NCBI RefSeq assembly: GCF_000772965.1
Contig: NZ_JPVQ01000012.1
Coordinates: 1-64,000, forward strand
DNA length: 64,000 bases
Direction: 5' to 3'
From: Ureibacillus massiliensis 4400831 = CIP 108448 = CCUG 49529
GTDB taxonomy: Bacteria; Bacillota; Bacilli; Bacillales_A; Planococcaceae
A program made the position numbers and the translations under genes. Shown here one piece after another: positions 1 to 64,000 of the stretch (positions are counted from its first letter, which is position 1; the number at the start of each line of letters is the position of its first letter). The notes below the pieces were generated by a model. The model was not told where the DNA came from and did not search any database. It worked only from the letters and a program-made list of their open reading frames with translations.

Positions 1-1
1 A

Positions 2-230
2 AAATCAACATTTATTAGCGATTTATATAAATTATTTTTGACAATACGAGGGAATAGAACAAGGTGGTTATATGGAAAACCCGTTATATAAGGGAGATGA
101 CAAAACAGGAGGCTACCAATTTTATGTTTATGATAGAGAGGGTGAGGAATGTTTTCGCTGCAAAACTTCTATTGTAAAGGAAGAAATCTCATCAAGAAAA
201 ACTTTCTTTTGTCCAAATTGCCAGCAATAA
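2..230 (+). pseudogene. C-terminal remnant of a Fpg/Nei-type DNA glycosylase
   Basis: The readable frame from 42 ends in a zinc-finger tail of Fpg/Nei type: EECFRCKTS, then FFCPNCQQ, giving C-x2-C-x16-C-x2-C just before the stop. EQGGYMENPLYKGD is the usual lead-in. A TGA at 39-41 blocks this frame upstream, and the preceding sequence continues in frame 2 (KSTFISDLYKLFLTI), so a frameshift lies near 42-50. Intact family members have about 270-290 residues and remove oxidised bases. The 5' part lies outside the window, so it could be a broken gene or a sequence error. Confidence 0.6.
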
Positions 231-350
231 AAAGTATTTTGGAAACATATATTTTGGGGGATTTAACGGATTCCGCGGAGCTGGTGTATTAACAAATTAG
301 TAGACGAACATAAAAAAACAGGTGAAATGTGTGTGTTATTTAATAACATT
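231..350 (+). pseudogene. Decayed tail of a tRNA-dihydrouridine synthase gene
   Basis: The DNA reads FGNIYFGGFNGFRGAGVLTN, a stop, then LVDEHKKTGE. This parallels the intact Dus of this window, which reads [17 protein letters not shown] then [10 protein letters not shown]. The nucleotides from about 268 also resemble 2879-2940 by eye. It has an internal stop and no start, so it is a relic, probably of a second dus copy. Confidence 0.5.
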
Positions 351-360
351 AGGGAAGATA

Positions 361-399
361 AAGAATGTGGAGTTTGTATATATCTAACTCCACATTCTT
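361..399. terminator. Long hairpin, possible terminator
   Basis: A perfect 14-bp inverted repeat (361-374 with 386-399) encloses an 11-nt loop. No clear T tract follows on the plus strand, so a terminator role is uncertain. It lies after the two relics. From 400 to 547 I see nothing further. Confidence 0.45.
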
Positions 400-547
400 A
401 TGATTTGAAACTAATTTTATGCAATCTCATTATGCTATTTGATAAAGGTTAATCGATTGTTTGAAATCCGATCAATTTTTACGTGGCAAACTCAAATCAA
501 AGGATTCCTTAATAAGTTCGATTTTGCAACGTTCAATTGTTTCATGA

Positions 548-1585
548 TTACTTAACGTTCGTTGCTACGTCTGCAATTAAAGTTAAGTATTCATCAATAG
601 TGTATTGAATAGAAAGTGGGTTTGGGTTACCAGCAGCTGCTAATGGTGTATTGTCTTCGATAACGACAATGTTACCAGCAGCAATTGCAGGAACTTTCCC
701 TAAAATAGGATCTGCTTGTAAAGCGGCTAATGTATCTTTAGTTCCATAAGTAATAAACAGATCTGTGTCGTTTAATACATCAGCATTTTCAGTACTTACT
801 TGAATGTAAAAACTGTCATCTGTAATTAACTTTTTAATGCCTTCAGGATACTCCATACCTAAATCTAATAAGAATTCGCCACGTGGGTCTGCAGGTGTAT
901 AAATAAAGAAGCTTGATAAATCTGCTATGTTAAACATACCGAATGCAGCTTTCTTTCCTTTAATAACAGAGTACTCATTTGCTTTATCAGCGATTAACTT
1001 TTCTGTTTCGGCTACTAATTTCTTACCTTCTTCTTCCATGCCCATACCTTTAGCGTTTAATAATACTTGGTCACGCCATGGTGCTACCCAAGGAGTTTCT
1101 TCATAAGGTACAACTGGAGCAATTAAGCTTAATGTTTCGTATTCTTCTTGTGTAATACCAGAATAAGCAGCAAGAATAACATCTGGATTACTATCTGAAA
1201 TTGCTTCAAAGTCTAAACCATCCGAATCTTGGTATACTGTGGGATTTTCTTCACCGAGTTCTTTTAATTTTTCAGCAGTCCAAGGTAATAAACCAGAATC
1301 ATCTTGGATTCCGTAGTTTGCAGCAGAGAAACCTACAGGTACTACACCAAGTGCTAATACAACATCATGATTAGCCCAAGCTATAGTCGCAACTCGTTCA
1401 GGTTTTTCATGAATTGTTGTTTCACCAAAGGCATGCTTAATGACAATAGGGTACTCACTGTTGCTTTCTTTTTCAGTTGTTGATACATCAGCAGTGGATC
1501 CATTATTTGTTGAACTGTCATTGCCACAAGCGGCAAGAACCAAAACAAAGATGGAAGTAATTAAAAATAATAATGACTTGTTCAT
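548..1585 (-). CDS. Siderophore (ferric iron) ABC transporter substrate-binding lipoprotein
   Basis: This is a cluster-8 periplasmic-binding-type protein (FecB/FhuD family) that holds ferric siderophore outside the membrane. A signal peptide ends in the lipobox LVLAACG, so it is lipid-anchored. HEKPERVATIAW is the typical start of the binding domain. The ATG at 1585 is preferred over an upstream GTG at 1600, because that GTG forms part of the Shine-Dalgarno region (AAAGTGAGG). Length, about 345 residues, is normal. No permease or ATPase gene is next to it, so it must share a transporter encoded elsewhere. Two Fur-box-like sites flank its promoter. The exact siderophore cannot be told. Confidence 0.88.
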   Translation of the reverse strand: MNKSLLFLITSIFVLVLAACGNDSSTNNGSTADVSTTEKESNSEYPIVIKHAFGETTIHEKPERVATIAWANHDVVLALGVVPVGFSAANYGIQDDSGLLPWTAEKLKELGEENPTVYQDSDGLDFEAISDSNPDVILAAYSGITQEEYETLSLIAPVVPYEETPWVAPWRDQVLLNAKGMGMEEEGKKLVAETEKLIADKANEYSVIKGKKAAFGMFNIADLSSFFIYTPADPRGEFLLDLGMEYPEGIKKLITDDSFYIQVSTENADVLNDTDLFITYGTKDTLAALQADPILGKVPAIAAGNIVVIEDNTPLAAAGNPNPLSIQYTIDEYLTLIADVATNVK

Positions 1586-1625
1586 TATGAATAGCCTCAC
1601 TTTATTTGTAATTCTTTCTTTTAAT

Positions 1626-1644
1626 GATAAAGATTATCATTATC
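1626..1644 (-). promoter_or_regulatory. Fur box
   Basis: This 19-bp site matches 17 of 19 bases of the consensus GATAATGATAATCATTATC. It lies just downstream of the predicted -10 of the siderophore-binding gene, a position suited to iron-dependent repression. Confidence 0.8.
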
Positions 1645-1658
1645 ATTTATATGAATTT

Positions 1659-1686
1659 ATCATACTCTAAATTTTGTCAATGTCAA
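1659..1686 (-). promoter_or_regulatory. SigA-type promoter of the siderophore-binding gene
   Basis: On the minus strand TTGACA (1686-1681) is followed after 16 nt by TATGAT (1664-1659). The -35 hexamer is duplicated in tandem (second copy 1680-1675). It is placed between two Fur-box-like sites. Confidence 0.6.
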
Positions 1687-1694
1687 TAAGTTTT

Positions 1695-1713
1695 GAGAAT
1701 GATTTTCAATTAG
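1695..1713 (-). promoter_or_regulatory. Second, weaker Fur-box-like site
   Basis: GAGAATGATTTTCAATTAG keeps the GA-AATGAT--TCA core of a Fur box (about 12 of 19 consensus bases) and lies directly upstream of the -35. The rest of the 1714-1990 gap is AT-rich, with no other clear signal. Confidence 0.45.
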
Positions 1714-2011
1714 AATTTGCTTTTAAAAGGTAATTAGTTAATATAAAATGCGAGAAAAATCATCAAAATATCCATAAGTAAAAATCTCAATGTGAAACTT
1801 TAACCCAATTAAATCCCTTCCATTTCAAGACTGATTTCTGTTAGAATAATGATTCTGATCATCACAATATATTTTTCATTAATAATAGATGTCCAAGTGT
1901 TTGATAATAAGTTAAGATGCGTGATATAAGTGTAAAAGAAGAAAACCTTTTACTTATTTATTTCGAATATTCGTTAAAGTTGTACCTATAATGAGAGGAT
2001 TTGAGTTTAAA

Positions 2012-2998
2012 ATGATAGATAATTTCTGGCGTGATTTACCACGACCATTTTTTGTACTTGCACCAATGGAGGATGTAACAGATGTTGTTTTTCGACATGT
2101 AGTGAGTGAGGCAGCTAGACCTGATGTGTTTTTCACTGAGTTTACAAACTCGGATAGTTACTGTCACCCAGAAGGACACAAAAGTGTGCGAGGACGTTTG
2201 CTGTTTACAGAAGATGAACAACCAATTGTAGCACATATATGGGGAGATAAGCCTGAATATTTTCGACAAATGAGTATTGGAATGAAGGAACTTGGGTTTA
2301 AAGGCTTGGATATCAATATGGGTTGTCCTGTTCCTAATGTAGCATCTAAAGGAAAAGGAAGCGGGCTTATCCTTCAACCGGATCTTGCTGCAGAGCTAAT
2401 ACAGGCAGCCAAAGCTGGCGGATTGCCTGTAAGTGTAAAGACAAGGCTCGGTTTTACAGAAGTAGAAGAGTGGCGAGACTGGCTTACACATATATTGAAA
2501 CAAGATATTGCAAATCTTTCTATTCATCTGCGTACAAGAAAGGAAATGAGCGCTGTAGCTGCGCATTGGGAGCTAATTCCGGAGATTAAAAAACTTCGTG
2601 ACGAGATAGCACCTGATACGCTTTTGACGATTAATGGGGATATACCTGATCGTCAAACTGGGTTGCAGCTTGTTGAACAATATGGTGTTGATGGAGTAAT
2701 GATCGGCCGAGGGATTTTTAAAAATCCATTTGCCTTTGAACAGGAGCCAAAGGAACATAGCAGTGAGGAATTGCTGGATCTTTTAAGATTGCATCTTGAC
2801 CTCCATGATAAATATTCAGTAGAGTTAGAGCCACGTCCATTCACAGCCCTTCATCGCTTTTTCAAAATATATGTCAAAGGTTTCCGTGGAGCGGGTGAAT
2901 TAAGAAATCAACTGATGAACACGAAATCAACAGATGAGGTACGTGCGATGCTTGATAATTTTGGGAAGAATGTTGATGGAATAGAGATAATAGAATGA
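2012..2998 (+). CDS. dus: tRNA-dihydrouridine synthase
   Basis: This FMN enzyme reduces uridine to dihydrouridine in the D-loop of tRNA, using NADPH. Visible signatures are LAPMEDVTD near the start (FMN-binding barrel), [10 protein letters not shown] with the catalytic Cys, VKTRLG, INGDI and GVMIGRG (phosphate-binding loop), in normal order. Length, about 328 residues, is normal. ATG 2012 is preferred over ATG 1991 because a GAGAGGA Shine-Dalgarno lies between them. A hairpin terminator follows. Which U positions are modified (B or C type) cannot be decided. A decayed tail of a similar gene lies at 231-350. Confidence 0.92.
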
Positions 2999-3030
2999 TG
3001 TAGTTTCAATATTAGATTACATTGTGAATT

Positions 3031-3086
3031 AAAGTGGCTATTATGAATCCTGAATTAAAATCGGATACATACTAGCCACTTTTTGT
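3031..3086 (+). terminator. Terminator of dus
   Basis: Arms AAAGTGGCTA (3031-3040) and TAGCCACTTT (3073-3082) are perfect complements and are followed by TTTG and more T's. Confidence 0.7.
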
Positions 3087-3248
3087 TTAATTAAATAGGG
3101 AAACTTGTTTAACTCCTTAGAAATAAATTAAACAGATGGTCTTAAGGTACTTAGACCTCAGATTGACAGTCTGTTAATCTATTAAATTATGGATAAAATG
3201 AATTCACAACTAATAAAATTCTATTTGGATGCAATCCATTACAGTAAA

Positions 3249-3449
3249 TTAGTGTGCAATCATTTCATGTGCAATCGTATGTCCATCCATGTGCGCTGGA
3301 TAATATGTTGGCCAATTTTCTACTTCCTTAAGTAATGCCGCTCGATCATCACCCGAATATAAATGGAAGTGACCTGATTTTTCTGGTGCGATAATATGAT
3401 CACTAAATTGAATTTTATACGCTAATAGAGGACATTTCCTTTTGTCCAT
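3249..3449 (-). CDS. Uncharacterised short ORF, possibly a gene remnant
   Basis: This open frame of about 66 codons starts MDKRKCPLLAY and ends in a His-rich tail (AHMDGHTIAHEMIAH). The composition is protein-like, but I do not recognise the family and see no good ribosome site. The neighbouring minus frame upstream also reads like protein (LVHGFISGNDGQKEM), so this may be the end of a decayed larger gene. Confidence 0.25.
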   Translation of the reverse strand: MDKRKCPLLAYKIQFSDHIIAPEKSGHFHLYSGDDRAALLKEVENWPTYYPAHMDGHTIAHEMIAH

Positions 3450-3462
3450 CGTTTCCACTGAT

Positions 3463-3497
3463 AAATCCGTGAACTAAAAGGTTCTCGGATTTTTTTG
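3463..3497 (+). terminator. Hairpin with T tract upstream of the NlpC/P60 gene
   Basis: A 12-bp stem with one mismatch (3463-3474 with 3481-3492) is followed by seven T's. No intact plus-strand gene precedes it. It may close an older transcript or act as a leader attenuator for the next gene. Confidence 0.55.
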
Positions 3498-3614
3498 TGT
3501 AGTATTTCAAGCATAACTTCCAGTCTGAAATTTGAACTCGAAAATTAAGAAGAATAAAAACATAGCAAAAAGCCACTATAAGTAAACGAAAATTAATAAA
3601 TAGGGAGAGTAGCA

Positions 3615-4676
3615 ATGAGAAGTTTAATACGAATCTTAATGGTTTTAGCACTAGTATTTGGTAGTTTAATGGGTAGTACAATCAGTGCAAATGCCCAAGT
3701 AGATTATCTTCCCAATGCGGGAGTTTTCATCAATGGGAAAGTGGTTGATGGAATTAATCCGATCAAAGAAAATGGCGTGTACTATTTACCGTTTGTCGAT
3801 CTTGCCAAAATTTTAAATTACAATAGCATCAAGTTTGAGGAAAAAAACAGAGCCTACGAAATAACGGATGGCTCTACTATAATACGAATTGCATTAGGTG
3901 GGACAAGAGCGAAAAAAGGTAATGAATATGTAAACATTGAACCACCAAGATGGATTAACGAAACGGCTTATGTTTCTTTACATGCAGCAGGTGCATTATT
4001 TAACTCATATATCACATTCAAAAAGGAAAATGGTTCTATTCAAATCGAAAATCCTGCTACAAAATATGTAGTGCACTTAGGAGATACATTGTACAATATA
4101 GCCCGTATCCATCATATTAGCGTTGACGAGTTAAAAAGAATAAACAATCTTACTTCAAATTTGATTTTGGATGGGCAAGTATTAAAGCTACCAAGTCCTG
4201 ATGCTTCCTCATCCAAAGGAGAAATAGAGCCGATAAAAGAGAAGGAACCAGTCAAAAATAATAGTAAGGATACTGTGGCTCAACAAATAAAGAATATTCT
4301 TGAAGATGCCAAGAAATACATCGGAGCAAAATATAAATTCGGTGCAACATTAGCAGAAGCGCCAAATTTATTCGACTGTTCATCCTTCACTCAATATGTC
4401 TTTGGGAATTTTGGACTACAGCTTCCTAGGGTATCTAGAGATCAAGCAAGCAAAGGTATAAATGTTCCGACGTCCAATCTAAAAGCGGGAGATTTAATGT
4501 TCTTTACAATGAATGACACTTATACGGATGGAAGAGTGGCCCATGTTGGAATCTATATGGGTGATGGAAATATGATTCATGCTTCTACATCAAAAGGTGT
4601 AATGATTACAACGAATGTATTGCAAAACACTTACTGGGCGAAAAATTATCTGTTCTCAAAACGAGTTATCCAATAA
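3615..4676 (+). CDS. Secreted NlpC/P60 peptidoglycan endopeptidase with LysM
   Basis: This is a predicted cell-wall D,L-endopeptidase cutting stem peptides. Order: signal peptide (residues 1-28, ending SANAQ); a copper-amine-oxidase-N-like stalk domain (about 35-145, VFINGKVVDG through the YVSLHAAGALF region); one LysM domain (about 151-193, YVVHLGDTLYNIARIHHI); a charged linker; and a C-terminal NlpC/P60 domain (about 225-353). Catalytic Cys is in FDCSSFTQYVF, His in VAHVGIYMGDG, and a third polar residue in MIHAST. A GGGAGAG ribosome site precedes ATG 3615. It is transcribed alone, with a terminator after it. The exact bond cleaved is inferred from the family. Confidence 0.92.
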   Translation: MRSLIRILMVLALVFGSLMGSTISANAQVDYLPNAGVFINGKVVDGINPIKENGVYYLPFVDLAKILNYNSIKFEEKNRAYEITDGSTIIRIALGGTRAKKGNEYVNIEPPRWINETAYVSLHAAGALFNSYITFKKENGSIQIENPATKYVVHLGDTLYNIARIHHISVDELKRINNLTSNLILDGQVLKLPSPDASSSKGEIEPIKEKEPVKNNSKDTVAQQIKNILEDAKKYIGAKYKFGATLAEAPNLFDCSSFTQYVFGNFGLQLPRVSRDQASKGINVPTSNLKAGDLMFFTMNDTYTDGRVAHVGIYMGDGNMIHASTSKGVMITTNVLQNTYWAKNYLFSKRVIQ

Positions 4677-4690
4677 TTTTCATTGTTAAA

Positions 4691-4721
4691 GAGCGTTTCC
4701 AAATTGGAGACGCTCATTTTT
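4691..4721 (+). terminator. Terminator of the NlpC/P60 gene
   Basis: Stem GAGCGTTTCC / GGAGACGCTC (one G-T pair) with a 5-nt loop is followed by ATTTTT. Confidence 0.8.
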
Positions 4722-4950
4722 GTGAACTACCTCTACTATTTGTCTTTGTACTGCTTCTTTATCTTTTGATTTGCTTTCTTTTATAACTATTTGATATTTT
4801 GAGACAACTTTTTTGACATAAAAAAGGTATTAATATATGAGAGGAAAATTAGAAGGGCAGGGCAGTTTTTAGAAAGAAGGGAAGAAGACATTGTTCTAAT
4901 TTTTTTCAGTTTAAAAAATGATTGAAGCTAGAAATATTGAAGGAGTATTA

Positions 4951-6396
4951 ATGATGAAACCAACTAGACTATCGTATACAATTTTTATAACCCTTGGAAT
5001 TACTTTAATTGCAGTGATGACATATTTTTATACTCAAGGTCATAACAAGAAGGAATCGATAGACAAGAAAGGGGAAAATGAGAAAATTGAACAATCCAAA
5101 TACAATGGTGTAGAAATAATCACAAATACATATGAAGAAGATACATATCATAAGGCTATCCATTATCCTAAATTTGAAAAAGAATCATTAAATGAAGAAA
5201 TAAAAAAATACGTTTCAAAGAAGGAACAAGGTTTCCATAACGAATTAAGCCAATATAAGAAAGATGCCTTAAAACAGCGACCTGCTCAAATGTATCTGAC
5301 TTTTAATATATACCCAGCTATGGATCAACTTTATTCTATTGTATTTACCGAAGAAAGTTATATAGGCGGTGCCAATTCTCGCCAAAGCAACACAGTTTTT
5401 CTTGTAGACTTAAAAAACGAACAATTTATAAAACAAACTGAGATAATTAATAACACAAAAGAAAATAGAGAAAAACTATACAATCTTTTATTTAAAGCGT
5501 TTAAGCAGTCTGAGGAATACAGCTCCTTTCTAATTGAAGAAGATTTAAAAGGCTGGATTGAAAAGAAGGATAATAAGTTATTATCCAATATGTATTTAAC
5601 GAATCAAGCAATCGTGTTTGAATTTGACAAATATGAGGTTACTGCTGGCGCTGCCGGAATGCCTAAAATTACTTTACCTTTTGAACAGGTAAGTGAAATA
5701 GTATCTGCTGAATGGCTTGATAGATTAAATTTACAAGATACCACTAATAACAATGAATCAGCCGAATCTAATGAGAACATAACGGAAAAAGAGGCAGATC
5801 AAGAAAAAGCGACGGAGGAAGATTTGACAAAAGACCCATCCTCTACAGAGAAAAGAGTTGCACTTACTTTTGATGATGGACCGCATCCCCAAAATACGCT
5901 TACTATTTTGGAATTGTTAGATCAACATGACGCTAAAGCAACCTTTTTTATGCTTGGTAGTAGGGTAGATTTCTATCCGAATATTGCAAAGAAAGTGGCG
6001 GAAGATGGTCATGAAATTGGAAATCATACATGGGATCATAAAGATTTAACGACACTTAGTCCAGAAAAAATCATACAGGAAATTCAAGACACAAATGAAA
6101 TTATTTTAGAGGCAACAGGTTATAATACAACAGTTTTACGACCTCCTTATGGTGCGACGAATAAAGAAGTAGAAAATAGTGTAGATATAGCATCCGTTTT
6201 ATGGACTATCGATACATTGGATTGGCAGTCTCATGAACCTGAAGCAGTACTAGAAATTGTAAAAGAGAATGTTAAAGATGGTTCAATCATTTTAATGCAC
6301 GATATACATGAATCAACTATTAAAGCGGTGGAACTTGTTTTGAACTATTTAGAGGAAAATGGTTATAAGTGCGTAACTGTTTCTGAAATCCTATAG
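4951..6396 (+). CDS. pdaC: PdaC-like membrane-anchored peptidoglycan/polysaccharide deacetylase
   Basis: This is a metal-dependent carbohydrate esterase 4 protein facing the wall. An N-terminal membrane anchor (YTIFITLGITLIAVMTYFY) is followed by DUF4163/DUF3298 (RsiV-like) domains, an acidic linker, and the NodB domain from about residue 300. All five NodB motifs are visible: LTFDDGPH, GNHTWDH, RPPYGATN, WTIDTLDW and ILMHD. This layout matches B. subtilis PdaC, which deacetylates MurNAc. GAAGGAG sits 5 nt before ATG 4951 and 8 nt before ATG 4954, so either may be the start; the upstream ATG 4918 is rejected. A methyltransferase remnant follows within 50 bp. Confidence 0.88.
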   Translation: MMKPTRLSYTIFITLGITLIAVMTYFYTQGHNKKESIDKKGENEKIEQSKYNGVEIITNTYEEDTYHKAIHYPKFEKESLNEEIKKYVSKKEQGFHNELSQYKKDALKQRPAQMYLTFNIYPAMDQLYSIVFTEESYIGGANSRQSNTVFLVDLKNEQFIKQTEIINNTKENREKLYNLLFKAFKQSEEYSSFLIEEDLKGWIEKKDNKLLSNMYLTNQAIVFEFDKYEVTAGAAGMPKITLPFEQVSEIVSAEWLDRLNLQDTTNNNESAESNENITEKEADQEKATEEDLTKDPSSTEKRVALTFDDGPHPQNTLTILELLDQHDAKATFFMLGSRVDFYPNIAKKVAEDGHEIGNHTWDHKDLTTLSPEKIIQEIQDTNEIILEATGYNTTVLRPPYGATNKEVENSVDIASVLWTIDTLDWQSHEPEAVLEIVKENVKDGSIILMHDIHESTIKAVELVLNYLEENGYKCVTVSEIL

Positions 6397-6446
6397 CTGA
6401 ATAGTTGAAAAAAGAAAATGAGAAATCTTTAATCGGCGGTGTAAAA

Positions 6447-7198
6447 ATGAAAATAAATTCGATGGAAAGGCTATTATCTATTCGAAGTTTCGCCCGGATT
6501 ATCCCGAGCAATTAATAATCGACTTAATAAAAGAAAGTAAGCTGAATGTAAATTCCTCTATTGCGGACATAGGGGCTGGAACAGGCATTATGACCAAAAA
6601 ATTTTTAGATCAAGGCTTTAATGTGTATGCGGTTGAACCAAATGAAGAGATGCGTATGGCTGCTAAAGAATATTTAAAAGATTACAAAGGCTTCATTCTA
6701 ATTAATGGTTCTGCTGAAAACAAAACGTTAGATAATCAGACAATTGATTTAATCGTTGTCGCTCAAGCATTCCATTGGTTTAATATGAAGAATTTTCGAG
6801 AAGAGAGTCAAAGAATTTTAAAACCACATGGTAAAGTGGCTATTATTTCGAATGAACGTATAACGGAGGATACCATTAATAAAGAAATAGCTGAGACGTA
6901 TTATAAATATTGCCCTAACTTTAAAGGATTTTCAAATGGATTAATGGGATCAACAGAAATTTACGATAACTTTTTTCTAGGCTCTTACACATTAAAAACC
7001 TATGATAACCCTTTAATTTATAATAAAAGTACTTTCATTGGTCGCCATATGTCCTCGTCCTTTTCATTAACGGAGGATGACCCCATGTATCCAATGCTTG
7101 TAGAATCGTTAAGTAATCTATTTGATAAACATAGTAAGGATGGATATTTAATCCTGCCTAATATTACGAAATGTTGGTGCGGGATTATTAACCGCTAA
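6447..7198 (+). pseudogene. Class I SAM-dependent methyltransferase with an N-terminal frameshift
   Basis: From 6455 the frame reads NKFDGKAIIYSKFRPDYPEQ, then ADIGAGTGIMT (SAM motif I), VYAVEPNEEM (motif II) and AQAFHWF, which is a small methyltransferase of UbiE/type-11 kind. No start codon exists in this frame upstream: an in-frame TGA precedes it. The only well-placed ATG (6447, after GGCGGTG) opens another frame that ends at once. Adding one A to the AAAA run at 6450-6453 would give MKNKFDGK and restore about 250 codons. It is either a real single-base loss or a sequencing error. The first ATG in the good frame is 6590, past motif I, so a product from there would not bind SAM normally. 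Confidence 0.75.
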
Positions 7199-7223
7199 AA
7201 TTAGTTTGAACTTCATTTTTTTG

Positions 7224-7252
7224 TTGACGCTCCTCATTTTCTATATCATAAT
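7224..7252 (+). promoter_or_regulatory. SigA-type promoter of the queF transcript
   Basis: TTGACG (7224-7229), a 17-bp spacer and CATAAT (7247-7252) lie about 30 bp upstream of the preQ1 aptamer, so the aptamer would be at the 5' end of the message. Confidence 0.7.
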
Positions 7253-7280
7253 GGATAAATATAATGCCCGAGCTTTACGG

Positions 7281-7316
7281 GAGAGGTTCATAGCTGATAC
7301 CCTCTATAAAAAACTA
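7281..7316 (+). promoter_or_regulatory. preQ1-I riboswitch aptamer upstream of queF
   Basis: The sequence carries the class I preQ1 signature: P1 strands AGAGG and CCTCT, a loop with TAGC, and the A-rich tail AAAAAACTA whose CTA can pair with TAG in the loop to make the pseudoknot. It precedes queF, as expected for feedback by preQ1. It is followed by a strong terminator at 7334. Confidence 0.88.
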
Positions 7317-7333
7317 TGGAAACATGACATTAC

Positions 7334-7363
7334 GCCATGTCCATAAAAGGACATGGCTTTTTT
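7334..7363 (+). terminator. Intrinsic terminator of the preQ1 leader
   Basis: Perfect 9-bp stem GCCATGTCC / GGACATGGC, 6-nt loop, then seven T's. An upstream CATGACATT segment could compete for the left arm as an antiterminator. Confidence 0.85.
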
Positions 7364-7396
7364 AATTGCTTCATAGTTTTATATAGCGATCTAGTT

Positions 7397-7445
7397 AAAA
7401 CCTCTCTTGAAAAGTGTTGGGAAGCATTTTCAAGGAGGTTTTTTT
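7397..7445 (+). promoter_or_regulatory. Hairpin that buries the queF ribosome-binding site
   Basis: Arm 7397-7413 pairs with 7427-7442 as two 8-bp blocks with one bulged base. The right arm contains the whole Shine-Dalgarno AAGGAGG (7432-7438) and is followed by a T tract just before ATG 7446. The structure could block translation or act as a second terminator. Confidence 0.6.
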
Positions 7446-7946
7446 ATGTCTGGCCGAAAAAATACAGAAGGTTTGGAAGATTTAACACTATTAGGGAACC
7501 AAAATACACAGTATGCTTCAGATTATGCCCCTGAAGTTTTAGAGTCTGTCGATAGCCTTCATTCGAATCGAGATTATTTTGTAAAGTTTAACTGCCCAGA
7601 GTTTACGAGTCTTTGTCCAATTACAGGTCAACCTGACTTTGCGACAATTTACATTTCATACATTCCGGATAAAAAGATTGTAGAAAGTAAATCTCTGAAG
7701 CTATATTTATTTAGTTTCAGAAACCATGGTGATTTTCATGAAGACTGTGTGAACATCATCATGAATGATTTAATTAAGTTACTTGATCCACGATATATTG
7801 AAGTTTGGGGGAAATTCACTCCTCGTGGGGGAATTTCAATTGATCCTTGGTGTAACTACGGAAAGCCTGGAACGAAATTTGAAGAAATGGCAAATTACCG
7901 TTTAATGAATCATGACCTAAATCCAGAAAAAGTGGATAATCGATAA
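7446..7946 (+). CDS. queF: NADPH-dependent 7-cyano-7-deazaguanine reductase (preQ0 to preQ1)
   Basis: QueF reduces the nitrile of preQ0 to the amine of preQ1 in queuosine synthesis. Catalytic Cys lies in [18 protein letters not shown]-binding residues are in [15 protein letters not shown], and the substrate-binding part is FHEDCVN. Length, 166 residues, matches the short single-domain (YkvM) type. Start ATG 7446 is set by AAGGAGG eight bases upstream. It sits behind a preQ1 riboswitch. queC follows with its own leader, so the two may be separate units. Confidence 0.96.
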
Positions 7947-7968
7947 TTATATAATCCTTTGAATAAGG

Positions 7969-8003
7969 AAGAGGTTTTAACTACCCTCTTAAAAAAACTA
8001 AGA
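7969..8003 (+). promoter_or_regulatory. Second, divergent preQ1-I-like aptamer upstream of queC
   Basis: AGAGG, the loop TTTTAACTAC, CCTCT and the tail AAAAAAACTAAG follow the preQ1-I layout. The loop is shorter than in the 7281 copy and has AAC where AGC is usual, so the tail C would face A in the pseudoknot. It precedes a terminator and queC, which supports a real but unusual aptamer. Confidence 0.65.
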
Positions 8004-8006
8004 AGA

Positions 8007-8037
8007 AACAGCATTTCTCTTAGAGTGCTGTTTTTTT
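8007..8037 (+). terminator. Terminator between the second preQ1-like aptamer and queC
   Basis: AACAGCA (8007-8013) pairs with TGCTGTT (8026-8032), followed by a run of T's to 8037. It may also end the queF transcript. Confidence 0.75.
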
Positions 8038-8058
8038 CATTAAAGGAGTGCTTTATAG

Positions 8059-8718
8059 ATGAAACAAGGAAAAGCAATCGTTGTGTTTAGCGGTGGTCAA
8101 GATAGTACGACTTGTCTTTTTTGGGCAAAGGAGCGATTCTCACAAGTAGAAGCAGTGACGTTTGATTATGGGCAAAGGCATCGTCTTGAAATTGAATGTG
8201 CAACACAGATTGCTAAGGAGCTCGGTGTGAAGCATCATATTCTAGACATGTCGCTTTTAAATCAGCTTGCACCTAATGCATTAACAAGAAACGACATTGA
8301 AATTGTAGACGGAAAAGATGGAGAGCTGCCTTCGACTTTTGTACCTGGTAGAAATCTTCTTTTCCTTTCATTTGCGGGTATTTTAGCGAAACAAGTAGGA
8401 GCAAAACACATAGTCACAGGCGTGTGTGAGACAGATTTTAGCGGATACCCGGACTGTCGCGATATTTTTATAAAATCCTTAAACGTAACATTAAATTTAT
8501 CAATGGACGATTCCTTTGTCATTGAAACTCCATTAATGTGGCTGAACAAAGCGGAAACTTGGGAGCTTGCTGACGAGTTAGGAGCATTAGATTTTGTCCG
8601 AGAAAGAACGCTAACTTGCTATAACGGAATTATTGCTGATGGATGCGGGGAATGTCCTGCTTGTAAATTACGAAAAAATGGACTGGAAGAATACTTGGGC
8701 TTTAAGCAAGGGCTTTAA
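8059..8718 (+). CDS. queC: 7-cyano-7-deazaguanine synthase
   Basis: QueC turns 7-carboxy-7-deazaguanine into preQ0 using ATP and ammonia. The PP-loop SGGQDSTT is near the N-terminus, and the zinc site is formed by Cys residues in [29 protein letters not shown] and [14 protein letters not shown] are typical of the family. The 219 residues are normal. ATG 8059 follows AAGGAG. queD and queE, which make its substrate, are not in the window. A precursor transporter gene follows 82 bp later. Confidence 0.96.
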
Positions 8719-8800
8719 GGAATTTGGAATTCATGAAGGGTACACTGTGCAGTTATAGCTAAATGCCTTGTTTGTGAATAATTAATAAAGGAGAAAAATC

Positions 8801-9340
8801 ATGAGAATTGTATTTTATTTATTATCTATTGTTATTGCAAATGTAGTAACAGCTAGATTCGCACCTTTGGAGTTAGGTGTATTTATCATTCCGATGGGGA
8901 CACTTTTTGTGGGAGCAACGTTCATTTTCCGAGATCTTGTACAAAATAAATATGGTCGTGCGAAAACCTATTTATTTATTTTCATAGCATTATTTTTATC
9001 AGCAGGAGTTTCATTTTCACTGGGTGATACATTGATGATTGTAGCAGCATCGGCCCTTTCATTTTTAATCGCTGAAACTGCTGATACTGAGATTTATACA
9101 AGATTAAAATTACCAATGGCTTGGCGTGTATTTTATAGTGGAATTGTAGGAGGACTATTTGATTCGGTCGTATTTGTTATTGTAGGATTGAGTCCGCTAG
9201 GAGCAGGTTTTTTACCGTGGGAAGCTGTGCCAGCAGCTATCGTAGGGCAAGTAATCGTAAAAACAATCATACAAATGATTGGTGCTTTAATTTTAAATCA
9301 AATTCATAGCGTGAAAGAGAAGGATATGCTCTCAGCATAA
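8801..9340 (+). CDS. VUT/YhhQ-family queuosine precursor transporter
   Basis: This is a small integral membrane protein with about six hydrophobic helices. FIFRDLVQNKYGRAKTY and the acidic SFLIAETADTEIYTRL segment are typical of the vitamin-uptake/YhhQ family, whose E. coli member imports preQ0/preQ1. Its place directly after queC supports precursor uptake. AAAGGAG precedes ATG 8801. A terminator follows. Substrate is inferred from family and neighbours. Confidence 0.85.
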   Translation: MRIVFYLLSIVIANVVTARFAPLELGVFIIPMGTLFVGATFIFRDLVQNKYGRAKTYLFIFIALFLSAGVSFSLGDTLMIVAASALSFLIAETADTEIYTRLKLPMAWRVFYSGIVGGLFDSVVFVIVGLSPLGAGFLPWEAVPAAIVGQVIVKTIIQMIGALILNQIHSVKEKDMLSA

Positions 9341-9373
9341 AAGTTAGTAAGGCTTAGTTGAAATTATAAAAGG

Positions 9374-9418
9374 AAAAGAACGCATTTCTAATAGGGGAAT
9401 CCGTTCTTTTATTTTTTA
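9374..9418 (+). terminator. Terminator after the queuosine block
   Basis: AAAAGAACG (9374-9382) pairs with CGTTCTTTT (9402-9410) and T-rich sequence follows. Confidence 0.7.
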
Positions 9419-9475
9419 TATGAAAGTGTATCATAATTTTTTGAAGTTAAATCCCTAAAAAATTATGAAGGTTGA

Positions 9476-9730
9476 TTAACCTTTAGATGGCACAAATAGT
9501 GTGAACACTAATGCTACAATGGCCAAGATTGTCATGAAGTAATAGGCATCACTTGAACCTAAGATTGAAGCAAGTGTACGAATAGCTTCAAGCGTAGCAT
9601 TTGGTGTTTCTTCTACCAATATTTCTGCATGGCTTGTAGATTGCGCAGTAAATATTGTAATCACCACAGCTGTCCCAATAGCACCTGCAATTTGACGTAC
9701 TGTATTATTCACAGCTGTTCCATGTGTCAC
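9476..9730 (-). pseudogene. C-terminal fragment of a DHA2-type (EmrB/QacA) MFS drug exporter
   Basis: About 84 codons read GTAVNNTVRQIAGAIGTAVV, then two hydrophobic helices and the stop. This is the last part of a 14-helix drug:proton antiporter (normally 450-500 residues). No upstream continuation is found in any frame at 9731-10003, so most of the gene was deleted. Confidence 0.75.
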
Positions 9731-10003
9731 AAGAGTTTTTAAATTTTCTTAATGTTTTTATGATTTTGAATTGCGCGCGAATTAAATAGAAGAAAAACTC
9801 TTTTTTAATTAGTAATATAAACCTTCCTTCGTTAAAATTTATATTAAAACATACCTTGACAAAATGCTTATAAAGGAATAAGCTATACTATTGTAAAATA
9901 ATATTTTGTAAATTTAATATAAATTTGATTAAAACTTTGTAAACTTTTTTAAGTTTTAATCGTTCTATACTAACGAAAAGAAATACGAGGTAGGTGTTAA
10001 AAA

Positions 10004-11962
10004 ATGGAAGGTTTAATTAATAAGAAAGAGGGCTTTTTAAACAAGTTCTTTGGACTATATTTATTAGCTGTTTTAATGCTATGGATTAAAACATATATTA
10101 CGCAGGCAACACAATTTAACTTAGGTGTTGAAGGATCACTTCAACAGTTCCTTTTATTTATAAATCCATTAGGATCTGCTCTATTTTTCCTTGGAGTATC
10201 ATTTATTTTTAAAGGTCGAGGAAAGTATGTATTACTAGTTGTGATGTATACTCTAATGTCGATTCTTTTATACGCAAATGCTGTTTATTATCGATTCTTT
10301 AGTGACTTTATTACATTGCCAACAATCTATCAAACACAAAACTTTGGAGATTTAGGTGGTAGTGTTCAATCATTACTAATGCCTTATGATATTTTATTCT
10401 TTGTAGATGTATTTTTCTTAATTTACCTATGTTTAACTAAAAGAGTTAAAAAAGACTATAGTCGTATTGGCTATAAAAAAGCAATTGCAGTGATTGCATT
10501 TGTTGTCGGTATTTCTGCTGTGAATCTTGGATTAGCTAACGCTGATCGCCCACAATTATTAACTCGCGGTTTTGACAGAACTTATATTGTAAAGTACTTA
10601 GGAATGTATAACTATACGATTTACGACGCTACTGAAACGTTAAAAGCATCTTCACAAAGAGCTTTAGCAAATAGCGATGATATGACAGAGGTTATAAACT
10701 ATACGAAGTCTAACTATGCGGAGCCTAATGAAAAATACTTTGGTGCGGCAGAAGGAATGAATGTTATTTATATTCATTTAGAATCATTCCAAAATTTCTT
10801 AATCGACTATAAATTAAACGGCGAAGAAGTAACACCGTTTTTAAATTCATTAACAAAAGATCCGAATACACTTTACTTTGATAACTTCTTCCATCAAACG
10901 GCTCAAGGTAAAACATCGGATGCTGAGTTTATGCTAGAAAACTCATTATTTGGTTTACCACAAGGATCTGCATTTATTACAAAAGGTCAAAATACGTACC
11001 AGGCAGCTCCAGCGATATTAAGTGATAACGGCTATACATCAGCCGTATTCCATGGTAATAGTGGTACTTTCTGGAATCGAAATGAAATTTATAAATCATT
11101 TGGCTATGACCATTTCTTTGATGCAAGCTATTATGATACAAGTTCTGAAAAAGATATGGCTGAATATGGTTTAATGGATAAACCATTTTTTGAACAGTCA
11201 TTACCTCTTTTAGAATCATTACAACAACCGTTCTATACGAAATTTATTACGGTTGCGCATCATTATCCATATAAAATCGATCAAGAGTTAACGACAATCG
11301 GTAAAGCGAACACTGGTGACGCAAGCGTGGACGATTACTTCCAAACTGCACGATATGCAGATGAAGCGATTGAAGAATTCATCACTAAATTAAAAGAGTC
11401 TGGTTTATATGATAATACGATGTTAGTTTTCTATGGTGACCATTATGGTATTTCTGAAAATCATAATCGAGCTATGGAAATAATTATGGGGAAAGAAATT
11501 ACACCATATGAAAGTGCTAATTTACAACGTGTACCATTAATTATTCATGCACCAGGAATAGAAGGTGGCGTTAACCATTCGTACGGTGGTCAAATAGATC
11601 TTCTTCCAACAGTGTTACATTTACTTGGTGTTGATACAAAAAATTATGTGCAATTTGGTACTGACTTATTATCAGAAGAGCATAATGAAGTAGTAGCATT
11701 TAGAAATGACGACTTTGTAAGTCCAACAATCTTCTCAATCGGCGGAAAATATTATGATGCTACAACTGGTTTACCTTTAGATGATAGCCAGTTGGAAAAA
11801 GCGGAAGAGTACAAAGAAGAAGTAGATTATAAATTGCAGTTATCGGATAAAGTTGTAAATGGTGATTTATTGAGATTTTATACACCAGCAGACTTTACTC
11901 CGGTGAATCCATCTCAGTTCAATTACAATAAAAAAGTATTAGAACCAACGATTACTCAATAA
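10004..11962 (+). CDS. ltaS: LtaS-type lipoteichoic acid synthase
   Basis: This membrane enzyme polymerises glycerol phosphate from phosphatidylglycerol onto the lipoteichoic acid anchor. Five N-terminal membrane helices (residues about 14-175) are followed by an extracellular alkaline-phosphatase-like domain. Glu260 (IYIHLESFQ) and Thr304 (GKTSDAEF) match the Mn ligand and catalytic Thr of S. aureus LtaS. Metal ligands also appear in FYGDHYG and the VAHHYPY region. Length (652) is normal. ATG 10004 has a modest GAGGTAGG ribosome site. It is monocistronic with a very strong terminator. A paralogue (YfnI/YqgS-like) assignment is possible. Confidence 0.93.
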   Translation: MEGLINKKEGFLNKFFGLYLLAVLMLWIKTYITQATQFNLGVEGSLQQFLLFINPLGSALFFLGVSFIFKGRGKYVLLVVMYTLMSILLYANAVYYRFFSDFITLPTIYQTQNFGDLGGSVQSLLMPYDILFFVDVFFLIYLCLTKRVKKDYSRIGYKKAIAVIAFVVGISAVNLGLANADRPQLLTRGFDRTYIVKYLGMYNYTIYDATETLKASSQRALANSDDMTEVINYTKSNYAEPNEKYFGAAEGMNVIYIHLESFQNFLIDYKLNGEEVTPFLNSLTKDPNTLYFDNFFHQTAQGKTSDAEFMLENSLFGLPQGSAFITKGQNTYQAAPAILSDNGYTSAVFHGNSGTFWNRNEIYKSFGYDHFFDASYYDTSSEKDMAEYGLMDKPFFEQSLPLLESLQQPFYTKFITVAHHYPYKIDQELTTIGKANTGDASVDDYFQTARYADEAIEEFITKLKESGLYDNTMLVFYGDHYGISENHNRAMEIIMGKEITPYESANLQRVPLIIHAPGIEGGVNHSYGGQIDLLPTVLHLLGVDTKNYVQFGTDLLSEEHNEVVAFRNDDFVSPTIFSIGGKYYDATTGLPLDDSQLEKAEEYKEEVDYKLQLSDKVVNGDLLRFYTPADFTPVNPSQFNYNKKVLEPTITQ

Positions 11963-11980
11963 AATAACGATTGTTTTAGA

Positions 11981-12030
11981 AAAAGGAGTAGGTTATCGCA
12001 AATGGCTTGTGATAACCTACTCCTTTTAAG
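11981..12030 (+). terminator. Strong terminator of ltaS
   Basis: A perfect 17-bp stem (11981-11997 with 12011-12027) ends in TTTT. It probably also works on the other strand, where A-rich sequence flanks it. Confidence 0.88.
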
Positions 12031-12124
12031 TTTGCAGAAATATTTTATAGTGATGTTTGAATTAAAAGAAGCCTTGATTCGAAAGCGATGGAAACCAAGG
12101 CATATCATAGAGAAGTAGCAAATT

Positions 12125-13033
12125 TTAAGAAGGAGCATTTGTTTCTACATTGGCAATATGCGACGGTAGGCTGTTTTGAATAAATATATAGGATTCTCTT
12201 ACTTTGTTTATATAAGTTGTGGCTTTCCCTGTTCTTTGGAATCCAGTTATTCCCTTATTATAGGAGCTTAGTACAGCGTCTTCTAGAGCAACACCTGTTA
12301 AACCTTTTTCTTCCCAATAATCGTATAGATAATCTAACATGTATGTTCCCCATTGAATGTTTACATAGGGATCTAACGGGTCATTTGGTGTGCTTAATGT
12401 CTTAGACAACCACTCATGGTTAATCGCATTAATTTGGAAATATCCAAAATCAGAAGTAGCCCCAATAGCATTTGGATCAAACTTACTCTCATGCTCCATA
12501 ACAGCTAATGCTTTTTCATAATCTAATCCATAGTCTATGCATAATGAGTATAAATATTCTTGATGTTCATATGGAAGTGGCAAGGCTTCGCTATAAGGGA
12601 ATGAGGGCTGTGGTTCGGTGATCGATGTTATATTTTCTTGTGATTGATCGATTGTAGCCGCTACTTCTAATTGTTCGTTTGCCAATTCCTCTTCAACAAT
12701 TGTTTCATCCAACTCTTCGTTTTCTAAAGGAGCGGACTCATCTTCGTTTTGTTCGTTTGCCAGGTCTATATTAATTGGCTCAATTGTAGATACTACTTGT
12801 ATTGGTTCAATAGTAACCTCTTCATTACTCTGACTTTGTAATGGTTGTAATTCGTTCATCGAAGTTGCTTCTTTTGAATGTTCCTCTTTTGCTATAACTA
12901 GAATCATTGTGACGAAAACTAAACAAATTACTAAACTAGAGATAGTTTTCCATCGATAATTTAATATTAGTAAGTATAAATTTTTTACAAATCCAAATTT
13001 CATTCCTCGAACAACTTGAATCATTCTTTTCAT
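12125..13033 (-). CDS. Membrane-anchored lytic transglycosylase (SLT domain)
   Basis: It is predicted to cleave glycan strands of peptidoglycan without water. An N-terminal membrane anchor (SSLVICLVFVTMILVIA) is followed by a long acidic Glu/Asn-rich linker. The C-terminal SLT lysozyme-like domain has the catalytic Glu in MEHESKFDPNAIG, then FGYFQINAINHEWL and LSSYNKG. ATG 13033 follows a GGAGG site 13 bp upstream; frames above it are out of ribosome range. It stands alone. The acidic linker may span the wall. Resuscitation or germination roles are possible but unproven. Confidence 0.85.
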   Translation of the reverse strand: MKRMIQVVRGMKFGFVKNLYLLILNYRWKTISSLVICLVFVTMILVIAKEEHSKEATSMNELQPLQSQSNEEVTIEPIQVVSTIEPINIDLANEQNEDESAPLENEELDETIVEEELANEQLEVAATIDQSQENITSITEPQPSFPYSEALPLPYEHQEYLYSLCIDYGLDYEKALAVMEHESKFDPNAIGATSDFGYFQINAINHEWLSKTLSTPNDPLDPYVNIQWGTYMLDYLYDYWEEKGLTGVALEDAVLSSYNKGITGFQRTGKATTYINKVRESYIFIQNSLPSHIANVETNAPS

Positions 13034-13153
13034 GAAAAATAAAAAACCTCCTGAGTAACTAACTTTAATAAAAAATAGAAAACTAAAAATTTCCAACACT
13101 AGCATTCTTTTTAGTTATCATGGACAAGGTTTTTATTTTTTAAACACAAAAAA

Positions 13154-13225
13154 AGAGTAGGCTCTTTTCCTACCTAATAATGGATAGTTCTATTAATGAA
13201 AAAAATTTAAGAAACCGCCTACTCT
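13154..13225. other. Widely spaced inverted repeat in a divergent intergenic region
   Basis: AGAGTAGGC (13154-13162) and GCCTACTCT (13217-13225) are perfect 9-bp complements, 54 nt apart, between the transglycosylase and kinase genes. Role unknown. Confidence 0.4.
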
Positions 13226-13315
13226 CAATGGTTCTTATAAGTGATAGAATTGTTACACATCTTTTTATGGTAATATGGGTATAATTCGATAGGGATTTAT
13301 ATTTTGGAGGTACAT

Positions 13316-14164
13316 ATGAAAAAGGTCGCTGTAATACAGGATTTATCATCTTTTGGGAAATGTTCTTTAACAGCCGCTATTCCAGTTCTTTCGGTTATGG
13401 GTGTGCAAGCTTGTCCTTTACCAACAGCAATATTATCTGCCCAAACAGATTATCCAAGCTTCTTTTACGAAGATTTCACATCTAAAATGCAATATTTCGA
13501 AGAGGAATGGAGCAAGCTGGAAATAACCTTTGATGGAATCTATACAGGCTTTGTTACGGGGCAAGAGCAAATTAACAACATATTCCGTTTCTTAGATAAA
13601 TTTAAAAGTTCAGATACACTAGTACTTGTAGATCCAGTAATGGGCGATAAGGGTGAAGCATATAAGCTTTTTACCGAAGAACTTCTAGTGCAAATGAGAG
13701 AACTTGTTAAACGTGCAAATGTGATTACGCCAAATGTTACGGAATGCTGCTTGTTAACAGGCTTGTCTTATGAAAAACTACATAATTATTCAAATAAAGA
13801 AGACTTTATTAAAGCCCTTGAAGAAGCTGGAAATGCTTTGCAGCAACAAACTAAAGCAAAGATTATCGTTACTGGTGTAAATCCACCATCAAACAATATG
13901 GACAAGCAGTTTGTTGGCAATCTGTATTTGGACGGTACGGGTACTTTTTATAGTGAGATTCCATATAACGGTAAAAGCTATTCAGGTACAGGTGACTTGT
14001 TTGCATCAGTCGTTATGGGAAGTTTGATGCGGGGTGAAGATCTTCAAAAGTCGCTTCAACTTGCACAAGAATTTTTGACAGCAGCCATACATGATACTTA
14101 TTTAGAAGGAACTCCTGAAGTAGAAGGTGTTAACTTTGAAAAATATTTGAAACTGTTACTATAA
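13316..14164 (+). CDS. pdxY: Pyridoxal/pyridoxamine kinase (PdxY-like, ribokinase fold)
   Basis: It phosphorylates a B6 vitamer with ATP in PLP salvage. The N-terminus VAVIQDLSSFGKCSL is the PdxY/PdxK glycine-poor start. VLVDPVMGDKGEAY is the substrate loop, VITPNVTECCLLTG is family-typical, and SGTGDLFAS holds the catalytic Asp and anion hole. Length, 282, is normal. The ATG at 13316 follows TTGGAGG by 5-6 bases; the in-frame TTG at 13304 overlaps that site and is rejected. Monocistronic. An HMP kinase role is less likely. Confidence 0.88.
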   Translation: MKKVAVIQDLSSFGKCSLTAAIPVLSVMGVQACPLPTAILSAQTDYPSFFYEDFTSKMQYFEEEWSKLEITFDGIYTGFVTGQEQINNIFRFLDKFKSSDTLVLVDPVMGDKGEAYKLFTEELLVQMRELVKRANVITPNVTECCLLTGLSYEKLHNYSNKEDFIKALEEAGNALQQQTKAKIIVTGVNPPSNNMDKQFVGNLYLDGTGTFYSEIPYNGKSYSGTGDLFASVVMGSLMRGEDLQKSLQLAQEFLTAAIHDTYLEGTPEVEGVNFEKYLKLLL

Positions 14165-14215
14165 TTTGGCTTTTTGTCGTTTTGTAATGGTGTTTTTAAT
14201 TAATTAATGTAACGT

Positions 14216-14330
14216 GGGAGCCTCCAATATGCCCGAACACAGAAACGAAAGTAGAGAAAGGCAACATAGAATCAGCTAATGTTCCCTTTCTCCAAAATAA
14301 ACTGTAAAAGGGAACAAAGAAGCCTCCCCA
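14216..14330. ncRNA. Structured region with mutually exclusive hairpins
   Basis: GAGAAAGGCAACA (14254-14266) pairs with TGTTCCCTTTCTC (14280-14292) with one mismatch. The same right arm pairs perfectly over 10 bp with AAAGGGAACA (14307-14316). GGGAG (14216-14220) can close the whole with CTCCC (14324-14328). It has no coding frame and lies between convergent genes. It may be a small RNA or a complex 3' end. Confidence 0.4.
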
Positions 14331-14391
14331 AACCCTAAGAAACTCCTAAGAAACCTATAGCTACGATTTGCTTTACAATATCTCCATAACC

Positions 14392-14422
14392 AAAAAAAGC
14401 CGAGGTATTAAACCTCAGCTTT
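14392..14422 (-). terminator. Terminator overlapping the hicB stop codon
   Basis: AAAGCCGAGGT / ACCTCAGCTTT forms an 11-bp stem with one G-T pair. On the minus strand it is followed by seven T's. The stem contains the stop codon of hicB. Confidence 0.78.
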
Positions 14423-14734
14423 TATCCATTCGATTGTTATACTTTTAAGTTCTACTGGACCCTCATCATATGAAGCTAAATGTCTTTTTACATCAATGTC
14501 TCGTAGGTTCGATATTGATGGAACTTCTAAACCGTTTTTTATTCCATTCTCTAGGGCATTTTTCATGCAGTTGCTTGCAATCCCAATAATATCATCTTCT
14601 GTGTGCCCCCCTGAAGAAGCTACAAACCCAGCATCAATTAAATCTGGAATTGTAATAAATACAGGAAAATCTCCGTCCTTTGTTTGATGATCCTCTACAG
14701 CAAAAATAACAGGATACGAATATACTTTTTTCAT
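14408..14734 (-). CDS. Orphan HicB-family antitoxin-like protein
   Basis: The 108 residues show the HicB partial-RNase-H fold: YPVIFAVEDHQTKDGDFPVFITIPDL, then the ASSGGHTEDDIIGIA segment and a helix. Classic HicB neutralises the HicA mRNA interferase and represses its own operon. No hicA-like frame is found on either side, and no separate DNA-binding domain is obvious after residue 85. A 10-bp palindrome lies just upstream of its likely -10. It may be a repurposed regulator. Confidence 0.8.
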   Translation of the reverse strand: MKKVYSYPVIFAVEDHQTKDGDFPVFITIPDLIDAGFVASSGGHTEDDIIGIASNCMKNALENGIKNGLEVPSISNLRDIDVKRHLASYDEGPVELKSITIEWIKAEV

Positions 14735-14772
14735 TTTTCTTCACCTCATAAATAATCATAATATAATAGAGT

Positions 14773-14795
14773 CGTTTATTGGTTGCCAATAAACG
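14773..14795 (-). promoter_or_regulatory. Perfect palindrome upstream of hicB, likely operator
   Basis: CGTTTATTGG, the spacer TTG and CCAATAAACG form perfect 10-bp arms. It lies 39-61 bp upstream of the hicB start, beside a TATTATATTATGAT region that could hold the -10. No T tract follows on either strand, so an operator is more likely than a terminator. Confidence 0.6.
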
Positions 14796-14988
14796 GTTGA
14801 AATACCTATTACTCAAATAGGAGAGTAAATTAAAACCGGACATCGCTTTATATAAGGGCTACTAGCTTTGAAATCATCCTTTCCCTTTGGAAAACGTCTA
14901 AATTTATTCTTGTTGAAGAAAAAATTGGTCAGCTAAATTTCAGGGAACATTTCCAATAACAGTTCCATTATTCATATAATAAAAAAGA

Positions 14989-15017
14989 TTGATAGACTAA
15001 CTAAATTCTGTTATAAA
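14989..15017 (+). promoter_or_regulatory. SigA-type promoter of the formate/nitrite transporter
   Basis: TTGATA (14989-14994), 17 bp, TATAAA (15012-15017). Apart from this, the next inverted repeat and the hicB palindrome, the 14735-15073 gap shows nothing I can name. Confidence 0.65.
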
Positions 15018-15018
15018 A

Positions 15019-15041
15019 TTTGTAATCTGTCGTTTTACAAA
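15019..15041 (+). promoter_or_regulatory. Inverted repeat over the transcription start, possible operator
   Basis: TTTGTAA (15019-15025) and TTACAAA (15035-15041) are perfect complements with a 9-nt spacer. They sit directly after the -10. The binding protein is unknown. Confidence 0.4.
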
Positions 15042-15073
15042 CTTTGTTGAAACAAGATTAAGGGGGGATTGGG

Positions 15074-15865
15074 ATGGATTATACGCCAAAGGAGATTGCT
15101 GAAATCACCATACAAAAGGGTGTAGAGAAGGCAAGTATGTCGCTTCCAAACATGTTTTATTTAGGATTTTTAGGGGGAGCCTTCATATCACTTGGTTTTC
15201 TTGGATGTATTCGAATGATGGGTACGATGCCTGAAGAGTGGGGTAGCCTTGTGACGTTTATGGGGGCAAGTGTCTTTCCGCTCGGTTTAATATTAATTTT
15301 ATTGGGTGGCGGAGAATTAGTAACAGGTAATATGATGTCAGTCAGCATGTCATATATGGCGAAGAAAGTAAGGTTAATGCAATTAATAAGAAATTGGTTT
15401 TGGATTACGCTATTTAATTTACTTGGTGCGCTATTTGTTGCATATTTTTTTGGACATTTTCTTGGATTAACAGAGGGAGCATTTTTAGAAAAAACCGTAC
15501 AAACTGCTAATGGAAAGGTAACGGCTACTTTTTGGCAGGCTCTCGTTTCAGGTATTGGTTGTAATTGGCTTGTGGCAATGGCTGTTTGGTTATGTACGGG
15601 AGCTAAAACGTTTATAGGAAAGACTTTAGCAATTTGGTTTCCAATCATGGCCTTTGTTCTCATAGGCTTTCAACATGTTGTAGCAAATATGTTTATTATT
15701 CCGGCTGCTATATTTGCAGGGGAGCTTTCTTGGCTGCTGTTTATAAAAAATATACTTCCAGTGTTTTTAGGAAACGCAATTGGAGCTGTAATTTTTGTTA
15801 GCATGTTTTATTTTAATGCCTACATAAAGGTGAAAAATGAAGATCAACATAAAAGTAATGTGTAG
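15074..15865 (+). CDS. Formate/nitrite transporter family channel
   Basis: This is a FocA/NirC-type pentameric channel subunit with six membrane helices. Family signatures are FLGGAFISLGFL near helix 1, GGGELVTGNMMSVS (the omega loop), the GIGCNWLVAMAVWL helix with its conserved N, and GFQHVVANMF with the gating His. Length, 263, is normal. AAGGGGGG precedes ATG 15074. No formate or nitrite metabolism gene is adjacent, so the substrate is open. It resembles B. subtilis YrhG/YwcJ. Confidence 0.92.
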   Translation: MDYTPKEIAEITIQKGVEKASMSLPNMFYLGFLGGAFISLGFLGCIRMMGTMPEEWGSLVTFMGASVFPLGLILILLGGGELVTGNMMSVSMSYMAKKVRLMQLIRNWFWITLFNLLGALFVAYFFGHFLGLTEGAFLEKTVQTANGKVTATFWQALVSGIGCNWLVAMAVWLCTGAKTFIGKTLAIWFPIMAFVLIGFQHVVANMFIIPAAIFAGELSWLLFIKNILPVFLGNAIGAVIFVSMFYFNAYIKVKNEDQHKSNV

Positions 15866-15914
15866 CTGTATACATAGAACATGACCTTCTCCGAGTTTTC
15901 ATTATTAAAGTATT

Positions 15915-15944
15915 TGTATACAAAAATAAAATTGTATCAAACTA
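15915..15944 (+). promoter_or_regulatory. Sigma-G-type promoter of tlp
   Basis: TGTATA, 17 bp, CAAACTA. This matches the forespore consensus TGAATA-N17/18-CATACTA closely and lies 35 bp upstream of the tlp start. Confidence 0.6.
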
Positions 15945-15979
15945 GAAATTAATTGAAGAATGAAACTTGGAGGATTGAA

Positions 15980-16216
15980 ATGGAGAACAATAAACAACCG
16001 AAGCCAGACAATCGCTTTAATAACGTGGAAAGATTACATGATATGATTGAGAATACGGAAGCAAAATTACATGAGGCTGAGATTAGTATGGAGTTTGCAA
16101 GCGCAGAGGAACGTGAAATGTTGAGCCAAAAAAACGAGCGTCGTAGAAACTCGATTGAAGCTATGAAAAAAGAAATGGAAGAAGAAATGGCTGCACGGAA
16201 AAATAGAGAAATATAA
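15980..16216 (+). CDS. tlp: Small acid-soluble spore protein Tlp
   Basis: This small, highly charged protein is made in the forespore and packed in the spore core. It shows the Tlp pattern: PKPDNRFNNVERLHDMIENT, a helical EAEISMEFASAEE segment, then the NERRRNSIEAMKKEM helix. The 78 residues are normal. ATG 15980 follows TTGGAGG at 8 bp. A sigma-G-like promoter lies upstream. Confidence 0.88.
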   Translation: MENNKQPKPDNRFNNVERLHDMIENTEAKLHEAEISMEFASAEEREMLSQKNERRRNSIEAMKKEMEEEMAARKNREI

Positions 16217-16461
16217 ATAGCAACCTGATAAAGGGCGGATTCATAAAAAGGATTCGTTCTTTTTTATTATTCCGAATATAGTAAAAAATGCGTCATTTTA
16301 CATAGATAATACTATACTGTTATAATTTATTGATATTGCTTCAACAGGTAATCTATTCTTAGAATTATAAGATAATTCAAAGTTTTGACTTATCGCATTC
16401 AAATAAGTACAGATGTAAATCATATAGAATATGTGTTTTTTATTATAATGGAGGTAACAAA

Positions 16462-17883
16462 ATGGAATTGTTTGAAAGTATATTAAAAAATGTAAATACA
16501 TTTTTATATTCTTACCTGTTAATCATTGTATTAGTTGGTGTAGGATTGTTTTTTACATTTAAAACAAGGTGTATTCAATTTCGATTAATCCCAGAAATGT
16601 TTAGGCTTTTAACAGAAAAATCACCCAAAGATCAAAAAGGGAAAAAGGGTATTTCATCTTTCCAGGCATTCACAATTTCTGCCGCTTCTCGTATTGGTAC
16701 AGGTAATATTGCCGGGGTAGCAACTGCCATTGCACTAGGTGGACCTGGAGCTGTATTTTGGATGTGGATAATTGCTCTAATTGGCGGTGCATCTGCATTA
16801 ATTGAAAGTACTTTAGCCCAAGTTTATAAAGTGAAGGATCCAATCACTGGAATGTATAAAGGTGGTCCAGCCTATTATATTGAAAAAGGGCTTAATAAAA
16901 AATGGATGGGTATCTTATTTGCGGTTGTTATTACATTGACTTATGGCTTTGTATTTAATGCAGTACAAGCAAATACGATTACAATCGCATTTGAAGAAAG
17001 TTTTGATACGAATCGCCTACTTGTAGGAATCATCATATCGATTTTAACGGCTATTATTGTGTTTGGCGGTTTGAAACGTATTGTAAATGTTACACAAATA
17101 ATTGTGCCAGTTATGGCAATTGCTTATATTGCCATAGCATTAATAGTAGTAATTTTAAATATGACTGCGTTACCTGAAGTAATTATGCTTATATTTAAAT
17201 CAGCATTTGGATTAGAAGAAGCCTTTGCTGGTATGATTGGGGCAGCGATTATGAATGGGATTAAACGTGGTTTATTCTCAAATGAAGCCGGGATGGGTTC
17301 TGCACCAAATGCAGCTGCAACGGCATCCGTTTCTCACCCAGTTAAACAAGGGTTAATTCAAGCGTTAGGTGTATTTATTGATACATTAGTTGTTTGTACT
17401 GCGACTGCAGCAATCGTATTACTAAGTGATGCATATCTTCAGTCTGATGCAGCATCAGTAAATTTAACACAGGCTTCATTAGTAGGTAGTTTAGGTGATT
17501 GGTCTGGAATATTTTTAGCGATTGCAGTCTTTTTATTTGCCTTTAGTACAATCATTGGTAACTATTATTACGGTGAAACAAATATTGGGTTTATTAAAGA
17601 ATCTAAAACAGCATTGCTTTTATTCCGAATATTAGTTGTGGGCTTTGTGTTATTTGGTTCTATTGCAAAGGTTCAAGTAGTATGGGATTTAGCCGATTTA
17701 TTTATGGCTATTATGGCACTGATTAACTTAATTGCGATTTTACTCCTTTGGAAAGTGGCGAAGCCCGTTATTAATGATTATTTAGAACAGCGAAAAAAAG
17801 GGAAAGACCCTGTGTTCTATAAGAAAAATGTTCCAAATATTGGCGATGTTGAATGCTGGGGAGACGAAGAAGACAAGCGATAA
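16462..17883 (+). CDS. Sodium:alanine/glycine symporter (AGCS family)
   Basis: It imports alanine or glycine with Na+. Around 10-11 membrane helices are visible. The family signature GIKRGLFSNEAGMGSAPNAA is at about residues 265-285, and TISAASRIGTGNIAGVATAI near 75-95 lines the substrate site. Length (473) is normal. GGAGG precedes ATG 16462. It is similar in type to B. subtilis AlsT/GlnT/YrbD; which one is not clear. Monocistronic. Confidence 0.92.
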   Translation: MELFESILKNVNTFLYSYLLIIVLVGVGLFFTFKTRCIQFRLIPEMFRLLTEKSPKDQKGKKGISSFQAFTISAASRIGTGNIAGVATAIALGGPGAVFWMWIIALIGGASALIESTLAQVYKVKDPITGMYKGGPAYYIEKGLNKKWMGILFAVVITLTYGFVFNAVQANTITIAFEESFDTNRLLVGIIISILTAIIVFGGLKRIVNVTQIIVPVMAIAYIAIALIVVILNMTALPEVIMLIFKSAFGLEEAFAGMIGAAIMNGIKRGLFSNEAGMGSAPNAAATASVSHPVKQGLIQALGVFIDTLVVCTATAAIVLLSDAYLQSDAASVNLTQASLVGSLGDWSGIFLAIAVFLFAFSTIIGNYYYGETNIGFIKESKTALLLFRILVVGFVLFGSIAKVQVVWDLADLFMAIMALINLIAILLLWKVAKPVINDYLEQRKKGKDPVFYKKNVPNIGDVECWGDEEDKR

Positions 17884-18058
17884 TAGAGAAACTACTAAAA
17901 CTCTCTGAACTATATCATGTAAAGAAACAGCAAGGTAAGGAATGGATGATAAAATTCAGTTCTTATTTTGCTGTTTTTTTAGTGAACATAGTATAGACCT
18001 ACTTTACTGTAATAAGAAATTTTTTATCATTAAGCGTATATCTTCATGAATATAAGAA

Positions 18059-18373
18059 GTGATTCTGGTGAAAAATGTTATTAAGATATTCCACGGTAAA
18101 GGGATGATAGGATTGGAGCATCATCAGCATGTCGTAGAGAAGGAAACGAATGCAGCAGCGTCTTTGTCAATTTTGCTTGCGGTCTTAGGGTTTATATTAA
18201 GTTTAATTCCTCTAGTAGGTTGGATTCTAGCACCATTTTTTTGGGTATTAGCTATTCTTTTTGGTATGGTAGGATTGCATAAGGAAGTAAATCGGGGAGC
18301 GGCTATATTAGGAATAGCAATCGGGTTTGTGACATTTATGTATAAGATTGCTCTCATGCAAATATTTAGTTAG
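18059..18373 (+). CDS. Small membrane protein, DUF4190-like
   Basis: About 100 residues with two or three hydrophobic helices: AASLSILLAVLGFILSLIPL, WILAPFFWVLAILFGMVGL and AAILGIAIGFVTFMYKIAL. The helix-Pro-helix pattern is like DUF4190 proteins of unknown function. The start is unsure: a GTG at 18068 and an ATG at 18104 (after AAAGGG) are both possible in place of 18059. The N-terminal HHQHVVEKET would lie in the cytoplasm. Confidence 0.65.
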   Translation: MILVKNVIKIFHGKGMIGLEHHQHVVEKETNAAASLSILLAVLGFILSLIPLVGWILAPFFWVLAILFGMVGLHKEVNRGAAILGIAIGFVTFMYKIALMQIFS

Positions 18374-18437
18374 AACGATTTTACTACGAAAGTCCCTTTG
18401 GTCGTCCTATGGTAGGCAATTGCTTAGGAGCAACAAT

Positions 18438-18470
18438 AAAGCCAACTCTAATCAAATGAGTTGGCTTTTA
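18438..18470. terminator. Bidirectional terminator between convergent genes
   Basis: AAAGCCAACTC pairs perfectly with GAGTTGGCTTT over 11 bp, with T- and A-rich flanks. It serves the small membrane protein and ampS. Confidence 0.8.
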
Positions 18471-18489
18471 TAATTAAAGAATAAAGCTA

Positions 18490-19731
18490 TTAGATCGCCC
18501 AATCGCCATTACGGAAAATTGGAACAGTAGTACCGTCTTGTTTAATACCGTCTATATCCATTTGAGCAGAACCAATCATAAAGTCTACATGAACAGTTGA
18601 TAGATTTAGTCCGCTAGCACGCAATTCATCTTGGCTCATTGTTGTGCCTCCCTGAATTGTCGTTGGATAAGCAGAGCCAATCGCAATATGATTTGATGCA
18701 TTTTCATCAAATAATGTATTGAAAAATGTAATACCTGACTGTGAAATTGTAGACGGATCTGGAACAAGTGCAATTTCTCCTAATCCAGTGCCACCTTCAT
18801 TATCAAATACGAGCTTTTTAATTGCCTCATCTCCCTTTTCAGCTGAGATATCGACAATTTTTCCATCCTTAAAATGTACTTCGATTCCTTCGATTAACGT
18901 ACCAGCATAGCTGAGCGGCTTTGTGCTACGGACTACTCCATCCATACGACGTGTATCTGGAGCAGTAAACAACTCCTCAGTTGGCATGTTAGCGATAAAT
19001 TCCTCACCCTTTGGATTATAGCTTTCAGCGCATACCCAAATATGGTTCTTAGGCAGCCCTAAAGTTAAATCCGTTCCAGGTGCAGTATAGTGAAGGGCAT
19101 CGAATTGGATTTCGTTTAATTTTGCGGCTTTTTCATTTAATATCTTTTTATGTTCATCCCAAGCTTTAATAGGATCTTCTTCATAAACTCGGCAAGTTTT
19201 GAAAATTTGATCCCATAATGCAGCTACCTGTTCCTCAGCTGTTGCCAAATTAGGGAATACTTTAGCTGCCCAACCAGCTCCTGCAGCTGCTGCGACTGTC
19301 CATTTTAAATCATTATTTTGTGTCGCTTTACGCTGTACATGAAGGGCTTTCCCCATAATAGACTGATATGAAGCAACTTTTGTAGGGTCAACATCATTAA
19401 GTAGACCTGGGTCACTAGAGATAATTGATAATCGGCTAACGCGGTGATTCAATACATGATCCTCAGATTCCTCAATCTCATACGGTGGAATGTTTGTTAA
19501 CACTTCCGTTGGTTGATGAACATAATGTAATTTTGTAATCTCGTCATCTGCCCATTTGACAATTACTTTTTCAGCACCTAATGCGTAAGCTTCCTTAGTA
19601 ATTAATCTTGCAAGCATTACCTGATCTACATTTATAGTCATCTTAACCCAATCGCCTGGTTGTACATTAATTCCTATCGTAACTAAAAGCTTAGCGTATT
19701 TTTTCAAATTTTCTTCAAAATTGGCTAACAT
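18490..19731 (-). CDS. ampS: M29-family metallo-aminopeptidase
   Basis: It removes N-terminal residues from peptides in the cytosol with two bound metals. The N-terminal domain begins FEENLKKYAKLLVTIGINVQ; the C-terminal catalytic domain has GEEFIANMPTEELFTAP, the NEGGTGLGEIALVPD metal-binding segment, FNTLFDENASNHIAIGSAYP and HVDFMIGS. All the family's Glu/His/Asp ligands appear present. The ATG at 19731 has GGGGG upstream at good distance. Length about 413 is normal. Monocistronic. Confidence 0.93.
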   Translation of the reverse strand: MLANFEENLKKYAKLLVTIGINVQPGDWVKMTINVDQVMLARLITKEAYALGAEKVIVKWADDEITKLHYVHQPTEVLTNIPPYEIEESEDHVLNHRVSRLSIISSDPGLLNDVDPTKVASYQSIMGKALHVQRKATQNNDLKWTVAAAAGAGWAAKVFPNLATAEEQVAALWDQIFKTCRVYEEDPIKAWDEHKKILNEKAAKLNEIQFDALHYTAPGTDLTLGLPKNHIWVCAESYNPKGEEFIANMPTEELFTAPDTRRMDGVVRSTKPLSYAGTLIEGIEVHFKDGKIVDISAEKGDEAIKKLVFDNEGGTGLGEIALVPDPSTISQSGITFFNTLFDENASNHIAIGSAYPTTIQGGTTMSQDELRASGLNLSTVHVDFMIGSAQMDIDGIKQDGTTVPIFRNGDWAI

Positions 19732-19853
19732 ATTCGATTCCCCCAATAATGTGTCTTGTTACCAATATAGCACTAATACTTTAACTATAAAAATGAATGA
19801 ACCCATCATTTAATTCTGACAAGTTTTTGAACAAATATGAAATTGTATGATAC

Positions 19854-20543
19854 TTATTTTGTTTGCGACATATATATTGAAACTGCATGGGCACGATTTT
19901 TAGCTTCTAGCTTTAATAAGGCTGATTTAATATATTGCTTAATTGTTCCTTCACTTAAATCAAGTGTCTGTGCCATTTCCTTAGTGGATAAACCATTTGA
20001 AAGTGCTTTAAGTATCTCATTTTCTCTTGGACTTAGTTTAGGGTGTGAGTGATTAATAGGTTGGATTAGAAGTTCACCAGCAGTTTTTCCGAAGATAGAT
20101 AGTTCTTCTATAAGCTTTGTTTCAATTTCAACATCCTGCTTACAAAATTCACTACATATATAAGCAATCGTTAAATTGTTAGCCACAATGGGAACAACTA
20201 GCAATGCCTTTAAAATATCATTTCGCTGATATCTACTTGTGATTTGAGTGATGATATCTTGGCCACGATAAAAAATCGGCCTGCGTTTCTCAACTGCTTG
20301 TCGAATAACCGTTAGTGCACGAATATCATCACGTATATAATTAAGGGATTGTAATTGTCCATCCACGAGCATAGCCACACCTTCGCCTACGTAACCAACG
20401 GGACTAAAGCGATAGAAGGATAGTTTTTCCCCTAAAAACAGCTTGTCAAACATACGCAAAATGTAACAGATCTGTTCCTCATGTGACTGTAAATGTACAC
20501 CACCCTTCAATTTTTCTTTCATGATGAAAGGTAACATCTGCAT
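19854..20543 (-). CDS. GAF-like plus LuxR-type HTH transcription regulator
   Basis: This 229-residue regulator has a sensory N-terminal part (residues 1-155, GAF-like by pattern) and a LuxR HTH at about 165-225: LSPRENEILKALSNGLSTKE, then LSEGTIKQYIKSALLKL. It is divergent to the esterase/BVMO genes and so is the probable regulator of that pathway. AAGGGAGTG precedes ATG 20543. A cre site lies between the two directions. Confidence 0.85.
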   Translation of the reverse strand: MQMLPFIMKEKLKGGVHLQSHEEQICYILRMFDKLFLGEKLSFYRFSPVGYVGEGVAMLVDGQLQSLNYIRDDIRALTVIRQAVEKRRPIFYRGQDIITQITSRYQRNDILKALLVVPIVANNLTIAYICSEFCKQDVEIETKLIEELSIFGKTAGELLIQPINHSHPKLSPRENEILKALSNGLSTKEMAQTLDLSEGTIKQYIKSALLKLEAKNRAHAVSIYMSQTK

Positions 20544-20567
20544 ATAATCACTCCCTTACATAAAAAT

Positions 20568-20582
20568 ATGCAAACGTTTACA
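20568..20582. promoter_or_regulatory. CcpA catabolite-responsive element (cre)
   Basis: ATGCAAACGTTTACA fits the degenerate cre consensus WTGNAANCGNWNNCW at every fixed position. It lies 25 bp upstream of the LuxR-type gene and about 150 bp upstream of the esterase, so preferred sugars would be expected to repress the regulator or the pathway. Confidence 0.6.
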
Positions 20583-20729
20583 CAAAAAGTAGTAAATGAC
20601 CATTAAAATTGCCTAATTTAGATAAAGGGAATTAGCTGAAATTGGGAATATGGATATGAAAAATAGTTTGATAGGATAAAGTTGCATACGAGGAGTCATG
20701 CAAATATATGGGAGAAAGGATGAAATTAG

Positions 20730-21659
20730 ATGGGATTAACGAATAACGCCAAGGTCTATCTCGAAGGCTTTTACAGTGGACCCAAACTACAGGACTTAAC
20801 AGCAGAACAAGTTCGTGCAGCTTTTGCGGCAGCACCTACTCCAGAAGGAATTGAAGTACCAAAAGTCACGAAAGTAGAAGATAGACAAATACCTGTTGAT
20901 GGTGGGGAAATAACTGTACGTATTTACACACCAAAAGGGGAAGGTCCATTTCCACTATTCGTTTATTACCACGGTGGGGGATGGGTTATCGGAAATTTAG
21001 AAACATCAGATGCAGGGTGCCGCTTGTTAGCAGAAACCACAGGTAGAGTAGTTGTGTCTGTTGATTATCGATTAGCTCCTGAGTTTAAATTTCCAGTACC
21101 AGTAGAAGATTGCTATACCGCACTGAACTGGGTGTATAATCATACAGCAGAATTGAATGCAAATGCTGAAGATATTGTTGTTGGTGGAGATTCAGCTGGT
21201 GGAAATTTAGCAACAGTAATGAACATCCTAAGCAACGAAAAAAATGGTCCGAAAATCACTGCACAGGCATTAATTTATCCTGCTACAAATCTTAATTTCA
21301 CAACTCCTTCATATGAAACATTTGCAAATGGATATGGACTTGATAAAGATTTAATGATTTGGTTTAGAGATTATTATGTAAATAGTGAAGAGGAATATAA
21401 AAATGTATATATTTCACCGTTATTATACGATGATGTAAGCGCTTTATCTCCTGCGATTATAGTAGCTGCAGACAATGACGTGTTAAAAGACGAAGGGGCA
21501 CTGTATCGAGATAAGCTAAAAAAAGCAGGGGTAAAGGTAGATTACAAGATAGTACCAGATAGTATTCACGGATTCTTCAGCAATATGGCGTTTTTCGCAG
21601 AGGAAACGAAATCGACAGTTAATGCCATTGCAGATTTTTTAAAGACTTTAAACAAATAA
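20730..21659 (+). CDS. Alpha/beta hydrolase, HSL-family esterase
   Basis: This is a carboxylesterase of the hormone-sensitive-lipase (Aes-like) group. The oxyanion HGGGW motif is in YYHGGGWVIGN, the nucleophile Ser in GGDSAGGNLA, the catalytic Asp in AADNDVLKDEG, and the His in DSIHGFF. Length (309) is normal; no signal peptide, so cytosolic. The BVMO gene starts 16 bp after its stop, so both are co-transcribed. It likely hydrolyses the ester or lactone made by the BVMO. ATG 20730 follows GAGAAAGGA. Confidence 0.9.
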   Translation: MGLTNNAKVYLEGFYSGPKLQDLTAEQVRAAFAAAPTPEGIEVPKVTKVEDRQIPVDGGEITVRIYTPKGEGPFPLFVYYHGGGWVIGNLETSDAGCRLLAETTGRVVVSVDYRLAPEFKFPVPVEDCYTALNWVYNHTAELNANAEDIVVGGDSAGGNLATVMNILSNEKNGPKITAQALIYPATNLNFTTPSYETFANGYGLDKDLMIWFRDYYVNSEEEYKNVYISPLLYDDVSALSPAIIVAADNDVLKDEGALYRDKLKKAGVKVDYKIVPDSIHGFFSNMAFFAEETKSTVNAIADFLKTLNK

Positions 21660-21674
21660 CCAAAGGGGGATTTT

Positions 21675-23297
21675 ATGGGGGAAAAACAATTTGATGCAAT
21701 TGTAGTCGGCGCCGGTTTTGCAGGACTTTATATGCTTCATAAACTTAGAGAGCGCGGATTAAAGGTTCGAGTAATTGAGGCTGCTGATGGTGTAGGAGGT
21801 ACTTGGTATTGGAGTCGTTATCCTGGGGCGAGATGTGACTCTGATTCAATCTTCTATACTTTTACTTTCTCAAAAGAGTTATACCAAAAGTGGCGTTGGC
21901 CAGAACGATATTCCGCACAGCCGGATATCCTGAAGTACTTGAATTTCGTTGCGGATGAACTAAATTTAAGACCTGATATACAATTTGAAACTCGTGTTAC
22001 AAAGGCAAGCTTTAATGACAAGAAAAAGAAATGGGAAATTGAAACAGATACAAATGAAAAATTAGAAGCAAAATATTTTATTAGTGGTGTTGGATGCTTA
22101 TCAACAACAAATATTCCGCCATTTGAAGGGGTCGAAACATTTAAAGGAGAAAAGTATCATACAGGGCGTTGGCCACATGAAGGTGTAGACTTTACAGGGA
22201 AACGTGTCGTAATTATTGGGAATGGATCAAGTGGCGTACAAGCAATGCCAATTATTGCAAAACAGGCTAAAGAGCTTACGTTATTAATGCGCACACCTCA
22301 CTATGTTGCAGAAGCGCGTAACCATCCATTAACAACGGAACAGCAGGATAAAGCAATGGCTAATTATGAATATATTCGAAATGCATTCTTCACTACTCCA
22401 GGTGGAATACATTCATACTCAACTGGGAAATCTGCTACTGAGCTTCCGCCAGAGGAACAAAAGAAACAGCTAGAATATGTTTGGGAATCAGGTGGTCTTG
22501 CGCTTGGTTCAGTATTTTCAGATGTAGGGGTAAGTAAAGAGACGAACTTTGTTGTTTCACAATTTGTTCGCGATAAAATTGATGAAATTGTAGAAGATCC
22601 TGAAGTAGCAAAAAAATTACATCCAGATTACTATATCACTACGAAACGATTAATCATCGGTACGAACTATTATGAAATTTTTAATGAAGACCATGTTAAC
22701 CTTGTATCTTTAAAGGAAAATCCAATTGTCCGTATCGTTGAAAATGGAGTAGAGCTAGAAAATGGAACAATCGAGTGTGATGCGATTGTATTTGCAACTG
22801 GCTATGATTCCATGACTGGTTCCATTTTAAGAATGGACATTCGTGGACGCGATGGCCAACCGCTTAAAGAAAAGTGGGAAAATGGAAAAGTAGTAAAAAC
22901 ATATCTCGGCTTATCAGTTCAAAACTTCCCGAATTTCTTTATGATAACAGGACCTCAAAGCCCATCGGTATTAACTAATATGCCATCTTCTATAGAACAG
23001 CATGTTGATTGGATCGATAGATGTATTGAGTATTTAGAAGAAAATAATGTTCAAACAATAGAAGCAAAAGAAGATGCGGAAGTAGAATGGGCAAAACAAT
23101 GTGATGATATTGCAAATACTACCTTATTCCCATATACGAATTCTTGGTATACGGGTGCCAACCTTGATGGCAGTACAAAACGTAGTGGTTTTGTCATTTA
23201 CGTTGGGGGGTTAAACAATTATCGGAAAATATGTGATGAAGTGGCGGATAAAAACTATGAAGGCTTCCTATTAGACGGGGCTAATGTATTAAGTTAA
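21675..23297 (+). CDS. Type I Baeyer-Villiger monooxygenase (FAD, NADPH)
   Basis: It inserts one oxygen next to a ketone to give an ester or lactone. The FAD Rossmann motif is VVGAGFAGLYML; the BVMO fingerprint F-x-G-x3-H-T-x2-W-P is seen as FKGEKYHTGRWP (about residues 155-166), followed by the NADPH Rossmann IIGNGSSGVQ. An upstream GGTWYWSRYPGARCDSDS segment is typical of cyclohexanone/phenylacetone-type enzymes. The 540 residues are full length. AAGGGGG precedes ATG 21675. Paired with an esterase it makes a ketone-degradation module; the native ketone is unknown. Confidence 0.95.
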   Translation: MGEKQFDAIVVGAGFAGLYMLHKLRERGLKVRVIEAADGVGGTWYWSRYPGARCDSDSIFYTFTFSKELYQKWRWPERYSAQPDILKYLNFVADELNLRPDIQFETRVTKASFNDKKKKWEIETDTNEKLEAKYFISGVGCLSTTNIPPFEGVETFKGEKYHTGRWPHEGVDFTGKRVVIIGNGSSGVQAMPIIAKQAKELTLLMRTPHYVAEARNHPLTTEQQDKAMANYEYIRNAFFTTPGGIHSYSTGKSATELPPEEQKKQLEYVWESGGLALGSVFSDVGVSKETNFVVSQFVRDKIDEIVEDPEVAKKLHPDYYITTKRLIIGTNYYEIFNEDHVNLVSLKENPIVRIVENGVELENGTIECDAIVFATGYDSMTGSILRMDIRGRDGQPLKEKWENGKVVKTYLGLSVQNFPNFFMITGPQSPSVLTNMPSSIEQHVDWIDRCIEYLEENNVQTIEAKEDAEVEWAKQCDDIANTTLFPYTNSWYTGANLDGSTKRSGFVIYVGGLNNYRKICDEVADKNYEGFLLDGANVLS

Positions 23298-23318
23298 TAA
23301 CTATAATATAAGAAATTT

Positions 23319-23354
23319 AAAGGGTGATTTCTATAAAAATATCACCCTTTTTTC
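23319..23354 (+). terminator. Terminator of the esterase-BVMO operon
   Basis: AAAGGGTGAT (23319-23328) pairs perfectly with ATCACCCTTT (23341-23350), followed by T's. Confidence 0.82.
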
Positions 23355-23370
23355 AATTTTTAAAAAATAA

Positions 23371-23392
23371 TTGAATAATAATTGGTATTCAA
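23371..23392 (+). promoter_or_regulatory. Inverted repeat upstream of the VOC gene
   Basis: TTGAATA and TATTCAA form 7-bp perfect arms with an 8-nt spacer. ATTGGTATT also recurs at 23381 and 23404. It is a possible operator or promoter part. Confidence 0.3.
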
Positions 23393-23444
23393 AGCTAGAA
23401 TATATTGGTATTACTAATAAAAAAAGGGTTATTAGGAGGAAGGA

Positions 23445-23840
23445 ATGGGTAGATTAATACATTTTGAAATTCACGTTAACGACATGGAAAGAGCAAAAAA
23501 TTTTTATGGAGAAGTATTTGGTTGGAAGTTTGAGGATTGGAGTGACTATGCTGGGATGCCATACTTTGGTGCAGTAACTGGAGAAGATAATGAGATTGGA
23601 ATAAACGGTGCACTCATGAAAAGACAAGGGCCAACCCCTGAACAAGGACAAGCTTTAAATGGATTTGCTTGCACAATGGGAGTGGATGATTACGATGCTA
23701 CAGAATCAAAAATTCTAGAGCTTGGGGGAACTGTTGCACTACCAAAACATGCTCTACCAGGAATGGCATGGCAAGGATACTATATTGATTGTGAAGGAAA
23801 TGTTTTTGGCATTCATCAAACAGATCAAAATGCAAAATAA
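23445..23840 (+). CDS. VOC-superfamily (glyoxalase/dioxygenase-like) protein
   Basis: A 131-residue protein with one vicinal-oxygen-chelate domain: HFEIHVNDMERAKNFYGEVFGWKF at the start and the second half ending YYIDCEGNVFGIHQTD. Putative metal ligands are the first His (residue 6) and the Glu in DCEGN. Function in the family ranges from lyases to resistance proteins, so no reaction is assigned. GGAGGAAGG precedes ATG 23445. It has its own upstream region but follows the BVMO operon. Confidence 0.8.
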   Translation: MGRLIHFEIHVNDMERAKNFYGEVFGWKFEDWSDYAGMPYFGAVTGEDNEIGINGALMKRQGPTPEQGQALNGFACTMGVDDYDATESKILELGGTVALPKHALPGMAWQGYYIDCEGNVFGIHQTDQNAK

Positions 23841-23881
23841 ATAAAAGACTTACAATTAAATAATGAAATCAAATATTAAAA

Positions 23882-23910
23882 ACCCCCTTACTTTTTTTCA
23901 GTAAGGGGGG
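23882..23910 (-). terminator. Terminator of sstT
   Basis: CCCCCTTAC pairs with GTAAGGGGG and on the minus strand a TTTTTAAT tract follows. It lies just past the sstT stop. Confidence 0.75.
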
Positions 23911-23925
23911 AGCTTGTTTCAAAAA

Positions 23926-25146
23926 TTAATTTGCAGCTGCTTCTTTGCGTTTTTTTGCAATATCAGCTGTTGCCGTAAATAATACGTCAGAAGAAGAGTT
24001 AAGAGCAGTTTCACAAGAGTCTTGTAATACACCAATGATGAAGCCAACTCCAATCACTTGTGCCGCTATATCATCAGAAATACCAAGTAAACTACAAGCA
24101 AGTGGGATTAATAATAAGGAACCACCGGCAACACCTGAAGCTCCGGCAGCAGAAACCGCTGAAAGTACCATTAAAATAATTGCTGTCCAGATGTCTACTT
24201 CAACTCCAACCGTATGTGCAGCAGCTAATGTTAAAACAGAAATCGTAACAGCTGCACCAGCCATATTAATAGTAGCTCCTAATGGAATCGAAACAGAGTA
24301 AGTATCCTCGTTTAACCCTAGTTTTTTACAAAGGTTCATATTAACAGGGATATTTGCTGCAGAACTACGAGTAAAGAAGGCAGTCAAACCACTTTCCTTT
24401 AATGTAGCCCATACTAACGGATATGGATTTCTTCTTGTGAATATAAAAGAAATAATTGGATTTACCACTAATGCAACAAAGAACATTGCTCCAAGAAGTA
24501 ATAATAATAATTGACCGTATTTTACTAATGAAGATAACCCATTAGTAGAGATTGCAGAGAACACAAGACCCATAATACCAAATGGAGCTAATTCAATTAC
24601 CCATTTAACTATAGTTGTAATTGCATCTGAAACATTGGAAATCATCGTTTTTGTTGTATCAGCTGCTTTCCTTAGAATAAAACCGAGTAAAATTGCCCAC
24701 ATAAGAATTCCTAAATAGTTAGCACTTAATAATGCATTTACAGGATTATCTACTAGGTTATTTAATAATGTTTGAAGTACTTCTAAAATTCCTTCAGGAG
24801 GTGCAATATCCTCAGCGCCACTAGTTAGTATCATATTCACAGGAAAAAGAAAACTAGCAACTACTCCAACCGCACCAGCAGATATTGTCCCAATAACATA
24901 GAGTAAAATAACAGTTTTCATATTTGTTTCTTTTCCGCTAGTATGATTAGAAATAGCATGGATTACTAAGAATAAAACTAAAATTGGTGCAACGGCTTTA
25001 AGTGCACCTGTAAATAATGAACCGAAAATCGATACCCATTGTGATGAATCTGGTATAGTAACTGCCAGCAAAATACCTATTACTAGTCCCGCAAGTATGC
25101 GTAAGACTAGACTTATTTCAGTCCATTTAACTACGATGTTTTTCAT
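23926..25146 (-). CDS. sstT: Serine/threonine:sodium symporter
   Basis: A DAACS-family transporter. The order of helices and the segments [40 protein letters not shown] (hairpin and substrate loop) and [17 protein letters not shown] are those of SstT. C-terminal [21 protein letters not shown] is also conserved. Length (406) is normal. A GGAGGT-type site precedes ATG 25146. Monocistronic; substrate from family. Confidence 0.92.
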
Positions 25147-25467
25147 GACTTACCTCCGATATTAATACAAACAAATTATATATTTTTAGAGCGAACAATT
25201 GTACTGCCCTAATGGACACTTTGATAGAGACAAGTTTATCATGAATAATTCAAAAGCGAAACAAGTAATTATTTCAAAATATAAAAAAATTAAAGATTAT
25301 TTTGTAGGATATTTGAAAATAAAAGAATTGAGAATAAGAAAAGATATATTATCAAAATAATCTGAAAATTTATAATTATATTATTTTGAATTTTAAGAAA
25401 GTTATTCTGCTTTTTGATACAATAAATTAGGATAATCTATGAATTGTTAAATGAGGGGGAGAGTTCT
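25147..25467. other. Intergenic region with no identified feature
   Basis: This stretch between divergent sstT and the aldolase gene is very AT-rich. It must hold both promoters, but I could not pick a convincing one. Confidence 0.4.
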
Positions 25468-26238
25468 TTGAAGAACATCGTCAAAGAAAAAATGCTAAAA
25501 GGGGAAAAAACGCTAGGAACATTTCATGAAATAGGCAGTGCATCTGCATTAGAGTGTATAGGCTATGCAGGTCTTGATTATGCCATTATTGATACTGAGC
25601 ATGGTCCGTTTAGTGTAGAAACAACACAATCCTTAATTCGTGCTGCAAAGGTTTCAAATGTCACGCCTTTTGTTCGTGTAAAGGATGGAGAACGAAACTC
25701 CATATTAAAAACATTGGATGTTGGAGCAATGGGGATAATTATCCCGAATGTCCATACAGTTGAGGAAGTAAGGGAGATTGTAAAATACGGGAAATTTTAT
25801 CCAATAGGTGAAAGAGGTATTGCGCCAACGAGTGGCAGTTCATTTTGGTACGCTGATTATGCAAAGCAAGGGTTAGAGCATTATTTCCAAGTGAGCAACA
25901 ACGAAGCATTAATTATTCCACAATGTGAAACAGTTGGGTGTTTAGAAAATATTGAGGAAATCGTTCGTACTGAAGGCGTAGATGGTATTTTTATAGGTCC
26001 ATATGATCTCTCAGCAGCACTAGGAAAACCTGGTCAGCTTGAAGATGAAGAGGTAAAAGCCGTAATTCAAAAAGTTGTGGATGCATGTAAGCTTGCCAAT
26101 AAATTTTCTTTTATTTATGCTGGTTCCGAGGAAGCGGTAAAGAAATATTATGCTATGGGCATTGACTCTGTAACTTATAAAATGGACATTATTTTACTAA
26201 CGGAAGCTTACCAAAAGCTATTAGCGAATATAAAATAA
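25468..26238 (+). CDS. HpcH/HpaI-family class II aldolase
   Basis: It is a metal-dependent pyruvate aldolase of the 4-hydroxy-2-oxoheptanedioate aldolase type. DYAIIDTEHGPFS holds the catalytic His and near it the metal region; PQCETVGCLENIEEI and GIFIGPYDLSAALGKPGQL (metal Glu/Asp and pyruvate loop) are classic. The Arg of FVRVKDGE is present. TTG 25468 is the likely start, since GAGGGGGAG lies just before it. Length about 257 is normal. The physiological substrate cannot be told; the single gene has its own terminator. Confidence 0.9.
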   Translation: MKNIVKEKMLKGEKTLGTFHEIGSASALECIGYAGLDYAIIDTEHGPFSVETTQSLIRAAKVSNVTPFVRVKDGERNSILKTLDVGAMGIIIPNVHTVEEVREIVKYGKFYPIGERGIAPTSGSSFWYADYAKQGLEHYFQVSNNEALIIPQCETVGCLENIEEIVRTEGVDGIFIGPYDLSAALGKPGQLEDEEVKAVIQKVVDACKLANKFSFIYAGSEEAVKKYYAMGIDSVTYKMDIILLTEAYQKLLANIK

Positions 26239-26246
26239 ATCGAAAA

Positions 26247-26290
26247 AAAGGTGATTTGAAATTGGAATTAATTTCAGATCACCTTTATTC
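26247..26290. terminator. Bidirectional terminator between aldolase and dapA
   Basis: AAAGGTGATTTGAAATT (26247-26263) pairs with AATTTCAGATCACCTTT (26270-26286), about 16 of 17 bp. A/T tracts flank both sides. Confidence 0.8.
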
Positions 26291-26292
26291 AT

Positions 26293-27189
26293 CTATATAT
26301 TTAGTTTCTTAGTTTCTTCTTGATAACGATTCAATACGTTCTGTAATTGGTTCAATTGTTCATTGTTTAATGGAATCATTGGTAATCGAACACCACCTAC
26401 TTGAATTCCGTTTAAATTTAATGCTGCTTTTACTGATGTTGGATTTGGTGTTGCAAATAATACCTTCATAATTGGTAAAAGTCTTCGATGGTCTTTCGCT
26501 GCATCCTTCACATGACCCATTTCAAATTTTTTGATCATTGTTTGCATTTCGTTACCGATAATGTGAGAAGCAACAGAGATAACACCTGTTCCACCAATTG
26601 ATAGTACTGGTAACGTTAAACCGTCATCACCACTGTATAATAAAAAGTCCTCAGATGTATTTTCGATAATTTCAGCCATTGCATCTAAATTGCCGCTTGC
26701 TTCTTTAATTGCAACAATATTAGGAATTTTTGAAAGCTGAATGACTGTATCAACAGATAAGTTGATCACGCTTCTTCCAGGAATGTTATATAAAATAATA
26801 GGTAAATTCGTTGCTGCTGCAATTGCTTTAAAATGCTCATACATGCCTTCTTGTGAAGGTTTGTTATAGTATGGTGTAACAAGCATAATGCCATCTACAC
26901 CTGCATTTTCCGCTTCTACCGTTAACTCTATTGAGGCCTTCGTATTATACGAACCAGTGCCTGCAATGACAGGTACTCTCCCATCAACGGTTTTAACAAC
27001 GAATTTAAATAGTTCCACTTTTTCCTTTTCTGTTAATGTTGGGGATTCTCCTGTAGTACCAGAAACGACTAAACCATCCGTACCATTTGCAATTAAATAC
27101 TCAATTAAATTTTTTGTAGCTGGAAAATCAATTTCACCTTGACTATCGAATGGCGTCACCATAGCAGTTAAAATTTTTCCGAAATACAT
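26293..27189 (-). CDS. dapA: 4-hydroxy-tetrahydrodipicolinate synthase
   Basis: It condenses pyruvate with aspartate semialdehyde, the first step of the diaminopimelate/lysine branch, which also feeds dipicolinate for spores. Signatures are GTTGESPTL near residue 45, YYNKPSQEG, the catalytic Tyr in LYNIPGRS, and the Schiff-base Lys in VAIKEASGN. Length, 298, is normal. It is transcribed alone behind a lysine riboswitch. ATG 27189 follows GTGGAGAAG. Confidence 0.96.
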   Translation of the reverse strand: MYFGKILTAMVTPFDSQGEIDFPATKNLIEYLIANGTDGLVVSGTTGESPTLTEKEKVELFKFVVKTVDGRVPVIAGTGSYNTKASIELTVEAENAGVDGIMLVTPYYNKPSQEGMYEHFKAIAAATNLPIILYNIPGRSVINLSVDTVIQLSKIPNIVAIKEASGNLDAMAEIIENTSEDFLLYSGDDGLTLPVLSIGGTGVISVASHIIGNEMQTMIKKFEMGHVKDAAKDHRRLLPIMKVLFATPNPTSVKAALNLNGIQVGGVRLPMIPLNNEQLNQLQNVLNRYQEETKKLNI

Positions 27190-27248
27190 AACTTCTCCAC
27201 ATCCTTAAATTTATTTTTTAAATTAAGAGGAGAAGGGCGTAAGTACAA

Positions 27249-27284
27249 AAACGCAAAAAAGCAACAACGAGGGCTCGTTGTTGC
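27249..27284 (-). terminator. Terminator of the lysine riboswitch
   Basis: GCAACAACGAGGGCTCGTTGTTGC is a long perfect stem (27261-27284) and on the minus strand a T6 tract follows. Its AGCCCT can pair with the AGGGCT of the 3' P1 strand, which gives the antiterminator switch. Confidence 0.85.
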
Positions 27285-27312
27285 AATAGAAACAAATATC
27301 ATTTCGTTTGCG

Positions 27313-27485
27313 TAAGATAGCCCTCCATATAGTTTCCTATATGACAGTCCTGCATTTATTCAACGTCAGAACCAGCTTCAAGATGAGTGAGAGTCTTAAA
27401 GCTTCGGCAAATTCCCCTTTCCATAATAATCTTAGGATCTCATCATCCTCATATTATGTAATAATGGTCTTTGCGCCTCTATCCT
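27313..27485 (-). promoter_or_regulatory. Lysine riboswitch (L box) controlling dapA
   Basis: On the minus strand the conserved parts occur in order: GATAGAGGCGCAAAGA at the 5' side, GGGGAATTTGCCGAAG, a GCTGGTTCTGAC segment, GACTGTCA, then a hairpin and GGAGGGCTATCTTA. P1 is GATAG/CTATC. High lysine would stabilise the aptamer and let the following terminator form. Confidence 0.93.
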
Positions 27486-27628
27486 TACTTCAAAATTTTT
27501 GAAATAAGTAATTATTTAATTATCCAAATAGTACCTCTTTTTAATTGGAAATGCAATGCTTTTACCAATAAAAAACATCGACAAATTAATAAACATTTTG
27601 ACAAGTACGAAAATTTAGGGGAATTTTA

Positions 27629-28894
27629 TTAAACATTTATTTGTTTTGGAAGATTCATATTTTGTTTTTTTATCAAAATCACAAAAAGACTAGCCAATAC
27701 ACAGAAAACACCAGCCAAGAAAAACGCCCATGTATACGTGTTAAAGTATTTATAAATAAGCCCTCCACCAAATGCTGCAACTGCTGCACCAATTTGATGA
27801 GAGGCAAATATCCAGCCATAAATAATTCCACTTTTTTTAATGCCGAATATTTGTCTGGAAATACTGATTGTTGGTGGTACAGTGGCAATCCAATCTAAAC
27901 CATAGAAAATGGTAAAGACGATTAGCATTACGTAAGAACCTTTAGTTAGAGCGAATGGTAGTAAAACAAGTGAGGCTCCTCGTAATCCATAATACCAGAA
28001 TAATAGCCACCGATTATCAAATCGGTCAGAGAGCCATCCAGATAGTGTCGTACCTAATAAATTAAAGATACCCATAAAAGAAAGAAATGAAGCTGCAGTA
28101 ACTAATGGTATTCCAAAGCTAATACAAAGAGAGATAAAATGTGTACCAACTAGTCCGTTTGTTGAGAGTCCACAAATAAAGAAGCTACCTGCTAATAACC
28201 AGAATTCCTTAATTTTTAAGGCTTCAATCAATCCTTTAAAAGCGATTATTATTGGATTTTCTTTTTTCGTATCAATTTCTTCTGGAACATCTTTTTCTAA
28301 TCCGTATGGAAGAAGCCCTATTTCTCTAGGTGAATTTCTCATAAAGAGAAAGATAAAGAAAAACATAATGACACTTAGGGCCATAATTAATCCGATGGCA
28401 TGACGCCATGAATACGCTTCGATTATTGCTGCTAACACTGGTAAAAGAATGAGCTGTCCGGCAGCAGTACTTGAAGTAAGTATTCCAACGACTAGCCCCC
28501 GTTTTTTCTCAAACCAATGATTTGCAATATAGGGACTTAATACAGTTAGGAATACACTTGAACCTAGACCGAAAATGAATCCCCAAATAATTATTAATTG
28601 CCATGGTTCATGCATGAACAACGTAAGGATAGTTCCGACCATAAGTGTAGCCATTGAAATGGTCATCATTTTCTTTAAACCTATAATCTCTAACAAGGCT
28701 GCCATAATTGGTCCAGATAATCCATATAAAAATAAAGTTATACCAAAGGCAAGTGAAATAATCGAACGATCCCAACCGAATTCTTGTTCTAATGGTGTTA
28801 AAAAGACACCTGTAGAGGAAATAACAATTCCAGCTACGATATTTGTAAAAAAGGTAATGACTAATATAACCCAACTGTAGTGAATGCGTCTCAA
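27629..28894 (-). CDS. MFS transporter (monocarboxylate / oxalate-formate type)
   Basis: A 12-helix permease. The start RIHYSWVILVITFFTNIVAG and SSTGVFLTPLEQEFGW are typical of the OFA/MCT-like group, as are GLGSSVFLTVLSPYIANHWF and KRGLVVGILTSSTAAGQ (loop 4-5). A second half of six helices follows a charged loop. Length, 421, is normal. It stands alone; the substrate, probably an organic acid, is not shown. Confidence 0.87.
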   Translation of the reverse strand: MRRIHYSWVILVITFFTNIVAGIVISSTGVFLTPLEQEFGWDRSIISLAFGITLFLYGLSGPIMAALLEIIGLKKMMTISMATLMVGTILTLFMHEPWQLIIIWGFIFGLGSSVFLTVLSPYIANHWFEKKRGLVVGILTSSTAAGQLILLPVLAAIIEAYSWRHAIGLIMALSVIMFFFIFLFMRNSPREIGLLPYGLEKDVPEEIDTKKENPIIIAFKGLIEALKIKEFWLLAGSFFICGLSTNGLVGTHFISLCISFGIPLVTAASFLSFMGIFNLLGTTLSGWLSDRFDNRWLLFWYYGLRGASLVLLPFALTKGSYVMLIVFTIFYGLDWIATVPPTISISRQIFGIKKSGIIYGWIFASHQIGAAVAAFGGGLIYKYFNTYTWAFFLAGVFCVLASLFVILIKKQNMNLPKQINV

Positions 28895-29067
28895 AAATTC
28901 TCACCTAGTTTCTGTTTGAATAGAAAAAATGAAAATAAAAGCTATAATTCTGTTAAAAAATACAATTCTCTTAATTAATCACTATTATGCAGTTAGGTAA
29001 TTTGAAAAGTAAATAAAAAGAATTGGTGTATTGGAGGGTTTTTTAGTAGAGATAGGTGAGAGTAAGC

Positions 29068-29604
29068 TTATTTGGTGAATCTATTTGCATAGCTACTTGC
29101 TACAAAGGAATAGGGCTTTATTTTCGCCTCTAGCCCAATTGAATTCATGCGAGAAATCATCTCTTTTACGAAAATACTTGTTTTATTTCTTTTTCCTGAA
29201 CCGATGTCAATATGACCTTCAATGGAAAAGCTAGCGCCTTTTAAAATATGTGGGAGTACAATATGAAACAAACGGTCTTTTTCTTCTTTATTAAACATGG
29301 ATACGACTTCTTCTGTTAAAGTTGTTTCGAAGGAAATCCGCTCGTGCAAATTTTTCATCTTCCGTGGAACAATTACTTTTCGAAAGCAAGCCCAGACTCC
29401 TTTTCTTTCCTGCTGTATAACAATGCCAGTTATAAATTTTGTATGGGTTGCATGAACTTGTGAATCTGTTCCAAACATTAATTTAAAACTTCCGGTGGGG
29501 TCTTTTTCCATGAATTGAACAATATAGCGAAAGACTTGCTCAAAGGACATATGTTTTTGACTTAAGTTTTGAAAGGTTTGATCAAAAACATATTTATTTT
29601 TCAT
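29068..29604 (-). CDS. ykuK: YkuK family RNase-H-like protein
   Basis: A 178-residue protein of the DUF458/YkuK family, with a predicted RNase-H fold. FKLMFGTDSQVHATHTKFITG near residue 40 and the GHIDIGSGKRNKTS segment with acidic residues are family-typical. Function is not established. GGTAGG precedes ATG 29604. Monocistronic. Confidence 0.85.
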   Translation of the reverse strand: MKNKYVFDQTFQNLSQKHMSFEQVFRYIVQFMEKDPTGSFKLMFGTDSQVHATHTKFITGIVIQQERKGVWACFRKVIVPRKMKNLHERISFETTLTEEVVSMFNKEEKDRLFHIVLPHILKGASFSIEGHIDIGSGKRNKTSIFVKEMISRMNSIGLEAKIKPYSFVASSYANRFTK

Positions 29605-29754
29605 TTGTTCCTACCTTTCCTTTTTCGTTATTCACTCATTAAATTCTATTAGTGAAATAATAAAAAAATTAATCAAAAGAAAATTTTGATTTTGTGTCTG
29701 AAAACGATGGAGTTGTGCATCATAAATGGAAAATAGGGTAAAGGTGGCTTGGGC

Positions 29755-30450
29755 ATGAAAAATTTAAGTCGGCTTTTAATGATGATAATCCTTTTTGGAA
29801 TGGGATCTCATTTATTTACTTTTAATGTAGGAGCTTCTGAAGTTTCATCTGCAAAGGTTATTACTGAAAACTACAAGGAAGCATTTTTAAAGTATCCTCA
29901 AGTAACTGGACTTAAGAATAGTGAAGGACAGAAAAAGATAAATGGTGTACTCCATGAACATATCCAATCATCCTACAAAGCTTATTTGAAATTGATGGAG
30001 GAAATGGAGAACTATAAAAAAGGGGTTGATTGCAAAAAGCAAGCACCAATCTGTGAATATAGTTATTCAACATATTATGATGTGAAATATAATCAGGATG
30101 GAAGAGTGAGTATTTTATTTTATGATGCAACATATTCCGGTGGAGCACATGGCCTTGAAGGTGTGACAACTTACAATTTCAATTTAAAGACTGGAAAAAA
30201 ATATTCACTCGATGATTTGGTATCCGATCAATCAAAATATATAGATATAACCGATTATGTAAGAAAATATATGAGAGAGCATCAAGAAATTTTCTTTGAT
30301 GAAGGTATTCTTAAAGACTTTTTAGTTAATAAAGATACACAATTTTATTTCACAGACGAAGGTATTGATTTGATCTTCCAGCAATATGAGGTTGCACCCT
30401 ATGCCGTAGGTCACCCAACCATTAGTATCCCTAGCTCCTTATTTGAATAA
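29755..30450 (+). CDS. Secreted DUF3298/DUF4163 (RsiV-like) domain protein
   Basis: A signal peptide (MKNLSRLLMMIILFGMGSHL, ending near NVGAS) is followed by a DUF4163-like region and a DUF3298 domain with the hallmark YSGGAHGLEGVTTYNF (the GGAH-G loop) and YEVAPYAVGHPTISIP. The same two domains precede the deacetylase domain at 4951-6396, here with no enzyme attached. In RsiV this fold binds lysozyme; whether this protein does is unknown. ATG 29755 follows AAAGGTGG. Confidence 0.82.
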   Translation: MKNLSRLLMMIILFGMGSHLFTFNVGASEVSSAKVITENYKEAFLKYPQVTGLKNSEGQKKINGVLHEHIQSSYKAYLKLMEEMENYKKGVDCKKQAPICEYSYSTYYDVKYNQDGRVSILFYDATYSGGAHGLEGVTTYNFNLKTGKKYSLDDLVSDQSKYIDITDYVRKYMREHQEIFFDEGILKDFLVNKDTQFYFTDEGIDLIFQQYEVAPYAVGHPTISIPSSLFE

Positions 30451-30463
30451 GCGGAAAAAGAAA

Positions 30464-30495
30464 AATCCTCTGAATACAAAAAGATTCAGAGGATT
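30464..30495. terminator. Terminator between convergent units
   Basis: AATCCTCTGAAT pairs perfectly with ATTCAGAGGATT over 12 bp. The better T tract is on the minus strand, behind the decayed hydrolase at 30556. Confidence 0.75.
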
Positions 30496-30517
30496 ATTGA
30501 TGTGTAATTGTAATTAT

Positions 30518-30548
30518 AGTTCCCTTTTTTTCATTATACTATTTAGTG
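30518..30548. repeat. Direct repeat copy 1
   Basis: From 30524 to 30548 25 bases are identical to 31424-31448, and counting the flanking AGTTC about 30 of 31 bases agree. Both copies lie next to the 3' end of a minus-strand gene and just after a hairpin, exactly 900 bp apart. Confidence 0.75.
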
Positions 30549-30555
30549 TCTTAAA

Positions 30556-30752
30556 CTAAGAATTTATGGATATTGATTTAGGTGAATAACCAGGACCCTG
30601 AATATGAGTTACAGTTCCTGTAGAAGGATTTACTATCCCAACATGACCCGTAATCCCTTTACAGCATTTACATGAGAAGTAGAAACATTAAATGCTAAAA
30701 TTAGTATCAAAGTTGTAAAGAATAACATTGTTGTTTTTAATGTTCTTTTCAT
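30556..30752 (-). pseudogene. Decayed secreted YiiX/NlpC-P60-like hydrolase
   Basis: From ATG 30752 a signal peptide is encoded (MKRTLKTTMLFFTTLILILA, ending HVNAV). A frameshift follows near 30655, after which the sequence reads ITGHVGIVNPSTGTVTHIQG and PGYSPKSIS. GHVGIV with a later THIxGPG pattern is that of circularly permuted cysteine hydrolases (YiiX-like). The catalytic Cys region and the C-terminus are missing. It is a short relic. Confidence 0.6.
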
Positions 30753-30865
30753 TGATAGTTCATCCCCTTTATTGTAAAATACTTACAATGATAGTATATA
30801 AAATATCACCCTGTTCAACAACTATAATTTACTTTTTTTGAAAAAATAAAGGAAGATAATAAGAT

Positions 30866-31192
30866 ATGAAGAAAAGTTGGTTGTTACCTATTGTTTTCTT
30901 TTTCCTTTTTATAGGAACTCTAATATATTTCAACTATCAAAATTATAAGTATGGAAGTAGAGAGAATAGAGAAGAATTATTAGTAGCAGTTATGTTTGAT
31001 GTAATTGAAAATCGCTCTATTACAGAAGAAGAAGTAAAAGATATAGAGGTTTTTCGTTCACAGGCAGGAGTTTATCCTTTTTTTTATAATGTTCAGGTAA
31101 CATTGAACAATGGAGATAGAATGCTTTATAGGTGGTCCGATAAAGAAAAAAGCAATCTTTCTATTACAGATTATCCTAATGAAAATAAGTAA
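30866..31192 (+). CDS. Small membrane-anchored protein of unknown function
   Basis: A hydrophobic N-terminal segment (LLPIVFFFLFIGTLIYF) is followed by an exposed region of about 80 residues (ENREELLVAVMFDVIENRSI ...). I do not recognise the family. A weak AAGGA site precedes ATG 30866. It is placed between the two direct repeats with the decayed hydrolase. Confidence 0.6.
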   Translation: MKKSWLLPIVFFFLFIGTLIYFNYQNYKYGSRENREELLVAVMFDVIENRSITEEEVKDIEVFRSQAGVYPFFYNVQVTLNNGDRMLYRWSDKEKSNLSITDYPNENK

Positions 31193-31382
31193 ACTATTAC
31201 TACTCCCTTTGAGTGGTATGAGAAATCTAGTAGGGCTTTTTGGATAATTCTACATAGTTTTCAACACTTATAAAAATAGAGACAATATACAGAGGGGCCA
31301 AATGGCTGCTCTTTTTTACGTTCTAATTATGCAAGATTCTATGCAAAAAGAGGGGAGAAAAAGGGGGTACGAATAAAAAAAT

Positions 31383-31433
31383 GAACTCTTTCTAAAGCTG
31401 ACCAGCAAAAAAGAAAGAGTTCACTTTTTTTCA
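31383..31433. terminator. Bidirectional terminator
   Basis: GAACTCTTTCT (31383-31393) and AGAAAGAGTTC (31412-31422) are perfect complements. T tracts occur on both strands. Confidence 0.8.
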
Positions 31434-31448
31434 TTATACTATTTAGTG
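31418..31448. repeat. Direct repeat copy 2
   Basis: Matches copy 1 at 30518-30548; 25 bases from 31424 are identical. It lies at the 3' end of the dehydrogenase gene at 31466. Confidence 0.75.
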
Positions 31449-31465
31449 CCAATCGCATTAAGCGA

Positions 31466-32536
31466 TCACATAATCATTGTATCATTTTTCAGATTTTCGA
31501 TAATGGCATTTTTAACTTCTTCTAAATTGGCTGTACCACCTAAATCACCTGTTTTAATACCAGAAGCTAATGTTGTCTCGATGGCATTTAAGACACGATC
31601 TCCAGCATTTGAGTGTCCTAAAAAATCTAACATCATCTTACCTGTCCAAATTTGACCGATTGGATTAGCGATTCCTTTTCCTGCAATGTCAGGCGCTGAG
31701 CCATGAACAGGTTCAAACATTGATGGATATTCTCGCTCTATATTTAGATTGGCTGCTGGGGCGATACCAATACTTCCCATAATGGCACCACCTAGATCAG
31801 TTAAAATATCACCAAACAAATTAGAAGCAACGATTACATTGAATGCATGTGGTTTCATGACAAAAAACGCTGCTAGAGCATCAATATGATTAGATACAGA
31901 TTGAACTTCAGGATAATCTTTTTTTACATCATCAAATACTTCATCCCAAAATGGCATCGAGTATGTAAGACCGTTAGATTTTGTAGCACTTGTCACATGC
32001 CCCTTTGAATTTTTAGCTAGTTCAAAAGCATAGCGCATTGCTCTTTCAGTTGCTTTTCTAGTGAATACAGCGTTTTGAATGGCAATTTCATCAGATCCAC
32101 TATGCATACGACCACCGCTATCTGAATATTCACCTTCAGAATTTTCTCTGACAACTGTAATATCAAAGTTTTGAGGGTTTTTCAAAGGTGATTCTAAGCC
32201 TGCTAAAAGTTTTGCTGGTCTTACGTTAATGGATTGCTTCATTCCTCTGCGAATTTTTATCAATAGTCCCCAAAGAGATATGTGGTCGGGAACAAGTTCT
32301 GGCATCCCGACGGCTCCTAAAAATATTTGATCATATTGCTTTAATGTTTCAAGCCCATCCTCAGGCATCATGACACCATGCTCTAAATAATAATCACAGC
32401 CCCATGGAAAATAAGTCCACTCAAATTGAAAGCTCCCATCCAGCTTTGCAACTTCGTCTAAAACTTCTATTGCTGCTGGAACGACCTCTTTACCAATGCC
32501 ATCGCCAGCTATTACAGCAATTTTATATGTATTCAA
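31466..32536 (-). CDS. Tartrate / D-malate-type decarboxylating dehydrogenase
   Basis: An NAD-dependent beta-decarboxylating dehydrogenase of the isopropylmalate family, but in the TtuC/DmlA/YcsA subgroup. IAVIAGDGIGKEVVPAAIEV, FLGAVGMPELVPDHISLWGL, the substrate loop VVRENSEGEYSDSGGRM, and NLFGDILTDLGGAIMGSIG (metal Asp) are visible. Length, 356, is normal. The start is TTG 32536 after AAAGGGG. It may oxidise D-malate or tartrate to pyruvate or related acids. Monocistronic. Confidence 0.9.
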   Translation of the reverse strand: MNTYKIAVIAGDGIGKEVVPAAIEVLDEVAKLDGSFQFEWTYFPWGCDYYLEHGVMMPEDGLETLKQYDQIFLGAVGMPELVPDHISLWGLLIKIRRGMKQSINVRPAKLLAGLESPLKNPQNFDITVVRENSEGEYSDSGGRMHSGSDEIAIQNAVFTRKATERAMRYAFELAKNSKGHVTSATKSNGLTYSMPFWDEVFDDVKKDYPEVQSVSNHIDALAAFFVMKPHAFNVIVASNLFGDILTDLGGAIMGSIGIAPAANLNIEREYPSMFEPVHGSAPDIAGKGIANPIGQIWTGKMMLDFLGHSNAGDRVLNAIETTLASGIKTGDLGGTANLEEVKNAIIENLKNDTMIM

Positions 32537-32742
32537 ATTAAAAACCCCTTTTATTTAATTTTCTAAAAATATACCATAATATTTGAATTATAAATAGAAA
32601 TGAAATTATATTACTCTAATTTTGTTAATAGATTTGTTAATAAATAGGGAATTTAACTATCTGATCAAGTAAATCAGAATTATTTGGGGGACGTGTGAGA
32701 AAATAGAATATTTTAACTAGGGAGAGGAAAACCACTTACTTT

Positions 32743-32824
32743 TCCATAGCTCAGCGGGTAAATTCATAACTTGTCCCGTTTAAAACATCGGGCACATCAC
32801 ATTTTGGAATGAACGAGACAAGTT
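32743..32824. other. tRNA-like D-arm next to a large inverted repeat
   Basis: TAGCTCAGCGGGTA (32747-32760) is the typical D-arm of a tRNA, but no acceptor, anticodon or T-arm can be built around it. Right after, AACTTGTCCCGTT (32768-32780) pairs with AACGAGACAAGTT (32812-32824) at 12 of 13 bp, with an inner CCCG/CGGG. The rest of the 332-bp gap 32537-32868 shows nothing else. Confidence 0.35.
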
Positions 32825-32868
32825 CAGGGCCTATTATTTACATATGGAGTATGTATATTATTGTAATA

Positions 32869-33324
32869 TTATTTTTTTTGAAGAACAAAAAACTGAATCA
32901 CACAACCGATTAAAACTAATAGCACGACTACAAGGATGAGATATTGTAAATTTAGCACTAGTAGGTCCCAACCGTGTATAAGTGTCAACCATAAGTCAAC
33001 TAAAATTATGAAAGCAATAAGTATTAATAGAAATTTATTAAACTTAGAATCTTTCCTTATGACGATAGATTTGACCATTTGCCATAATAAGATGATTAAA
33101 ATTGCAATCCCTATAAGCCATAGGACTGTAGGGATTAGTAAATTTCCAAAAAAACTGACTTCATCATTTTCCTTGAAAACAATTTCTGCTAATGACGTAC
33201 CGGACTCCATTTCCTTCATTAATGGCAGCGACAGCCATCTAGAAGAGAGAAATACAAAAAAGGCTAAGGCTAGTCCAACTGAATATAGCATCAAATCGAA
33301 ACTATCATTTGGTTTCTTTGTCAC
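32869..33324 (-). CDS. Membrane protein of unknown function (four helices)
   Basis: The 151 residues hold four hydrophobic segments: LMLYSVGLALAFFVFLSSRW, LLIPTVLWLIGIAILIILLW, FLLILIAFIILVDLWLTLI and LQYLILVVVLLVLIGCVIQF. No known motif. The start is GTG 33324 with AGGGGGA upstream. Confidence 0.65.
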   Translation of the reverse strand: MTKKPNDSFDLMLYSVGLALAFFVFLSSRWLSLPLMKEMESGTSLAEIVFKENDEVSFFGNLLIPTVLWLIGIAILIILLWQMVKSIVIRKDSKFNKFLLILIAFIILVDLWLTLIHGWDLLVLNLQYLILVVVLLVLIGCVIQFFVLQKK

Positions 33325-33611
33325 TAAGGTCTATCCCCCTTATATCGATTAATAATGGTAATAAAATGTATGTTTATAGAAAGAAATTTAACACGAATGA
33401 TAGGCATTTATTTTGAGTAGAAAACAATGAAGCTTGATGGTTTGAATTTGGTGCTTTAATGAGGAATAGAAATAACCTTGAATTGACATAATTTTTCAAT
33501 TATTTATACATTTTTTAATGGTAAACATTTAAAATAGAAAAATAGACACTGTTTATTAAACTATAAAATTCATAGCATAAGCATGGATATTGAGGAAAAG
33601 GAGATGTATTC

Positions 33612-34601
33612 ATGAAGGTATTAGTGATAGGGAAAGAGGATCGCTATTTAAAGTATATGCCTGATAAAGACATAGCCAAAAATGCGGAGTTAATCATTTG
33701 TCCGATTGGCACAAGTGATGAAGTGTTAATTGAAAAGGGAAAAGAAGCTGAATATTTAATTGTAGATGCAATTGGATCCGTTAGTAAAAAAGTTATTGAG
33801 CATCTTCCAAAATTAAAATTAATTCATTCTGAAGGTGTAGGTTATAACGGTATTGACATACAGACTGCAAAAGAAAAAGGTGTTTTTGTATGTAATAATA
33901 AGGGAATTAATGCAGGCGCCGTTGCTGAACAAACGATCCTACTAATGCTAGGGTTACTTCGCGATGTGGTTACGGGAGATCAAAAAGTTCGTGAAGGTCT
34001 CCAAATACAAACAAAAGAAAAAGCGATGGTTGAAGGAATTACAGAGCTGGCAGATTGTAAAATTGGTTTAGTTGGATTTGGTGATATTGCAAAAGCTACT
34101 GCAAAACGCCTCACCCCTTTTGAGTGTGAGCTATATTATTGGAATAGAACGAGACAATCGAAAGAAATCGAGGAAGAATATGGTGTCTCTTATTTAGAAT
34201 TAGATGAATTAGTAAAAGAATGTGATTTTATTAGTCTTCATGTTGCAGTGACAGAGGAAACAACGGAAATCATTAATAAAGAGTTTTTAAAAAAAATGAA
34301 AAAATCTGCATATGTAATTAATACTGCACGTGGTGAATTAGTTGATAATGTAGCAATGAGAGAAGCGTTAATTAATGGAGAAATAAAAGGAGCAGGTTTT
34401 GATACAGTACATCCTGAACCAACTCAAAAAGATAATCCACTCGTTGCATTACCAGAAGAAGTGGCACATAAGGTAATCTTCTCACCTCACATTGGAGGAA
34501 TAACAAGAAGTACATTTTATCGAGCACATTTAAACATTTGGTCTAATATTGAACTTGTTGAAAATAACAAAAGACCAAATTATATTGTGAATGGATTATA
34601 A
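33612..34601 (+). CDS. D-isomer-specific 2-hydroxyacid dehydrogenase
   Basis: An NAD(P)-dependent oxidoreductase with the usual two domains. The Rossmann motif is KIGLVGFGDIAKATA (about residues 150-165); the catalytic Arg is in INTARGELVD, Glu in FDTVHPEP, and His in FSPHIGGIT. Length, 329, is normal. AAGGAGATG precedes ATG 33612. The aminotransferase gene begins 39 bp after its stop, so the two likely form one operon linking 2-oxo-, amino- and hydroxy-acids. Substrate unknown. Confidence 0.9.
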   Translation: MKVLVIGKEDRYLKYMPDKDIAKNAELIICPIGTSDEVLIEKGKEAEYLIVDAIGSVSKKVIEHLPKLKLIHSEGVGYNGIDIQTAKEKGVFVCNNKGINAGAVAEQTILLMLGLLRDVVTGDQKVREGLQIQTKEKAMVEGITELADCKIGLVGFGDIAKATAKRLTPFECELYYWNRTRQSKEIEEEYGVSYLELDELVKECDFISLHVAVTEETTEIINKEFLKKMKKSAYVINTARGELVDNVAMREALINGEIKGAGFDTVHPEPTQKDNPLVALPEEVAHKVIFSPHIGGITRSTFYRAHLNIWSNIELVENNKRPNYIVNGL

Positions 34602-34640
34602 TAAATAAAATTAGTATATGAATTAGGGGGAAAACACATT

Positions 34641-35831
34641 ATGTACCAATTTGCAGATCGTATGGGACAAGTTTCCACAAGTGCAATTCGTGAAATTTTT
34701 AAAGCAATGGCAGATCCAGAAATTATTTCTTTTGGTGGGGGGAGTCCAGCAAATCAATCCTTTCCAATAGATGTAATAAAGGATATTACAGAAAAAGCAT
34801 TAACTGAAAAAGGACCACAAGTATTACAATATGGTATTACAGAAGGATGGCCTGCTTTAAGACAAGCTTATGTTGAGCATATTGCAAAGCCCAAAGGAAT
34901 TGAAGCGGCAGTTGAGAATGTCATTGTGACAACAGGTGCATCCCAAGGAATTCAACTATTAGCTGATGTTTTTCTAAATCCGGGTGATGTTGTATTAGTA
35001 GAATCTCCAACTTTTTTAGGTGTATTCTCTGTCTTTAATAAATACTTTGTAAAATGCGTACCAGTTGCGATGGATGAACATGGTTTAATCGTTGAAGATT
35101 TAGAAGCAAAAATTAAAGAACATAATCCTAAAATGCTTTATACAATTCCTACATTCCAAAATCCAACAGGTCGTACATTACCAGTAGATCGTCGTCAAAA
35201 GGTAGCAGAACTTGCATCACAAAATAACCTAATCGTATTAGAAGATGATCCATACTGTGATTTACGCTATAAAGGTGAAGTTGTTCCAAATATAAAAATG
35301 TTCGATAAAACAGGGCATGTTGTTCTATTAAATAGTTTTGCTAAAATTATTTCTCCAGGGTTACGTGTTGGTACAATTTTAGCAGAGACAGAAATCATTC
35401 AAAAATTAGCAGTAGCAAAGCAAGGTGCGGATACACATACAGCAAACTTATCACAGGAAATTTGCGCGGAATTTTTAAATCGTGGTCTTTTACCAGGTCA
35501 TCTTGAAAAAATAAAACCGATGTATGAGGTTCGTCTAAATACAATGCTAAGTGCAATAAAAAAATACTTCCCAGAAGGTACGAAATATACTGAACCAGAT
35601 GGGGGATTATTTGTTTGGGTTGAATTACCTGGTGAACCAGACGTGCTTGAATTATTTAAAAAATCTGCATCGGATTATAAAGTGGCCTTTGTACCGGGAA
35701 TTCATTTCTGTAAAAACCCTGAGGATGGCATTAGACACTTACGCCTGAATTTCTCCTCTAGTACACCTGAACAAATTGAAGAAGGAATTAAACGATTAGG
35801 TGAATTGTTTTCAAAAGAATTAGCTAAATAA
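34641..35831 (+). CDS. PLP-dependent class I/II aminotransferase (2-aminoadipate/LysN type)
   Basis: A fold-type I aminotransferase of the MocR-like subgroup without the HTH domain. IISFGGGSPANQSFP, TTGASQGIQLLADVF, YTIPTFQNPTGRTL, EDDPYCDLRYKG and the Schiff-base Lys in LNSFAKIISPGLRVG are conserved. Length, 396, is normal. AGGGGG lies upstream of ATG 34641. It sits in an operon with the hydroxyacid dehydrogenase. Amino donor or acceptor not determined. Confidence 0.92.
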   Translation: MYQFADRMGQVSTSAIREIFKAMADPEIISFGGGSPANQSFPIDVIKDITEKALTEKGPQVLQYGITEGWPALRQAYVEHIAKPKGIEAAVENVIVTTGASQGIQLLADVFLNPGDVVLVESPTFLGVFSVFNKYFVKCVPVAMDEHGLIVEDLEAKIKEHNPKMLYTIPTFQNPTGRTLPVDRRQKVAELASQNNLIVLEDDPYCDLRYKGEVVPNIKMFDKTGHVVLLNSFAKIISPGLRVGTILAETEIIQKLAVAKQGADTHTANLSQEICAEFLNRGLLPGHLEKIKPMYEVRLNTMLSAIKKYFPEGTKYTEPDGGLFVWVELPGEPDVLELFKKSASDYKVAFVPGIHFCKNPEDGIRHLRLNFSSSTPEQIEEGIKRLGELFSKELAK

Positions 35832-35839
35832 ATGATTCA

Positions 35840-35880
35840 AAGCTCCTAAAGTACCCGGTTTTTAGGAGCTTCGTTCTTTT
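35840..35880 (+). terminator. Terminator after the aminotransferase gene
   Basis: AAGCTCCTAAA (35840-35850) pairs with TTTAGGAGCTT (35861-35871), then T-rich CGTTCTTTT. Confidence 0.78.
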
Positions 35881-35941
35881 ATATGTAATTTAATTTTAAA
35901 AATACTTGGTTATTATTATCAATAGTTACTAAATATTAAAA

Positions 35942-35971
35942 TGTATTAAAAACACCTGCTTGTGCATTCTA
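35942..35971 (+). promoter_or_regulatory. Sigma-G-type promoter of the SASP gene
   Basis: TGTATT, 17 bp, CATTCTA, close to TGAATA-N17/18-CATACTA, 24 bp upstream of the start codon. Confidence 0.65.
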
Positions 35972-35994
35972 AATGACATAAGGAGGTGAGAAGG

Positions 35995-36210
35995 ATGGCT
36001 TCTAACAATAACGGAAATTCAAATAAGTTAGTTTTCCCTGGGGCGCAAGCTGCAATGGATCAAATGAAATATGAGATTGCACAAGAGTTTGGTGTTCAAC
36101 TATCAGCGGATAATTCTTCACGAGCTAATGGATCAGTAGGTGGAGAGATTACCAAACGCCTTGTGCAAATGGCTGAAGCGCAATTAAAAGGAAGAACACC
36201 TAGCGAATAA
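35995..36210 (+). CDS. Alpha/beta-type small acid-soluble spore protein
   Basis: It coats and protects DNA in the dormant spore and is degraded by the GPR protease at germination. [11 protein letters not shown] holds the GPR cleavage site, and [19 protein letters not shown] is the conserved C-terminal DNA-binding helix. 71 residues, normal. ATG 35995 follows a perfect AAGGAGGTGA at 8 bp. A sigma-G-type promoter and a terminator frame the gene. Confidence 0.96.
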
Positions 36211-36218
36211 TGAGTTTT

Positions 36219-36258
36219 AAGAGGTTGATTCAAGCTGATTTGAATCAGCCTCTTTAAT
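36219..36258 (+). terminator. Terminator of the SASP gene
   Basis: AAGAGGTTGATTCAA (36219-36233) pairs with TTGAATCAGCCTCTT (36240-36254), one G-T pair, then TTAATTT. Confidence 0.82.
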
Positions 36259-36282
36259 TTCTAATAAAGTTATCGACAAGTA

Positions 36283-37206
36283 TTATACAGAATATTCACT
36301 TTCGATAAGAGAAATTTTATCATATAACATTTTATTTATAGGGACATTTATATTATATTTAGCGGCGTATTGTAGAACTGTTCCAGAGAACAATTCCACC
36401 TCACTAAGACGTTTAGCATCGACATCTTGAGCCATGGAGGGTTTTCCTTTTGGATTCAAGGTGCTAAGAATATTTAACCAGTATTCGATGTCAGCTTCTG
36501 TTAATTCAATACCTTCTTTAGCAGCTATTTTAATGACTTCTCTCATAGCGGCAATCATTGTATCACGTGCTACACCATCTTGTTGCACTTCTCCGTAGTT
36601 GCTTTTATAAATGGCGACAGTTTGATTAACTCCTACATTCAGCATAAATTTACTCCACAATCGACGTCTCATATTTGTTTCAATTTCATGAGGAAGTTCC
36701 GTTTCGTTGAAAAATGCATCTACTGCTTTCGTATTTTCAGAAAGGATTCCAGGTTCCTTATCCCCAAATACTAATAGTCCTATGTGATCGTAGGATAATT
36801 GATTGCCTACTTTAACCGCATCCATTCCTTGTCCAACACAGTATAAAACCTTATCCTCCCCATAAGCATCTTCAATCATTTTTTCGCTAATAATTCCATT
36901 TAAGGCAGACATGAAGATAGTATTTTCACCGACATGATTCTTAACAGATTTTATGGCATCCTCTAATCCATCAAACTTCACGGTAAATAAAAGTAAATCG
37001 GCAGGCTCAACTACTTCCTCTGGCGTTACATAATGAAAATCACAAAGTTCACCGTTACAGTAAATACCTTCGATTTGATACCTTTTTATTCTATCTTTAT
37101 CAGCGATAATTCTTACCCGACCTTTAGGTAATTTCTTCGATAAATGCTGTGCATACATAATTCCTAATGCACCTAAACCGATAATTGATACAGTTTTAAT
37201 CTCCAT
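36283..37206 (-). CDS. 2-dehydropantoate 2-reductase family protein (paralogue 1)
   Basis: An ApbA/PanE-type NADPH reductase that would reduce ketopantoate or a similar 2-oxoacid. SIIGLGALGIMYAQHL is the Rossmann motif, VKFDGLEDAI holds the conserved Lys, SALNGI follows, and the Lys in RRRLWSKFMLNVGVNQ is catalytic. KPSMAQDVDAKRLSEVELF is the usual C-terminal signature. It is clearly related to the protein at 44795-45724. No pantothenate genes are near, so the substrate may differ. GGAAGGG precedes ATG 37206. Confidence 0.85.
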   Translation of the reverse strand: MEIKTVSIIGLGALGIMYAQHLSKKLPKGRVRIIADKDRIKRYQIEGIYCNGELCDFHYVTPEEVVEPADLLLFTVKFDGLEDAIKSVKNHVGENTIFMSALNGIISEKMIEDAYGEDKVLYCVGQGMDAVKVGNQLSYDHIGLLVFGDKEPGILSENTKAVDAFFNETELPHEIETNMRRRLWSKFMLNVGVNQTVAIYKSNYGEVQQDGVARDTMIAAMREVIKIAAKEGIELTEADIEYWLNILSTLNPKGKPSMAQDVDAKRLSEVELFSGTVLQYAAKYNINVPINKMLYDKISLIESEYSV

Positions 37207-37399
37207 AGGCTACGACCCTTCCAATTTAAATATTTCAGATATTTCTAAAAATACTAATAATAATTTTATCAGAAAAATGAAAGTTTAGAAGAAGTTATTG
37301 TAGTAATTGGGTAAATACGGGAAGGAAGGAGTAAATTTTTCTAATTTCTGTCAGGTTTGACGGTGTAGAATATTTATTACGAAAGAAATTGGAGAATCA

Positions 37400-37436
37400 A
37401 AACAAAAAAGTGCCAGTAAACTTAGTTTCTGGCACC
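37400..37436 (-). terminator. Terminator of the Mrr-like gene
   Basis: GTGCCAG ... CTGGCAC with inner AAACT/AGTTT forms the stem (37410-37435). On the minus strand TTTTTTG follows. Confidence 0.7.
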
Positions 37437-37447
37437 TGTTAATTGTT

Positions 37448-38116
37448 TTACTTATTTAATATTAAAGAAAGAGCTGTAGCAAATCGATACTTTTTATTTG
37501 AACCATTCAATAGTTTGATAAGTGTGTCTCTATCAATAAGTTCAACATCATTAGTTTTTGCCAATCGTTTAGCTGAAGCAGTGAAAAAATGATTAGTTAC
37601 GACAATAGCACCTGTTGCATTATATTGCTTAATGGAGGCAACGATTTCTTGAATAGCCCTTATTCCGACCTTACTATTTCTCCTTTTTGCTTGTACAACA
37701 TATTTTTTTCTTCCTTTTGTTAAAATGAGGTTTGCCCCATAATCAAAGGAAGTCTGAGTGAACTCAGCTCGGTACCCTTCTTTTTCAAAAACTACTTTTA
37801 AAAACTGTTCGAACTCTTTCCCATCTAATCGATCGATTTCATCAATAAAAAGATTCTTTTTATTCTTCACAAACAAGTTTTTTATAAAAAATAATGTACG
37901 TTTTAAGCCTTTTATTATAAAGAGACCAAATGGTTTATAAATGAAAGATAATACTAAAAGAAATAGTAGGTAAAATTGAAAATCTAATAAATTAGGTTCA
38001 ATGGACAGGGAATTTAGTAATGAAATGACAATGGTAAAGCATAATGCACTGATTAATAGCAACTGAGTGAATTTTACTTCTTTTATTTTTACCGTTTTAG
38101 CTGTATGTCTTGTCAT
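37448..38116 (-). CDS. Membrane protein with Mrr-like (PD-(D/E)xK) nuclease domain
   Basis: Two membrane helices (LLLISALCFTIVISLLN and FYLLFLLVLSFIYKPFGLF) precede an Mrr-type domain: LDGKEFEQFLKVVFEKEGY, then FDYGANLIL and VVQAKRRN. In most relatives the sequence is GADL or GVDL, where that Asp binds metal. Here it is Asn, so catalysis may be lost; the QxK part is present. Normally such proteins may cut modified or foreign DNA. ATG 38116 follows AAGGGA at 8 bp and is preferred over ATG 38125. Stands alone. Confidence 0.8.
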   Translation of the reverse strand: MTRHTAKTVKIKEVKFTQLLLISALCFTIVISLLNSLSIEPNLLDFQFYLLFLLVLSFIYKPFGLFIIKGLKRTLFFIKNLFVKNKKNLFIDEIDRLDGKEFEQFLKVVFEKEGYRAEFTQTSFDYGANLILTKGRKKYVVQAKRRNSKVGIRAIQEIVASIKQYNATGAIVVTNHFFTASAKRLAKTNDVELIDRDTLIKLLNGSNKKYRFATALSLILNK

Positions 38117-38249
38117 AGATGTCATCCCTTAAAAGAATTTTTTTATAGTATCGCCATAATTTGATGAAATTATGAATTATGCGATAGGTGAGTAAATTAA
38201 AAAAATTCACAAACAATAACTGTAATATCGAAAGTAAGGAGATGTTGTT

Positions 38250-39506
38250 ATGACGGCAAACAACGAAATGCCAAAAGACGAAGGAATCGACCACACACTT
38301 GGACTTTTAGAAGAGGGCTACAAGTTTATATTAAACAGACGTAGAAGCCTAAAGTCAGAAATTTTTGAGACGAGAATACTTGGAAAAAAAGCAATTTGCA
38401 TGAGTGGTAGAGATGCAACTGAGATATTTTACACGCCAGATAACTTTAAAAGAGAAAATGCAGCTCCTAATCGTGTCGTGCAAAGCTTATTTGGGAAAAA
38501 TTCAGTACAAACTTTAGATGGTGAAGAACATAGAAACCGTAAAGAAATGCTAATGTCGATTATGTCAGACGAACGAATTGATCAATTAAAAGAGATTACA
38601 AAGCAATTTTGGGAAAAAACAATTGATGAATGGGAAACAAAATATGAAATCATTTTATATGATGAAATGAAGGAAATGTTATGCAAAATTGCTTGCGTTT
38701 GGGCGGGGGTTTTAGTCGAAGAAGAAGAACTCAGATGGCTCGCTAAGGAACTAAGTGAAATGTATGAATCTGCAGCAAGCATTGGACCAACTCATTGGAA
38801 GGGACGAAACGCACGTAACCAAGTTGAAAAATGGATGAAGGAATTAATTCAAAAAATAAGAGACAAAAAGCTCATCCCACCTGAAGGTACAGCCCTTCAT
38901 AAATTTTCTTTGCATAAGGATGAAAATGGGGAGTTATTAGATATCGAAACAGTAGCTGTTGAAGTAATTAACATATATCGCCCGATTGTAGCAATTTCTG
39001 TGTATATTAACTTTTTGGCGCTAGCAATCATTGAACATCCCGATGAAAAAAAGAAATTAAAAAAAGCAGATGATAAGGATTTTGAAATGTTTGTAAATGA
39101 AGTGCGCCGTTTTTACCCATTTTTCCCATTTGTAGCTGCCCGTGCAAATCGTGATTTTACATGGAAGGATTACAAAATTAAAAAAGATACGTTAGCTTTA
39201 CTTGATTTATATGGAACAAATCATGATGGGGATATTTGGGAGGATCCAGAAGCTTTTAAACCTGGTCGTTTTATTGATTGGAAAGAGGATCGATTCACTT
39301 TAATTCCTCAGGGTGGTGGAGATTATCTTTCGGGACATCGTTGCGCGGGTGAAAAGGTTACTTTAGAAATTATGAAGGTTAGTTTGGATTATCTAGCGAA
39401 CAAACTTGATTTTGAAGTTCCAGAACAGGATTTATCCTTTGAACTAAACGATATCCCTAGCATTCCACACAGCAGAATAATACTTCGAAATATAAGAAGA
39501 AAATAA
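38250..39506 (+). CDS. CYP152-type cytochrome P450 fatty-acid peroxygenase
   Basis: It uses H2O2 to hydroxylate (or decarboxylate) long-chain fatty acids at alpha or beta carbon, with no reductase needed. The start DHTLGLLEEGYKFILNR and RENAAPNRVVQSLFGKNSVQ resemble B. subtilis P450-BS-beta (YbdT). The I-helix Arg-Pro pair that binds the fatty-acid carboxylate is seen in NIYRPIVAIS. EVRRFYPFFPFVAA is the ExxR region. Heme Cys is at about residue 365 in SGHRCAGEK. Length (418) is normal. AAGGAGATG precedes ATG 38250. nrnB follows 30 bp downstream. Confidence 0.93.
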   Translation: MTANNEMPKDEGIDHTLGLLEEGYKFILNRRRSLKSEIFETRILGKKAICMSGRDATEIFYTPDNFKRENAAPNRVVQSLFGKNSVQTLDGEEHRNRKEMLMSIMSDERIDQLKEITKQFWEKTIDEWETKYEIILYDEMKEMLCKIACVWAGVLVEEEELRWLAKELSEMYESAASIGPTHWKGRNARNQVEKWMKELIQKIRDKKLIPPEGTALHKFSLHKDENGELLDIETVAVEVINIYRPIVAISVYINFLALAIIEHPDEKKKLKKADDKDFEMFVNEVRRFYPFFPFVAARANRDFTWKDYKIKKDTLALLDLYGTNHDGDIWEDPEAFKPGRFIDWKEDRFTLIPQGGGDYLSGHRCAGEKVTLEIMKVSLDYLANKLDFEVPEQDLSFELNDIPSIPHSRIILRNIRRK

Positions 39507-39536
39507 GAAATGCTATACTTTCTCTGAGGTGAAAAA

Positions 39537-40718
39537 ATGTATAAATTGTTATCACATAATGATTTAGATGGAGTTGGTTGCGGGATATTAGCTAAGCTTG
39601 CCTTTGGTCAAGATGTAAAAGTTCGTTATAACTCTGTATCTTCCCTAAATCGCGAAATAGAGTTTTTCTTAGAAAATGACAGTCCCGAAACCTTTTTATT
39701 TATAACAGATCTTTCTCCAAGTGAATCCTATGAACAAAAACTTGAGAAATTTTATGAGCAGTACCAAAACGTCCAACTGATTGATCATCATAAATCGGCA
39801 ATGCACTTAAATGAATATGAATGGGGTTTTGTATTAGTAGAAGATGAGTTAGGTCGCTTAACGAGTGCCACTTCATTATTTTATAATTATTTATTAACCA
39901 AAGAATTGTTAGAAGAAAAGAGTGCCATTACTGAATTTGTTGAGCTCGTTAGACAGTATGATACGTGGGAATGGGAAAAAAATGAAAACCACAAGGCCCA
40001 TTCTTTAAATTCCCTTTTCTATTTAGTATCCATTGATGAGTTTGAAGAAACCATGCTAGAGCGCTTGCAAACAAGTGAGCATTTTGATTTCGATGAGTTT
40101 GAAAAGAAGCTATTGAATATGGAAGAGGATAAGATAGAGCGTTATATCCGTCGGAAAAGGAGAGAAATAGTTCAAGCTAAGGTTGGCGAACATTTTGCAG
40201 GAATTGTTTATGCGGAATCCTATCACTCTGAACTAGGAAATGAATTAGGAAAGGAACATCCCCATCTCGACTATATAACGATTTTAAATATGGGCGGTAA
40301 AAAAATATCCTTCCGTACCATTCATGATGATGTGGATGTTTCTGAAATCGCAGGAAGATTTGGTGGCGGAGGACATCAAAAAGCCTCAGGATGTAATTTG
40401 ATTGAAGAGGGCTACAAATTATATGTTTTAGATACATTCCACCTTGATTCGATTCAAGAAGATGCAAAAAGAAATCGCTACAATTTAAAAGAATCTGCCT
40501 TTGGGACAATGTTTAAAAATCGCGATGAAGATATCTTTTTCATTATTCCAGATAAAGAACATTGGATCATTGAGAAAAATAAAAAAGCTCTAAAAGAAAC
40601 CTTCGAAAAATTCTTGGACGCAGAAACCTATTTAAAAAGAATGTATGAAGCATGGTTAGTACGTGATGAAGAGTTTGTAGAATATTTGATGAAAGAAATA
40701 AGGAAAGCCAATCCGTAA
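39537..40718 (+). CDS. nrnB: DHH-family oligoribonuclease NrnB
   Basis: It degrades short RNA (2-5 nt) from the 3' or 5' end. DHH motifs are SHNDLDGVGCG, ITDLSPS and LIDHHKSAMH; the DHHA1 region has GRFGGGGHQKASGC, which binds substrate. Length, 393, is normal for YngD/NrnB. AGGTGA precedes ATG 39537. It may be co-transcribed with the P450 gene 30 bp upstream, with no evident functional link. The tail of the transcript has two hairpins. Confidence 0.88.
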   Translation: MYKLLSHNDLDGVGCGILAKLAFGQDVKVRYNSVSSLNREIEFFLENDSPETFLFITDLSPSESYEQKLEKFYEQYQNVQLIDHHKSAMHLNEYEWGFVLVEDELGRLTSATSLFYNYLLTKELLEEKSAITEFVELVRQYDTWEWEKNENHKAHSLNSLFYLVSIDEFEETMLERLQTSEHFDFDEFEKKLLNMEEDKIERYIRRKRREIVQAKVGEHFAGIVYAESYHSELGNELGKEHPHLDYITILNMGGKKISFRTIHDDVDVSEIAGRFGGGGHQKASGCNLIEEGYKLYVLDTFHLDSIQEDAKRNRYNLKESAFGTMFKNRDEDIFFIIPDKEHWIIEKNKKALKETFEKFLDAETYLKRMYEAWLVRDEEFVEYLMKEIRKANP

Positions 40719-40736
40719 ACCGATTTTTAATTTGAT

Positions 40737-40769
40737 AATCCGTAAATTAATAATTTGCGGATTTTTTTC
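40737..40769 (+). terminator. Terminator of nrnB
   Basis: AATCCGTAAATTA pairs with TAATTTGCGGATT (one G-T pair) followed by seven T's. Confidence 0.85.
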
Positions 40770-40796
40770 TTGTACGAAAAGGAAACGTTAATAAAA

Positions 40797-40842
40797 AAAG
40801 AACTCTGGAAATCTGCATGATTTTCGGAGTTCTTTTTGTTTC
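40797..40842. terminator. Second hairpin terminator, probably bidirectional
   Basis: AAAGAACTCTGGAAAT and ATTTTCGGAGTTCTTT pair with one or two mismatches; T tract on plus, and on minus T-rich DNA follows. Confidence 0.7.
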
Positions 40843-40954
40843 TAAAATTTGTACAGCATTTGGAAATGTTCTCGGATGATTTCCACGTGTTGCTCTTCTT
40901 AACTAAACTCATACCATATTAAACAACTATACCGCATGAATATAAATTACATCG

Positions 40955-41617
40955 CTAAGATTCCTGATCAAGCAAACTGTAAAGAAAAACCCATTTTTGA
41001 CTATCCAATAATTCATCTTTAGGCAGCTGGAAGCCTCCGCCAAGAAACACCGTATTTCCATGAATGGCTATTACCATCGATTCAATTTGACTATCGATTT
41101 TTTTATAAACATCTCCAATAGTGGGTTCTAAGTTTTCATCTAGTTCTCCTGAACTTGAATCCTTTAGCTCGTCTTCCGTTGGTAAATGAGCATCTCTAAA
41201 GTCGATAGGATGGCTATTTTCTTCCCGACCTGGCGCCATAAGTAAATATTCGGTATGTTTAATACCGTTTGAATTGTTCGTGATTACCCCTTCATCCTCT
41301 ACGCGAGCAACGACTTCAATCTCATTAAGCGTATAATGATCCAAATAATCAGGGTTTGGATTTGTGACTAGAATGAAATCACCTACCTTGGCAGCTCTTT
41401 CCTTGTTTAGCGTATAAGCTTTTTTGTTGAAAATAAAACTATCCAAAGCTTTAGGCTGATATTTTTCAACCTCTTTTGCACTACATAAATGCTGTGTTGA
41501 GTCTTTTAAACGCATTAGATGAACAGATTGTTTATACATTGGCTTTACAGCATACACCTTATGTAACTCATTGTTGTAATAAACAAACTGTCCTTTTCTA
41601 ACTTGAAATAGGTTCAA
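40955..41617 (-). CDS. Conserved protein of unknown function
   Basis: About 220 soluble residues, start NLFQVRKGQFVYYNNELHKV. The first 120 residues look like two small beta-rich repeats (QFVYYNNELHKVYAV, then KVGDFILVTNPNPDYLDHY). The C-terminal part is acidic (TEDELKDSSSGELDENLEP). No motif I can name. TTG 41617 is the best start, as CGGAGG lies nine bases before it; the ATG at 41650 is upstream of that site. Monocistronic. Confidence 0.6.
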   Translation of the reverse strand: MNLFQVRKGQFVYYNNELHKVYAVKPMYKQSVHLMRLKDSTQHLCSAKEVEKYQPKALDSFIFNKKAYTLNKERAAKVGDFILVTNPNPDYLDHYTLNEIEVVARVEDEGVITNNSNGIKHTEYLLMAPGREENSHPIDFRDAHLPTEDELKDSSSGELDENLEPTIGDVYKKIDSQIESMVIAIHGNTVFLGGGFQLPKDELLDSQKWVFLYSLLDQES

Positions 41618-41843
41618 CGAATTCAACCTCCGATTTTCAATCATTTTCATCTTTGAATCTTCGTTAATAATTTAGTTTGGCAACGATTCAACTAAATATA
41701 ATGATTCCTTATAAAAAATTCAAGTAATATCCGGGTAAATTTTGAATTTTTTGGTTCAACCATAATAAAATCCCGATAATTGATTGTTTTAAATTTAGTA
41801 ATGTATGATGAAAAGGAATTGAAATTGATAGGGGGATAAAAAT

Positions 41844-42893
41844 ATGGAAATAGGATTAACAACCTTCGTAGAAACTACACCAGATGTACATACGGGAAAA
41901 GTGAAAACCCATGCAGAGCGGATTCGTGAGGTAGTGGAGGAAATTGTTTTAGCGGATGAAGTAGGATTGGATGTGTATGGTGTCGGGGAACATCACCGAA
42001 AAGATTATGCCTGCTCTACACCAGCAGTACTTCTTTCAGCAGCAGCATCACGTACTAAAAATATAAGATTAACAAGTGCGGTAACTGTACTATCGTCTGA
42101 TGATCCAGTCCGCGTATTTCAAGAATTTTCAACAGTAGATGCGATTTCAAATGGACGTGCAGAGATTATGGCAGGTCGTGGCTCCTTTATTGAGTCATTC
42201 CCCCTATTTGGCTACGACTTAAAGGATTATGATGAATTATTTGATGAGAAATTAGATTTATTATTAAAACTTAGAGAAAATGAAGTGATTACTTGGGAAG
42301 GAAAGCATCGAGCATCGATAAATAACAGAGGTGTATATCCAAGGCCTGTTCAAGAGCCTTTACCTGTTTGGATAGCGAGTGGTGGAACGCCGCAATCGGT
42401 TGTTCGTGCGGGAGTACTTGGATTGCCACTTGTACTTGCAATAATTGGAGGTAGTCCTTTACAATTTGCACCGCTTGTCCAATTGTATTATAAAGCAGCG
42501 AAACAAGCTGGGCACGATATATCAAAGTTAACAGTTGCTTCTCATTCCCATGGTTTTGTTGGGGATACGACAGAAGTTGCAATAGATAAATTTTTCCCTC
42601 CTACTCAATATGCAATGAATATTATAGGGAGAGAGCGTGGTTGGGGTCAGTATACCCGAGATACATTTGACCATGCACGGAGCTTAGAAGGGGCACTATA
42701 TGTGGGAGATGTAAAAACCGTAGCAGAAAAAATAATATTCCTTAGAAAAAATGTGGGAATTACAAGATTTATGTTGCACTGTCCTGTCGGTTCAATGCCT
42801 CATGAAGATGTAATGAGATCCATTGAATTACTTGGTAAAGAAGTAGCACCGATTGTTCGTGAAGAGGTTGCAAAATGGGAAACAAATAACTAA
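41844..42893 (+). CDS. LLM-class flavin-dependent oxidoreductase
   Basis: A bacterial-luciferase-like monooxygenase of about 350 residues that would use reduced FMN and O2. EIGLTTFVETTPDVHTGK at the start, VYGVGEHHRKDYACSTPAV, SAVTVLSSDDPVRVFQEFST and SNGRAEIMAGRGSFIESFPL are typical. AGGGGGATAAAA precedes ATG 41844. Unlike the two flavin enzymes at 57.6-60.0 kb it is alone. Substrate unknown. Confidence 0.88.
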   Translation: MEIGLTTFVETTPDVHTGKVKTHAERIREVVEEIVLADEVGLDVYGVGEHHRKDYACSTPAVLLSAAASRTKNIRLTSAVTVLSSDDPVRVFQEFSTVDAISNGRAEIMAGRGSFIESFPLFGYDLKDYDELFDEKLDLLLKLRENEVITWEGKHRASINNRGVYPRPVQEPLPVWIASGGTPQSVVRAGVLGLPLVLAIIGGSPLQFAPLVQLYYKAAKQAGHDISKLTVASHSHGFVGDTTEVAIDKFFPPTQYAMNIIGRERGWGQYTRDTFDHARSLEGALYVGDVKTVAEKIIFLRKNVGITRFMLHCPVGSMPHEDVMRSIELLGKEVAPIVREEVAKWETNN

Positions 42894-42903
42894 CTAAAAA
42901 TAC

Positions 42904-42949
42904 GAAAAGAGCTGTGTCATAGAAGTTTACCTATGATACAGTTCTTTTC
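42904..42949 (+). terminator. Terminator after the flavin oxidoreductase
   Basis: GAAAAGAGCTGTGTCATAG pairs with CTATGATACAGTTCTTTTC along 19 bp with few mismatches. Confidence 0.8.
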
Positions 42950-43225
42950 ATTTAATCTAAAAATGTGTGTTTTCAACAAATTTTTACAAAAAATGCATTT
43001 TTATAAGGTGAAAAGGATATAACTTATTACTAGATTGGTTTTCAACAAAAAATAATTATTAACAAATATCGAAAGGTTTAAAAAAATTTTCAAATTTTAA
43101 TGGAATATATTAGAACTTTTTTATTTTTACATCGTCATATAAAGTATGTGCAATCTTGCTGTATGGTTTGGAAATAAATAACAGGAAAAACAAATCTTAT
43201 ATTACTTAATTGTGGAGGCATTCAC
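42950..43225. other. AT-rich intergenic region, no clear feature
   Basis: It presumably holds the glycosyltransferase promoter. I see no hairpin with T tract, riboswitch or ORF with a ribosome site. Confidence 0.4.
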
Positions 43226-44527
43226 TTGAATTCTCAAATTTCATCTTTCATTGAAAATTTTAATCTTTTCATGTTCATTTTATTTGCTTTTATGTATTTG
43301 TATCAAATTATTTACATGTTCATTGCCTTTAAAGAGAAAAGAAAGCAAAGACAGGTGAATCATAATCAGCATAAAAATAGGTTTGCAGTACTTATAGCTG
43401 CTCGAAATGAAGAAGTAGTAATTGGGCAACTAATAAAAAGTATTAAGAAACAAAATTACCCAAAGGAATTAGTTGACATTTTTGTTGTTGCAGACAACTG
43501 CACTGACAAAACAGCAATGATAGCTGAACGTGAAGGGGCAATTGTAAGAGAAAGATTCAATAAGGAGCAGGTAGGTAAAGGATATGCTCTAGATTTTATG
43601 ATCAAGTTTATAGAAAATGAGTACGCTCATAAACAGTATGATGGTTATCTTGTATTAGATGCTGATAATTTATTAGATAAAAATTATATTGCGGAAATGA
43701 ATAAAACCTTTAACGAAGGCTATCGAGTAATAACAAGCTACAGAAATTCTAAAAACTTTGATCATAACTGGATTTCTGCAGGATATGGACTTTGGTTTTT
43801 ACATGAGGCAGAATATTTGAATTTACCTAGAATGACATTAAAAAATAGCTGTGCTATATCTGGAACAGGATTTTTAGTGAAAGCAGAAATATTTAAAGAA
43901 AATGGTGGTTGGATTCATCATCTTTTAACAGAGGATATTGAATTTTCGGTATCTCAAATTATAAAAGGTGAGAAAATCGGCTATTGCAGAAATGCAGTTC
44001 TTTATGACGAGCAACCAGTTACCTTTAAACAGTCATGGCACCAGCGTTTGCGTTGGGCAAAAGGCTTTTACCAAGTATTTAGTAACTACGGTAAAAGTTT
44101 AATTAGCGGGGTTTTATTTAACAAAGGAAACCGTTTCTCTTGTTATGATATGGCGATGACAGTCATGCCAGCAATGCTTATTACTTGCTTCAGTATCGCA
44201 GTAAATAGTTCGTTCTATTTAGCGGGAATTTTCGGTATTATAGACGGTAAGGAAATCATTCCAGTCACGACATTCGCCATTCTAAAATCATTTTGTTGGT
44301 ATTTCGGGATATTATTTATCCTAGGATTAATTACAACAATTACGGAATGGAAGAGAATTCATTCTTCAAATTGGAAAAAGATACTGTACACATTTACTTT
44401 CCCACTGTTTATGGTAACCTATATACCAATTGCAATTGTCGCTTTATTTAAGAAAGTGGAATGGAAGCCAATTGCACATACGGTGGCGAAATCCATTGAT
44501 GATGTATTGGATAATGTGAAAAATTAA
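43226..44527 (+). CDS. Membrane glycosyltransferase, GT2 family
   Basis: A processive-type glycosyltransferase. Helix 1 (FNLFMFILFAFMYLYQIIYMF) is followed by the catalytic domain: FAVLIAARNEEVVIGQL, VVADNCTDKT, VLDADNLLDKN (DxD), LLTEDIEFS (TED) and QRLRWAKGFYQ (QxxRW). Two or three helices end the protein. This layout is that of poly-GlcNAc or hyaluronan-like synthases and of BcsA relatives. Start TTG 43226 follows GTGGAGG. It is alone, with no deacetylase or export genes, so the polymer is unknown. Confidence 0.9.
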   Translation: MNSQISSFIENFNLFMFILFAFMYLYQIIYMFIAFKEKRKQRQVNHNQHKNRFAVLIAARNEEVVIGQLIKSIKKQNYPKELVDIFVVADNCTDKTAMIAEREGAIVRERFNKEQVGKGYALDFMIKFIENEYAHKQYDGYLVLDADNLLDKNYIAEMNKTFNEGYRVITSYRNSKNFDHNWISAGYGLWFLHEAEYLNLPRMTLKNSCAISGTGFLVKAEIFKENGGWIHHLLTEDIEFSVSQIIKGEKIGYCRNAVLYDEQPVTFKQSWHQRLRWAKGFYQVFSNYGKSLISGVLFNKGNRFSCYDMAMTVMPAMLITCFSIAVNSSFYLAGIFGIIDGKEIIPVTTFAILKSFCWYFGILFILGLITTITEWKRIHSSNWKKILYTFTFPLFMVTYIPIAIVALFKKVEWKPIAHTVAKSIDDVLDNVKN

Positions 44528-44543
44528 ACAAAATAAATAAGGG

Positions 44544-44578
44544 ACTACACTTGCCTTAATGCGAGTGTAGTTTTTTTG
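44544..44578 (+). terminator. Terminator of the glycosyltransferase gene
   Basis: ACTACACT / AGTGTAGT stem with inner pairs, then seven T's. Confidence 0.8.
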
Positions 44579-44794
44579 TTGAAATAAAAAATTTAAGATT
44601 TCATTATAAATAGCTTTTTATGTAATTAAATCTAACACTATAGTTTGAATTCTGCATTAATTAATGAAAAACAAGCTATTTTTAATACTTTTTCACTAAA
44701 TATAACGAAATTATGTCAACTATGCTAACAATATATTTTTTGGTATAATTAAAAAGAAAGAAAGATGGAATAAATGATTAGGAGGTAAAATGAT

Positions 44795-45724
44795 ATGGAA
44801 ATAAAGAAGGTTTCAATGATTGGCATGGGGGCAATTGGTTGTTCAGTGGCCCCGGGATTATTTAAAGCGCTAGGCAATGGTTTTCGCGTAATTGCAGATG
44901 AAAAACGAAAATCAAAATTAGAAAGTGGAATAGTCATTAATGATGAGACGTATAAATTTCCAGTTGTTTCACCCGAAGAAAAAGGGGATGAAGCTGACCT
45001 AGTCATTTTAGCAGTAAAATATGGCCACCTAGAACAAGCGATCGTTGATATTGAGAATCAAGTAGGTCCTAATACAATGATTATGTCATTGTTAAATGGA
45101 ATCAGTAGTGAAGGAATAATTGCAAAACACTACGGCGAAGATAGGATGATTTATTCATTGACATCAATAAATGCAGTGATGAAAGGTAATGCAGTAAAGG
45201 TTTCCCTGGATAGTGGTGAGTTTATGTTTGGGGAAAAAGAAAATATAATATCAGAAAGAGTGAAAGCAATTGCCAAATTGTTTGAAGAGGCAAAACTCCC
45301 ATACTCTATCCCGGAAAATATTGAATATGCTATATGGAAGAAGTACTTAATAAATACGAGCATTAATCCAATAGCAGCTGTTATGCGTGCAAAAAATGGT
45401 TTTTTCCAAGATTTAGATTCGATGAAGCTTGTTAGAAAAAGTATTATAGATGAAGTACAAAAAGTATCAAATGCAGTTGGCGTTTGCTTAACAGACGAAG
45501 ACTGTGAAGAGATTTTAACAGTTTCAAAAAATTATAATCCTAATGGAAAGTGCTCAATGCTTCAAGATGTGGAAGCGGGAAGAAAAACAGAAAAGGATAT
45601 GTTCCTAGGCACATTAATCGAATTAGGTGAAAAATATAATGTGGATGTACCAATAGCGAAATTCCTGTATCATATGATTAGTGTCGTTGAAGAGGCGAAT
45701 GAAAAAGGGATGCAGATCGCATAA
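44795..45724 (+). CDS. 2-dehydropantoate 2-reductase family protein (paralogue 2)
   Basis: A second ApbA/PanE-type reductase. Rossmann SMIGMGAIGCSVAPGLF, VKYGHLEQAI with the conserved Lys, SLLNGI, the catalytic Lys in AIWKKYLINTSINP, and CSMLQDVEAGRKTEKDMFL are present. It shares the MEIK-VS-IG start and the overall pattern with 36283-37206, so the two come from a duplication or repeated gain. AGGAGG precedes ATG 44795. Biological substrate uncertain. Confidence 0.85.
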   Translation: MEIKKVSMIGMGAIGCSVAPGLFKALGNGFRVIADEKRKSKLESGIVINDETYKFPVVSPEEKGDEADLVILAVKYGHLEQAIVDIENQVGPNTMIMSLLNGISSEGIIAKHYGEDRMIYSLTSINAVMKGNAVKVSLDSGEFMFGEKENIISERVKAIAKLFEEAKLPYSIPENIEYAIWKKYLINTSINPIAAVMRAKNGFFQDLDSMKLVRKSIIDEVQKVSNAVGVCLTDEDCEEILTVSKNYNPNGKCSMLQDVEAGRKTEKDMFLGTLIELGEKYNVDVPIAKFLYHMISVVEEANEKGMQIA

Positions 45725-45762
45725 CTAAAAGAATAAATTTCAAATTGATAATTGCTACCAAA

Positions 45763-45796
45763 AAAAATCGCTGAAAAACTAAGCGATTTTTTTATT
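45763..45796 (+). terminator. Terminator of paralogue 2
   Basis: AAAATCGCT / AGCGATTTT stem, then T's. Confidence 0.8.
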
Positions 45797-45947
45797 TTTC
45801 CTTTCATAGTCATATACTTTATTAAACAAGCATATTTGAAATGGATACGACCAGAGACGTAGTAAAAAATACATTTGAGGGCTCTAGTTTATTTTACAAA
45901 GTACTTTATGATGGTATTAAGGATTAAAACAAAGGAGCGACAAATAC

Positions 45948-46724
45948 TTGAAAAAACGATATATCGTAATATTGCTGGCTTTACTTATTTTACTGAGTTT
46001 GGCAAATGTTATTTTTGGGCTTTTTTCCAATAAAGGAAATAAGGAAGTCAATATCTCAGGAAAATCATTTCAAAATATAGAAATTGATACGGATAATACG
46101 ACCGTTAATTTAATAGAAGCAAAGGATAAAGCGTATGTTCAGCTTAATAATAGCAATGAACATGTTAAGGTTGAGACGGAAGGGAACACTTTGGATATTG
46201 AAGTAAATAAGAAATGGTGGCGTAGCTGGTTTTCTTTTGACTTTAATTGGTCAACACCAGAATTAAATGTGTATCTTCCGAAGGAGATTTATCAAACCAT
46301 TAAAATTGAAACAAAAAATGGTGAGGTTAATATGACAAACTTCAAGGCTGAAGAAGTAAACATTAAAACGAAAAACGGAAAAATTGTTGTGAATGGACTA
46401 GAAAGTACGTATATATATACTGAAACAGATAACGGTAAAGTGGAATTGAATAACGTAGTAGGAAAGATTATTGGGAAAACAGACAATGGAAGTATTACAG
46501 TTGTTAAAGACTCGTTAAATAGTCCAATGGATTTGGAAGCGGATAATGGAAAAATTATAATCTATACAAAGGAAGCACCAGAAAATGTATCCTTTGAATT
46601 AAAAACAGATAATGGTCATATTTCGGTATTCGGCTCTGAATTTTTTGATACGGTGGTAGGAAACGGTGAAAATCGAATAAAACTTGAGACGGATAATGGG
46701 GATATAAATATCCAACGTCAGTAA
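45948..46724 (+). CDS. DUF4097-type beta-helix membrane protein
   Basis: One N-terminal helix (YIVILLALLILLSLANVIFGLF) anchors a domain made of short beta repeats marked by NGK/DNG turns: TKNGEVNMTNF, TKNGKIVVNG, TDNGKVELNN, TDNGSITVVKD, ADNGKIIIYTK, TDNGHISVFG, TDNGDINIQ. Such DUF4097/YvlB-like proteins are linked to envelope-stress systems (Lia). Start TTG 45948 after AAAGGAG. It stands alone here; function unknown. Confidence 0.8.
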   Translation: MKKRYIVILLALLILLSLANVIFGLFSNKGNKEVNISGKSFQNIEIDTDNTTVNLIEAKDKAYVQLNNSNEHVKVETEGNTLDIEVNKKWWRSWFSFDFNWSTPELNVYLPKEIYQTIKIETKNGEVNMTNFKAEEVNIKTKNGKIVVNGLESTYIYTETDNGKVELNNVVGKIIGKTDNGSITVVKDSLNSPMDLEADNGKIIIYTKEAPENVSFELKTDNGHISVFGSEFFDTVVGNGENRIKLETDNGDINIQRQ

Positions 46725-46734
46725 GATATTATGA

Positions 46735-46766
46735 GGCTTAACCGGCAATGCTGGTTAAGCCGTTCT
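46735..46766 (+). terminator. Terminator of the DUF4097 gene
   Basis: GGCTTAACCGGC (46735-46746) pairs with GCTGGTTAAGCC (46750-46761) with a G-T pair, then GTTCTT. Confidence 0.75.
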
Positions 46767-46862
46767 TGTCATTCGTTTTAACAAATAGTTAATGATAATA
46801 TATTAATAGAGCAACATCTTTGTGGTTTGATGAAAGAATAAAGTGTAAAGGTGAGTTATTGA

Positions 46863-49232
46863 ATGAGTGATTTAACTGTAATAGACGTGAACAGGTGTTA
46901 TAAAGAGGCAGAACAAAAGGCTTCCCAATACTTCTCCTTACTACAACATCAAATTCAACACCAGTCTTATATCCAATCTTTAACAGAAGACATTCGAATA
47001 TGGAAAAAGTATCATGTACATACTTCGGTACTTTCTATTTTTTCAAGTAAAAATCAAAATAAACCGAATAGCACCGATTATCAGCAATATTTGAAATGGC
47101 TAGATTATAAAGGAAAATTAAAGAGTTATTTAGAGCGTAGTGTATCTTATATATTTTTGCGTGATTTAGGAAAAACATTAGATAATTTACAATCACAAAA
47201 ACGTATTCATCATATCGTCGAAGACCTTATCGAACAAATAAAAAATCCAGAAAAAAAGCAAAATGGATTAACGGATCTATTTAATCTTTCAGGTATGTTC
47301 CGAAAAGCTCAAAAGGAGAAAATAGAAACAACAATTATATGGCTGTTTGAAAAGCTCCATGAAGTAGAAAAGAATTTGCCAGAAAAAATGGATGGACTTA
47401 ATGCGAAAAGAAAACTGGTTAAAATAATCGCAGGAGTTTTAATGCATGTAAATGAGGAAACATATGAGTCTTTATCTGAAGGAGAACGTGTTAAGAGGCT
47501 TGAAGATGCTATTCGTTTAGGGTATTCCTATGGATTAACCTACCCTTTCATCGATGATTTATTAGATTCGAACGTATTAAATTCAGATGAGAAGAAGCGA
47601 TATTCAAAATTAATTGAAAGAACTCTTACGACTGGTGAAGTTCCTGATTTTGGCGTGTGGGAAGGTACAAATCAACGTCTCATGCAGTACATTCATTCAG
47701 AACTAAAAGAAGCTTTTATGTGCATAAAGCAATATCAAAAGGAGCCATCAAAATTTTTTGAGCAGGCTTATGTATTTTTTAAATCCCAGGAAATCGATCG
47801 AGAGAAAAGTTTATCAAATCCTAGTTATACAAATGAGGAATTATTTATCCCCATTATTTTAAAGTCTTCTTCATCTAGATTGATAGCGAGAACCATTGTA
47901 AATGTTGAAGAAGATGAAGGATTTGATCAACGAACATTCCTATATGGAATTTATAATCAACTTGCAGATGATTTTTCCGATTTGTTTCAAGATCAAAAGG
48001 ACGGGGCAGTGACGCCTTATACTTATTATTTGAAATATTATAAGACTCGTAATGATTTATTTAACCCTTTTGAATTGTATTGGGTTGTTATAGAGAATTT
48101 AATTCAAAATGTTTATCACTCAGATTCAAAAACACGAGAAGTTATATTAGACCGAGCGATTAATGGACTAAAGCGATTCAAAGAAAAAGTTGGAAATGAA
48201 ACCTATCATCATGTAATGGATACTTTCAAACTAAGAAATAGACCACTTTATCAGCTGATCGATAAAATGGTAAAAAAGGCAGATGATGTTGATTTTTATG
48301 ATAAGCTTCTTCGAGATCGAATGTTGGAAGTATTTAGAAAAGATAAGGAAGAGCAACAACAATTTATAAATACGATTGAAAATGTTCGAGCGTTAATCAA
48401 TGAAAATTTAACAATCGATTATAACAATCCTTTAGATAGCGAGCCTGTAATAGAAGCAGCAAATTATAGCTTAAAGGTCGGTGGGAAAAGATTGCGGCCA
48501 ATCATGACTTGGTTTATGGGAGTCAATGTTTATAATTTAAATGAAGCTGCGATTTTGCCTCTTTTAAAATCATTGGAGTATATGCATACCGCTTCTCTAA
48601 TCTTTGATGACCTTCCTACACAGGATAACGCCTCAACACGTCGCGGAAATCCAACCGTACATGAAATCTATAATACGTCTATTGCAGAACTATCAGGTCT
48701 TTTCTTAACGCAGAAGGCTTTTGAAGAGCAGGCTTCAATGAACCATTTCGATGCTAAATCGGTTTTACGATTGATTCAGTATGCAGCACGAATGACTGCG
48801 GAAATGTGTCAAGGGCAGGCGATGGACTTACAGTCGAAGGGTAAATCACTATCCTTAGAGGAATTAAATACGATTAGTTTTTATAAAACAGGTTTAGGGT
48901 TTGAAGCTTGCTTAGTTATGCCTGCAATTTTAGCTAATGCAAGTGAAGAAGAAAAAGACTCAATTAAAAAATTTGCACGTCACGCTGGTATTGCATTTCA
49001 AATAAAAGATGATTTATTAGATGTTATAGGGGATACAAAATTACTAGGTAAGAAGATTGGAAAGGATGTAGAAAACAATAATTCTACATTTGTATCCATA
49101 CTAGGTATGGATGGAGCGAAAAAGGAAATGTGGAATCACTATTGCATTGCGATGGAATCTCTAGAAAACATTCCTCGCAACACAGCCTTCTTGAAGCATT
49201 TTTTAAACTATATTGTAAATAGAGAAAAATAA
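46863..49232 (+). CDS. Two-domain isoprenoid synthase protein: class I-like domain fused to a prenyl diphosphate synthase
   Basis: The C-terminal part (about 500-789) is a full trans-prenyl diphosphate synthase: GGKRLRP (540-546), first Asp-rich motif DDLPTQD (582-588) with RRG, EMCQGQAMDL, and second motif DDLLD (716-720). A DDxxxxD first motif with this context is typical of bacterial FPP/GGPP synthases. The N-terminal part (about 1-490) is all-helical and contains its own DDLLD (231-235) and DDFSD (369-373), set as in class I isoprenoid enzymes. It could be a terpene cyclase, a second prenyltransferase or a regulatory pseudo-domain. The size (789) is about 2.5 times that of normal synthases. 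GGTGAG precedes ATG 46863; it is monocistronic with terminators on both sides. The domain order, cyclase-like then prenyltransferase, recalls fungal bifunctional terpene synthases. Confidence 0.82.
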   Translation: MSDLTVIDVNRCYKEAEQKASQYFSLLQHQIQHQSYIQSLTEDIRIWKKYHVHTSVLSIFSSKNQNKPNSTDYQQYLKWLDYKGKLKSYLERSVSYIFLRDLGKTLDNLQSQKRIHHIVEDLIEQIKNPEKKQNGLTDLFNLSGMFRKAQKEKIETTIIWLFEKLHEVEKNLPEKMDGLNAKRKLVKIIAGVLMHVNEETYESLSEGERVKRLEDAIRLGYSYGLTYPFIDDLLDSNVLNSDEKKRYSKLIERTLTTGEVPDFGVWEGTNQRLMQYIHSELKEAFMCIKQYQKEPSKFFEQAYVFFKSQEIDREKSLSNPSYTNEELFIPIILKSSSSRLIARTIVNVEEDEGFDQRTFLYGIYNQLADDFSDLFQDQKDGAVTPYTYYLKYYKTRNDLFNPFELYWVVIENLIQNVYHSDSKTREVILDRAINGLKRFKEKVGNETYHHVMDTFKLRNRPLYQLIDKMVKKADDVDFYDKLLRDRMLEVFRKDKEEQQQFINTIENVRALINENLTIDYNNPLDSEPVIEAANYSLKVGGKRLRPIMTWFMGVNVYNLNEAAILPLLKSLEYMHTASLIFDDLPTQDNASTRRGNPTVHEIYNTSIAELSGLFLTQKAFEEQASMNHFDAKSVLRLIQYAARMTAEMCQGQAMDLQSKGKSLSLEELNTISFYKTGLGFEACLVMPAILANASEEEKDSIKKFARHAGIAFQIKDDLLDVIGDTKLLGKKIGKDVENNNSTFVSILGMDGAKKEMWNHYCIAMESLENIPRNTAFLKHFLNYIVNREK

Positions 49233-49234
49233 CA

Positions 49235-49276
49235 AAAGAGTATTTTCCAAGGATTCCCCTTGGAAAGTACTCTTTA
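49235..49276. terminator. Strong bidirectional terminator
   Basis: AAAGAGTATTTTCCAAGG (49235-49252) pairs with CCTTGGAAAGTACTCTTT (49258-49275) with one mismatch between convergent genes. Confidence 0.85.
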
Positions 49277-50185
49277 TTTTGTGCTTGGTTCTATTTGTGG
49301 ATTTTTTAATAGCCTTTGTTTTTTTCCAAAATAGTTAACGATTAATACACCTGTAATCGCAATGACTCCCCCAAGTATCGAAAGCATAGATGGTAAATCA
49401 TTAATCCAGACCCAAGCAACGATGATGGCAATTACAGGTTCTATGTAAAGTATGCTTGAAATCGAGCTAGCACTTGCTAAGGATAATGCGATCGACCATG
49501 TTAAATAGGCAATAGAAGTTGGGAAAATACCGATAAAGATTGCAGTAAGGTTTGCTTCTAATGTAGCTGTTTGGATATCATTGAACAATCCTGGTACAAA
49601 ATATAAAAAAGGAATTGTACCAATCCATGTAAAGTAAGCTGTTAACTCAATAGCGGAATATTTTTCAAACAATGGCTTTTGATAAACAAAGAATAGGGAT
49701 GTTGCAATGGCAGCCATTAAGATTAATACTACTCCTGGTGAAAAGCCTAAACCATCTCCAGAGCCAATAGAGATAAGTAGAATCCCAATAAAACCAAAGC
49801 CAAGTCCCATCCAGCCAATTGTTCCAAGCCGTTCCTTTAAAATCCAAATAGCAAATAGTGTTGTGAAAATAGGGCTAGTTCCGATAATCAGTCCTGCGGT
49901 ACCAGCGCTTACGGTTTCTTGACCAAAAGTAACACATAGATGATAACCACTTATACCTACAAGTGCAACAAAGGTTATTCTTAATAAATCTCTTTTTGTA
50001 GGTAAACGGAACTTAATATTAGGTAAGAATGCAATAATCAAAAATATAATGGATGCTATCAGAAATCGAACTAAGATTAAATGTCCTGCTGAGTAGCCTC
50101 CTTGAAGGCTTACGCTAATGGCAGCAAAAGTTGAGCCCCAAATTAAGACGGTGATTAATGCTAGAATAATCGCTTTTGAATTCAA
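49274..50185 (-). CDS. EamA/DMT-family permease
   Basis: A ten-helix drug/metabolite transporter with two EamA repeats. LITVLIWGSTFAAISVSL in helix 1, and the repeat-end pattern GTAGLIIGTSPIFTTLFAIW and ASSISSILYIEPVIAIIVAW are family-typical. TTG 50185 is the likely start, as AGGTGG is placed just before it; the upstream GTG 50194 overlaps that site. Substrate not shown. Confidence 0.88.
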   Translation of the reverse strand: MNSKAIILALITVLIWGSTFAAISVSLQGGYSAGHLILVRFLIASIIFLIIAFLPNIKFRLPTKRDLLRITFVALVGISGYHLCVTFGQETVSAGTAGLIIGTSPIFTTLFAIWILKERLGTIGWMGLGFGFIGILLISIGSGDGLGFSPGVVLILMAAIATSLFFVYQKPLFEKYSAIELTAYFTWIGTIPFLYFVPGLFNDIQTATLEANLTAIFIGIFPTSIAYLTWSIALSLASASSISSILYIEPVIAIIVAWVWINDLPSMLSILGGVIAITGVLIVNYFGKKQRLLKNPQIEPSTK

Positions 50186-50273
50186 TGGAACCACCTAACT
50201 TTCTCGTGTCAGAAATATCAGTCAATTAATCTTATATCTTAAAAATTCAATAATCAATACTATTTTTTCAACT

Positions 50274-50305
50274 AAAAAAGCACATTTGGTAACGTGCTTT
50301 TTTAA
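50274..50305. terminator. Hairpin terminator between DMT and DUF421 genes
   Basis: AAAAAGCAC / GTGCTTTTT with a 10-nt loop. T tracts on both strands; it serves the DUF421 gene on minus. Confidence 0.72.
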
Positions 50306-50313
50306 AGAATTAT

Positions 50314-50907
50314 TTATTGTAAATGATTTGGATGCTTCATTTGTTTTTTCTGTGAATCAAGAGTTTCGGTAAAAATATTATTATTATTTAAAGGGTTTTC
50401 ATTGAATTTGCCATATTGAATAAGCTGTATCAAATTTTGAATATCTTCTTTCGTAGCAGGCTGTTTTTCCGGTTTTAATGTATAACCTAATTGACCACTA
50501 GTTTCAATTGTGGCATATTGAACATCATTTATTGAAATAATTCCTTCTTGACGCAATCTAGCTTCTAATTGATCAACAGGTAACCGTAGTTTGTGTAAAT
50601 TTTTTTCATTTAAATGACCGTTTTCGATTACTGATATAGCTTTACCTGAAATTGCAGTTTCAGTAGCATTATTTTTTAATTGAATATACTCGGTTATTAC
50701 TAAGCATAAAACGAGGATAAATGCCACAATAAAAGTTGGAAACAAACCTCTCCCTGTTACTGGTTGAATTAACAATGAACCAATGGCGATCATAATAACG
50801 GTTTGAGGGATAGTCATTTGTGAAATCGATTTTCGTCCGCTTATTTTTAAAATAATAGTACCGATAGAAAATATCAAAATAGTTTCCCAAACTATTGTAA
50901 AATCCAT
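50314..50907 (-). CDS. DUF421 (YetF-like) membrane protein
   Basis: Three N-terminal helices are followed by a cytosolic DUF421 domain: ILKISGRKSISQMTIPQTVI, GKAISVIENGHLNEKNLHKLR, and EARLRQEGIISINDVQYATIE are typical. YetF-type proteins of spore formers include those carried in 2Duf, a spore membrane protein that affects heat resistance. Length, 197, is slightly short of the usual 210-230. Function here is not known. Confidence 0.85.
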   Translation of the reverse strand: MDFTIVWETILIFSIGTIILKISGRKSISQMTIPQTVIMIAIGSLLIQPVTGRGLFPTFIVAFILVLCLVITEYIQLKNNATETAISGKAISVIENGHLNEKNLHKLRLPVDQLEARLRQEGIISINDVQYATIETSGQLGYTLKPEKQPATKEDIQNLIQLIQYGKFNENPLNNNNIFTETLDSQKKQMKHPNHLQ

Positions 50908-50969
50908 AATTTTAACTCCTTATAAATAATTATTACTATTGTTTGTTGTTTAAATTTAAATATACTTAA

Positions 50970-51000
50970 TAAAAAAGCCCATCTTCATTAAAAAGATGGG
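50970..51000 (-). terminator. Terminator of the cotJ operon
   Basis: CCCATCTT / AAGATGGG stem; on the minus strand GCTTTTTT follows, directly past cotJC. Confidence 0.8.
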
Positions 51001-51012
51001 TTTACGCATTAA

Positions 51013-51582
51013 TTAGAAAAATTTCTTTTTACCTTGTTCATCCTTTAAGATTTCGACAGCTTCTCTAAATCGAAGGGAATGTACAACTTCTCGTTCCCGT
51101 AAAAATTTCAATGCGTCATTTACATCTGGATCGTCAGAAATGTCAATGATCCATTGATAAGTAGCACGGGCTTTCTCTTCTGCTGCAATGTCCTCATAAA
51201 GGTCAGCTATCGGGTCGCCTTTTGCTTGGATATAAGATGCAGTCCATGGAACACCAGCAGCATTATGATAAAATAACGCTCGATCATGGTTAACATAATG
51301 ATCACCTATACCTGCTGCTTTTAACTGATCTGGAGTAGCGTCTTTTGTCAGTTTATAAACCATTGTAGCAATCATTTCTAAGTGCGAGAATTCTTCCATG
51401 GCAATATCATTTAATAGACCAATAACCTTATCCGGAATCGTATAGCGCTGATTCATATAACGAAGAGCAGCTGCTAATTCACCGTCAGCTCCACCGTATT
51501 GTTCGATTAAAAACTTAGCAAGCATAGGATTACACGTGCTTACTCTTACTGGATATTGAAGTTTTTTTTCGTAATAGAACAT
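51013..51582 (-). CDS. cotJC: Spore coat protein CotJC (manganese-catalase-like)
   Basis: A ferritin-like four-helix protein of the Mn-catalase family made in the mother cell and placed in the inner coat. EEFSHLEMIATMVYKL carries metal ligands; a second set is in DIAAEEKARATYQW and REREVVHSLRF. Length, 189, matches B. subtilis CotJC. It is the last gene of cotJABC. Confidence 0.95.
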   Translation of the reverse strand: MFYYEKKLQYPVRVSTCNPMLAKFLIEQYGGADGELAAALRYMNQRYTIPDKVIGLLNDIAMEEFSHLEMIATMVYKLTKDATPDQLKAAGIGDHYVNHDRALFYHNAAGVPWTASYIQAKGDPIADLYEDIAAEEKARATYQWIIDISDDPDVNDALKFLREREVVHSLRFREAVEILKDEQGKKKFF

Positions 51583-51609
51583 TACTTATATACTCCCCTC
51601 ACTTTTTCA

Positions 51610-51873
51610 TTAAACTTGCCAAGGCCATGGTGTATCATCTACATTCCAAGGGTAGCTGGAAAAGCTCTTGCCAAAATTCATAAGCGGACCAAATTTTTTC
51701 TCGAATTCTACTTTAAGTCTCATACTTTGCTGAGCCGTTTCATTAAACTGTTTTATTGCCTCTAAATCATGGGGATGAGTATTTAAATAGAGATTTAATT
51801 CGACAAGGACAAAATCAATTGCTTGTAGCTCTTCCAGTAATTGATAGTACTCTTTAGGCATTTGTTTCGTCAC
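51610..51873 (-). CDS. cotJB: Spore coat protein CotJB
   Basis: An 87-residue protein with the CotJB pattern: YYQLLEELQAIDFVLVELNL, YLNTHPHDLEAIKQFNE and a Trp/Pro-rich tail ending in PWPW. Its start overlaps the end of cotJA by 4 bp (ATGA type), which suggests coupled translation. Confidence 0.95.
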   Translation of the reverse strand: MTKQMPKEYYQLLEELQAIDFVLVELNLYLNTHPHDLEAIKQFNETAQQSMRLKVEFEKKFGPLMNFGKSFSSYPWNVDDTPWPWQV

Positions 51874-52091
51874 GGTTTTTCCACTCCTTTTTTCGGATCA
51901 GGATACGGGCTATATAATTGAGGCCATAATGTACCGTGCATAAGGGCTTGTGCAGGTGGAAACTGTTCCATACCTGGTGGCTGGAAGTGAATGTAAAGCT
52001 GAGGGGGCGTTGAATAACTTTTAACAAGTATTGGTTTACAAGGATCAAAAGGACTTACAAAAGGTCTCCAGTATTTAAATTGCGTAAACAT
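51870..52091 (-). CDS. cotJA: Spore coat-associated protein CotJA
   Basis: 73 residues, rich in Pro, Tyr and Phe: RPFVSPFDPCKPILVKSYST, then GTLWPQLYSPYPDP, which is typical of CotJA, needed to assemble CotJC. GGGAGGA precedes ATG 52091. First gene of the operon, with a sigma-E-type promoter. Confidence 0.94.
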   Translation of the reverse strand: MFTQFKYWRPFVSPFDPCKPILVKSYSTPPQLYIHFQPPGMEQFPPAQALMHGTLWPQLYSPYPDPKKGVEKP

Positions 52092-52112
52092 ATAATCCTC
52101 CCTTCATTTATT

Positions 52113-52142
52113 GCGTCATCCAATATATATGTCGAACGAAAT
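52113..52142 (-). promoter_or_regulatory. Sigma-E promoter of cotJABC
   Basis: On the minus strand GAATATA (-35), 14 bp, CATATATAT (-10), near the mother-cell consensus KMATATT-N14-CATACANT. Confidence 0.7.
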
Positions 52143-52326
52143 CAGTATATTCGACAAATACGGTTTCGGTTTCGAAAAATTTAGTAAAAAATTGAAATTT
52201 GTAGATAGAAGGTAAAAAACATATTAAAAAAAGATCCCTAAAACCGCTATATATAGACAAAAATAAAAAATTATCAACAAGTAATTAGAAAATGAATTGG
52301 TATCATAATCAGGCGAACTTCATAGT

Positions 52327-54261
52327 ATGTTTATAAACCATGCCATGAAGAATGGAGGGAAGATTATCGATATCTTAAATAAGGTACGGAATTTCCGTGA
52401 AGAAGAAAATAGGCTGAAATGGGAAGGGACCTTTGCAGAATATTTGGAGCTAGTTAAGGAAAAACCAGAAATTGCACAAACAGCTCACTCCCGCGTATAC
52501 AATATGATTAAAAGTGCTGGTGTAGAAGAAAAAAATGGACAAAAGAACTATAAGTTTTTCAATAAGGAAATGTTCGGTTTAGAATCTGCACTAGAACGCT
52601 TAGTTGAGGAGTATTTCCACCCGGCAGCAAGAAGGTTAGATGTAAGAAAACGCATTTTACTATTAATGGGTCCAGTGAGTGGTGGTAAATCAACAATTGT
52701 AACAATGCTAAAAAGAGGTCTTGAACAATTTTCAAGGTCAGAAGAAGGCGCAGTTTATGCTATTAAAGGATGCCCGATGCATGAGGATCCACTACACCTC
52801 ATACCGCATCATCTGCGAGAAGATTTCTATAAGGAATATGGAATTCGTATTGAAGGAAGTTTATCACCACTAAATACAATGCGTTTAGAGCAAGAATATG
52901 GTGGTCGCATTGAAGATGTCATGATTGAAAGGATATTCTTCTCGGAGGATAAGCGAGTCGGTATTGGTACATTTACTCCATCTGATCCGAAATCGCAGGA
53001 TATCGCCGATTTAACAGGAAGCATTGACTTTTCAACAATTGCAGAGTATGGTTCAGAATCAGATCCACGTGCATATCGATTTGACGGGGAATTAAACAAA
53101 GCAAATCGAGGTATGATGGAGTTCCAAGAAATGCTGAAATTGGACGAGAAATTTTTATGGCACTTATTATCATTAACGCAAGAAGGAAACTTTAAGGCTG
53201 GTCGCTTTGCACTAATATCGGCAGATGAACTTATTGTCGCTCATACGAACGAAACAGAATATCGCTCATTTATATCGAATAAAAAGAACGAGGCACTTCA
53301 TTCTCGTATTATTGTAATTCCAATTCCATACAACCTAAAGGTCAGTGAGGAAGAAAGAATTTACGAGAAAATGATTCGTGAAAGTGATATAGCACATGTT
53401 CATATTGCGCCCCATGCATTACGAGCCGCAGCAATTTTCTCGATATTAACTAGACTAGAAGTTCCGAAGAAACAGGGGATTGATCTACTGAAAAAAATGC
53501 GCTTATATGATGGGGAAAATGTTGAAGGGTTTAATTCAGTGGATGTTGAGGAGTTAAAGAAAGAGTTCCCGAATGAAGGTATGCAAGGCATTGATCCTCG
53601 ATATATTATTAATCGAATCTCATCAGCTATTATACGTAAGGAAGTACCATCTATCAATGCTTTGGACGTATTACGTGCTTTAAAAGACGGTCTCGATCAG
53701 CATCCTTCTATAACACAAGAAGATCGAGAAAAGTATATGAATTATATTGCAGTCGCAAGAAGAGAGTATGATGAAATCGCGAAAAACGAAGTGCAAAAAG
53801 CATTTGTTTATTCTTATGAAGAATCAGCTAAACACTTATTAAACAATTATTTAGATAATGTTGAAGCCTTCTGTAATAAGAACAAACTTCGTGACCCATT
53901 AACTGGTGAAGAGATGAATCCAGATGAAAAATTAATGCGGTCCATTGAAGAGCAAATCGGCATTTCTGAAAATGCGAAAAAAGCCTTCCGTGAAGAAATA
54001 TTAATTCGTCTTTCAGCCTATGCAAGAAAGGGACAACGTTTTGATTATAATTCTCACGAGAGATTAAGAGAAGCGATTCAGAAGAAGCTATTTGCAGACT
54101 TAAAGGATATTGTGAAAATTACTACGTCATCTACTACTCCTGATGAATCACAATTGAAGAAAATCAATGAAGTAATTGCTACTCTTGTTGATGAATATGG
54201 TTATAACACAACAAGTGCAAATGAGCTGCTAAGATATGTTGGTAGCCTTTTAAATCGATAA
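52327..54261 (+). CDS. prkA: PrkA serine protein kinase / AAA+ protein
   Basis: This mother-cell protein supports sporulation; it has an AAA+ domain with Walker A GPVSGGKSTIV and a C-terminal kinase-like domain (KRGLEQFS ... to the end). The family start is normally M-D-I-L, and here DILNKVRNFREEENRLKWEG is present, but the expected ATG is ATC (52366). A clear GGAGG lies 7 bp before that codon. The upstream ATG 52327 has no good ribosome site; ATG 52345 is another option. So the true start may be non-standard. Length from 52366 is 631, as in B. subtilis. Confidence 0.93.
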   Translation: MFINHAMKNGGKIIDILNKVRNFREEENRLKWEGTFAEYLELVKEKPEIAQTAHSRVYNMIKSAGVEEKNGQKNYKFFNKEMFGLESALERLVEEYFHPAARRLDVRKRILLLMGPVSGGKSTIVTMLKRGLEQFSRSEEGAVYAIKGCPMHEDPLHLIPHHLREDFYKEYGIRIEGSLSPLNTMRLEQEYGGRIEDVMIERIFFSEDKRVGIGTFTPSDPKSQDIADLTGSIDFSTIAEYGSESDPRAYRFDGELNKANRGMMEFQEMLKLDEKFLWHLLSLTQEGNFKAGRFALISADELIVAHTNETEYRSFISNKKNEALHSRIIVIPIPYNLKVSEEERIYEKMIRESDIAHVHIAPHALRAAAIFSILTRLEVPKKQGIDLLKKMRLYDGENVEGFNSVDVEELKKEFPNEGMQGIDPRYIINRISSAIIRKEVPSINALDVLRALKDGLDQHPSITQEDREKYMNYIAVARREYDEIAKNEVQKAFVYSYEESAKHLLNNYLDNVEAFCNKNKLRDPLTGEEMNPDEKLMRSIEEQIGISENAKKAFREEILIRLSAYARKGQRFDYNSHERLREAIQKKLFADLKDIVKITTSSTTPDESQLKKINEVIATLVDEYGYNTTSANELLRYVGSLLNR

Positions 54262-54299
54262 CAGTAATATATGAAACCATAATTTAAAAACATTCAAAA

Positions 54300-54342
54300 A
54301 GAGAGTGCCCTGTAAATTTTAGGGCACTCTTCCAATTTTTTA
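54300..54342 (+). terminator. Terminator of prkA
   Basis: AGAGTGCCCT (54302-54311) pairs with AGGGCACTCT (54321-54330); T-rich tail follows. Confidence 0.82.
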
Positions 54343-54397
54343 TTATTAATTAACAAATGGAGAATTGTATTTTCACTTCTCGGACAGTCTAAACTAC

Positions 54398-54928
54398 CTA
54401 CGCTCTAATAGCATCTAAAACAAATGCTTGCTTTAGAACGGTTTCTAAGCGTTTGATAACTTCATTTTCAACAATGAATACATCATCATCCTTTGTTACT
54501 TGTTTATCAACAATATACACAGGATTTGTGATATGTGTTGCACCTAAAATTGAAACAACTGGTTTTAATGCATATTCAAGGGATAATAAATGTGCAATTG
54601 ATCCGCCGATGGCTACTGGAATAACGGATTTATTTTCAAGCGCTTTTTGAGGTAGTAAGTCTAAAAATGTTTTTAGAATCCCAGAATAAGCCCCTTTAAA
54701 TACAGGAGTTAGTAAAATAATAATATCTGCTTTCTCTACTCGTTTTATATTTTCAATAATGATATGACTTGTGAAGTTTGCTGTAATTAAATCTTGTGCA
54801 GGTAATTGATGCACGATAATTTTTTCATAAGATACGTCATTTTCATTTAGAAGTTTTTCTATTTCAAGCTGAACGCCTGTCAGTCGAGAATTAACGCTAT
54901 AACCACCATTAATAATAATTGCCTTCAT
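54398..54928 (-). CDS. NAD(P)H-dependent FMN reductase (SsuE-like)
   Basis: A flavodoxin-fold reductase that would provide reduced FMN to the flavin monooxygenases encoded upstream in the same operon. IIINGGYSVNSRLTGVQLEI, the LTPVFKGAYSGILKTFLDLL flavin loop and IPVAIGGSIAHLLSLEYALK are typical of SsuE. ATG 54928 follows AAAGGTG. Last gene of the ytm/ytn-like block; 95 bp after the permease gene. Confidence 0.88.
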   Translation of the reverse strand: MKAIIINGGYSVNSRLTGVQLEIEKLLNENDVSYEKIIVHQLPAQDLITANFTSHIIIENIKRVEKADIIILLTPVFKGAYSGILKTFLDLLPQKALENKSVIPVAIGGSIAHLLSLEYALKPVVSILGATHITNPVYIVDKQVTKDDDVFIVENEVIKRLETVLKQAFVLDAIRA

Positions 54929-55022
54929 GTTAATCACCTTTCCTACTTTATTCTAAACACTCATCTATAACACGGCTGGCTTGTATACATAAGCCCAAAC
55001 CTATCAAATTATTAAACGCCTC

Positions 55023-55724
55023 TTAGCTTCTTGCAACGCCAGTATTACTGTAGGCGGTGATTTTTCGTTCTAACCTGTGAGCGGTAAATTCAATAATTAC
55101 TGTAATACCCCAGTAAATAATCCCTGCTGCGATGAATGATTCCAAAAATTTCAAATTGCTTGAAGCCACAATATTAGCAGTGCCTGTCAGCTCTTTTACT
55201 GAAACGAGGAAGGCAATGGATGTAGCGTGTAAAAAAGCTATGAAAATATTCGTTAAGTTTGGTAGAGTAGCAGCGAATGCTTGTGGCAATACAATACGTC
55301 TTAATGCTTCAAGAGATGTCATGCCAACAGAATACGCAGCATCGATTTGCCCTTTTGAAACACTCAATATTCCCGAACGAATAATTTCAGTTAGATAAGC
55401 ACCTGCATTCAATGCAAGAGCGATAATAACGAACACTGCAATAGGAACAAAGTTTAATGAAATTCCAAAGATTGATTCGAATAAAATCGGTAGCCCAAAA
55501 TAAATAATCATAATATGAAGAATAACAGGTGTTCCCCGATAAAATGATACATAAAAGTTCGCAATAGGAGTCAGAATCTTAACAGGATTCATACGTAGGA
55601 ACGCAACGACAATGCCAATCAATAGACCGATTAAAATTGGTGTAAAGGCAATAACTAATGTTAGTGGTAGAGCTTTTATAATTTCTGTAAAAGCCGTCCA
55701 TATAAATGGAATATCTAGTTGCAT
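55023..55724 (-). CDS. Amino-acid-type ABC transporter permease (TcyM/TcyL-like)
   Basis: A polar-amino-acid-transport permease with about five helices. YVSFYRGTPVILHIMIIYFG and the EAA loop DAAYSVGMTSLEALRRIVLP are typical. It follows the other permease with a 13-bp gap, so both form a heterodimer. By cluster it likely takes up cystine or similar sulfur compounds. AAGGAGG precedes ATG 55724. Confidence 0.9.
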   Translation of the reverse strand: MQLDIPFIWTAFTEIIKALPLTLVIAFTPILIGLLIGIVVAFLRMNPVKILTPIANFYVSFYRGTPVILHIMIIYFGLPILFESIFGISLNFVPIAVFVIIALALNAGAYLTEIIRSGILSVSKGQIDAAYSVGMTSLEALRRIVLPQAFAATLPNLTNIFIAFLHATSIAFLVSVKELTGTANIVASSNLKFLESFIAAGIIYWGITVIIEFTAHRLERKITAYSNTGVARS

Positions 55725-55737
55725 TATAAGTCCTCCT

Positions 55738-56442
55738 TTACATCGAATATTCGTCTTTTACCAAGTAACGATTTAAATAACGTTCTATCCATTTAAAGCC
55801 ATGTTCGAAAATAAGTACGATGACATAATAAATAATGCTTAAGGAAATATAAATTTCAATTGCATGGGTAGTTGCCGTAATTAACGTTTCTCCACGTCCC
55901 ATCATATCCATGACGCCGATTGAAAAGGCGAGGGAAGTGTCTTTTAAAGAACTGATTGAAGCATTCGCAATGTTTGGAAATGCTACACGAAATGCCTGTG
56001 GAAACACAATTCGATAAAAGTTTTGCCATGGTGACAGCCCGACCGAATAGGCAGCCTCCGTTTGACCATAATCTACGGAGGTAATGGCTCCACGGAAAAG
56101 CTCTGCAAAATTAGCGGTATTACTAAGTGTATACGTAATAATTACGAAATAAAATGGATCCATTCTTGTAATATCAACACCAAATAAACCTACAACTACA
56201 GGCAAACCATAAAACACTAAAAATAATTGGATTAAAATTGGAGTCCCGCGGATAAATGAAATATAAACCGTTACAATTTCTTTTAAAATGGGAATATGAT
56301 AAAGCTTAGGCATCGCTACTAGGATGCCTAGAAATAGACCGATTCCTACAGATAAAACCAAAATCTCAAGAGTTATATGCAAGTAGGATAATAGCTTAGG
56401 AATTGATTCAAAGATTAATGATGGTTCAAAGAAATTCCCCAT
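55738..56442 (-). CDS. Amino-acid-type ABC transporter permease (TcyL/TcyM-like)
   Basis: A 234-residue permease with about five helices. YISFIRGTPILIQLFLVFYG and the EAA loop EAAYSVGLSPWQNFYRIVFP show the His/Glu/Arg/cystine family. It lies between the binding protein and the second permease. AAGGAGG precedes ATG 56442. Confidence 0.9.
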   Translation of the reverse strand: MGNFFEPSLIFESIPKLLSYLHITLEILVLSVGIGLFLGILVAMPKLYHIPILKEIVTVYISFIRGTPILIQLFLVFYGLPVVVGLFGVDITRMDPFYFVIITYTLSNTANFAELFRGAITSVDYGQTEAAYSVGLSPWQNFYRIVFPQAFRVAFPNIANASISSLKDTSLAFSIGVMDMMGRGETLITATTHAIEIYISLSIIYYVIVLIFEHGFKWIERYLNRYLVKDEYSM

Positions 56443-56493
56443 AACGATGCCTCCTTTCCGCGAATATTTAATTTAATAAGAGTAAATTATCAT

Positions 56494-57300
56494 TTATAGT
56501 TCGACGGAATAGTCAGAACCCAGCCATTTTGTACTTAATTCTTTTACAGTACCGTCCTCAATTAATTCTTTTAATGCTCTATCTACAGCATCAGCTAATT
56601 TAGCATCTTCTTTATTGAACATAAAGAAAATGTCTGTAAATAAAAGGGGGTCACCAACGATTTTTTGCTCTGCATCAGAAGCATTATTATTAATATCCAC
56701 TGCGAAAGGGAAGCTGAAAATAGCGTCAATTCTCCCTGTTTTTAATTGGTTATTCATGTCTGTCGTTTGTGTAATATAAGAAATTTCTGTATCAAAGTCA
56801 TGCTCTTTTACATATTGTTCAACAAAAATAGAAGCATTGCTCGTTGGAGATACACCAACTGTTTTCCCGTTAATATCATCGATAGATTGAATCTCTTCAT
56901 TTCCTTCGTGAACGACAACATGTAGAGGCATCGCATTATATGGCTGTTTATTGAATAAAAATTTCTCTTCCCGTTCTTCGTTTTTTGCCATATTATGTGC
57001 TAAAAGGTCGATTTTCTTTGTTTCTAGGCTTAACAATAGGTTGCTAAATTCCATCGTTTGAAATTCAAATTCATATTCTTCGAGACGTTTGTCGATTTCT
57101 TTAAGCAATTCAATATCGTAACCTGTTAATTCGCCATTTTCATCAAAGAAACAGATATTTATAAATTGTGATCCTGTTCCAATGACCACTTTCTCCGCAT
57201 TTCCTGATGAGGCAGATGTTGCCGCTGGTTCACTTGAGCTACCACAAGCAGATAACAGAAGAGCGGCAATCAATGTAATAGCAAAAGTTAATTTTTTCAT
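56494..57300 (-). CDS. ABC transporter substrate-binding lipoprotein (TcyJ/TcyK-like)
   Basis: A family-3 solute-binding protein with lipobox LLLSACGSS. FDENGELTGYDIELLKEIDK is typical, but the Phe-Phe part ICFFDENG is somewhat unusual at the ligand site. GRIDAIFSFPFAV follows. The start overlaps the upstream glutaredoxin gene by 4 bp (coupled). Ligand likely cystine or an S-compound, inferred from neighbours. Confidence 0.9.
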   Translation of the reverse strand: MKKLTFAITLIAALLLSACGSSSEPAATSASSGNAEKVVIGTGSQFINICFFDENGELTGYDIELLKEIDKRLEEYEFEFQTMEFSNLLLSLETKKIDLLAHNMAKNEEREEKFLFNKQPYNAMPLHVVVHEGNEEIQSIDDINGKTVGVSPTSNASIFVEQYVKEHDFDTEISYITQTTDMNNQLKTGRIDAIFSFPFAVDINNNASDAEQKIVGDPLLFTDIFFMFNKEDAKLADAVDRALKELIEDGTVKELSTKWLGSDYSVEL

Positions 57301-57575
57301 ATGGTTTGTACCCCTTTGTTTTTGATTTTTTCAAGGGCATTTTGTAAATGTTCAACGCCTAACTCTGTTACAGCAGTAAATGTATTGCCTTGTCCTATTT
57401 CAACAACTGGTACGTAACGAATGCCGTATTTCAAATCTAAAATATCGCGGAATTCATCATGTTCTGTAACATCGATAATTTGATAATCGATTCCTTCTCC
57501 TTCTAAATAGCTTTTTACCTCACCACAATAAGAGCATCCTTGTTTCGCCCAAAGGACTATTTTAAGATTTGCCAT
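57297..57575 (-). CDS. ytnI: Glutaredoxin-family protein (YtnI-like)
   Basis: A 92-residue thioredoxin-fold protein with the CxxC active site in KQGCSYCGEVKSYL and the cis-Pro in IRYVPVVEI. B. subtilis YtnI is encoded in the ytmI operon for organosulfur use. It overlaps the following binding-protein gene by 4 bp. AGGAGG precedes ATG 57575. Confidence 0.9.
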   Translation of the reverse strand: MANLKIVLWAKQGCSYCGEVKSYLEGEGIDYQIIDVTEHDEFRDILDLKYGIRYVPVVEIGQGNTFTAVTELGVEHLQNALEKIKNKGVQTI

Positions 57576-57586
57576 ATTTTTTCCTC

Positions 57587-58600
57587 CTAAATTTTTAATG
57601 AAATCTCTAGTTTTTCGAGATTAACAGGACTTATTAGATTAAATGATTCAATACGAGCTTTTGTATCTAATACTGGCGTATGATAAATGAACTCATCTAC
57701 TCCAAATGTTGTATAAAGTTCATCAAGCTTCTCTTTAATTTGGGCGGGGGTACCGCTAATTACAGTTGGTTCATGTCTTTCGATAGTGTAGCTTTCTCCA
57801 GATTCTCTTCCTAATTTCTCTGCTTGTTCCTCAGTTATTAATGTCAGTCTTTTCCCACTTGCAAGCTTTACTTTAAATAGTGTTTGACCTGCGGCGAAAT
57901 TTTTAGCTTTTTGTTCATCTGTTGACGCAATGACATTTACACCGAGTATAAAACGTCCATTAGGGGAGTATTCACGATAAGCTTTTACAGCTTCAACTAA
58001 TTCACTATCATTACTATTGAAAAATTGAGCATAGGCAAAAGAAATACCAAGTTTGCCAGCTTCAGTTGCACTACCTTGACTTGCCCCAAGTAATATAACT
58101 TCCGGTTTTGCTTTTGGAAGTGGAGTTGCCTTTAGTTCAGCGAATTCATGATCTTTAGGGATAGTATTGTTTATAAATTGATTCACTAGGGCAAGTCGTT
58201 CATAAAAATCATTTTCAGTTGAATTTTTTTTGTATTGTAAGGCTTTTGTAGAAAGGGGGAGGCCACCTGGAGCCTTCCCAATTCCTAAGTCCACCCGATC
58301 ACCAGCTAAACTAGCAAGCACGTGGAAGTTTTCAGCTACTTTATATGGACTGTAATGCTGAAGCATAACACCACCGGAACCAACTCGAATTCTCTTTGTT
58401 TTTGCTAGTAGATAAGAAACAAGTACTTCCGGTGAGGAGCCTGCCACTTCCAAAGTATTATGATGCTCTGAAACTAAAAAACGGTGGTAGCCAAGTTTTT
58501 CCGCTTCCTGAGCAAGTTCAACGGTATTCTTTAATGCAGATTCATAAGATTCTTCGTTAATGAGAGGGCTTTGATCCAATATGGAAATTTGATAGTTCAA
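57587..58600 (-). CDS. ytmO: LLM flavin-dependent monooxygenase (YtmO-like)
   Basis: A 337-residue luciferase-like enzyme. LDQSPLINEESYESALKNTV, FLVSEHHNTLEVAGSSPEVL and GSGGVMLQHYSPYKVAENF are typical of the YtmO/MsnO8 subgroup. It would oxidise a sulfur compound using FMNH2. It lies 79 bp after the larger flavin monooxygenase and 11 bp before ytnI. Confidence 0.88.
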   Translation of the reverse strand: MNYQISILDQSPLINEESYESALKNTVELAQEAEKLGYHRFLVSEHHNTLEVAGSSPEVLVSYLLAKTKRIRVGSGGVMLQHYSPYKVAENFHVLASLAGDRVDLGIGKAPGGLPLSTKALQYKKNSTENDFYERLALVNQFINNTIPKDHEFAELKATPLPKAKPEVILLGASQGSATEAGKLGISFAYAQFFNSNDSELVEAVKAYREYSPNGRFILGVNVIASTDEQKAKNFAAGQTLFKVKLASGKRLTLITEEQAEKLGRESGESYTIERHEPTVISGTPAQIKEKLDELYTTFGVDEFIYHTPVLDTKARIESFNLISPVNLEKLEISLKI

Positions 58601-58679
58601 TCGGTTTACTTCCTTCCAAATTTTATTTTTAACAATTATTCTTGTACTCCGATAAAAATACTGGGTTTTAAGGTCAGAA

Positions 58680-60008
58680 TTAAACGGTTTGTTTCGCTTT
58701 TGTATAACGATTTTCTACAAATGGAATTCCTAAGTTGCCACGTAATGTATCTGCTGGATAATCCTTGCGATAACGTCCTTTTGCCTGAAGTATTGGTACA
58801 ACTTTATCAACAAAGTCATCAAGAGTATTTGGGACTGTTGTTGCAATAATAAATCCATCTGCCCCTTCTGCATCTACCCAGCGAATTATTTCATTTGCAA
58901 TCTTTTCAGGTGTACCGATAAAGGATGAACGAGGTGTTGCTTCTCTTAATGCCACTTCACGCAATGTTAAATTTTCTTCTTTGGCGTATTTTTTTATGTT
59001 ATCAGTCGTACTTCTAAAGCTATTGGCTCCGATATCCCCAAGCTCTGGGAAAGGTGCATCTACATCATATTGAGTGAAATCATGGTGATCAAAGTAACGA
59101 CCTAAATAAGCAAGTGCTTTATCGATTGAAACTAGATTTGCGATTTCCCAATATTTACGTTCAGCTTCTTCTTCTGTATCACCAATAATGGGCGAGATAC
59201 CAGGGAAACTTAGAAGTTGATCGGGGTTGCGTCCTTCTTTAAGGGTAGCTGTTTTGATCTTCTTATAATAATTTTGAGCATCCTCTAATGAATTTGGACC
59301 TGAGAATACAGCATCGGCTGTTTTAGCTGCAAGCTGAATACCTGCATCAGATGAACCGGCTTGGAAAATAACTGGTTGACCTTGTCTTGAACGAGCAACA
59401 TTTAAAGGACCTCGAACAGAGAAGTATTTTCCTTTATGATTAAGAACGTGTAATTTTGAAGGGTCAAAGAATTGGTCATTTTCAACATCAAAGGTAAATG
59501 CATCATTTTCCCAAGAATCCCACAAACCTTTTACTACTTCTAAGTATTCTTCGGCAATTTCGTAACGAACGGGATGGCTAGGGTGCTCTTCGATTGTTTT
59601 ATTAAAATTAAGTGCTGTGCTCTCTAACGGTGTTGTGACAACATTCCATCCAGCGCGACCATCACTAATTAAATCGAGCGAACCTAACTGACGAGCAACG
59701 TTGAATGGTTCACTATACGAGGTAGAAATTGTTCCCACAAGTCCAATGTTTTTTGTTCGTGCACTAAGTGCAGATAAAATTGTAATTGGTTCAAAACGAT
59801 TTAAAAAATGAGGAATTGATTTTTCATTTATGAATAAACCATCTGCAATAAATACTAAATCAAATTTTCCCTCTTCCGCTTTTTGCGTTTGCTGTGTGTA
59901 AAACTCAAGGCTTACACTTTGATTTTTTTTAACATCAGGATGACGCCATCCCGAAATATTACCTCCGACACCGTGAACAATGGCACCAAAATGAATTTGC
60001 TTAACCAT
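58680..60008 (-). CDS. ytnJ: NtaA/SnaA/DszA-type flavin monooxygenase (YtnJ-like)
   Basis: A 442-residue FMNH2-dependent enzyme of the NtaA/DszA family. [59 protein letters not shown] and [20 protein letters not shown] are hallmarks. B. subtilis YtnJ acts on N-acetyl-S-alkyl-cysteines. First gene of the block, with AGGAGG before ATG 60008. The YtnL-type deacylase and YtmI acetyltransferase are not present here. Confidence 0.9.
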
Positions 60009-60131
60009 GAGATCTCCTCCTTAAATGTTGAGTAATACCGGAAAATGCTTTAATAAATACAAAACCACTTATCTTACTAGGAATTGTTATGAATAGTAAC
60101 ATTTATCAGATAATTATTGCAATACAGATAA

Positions 60132-60150
60132 TGATAGAAAAAAACTATCA
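60132..60150 (-). promoter_or_regulatory. Inverted repeat upstream of the sulfur operon, candidate LysR-type box
   Basis: TGATAG and CTATCA flank seven A's; 6-bp perfect arms. It lies about 125 bp upstream of ytnJ, as expected for a LysR-type regulator, possibly YtlI-like. The terminator of the small LysR gene is at 60246-60275. Confidence 0.4.
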
Positions 60151-60245
60151 GTCCATAAAGCAAGAGAAAATGTAGGTTGAAATGATTGATAAAAAACTTC
60201 TATTAGTAAAGTGATAATAATTTTGAATTAAACAGTTTGCAATAA

Positions 60246-60275
60246 CAAAAAAAATGCCACACCAATGTGTGACAT
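60246..60275 (-). terminator. Terminator of the short LysR gene
   Basis: ATGCCACAC (60254-60262) and GTGTGACAT (60267-60275) pair with one G-T; on the minus strand TTTTTTTTGTT follows. It starts 10 bp past the stop codon. Confidence 0.75.
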
Positions 60276-60285
60276 CCCAATAAAA

Positions 60286-60546
60286 TCAGTCATTTCTATG
60301 AAGATATTTTTTACTTTCATAGAACGACTCTACAATATAAGTAGCAAAAGGAATGAACTCTTTGCCACTCTCCGTTAGACTTAAACTTCTACCTTCTCGA
60401 TTAAAAAGTGTTGTACCAAGTGACTCTTCTAAAGATTTAATCCGAGCTGAAACAGTAGGCTGTGTTAAGTATAATGCGTTTGCTGCTTTATGAATGCTTT
60501 TATACTTAACAACATAAAGAAACGACTCGATATGTTCAATATTCAT
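60286..60546 (-). CDS. LysR-type regulator reduced to its DNA-binding domain
   Basis: The 86 residues make a full LysR winged-HTH: IEHIESFLYVVKYKSIHKAA, LTQPTVSARIKSLEESLGTT, LFNREGRSLSLTESGKEF, then the first part of the linker helix. The effector domain of about 200 residues is absent. The gene has a good GAGGGG site and its own terminator, so it seems a neat short unit, not recent debris. It is next to the sulfur operon, where B. subtilis uses the LysR YtlI. It may be a truncated YtlI homologue. Confidence 0.82.
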   Translation of the reverse strand: MNIEHIESFLYVVKYKSIHKAANALYLTQPTVSARIKSLEESLGTTLFNREGRSLSLTESGKEFIPFATYIVESFYESKKYLHRND

Positions 60547-60697
60547 TTCTACCCCTCGATTCCAATACTGTTAAATTCCGACTTATCCTATAAGGTTTAT
60601 AATATATGAATTTTCAAAGTAAATCAACACTTCGAAGATGAAGAGCAATTGTATTAACATTTCAATATATTTTTTACATCACTCCATCTTTCCAGAG

Positions 60698-60812
60698 CAC
60701 TTTTTCTATTACACTTTTATATTTTTTTGAAATTATGTGAAATATGTCTGAAAACTCTCATATTATAAAAAAAGTGCTTTTCATTTGATATTTACAAAAT
60801 TAGGCACTTTTT
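60698..60812 (+). other. Alternative hairpins upstream of yhbH
   Basis: AAAGTGC (60771-60777) can pair with GCACTTT at 60804-60810, making a terminator-like stem with T's behind it, or with the same sequence at 60698-60704. The rest of the 60547-60861 gap is AT-rich. Confidence 0.35.
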
Positions 60813-60861
60813 GACGAGTTGTCCGCTTAATGAAATTAAAAAATAGATGGGTGAGGATATA

Positions 60862-62019
60862 ATGAGCGAAAATCAGAAACAGTTTGTCATCTCGAAGGAA
60901 AATTGGTCCCTCCATCGTAAAGGGCACCAGGATCAACAGCGTCACATGGAAAAGGTAAGAGAGGCGATTAAAAACAATCTGCCAGACATTGTTAGTGAAG
61001 AGAGTATTATCATGTCGAACGGCCGAGAAGTCATCAAGATTCCAATTCGTTCATTGGATGAATACAAAATCAGATATAACTACGATAAATCCAAGCATGT
61101 AGGTCAAGGAAAAGGTGACAGCAAGGTTGGGGATGTTGTTGCTAGGGAGCGAGGTCAAAGTGAAAAGGGTCCAGGTAAGGGGAATAAAGCCGGGGACTCT
61201 GCTGGTGAAGATTACTATGAAGCTGAGGTTAGCTTAGAAGAAGTACAAAGCATTTTATTTAATGAGCTTGAGCTTCCAAATTTACAGGAAAAAGAAAAAG
61301 AAAATATTACTATTGAGAAAATTGAATTTAATGATATTCGTAAAAAAGGACTTATTGGCAATATTGACAAAAAGCGTACGATCCTTTCGGCGATAAAAAG
61401 AAATGCCATGAATGGAGAGGCGAAAATTACTCCAATCCATAATGATGACCTTCGATTTAAAACATGGGATGAAGTGATACGACCTGAATCTAAGGCTGTT
61501 GTGTTAGCGATGATGGATACAAGTGGCTCAATGGGGACATTTGAAAAGTACTGTGCTAGAAGCTTCTTCTTTTGGATGACAAGATTCCTAAGGACTAAAT
61601 ATGAGTATGTTGATATTGAATTCATTGCCCATCATACAGAAGCGAAAGTCGTAACAGAAGAAGAATTTTTTACAAAAGGTGAAAGTGGCGGTACTGCCTG
61701 CTCCTCAGCATATGCAAAAGCCCTAGAATTGGTTCAAGGAAAGTACAATCCGTCTCGCTACAACATCTATCCTGTTCACTTCTCAGATGGTGATAATTTC
61801 TCAACAGATAACGAAAAATGTTTGAAATTAGTTAAAGAATTAATGAAGGTTTCAAGTATGTTCGGTTACGGTGAAGTAAATGCTCATAATCGTTACTCAA
61901 CATTAATGAGTGTTTATAGAAAAATAGATGATCCTAAATTTAGATACTATATATTGAAGGAAAAAAATGATGTGTATGAGGCGTTAAAAAGATTTTTCCA
62001 AAATAAAGTGGAAGCTTAA
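60862..62019 (+). CDS. yhbH: Sporulation protein YhbH (UPF0229)
   Basis: Made in the mother cell with PrkA and SpoVR, its exact job is unknown. [20 protein letters not shown] at the start, a Gly/Lys-rich loop [18 protein letters not shown], and a VWA-like part with [16 protein letters not shown] and [10 protein letters not shown] are typical. ATG 60862 has GGTGAGG just upstream; the in-frame ATG 60847 is upstream of that site. spoVR follows with a 46-bp gap. Confidence 0.93.
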
Positions 62020-62065
62020 GTAGGTGGAAAATTCCCTATAAACTAAAGTTGGAGGGATTCATTAC

Positions 62066-63466
62066 ATGGAAAAAGAGCTTCATAAGTCCATTGATCAAAT
62101 TACAGAAATTGCTACTGGTTTTGGATTAGATTTCTTTCCAATGCGCTATGAAATATGCCCAGCAGAAGTAATTTATACGATTGGAGCTTACGGAATGCCA
62201 ACGAGATTTACTCATTGGAGTTTCGGAAAACAATTTCATAAAATGAAGCTGCAATATGATTTTGGTCTTAGTCAAATTTATGAGTTGGTTATTAATTCAA
62301 ATCCGTGCTATGCATTTTTATTAGATACAAATACATTAACTCAAAATAAGTTAATCATTGCTCATGTGCTAGCTCATTGTGACTTCTTCAAAAATAATGT
62401 TCGTTTTTCTAATACTAGAAGAGACATGGTGGAGAGCATGACTTCAACGGCAGAACGAATCGCCCATTATGAAACCTTGTATGGTAAAGATGAAGTTGAG
62501 CAATTTTTAGATGCGGTGCTTGCAATTCAAGAGCATATCGATCCATCGTTATTAAGACCAAAGCTTATGTATAATGATTACGATGTAGATGAAGATATCA
62601 TTATGAAACCAAAGTCACCTTATGATGATTTATGGAGTTTAGATAATAATGAAAAAGATGATAGACCCGTATTACCGAGAAAGAAAAAATTCCCTCCGAA
62701 ACCTGAAAAGGATTTATTGTTATTTATTGAAGAGTACAGCAGGGAGCTTGAGGAGTGGCAACGAGATATATTAACAATGATGCGAGAGGAAATGTTATAC
62801 TTCTGGCCTCAGCTTGAAACAAAAATTATGAATGAAGGCTGGGCATCCTATTGGCACCAACGAATAATGCGTGAATTAGATTTAACAACAGAAGAAACGA
62901 TTGAATATGCAAAGCTAAATGCAGGTGTCGTACAGCCATCAAAAACAACGATTAATCCATATTACCTTGGCTTGAAGATATTTGAAGATATCGAAAAGCG
63001 TTATGACCATCCAACAGAAGAAATGCTTAAACTCGGTGTTAAACCTGGTTCAGGGCGTGAGAAAATATTTGAGGTTAGAGAGATTGAATCGGACATTTCC
63101 TTTATTAGAAACTATTTAACAAAGGAATTAGTAGAACAAGAAGATTTATATTTATTTGAAAAGAAAGGGCTCGAATATCGTATAAGTGATAAGGATTACC
63201 AAAATGTACGTGATCAGCTAGTTTCGATGAGAGTAAATGGAGGTTTTCCATATATCGTTGTAGAAAATGGAGATTACTTGAGGAACGGAGAATTGTATTT
63301 GAAGCATGGCTACGAGGGAATGGAGTTAGAATCAGATTATTTAGAGCATGTTCTACAATATATTTATAAATTATGGGGTCGACCAGTGCATATGGAAACA
63401 TATGTTGAAGAAAAACCAATCTTATATTCTTATGATGGTAAAAAGAATTATCGTAGGTTTATGTAA
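62066..63466 (+). CDS. spoVR: Stage V sporulation protein R
   Basis: SpoVR is needed for proper spore cortex formation in B. subtilis. The 466 residues include [50 protein letters not shown] and [16 protein letters not shown], all strongly conserved. GGAGGG precedes ATG 62066. It probably forms an operon with yhbH and has a terminator behind it. Confidence 0.96.
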
Positions 63467-63487
63467 GTACTTTAAAACAACAAAAGC

Positions 63488-63520
63488 AGCCCGTGAGGCA
63501 ATACTCACGGGCTCTTTTTA
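63488..63520 (+). terminator. Terminator of the yhbH-spoVR operon
   Basis: AGCCCGTGAG / CTCACGGGCT perfect 10-bp stem and CTTTTTAG tail. Confidence 0.88.
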
Positions 63521-63569
63521 GTTAGTTTATATTATATTGCGCGCATTAGGAAATAGAAAAGATAAACTT

Positions 63570-63773
63570 TTAAAGGATTGGATAGTTCAACTGACATTGT
63601 GGATTCGTATAGTATGGGGGTCTTGTGCTTATTTTTGGTAATTGGAAAGGCTTTTGATCATTTGCATATCTTACGTTTACTTTTTCATTAGAGTAGGGAA
63701 TCAACAAAATATTTACACCAGGACATGGCTGATAAATTTGAATATTAACTCCTCCTAAAACAGATTTAACCAT
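63570..63773 (-). CDS. Short protein of unknown function, possible spore-associated
   Basis: 67 codons: MVKSVLGGVNIQIYQPCPGV, then INILLIPYS-like and Pro/Tyr-rich RPPYYTNPQCQ. The Pro, Tyr and Gln content recalls small coat proteins, but there is no match I can name. The ATG has a weak ribosome site; an AGGAGGA occurs inside the frame. Confidence 0.35.
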   Translation of the reverse strand: MVKSVLGGVNIQIYQPCPGVNILLIPYSNEKVNVRYANDQKPFQLPKISTRPPYYTNPQCQLNYPIL

Positions 63774-63867
63774 ATTCTATTCATACATCTTCTTTAACGT
63801 AACAAGTGATTCACCATAAACGCCTAATACACATAAGATGGTTTAGAAATGTTACTAGGAGGATTCC

Positions 63868-64000
63868 ATGGATATTCAGCATGAGAAAGGAATGGAGGAG
63901 TCAAAATATCCTCTATATCCGAATTACGGAAAAATCACTCGATTTGAAGAGGTTCCAGTTACAGTTCCCGAACAAAGGCAATATCGTCAACCGGGATTAG
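63868..64000 (+). CDS. N-terminal part of a short-chain dehydrogenase (YdaD/YhdF-like), cut by the window end
   Basis: Only 44 codons are visible: MDIQHEKGMEESKYPLYPNY, then VPEQRQYRQPGL. A Q-x-R-QPG segment before the Rossmann fold is typical of the general-stress SDR group (B. subtilis YdaD, YhdF, YhxC). AGGAGG lies 5 bp upstream of ATG 63868. The catalytic region is beyond the window, so the call is tentative. Confidence 0.55.
   Translation, partial: MDIQHEKGMEESKYPLYPNYGKITRFEEVPVTVPEQRQYRQPGL

Follow-up and report, generated by a model that had tools for sequence, protein, structure and literature searches.

The locus and its fused gene

The window, which means the whole stretch of 64,000 nucleotides from Ureibacillus massiliensis analysed here, carries on its plus strand a single ATG frame of 789 codons without interruption, and the minus strand in register with it is packed with stop codons. 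A preliminary description of the DNA had claimed this frame together with two pairs of Asp motifs, one pair in each half of the protein, and all of them were found at the residues where they had been placed. The ATG is preceded by a ribosome-site-like sequence, AAAGGTGAG. The features referred to below are as follows.

46735..46761, plus strand: upstream terminator-like hairpin between a DUF4097 gene and the fused gene (consensus match only)
46863..49232, plus strand: fused two-domain isoprenoid synthase gene, 789 aa, single ATG frame, the first domain as predicted
46863..48338, plus strand: N-half, residues 1-492, predicted divergent class I isoprenoid-synthase-like domain with an additional N-terminal helical part
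47553..47567, plus strand: first Asp motif of the N-half, DDLLD, residues 231-235, closing a predicted helix at 206-235
47862..47864, plus strand: Lys334 of the N-half, proposed counterpart of K675, the KT lysine of the C-half (weak profile alignment)
47967..47993, plus strand: second Asp motif of the N-half, DDFSDLFQD, residues 369-377 (DDFSD at 369-373), with the spacing DxxxDxxxD
48339..49229, plus strand: C-half, residues 493-789, trans-prenyl diphosphate synthase by its sequence
48606..48626, plus strand: first Asp motif of the C-half, DDLPTQD, residues 582-588, with Ala577 at position -5
49008..49022, plus strand: second Asp motif of the C-half, DDLLD, residues 716-720
49235..49275, plus strand: downstream terminator-like hairpin immediately 3' of the fused gene (consensus match only)

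Since terminator-like hairpins flank the gene on both sides, it is probably transcribed alone, as a transcription unit of its own. The operon or gene-cluster reading was considered and rejected, because among frames of at least 70 aa around the gene at 29 loci (three genomes being counted twice) no conserved neighbour was found, the largest cluster of neighbours reaching 7 of the 29; the enzyme therefore seems independent of clustered pathway genes. At 51013-54261 of the window, cotJC (Mn catalase family; labelled by position), cotJB and cotJA are encoded on the minus strand next to a divergent prkA, so that the cotJABC and prkA genes lie 1.8-5 kb from the fused gene. The cotJ genes recur in the nearest relative alone (loci L001 and L085, which are the same), a gene of the prkA cluster being near also in L083, and a sporulation role is therefore left unclaimed. 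The aligned upstream DNA of four loci, three of them distinct, shows no clear sigma-factor motif.

Two halves in sequence and predicted fold

The C-half had been described as a complete prenyl diphosphate synthase at about residues 500-789, and the profile searches bear this out: Pfam polyprenyl_synt (PF00348) matches residues 530-755 with an E-value of 1.7e-55 and 188.4 bits (cut-off 27), and by profile the prenyl synthase domain extends over residues 508-788. The best NCBIfam model, NF045485 for farnesyl diphosphate synthase, covers the same 508-788 with 229 bits, below its cut-off of 275. The closest PDB sequences are bacterial FPP and GGPP synthases, and the squalene/phytoene synthase profile PF00494 gives a weak match of 12.7 bits in this half. 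Conservation was read from an alignment of 64 rows standing for 61 genomes, three of them present twice, which comprises the loci fetched by then, a subset of the matching genomes, whose sequences have 49-100% identity to the window protein. In keeping with membership of PF00348, the residues D582, D583, D588, D716, D717 and D720 are invariant in 64/64, as are K542, R543, H575, R593 and R594 (the KR pair, the His before the first motif and RRG), which we take to be residues of the IPP site. By these sequence characters the C-half is a trans-prenyl diphosphate synthase.

A midpoint-rooted tree of 20 of the 64 C-halves with 9 IspA-type and 11 long-chain-type synthases places the C-halves in a single group (support 100/99) which joins the IspA group; the program flagged long branches. 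The position -5 to the first Asp motif, Ala577 in the window protein, is Ala in all 64 sequences, compared with Tyr (8) or Phe (1) in the nine IspA-type proteins, and with Ala (9), Gly (1) or Ser (1) in the eleven long-chain-type synthases (L117 being left out). A small residue at this position permits chains longer than C15, and the constant Ala set against the Tyr or Phe of IspA-type proteins therefore suggests that the C-half makes a prenyl chain longer than C15. Of the C15-C25 range first proposed for the chain, the C15 lower bound becomes less likely.

The N-half is far more divergent. Searches of Pfam, NCBIfam, PHROGs and the PDB sequences with residues 1-496 or 1-492 gave nothing significant, and a profile of eight N-halves searched against the PDB returned five chains at E 0.17-1, with zero isoprenoid synthases among them. 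The N-half lacks the marks of a trans-prenyl diphosphate synthase: PF00348 gives a mere 12.7 bits at residues 354-379, which is the second Asp motif, an invariant Gly224 stands at the position of His575 of the C-half, and RRG is missing after the first motif. The canonical NSE/DTE motif is also absent, and in its place there is DDFxDxxxD, which is spaced like the NSE/DTE triad of terpene synthases. The first and second motifs are separated by 138 residues, compared with 134 in the C-half, and each lies near a predicted helix end.

Profile-to-profile comparison by hhalign gave several weak registers. Residues 218-236, with the first motif, pair with the second motif in the HepT-type set of long-chain synthases (E 0.0015, 17% probability), and residues 320-379 align to the stretch of the C-half from KT to the second motif, K334 falling on K675 (E 0.017, 2.7% probability). 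Because these registers are weak and inconsistent, the motif-to-motif correspondence is assumed from order. With an E limit of 10, the DUF2600 profile (PF10776) is unlisted for the N-half, and hhalign aligns the two at E 0.05-0.11 over a short segment that misses the motifs. DUF2600, IspA, HepT and ComQ proteins were all set aside as parents of the N-half on unconvincing hhalign alignments, the best being of HepT type with 12-17% probability, in a test that is itself weak, for it misses IspA against DUF2600 too. A recent tandem duplication of one domain was likewise rejected, the profiles of the two halves aligning around the second Asp motif alone (E 0.017-0.12).

A structure model of the N-half built from eight aligned sequences is all-helical, with a mean pLDDT of 81.2 and a pTM of 0.81. 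With an E limit of 10, Foldseek returned 389 PDB matches for it, of which none has an E of 0.001 or below; the best 50 of the 389 are, 50 out of 50, class I isoprenoid synthases, with a best E of 0.03, and include FPP, GGPP, polyprenyl, squalene, kaurene, aristolochene and linalool synthases. The scores of these best 50 are weak, with probabilities of 0.63-1.00 and TM-scores of 0.21-0.33 by query and at most 0.52 by target. For comparison, a model of the whole chain (pLDDT 72) finds FPP/GGPP synthases with an E-value of 3e-8. A fold check of residues 1-490 had been proposed in the preliminary description, and its outcome agrees with the idea of a second synthase domain: we regard it, at the level of a predicted model, as good evidence for placing the N-half in the class I superfamily, and none for any subfamily. 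We therefore consider the N-half best read as a second, predicted class I isoprenoid-synthase domain.

Conservation was compared next, and it marks the motifs as more than chance; of the refuting conditions set in the preliminary description, the two open to computation, an unlike fold of the N-half and motifs unconserved in orthologues, did not come true. Within the 64 aligned sequences the Asp residues D231, D232, D235, D369, D370, D373 and D377 of the N-half are invariant (64/64), and so are the basic residues R183, K184, K187, K334, R339 and R343; D377 is thus more constant than its C-half counterpart D724, which is Asn in 9/64. The mean frequency of the commonest residue is 0.75 in the N-half and 0.77 in the C-half over the 64 sequences. 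When a 95%-identical relative is compared, the N-half has a dN/dS of 0.09 and the C-half one of 0.07; with a 71% relative the values are 0.11 and 0.07, this pair at a dS near 2, which is near saturation. The N-half is under strong purifying selection, with dN/dS about 0.1.

Distribution, stand-alone relatives and host background

Eight named loci of the fused gene lie in Ureibacillus, Neobacillus, Sporosarcina, Gracilibacillus and Lentibacillus. The search for the same fusion in other Bacillales, suggested at the outset, found that it recurs. Within the order, 70 of the 261 genomes have an N-half match, and these include 21 of the 25 from the genus; for genomes sampled from the class the figure is 43 of 398, for those sampled from the phylum 9 of 398, and for another class, with a profile including stand-alone relatives, 3 of 82. 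The sets overlap, and their counts are not additive. A single frame long enough for both halves was seen in 67/70 genomes of the order, 43/43 of the class, 8/9 of the phylum and 3/3 of the other class, the frames holding the full N-half match being at least 786 aa in the 67/70 and at least 776 aa in the 43/43. Frame length by itself does not prove the presence of the C-half, which is seen directly in the 64 aligned sequences; in addition, of ten genomes searched nine are fused, and all nine have a PF00348 match within the frame. The distribution of the long frame is patchy yet wide.

The three exceptions in the order are G225, G247 with a 660-aa frame apparently cut by a contig end, and G173 with a scrap of 55 aa. 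At G225:C1:542650-544119 there is a 794-aa frame with a middle stretch matching in another frame. At one further locus (L008 7603-9938) the fused gene is split over two frames of 586 and 216 aa, and this locus was left out of the alignment. At G225 and L008 alike, either sequencing error or decay may be the cause.

Relatives of the N-half that stand alone were found in a further Bacillota class (L097 3-1193 and L134 3302-4561, about 400-420 aa). They are homologous to residues 216-384 of the N-half, have no attached C-half, and are 21-22% identical to the N-half of the window, one of them being aligned by profile comparison at E 1e-9. Both keep R183, Y223, Y227, P228, D231, D235, K334, Q366, D369, D370, D373 and D377, hence the same Asp, Lys and Arg positions except D232 of the first motif, which is Asn in both. 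The protein from L097 (P0002) has zero Pfam or NCBIfam matches, and the two would, by their sequences, belong to a class I isoprenoid-synthase-like family without a name. Of these two relatives, that of genome G961 is a 397-residue frame cut by a contig end which matches N-half residues 216-384 at E 3e-11, and that of G920, from the same class, is a complete gene of 419 aa; 2 of 15 genomes searched carry a relative. The C-half-like match of G961 is a gene of its own, flanked by xseB-like and dxs-like frames (labelled by reading). That the N-half domain exists without the C-half is an argument against a purely regulatory role.

As to mobile elements, 380 plasmid records match in a search with the whole protein, none covering 80% of it and the best 20 of the 380 starting at residue 459 or later; P0002 has no plasmid match and the N-half no phage match.

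The host genome has neither a DUF2600 large terpene synthase nor a squalene-hopene-type cyclase in searches whose controls were positive, which speaks for the reading of the fused gene proposed below, and a search with Terpene_syn_C_2 (PF19086) was uninformative, its controls being silent as well. Elsewhere the genome has IspA, a HepT-type gene and a ComQ-like gene, together with a squalene/phytoene-synthase (SQS_PSY) gene at G000:C71:26286-26900. On contig C74 (L133 2062-5416) there is a ComQ-ComX-ComP-like set, with com labels given by reading, consisting of a 298-aa prenyltransferase-like frame with a PF00348 match, a 53-aa peptide ending in GWR and a 760-aa sensor-kinase-like frame.

Proposed mechanism, rival readings and place among known enzymes

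We regard it as rather probable that the gene encodes a self-contained bacterial enzyme, in which the C-half builds a prenyl chain and the N-half turns this chain into a terpene, most likely by cyclisation. The C-half would condense IPP onto an allylic primer and give an all-trans prenyl diphosphate that exceeds FPP in length (C20 or more). This diphosphate, possibly channelled between the two halves, would be bound by the N-half through Mg2+ held by DDLLD and DDFxDxxxD and then ionised, and the ionised chain would be converted to a terpene there, most likely through cyclisation. The chain length, metal binding, ionisation, cyclisation and channelling in this scheme are what we infer from the features described above. 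With Gly224 in place of His575 and no RRG, the N-half is unlikely to add IPP and so to elongate chains by itself; the simplest reading is that it would ionise the diphosphate of the chain that the C-half has made. Cyclisation is a frequent outcome of such chemistry, and the results would also be compatible with head-to-head condensation or with plain loss of the diphosphate.

The N-half might instead be catalytic and no cyclase, joining two prenyl diphosphates in the manner of squalene/phytoene synthases or prenylating another acceptor, such as a peptide, as ComQ does. Two Asp-rich motifs instead of NSE/DTE would fit this, as would the human squalene synthase chains among the best fold matches and the position of K334, which a weak alignment places like the prenyltransferase Lys. 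Against it, with the E limit at 10, SQS_PSY (PF00494) is unlisted for the N-half, in a search where the HMMER filters drop most weak matches, and the host already has its separate SQS_PSY gene. A ComQ would have comX and comP adjacent, whereas no conserved neighbour, and none of comP size, was found among frames of at least 70 aa at the 29 loci, and the genome's comQXP-like set stands on another contig. We hold this reading to be unlikely, with some weight left to it.

A smaller chance is given to a non-catalytic N-half that regulates the C-half or sets its chain length, like HexA, which the excerpted text of PMC7839719 describes as the small subunit of hexaprenyl diphosphate synthase. The covalent pairing with a prenyl synthase speaks for such a partner, tandem alpha-domains could make an internal dimer, and D232 is Asn in both stand-alone relatives. 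However, non-catalytic subunits usually lose their Asp motifs, whereas the putative metal ligands of the N-half are all invariant in the 64 sequences, and all but D232 are kept in the stand-alone relatives; the strong purifying selection and the occurrence of the domain apart from the C-half in another class argue in the same direction. The inactive regulatory twin, offered earlier as an alternative, is thus disfavoured, and by its sequence the N-half does not look like a dead one. It is quite improbable, finally, that the N-half is some other all-helical domain with coincidental DDxxD motifs. The lack of a significant match in the sequence libraries searched and the weak fold scores would be as expected under coincidence, but all of the best 50 of 389 fold matches belong to one superfamily, and the two motifs, both invariant, have nearly the spacing of the C-half and lie near predicted helix ends.

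An enzyme that builds and converts its own chain has its nearest architectural parallel in fungi. In the excerpted text of PMC8307374, chimeras with a class I synthase at the N-terminus and a prenyltransferase at the C-terminus (PTTS) are called unique to fungi and have DDXXD/E and NSE/DTE in the terpene synthase domain, and that of PMC8190136 gives the same domain order for the fusicoccadiene synthase PaFS. The window protein shares this order in one chain, with its class I synthase predicted, at 789 aa against about 700 aa in the fungal set as excerpted. It is bacterial, however, and its N-domain has the first motif but DDFxDxxxD instead of (N/D)DxxSxxxE; the C-terminal prenyltransferase is present, and the N-terminal class I domain rests on prediction. 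Having no NSE/DTE and no terpene-synthase profile match, the protein is not filed as a PTTS member. It is best read as a bacterial prenyltransferase joined to a putative terpene-synthase-type enzyme, which resembles the fungal chimeric enzymes in architecture, with an N-domain family that lies outside the profiles searched.

Among bacterial proteins, the C-half shares all motifs of IspA/CrtE (PF00348), including a first motif of the DDxxxxD kind, and groups next to IspA, but differs in its separate group, its Ala at -5 and the second domain fused to it. The large terpene synthases of Bacillus (YtpB/BalTS, DUF2600), which are of class I type with two Asp-rich motifs, bear a likeness to the N-half; as far as the excerpt of PMC7839719 goes, YtpB acts on C35 heptaprenyl diphosphate and the BalTS motifs differ from those of the N-half, and convincing profile similarity is absent. 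The DUF2600 frames above cut-off found here are 352-384 aa and unfused. In titles and abstract openings of the open-licence literature we found no description of a bacterial fusion of this kind, which is no proof of its being unpublished.

We further propose, as a possibility somewhat short of probable, that spore-forming Bacillota evolved a one-gene assembly-line terpene synthase independently of fungi, with a new class I family of N-domains. Needing no other pathway genes, this synthase would turn IPP and DMAPP into cyclic C20-C35 terpenes. Such a widespread bacterial fusion would add a terpene-synthase family missed by the profiles searched here and would suggest that spore formers make a product as yet uncharted. 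It would also offer a single-gene system for studying the coupling of chain building and conversion, and because one gene without partner genes is concerned, the question is directly testable. If the proposal is true, lipids yet unseen in many Bacillales could be accounted for.
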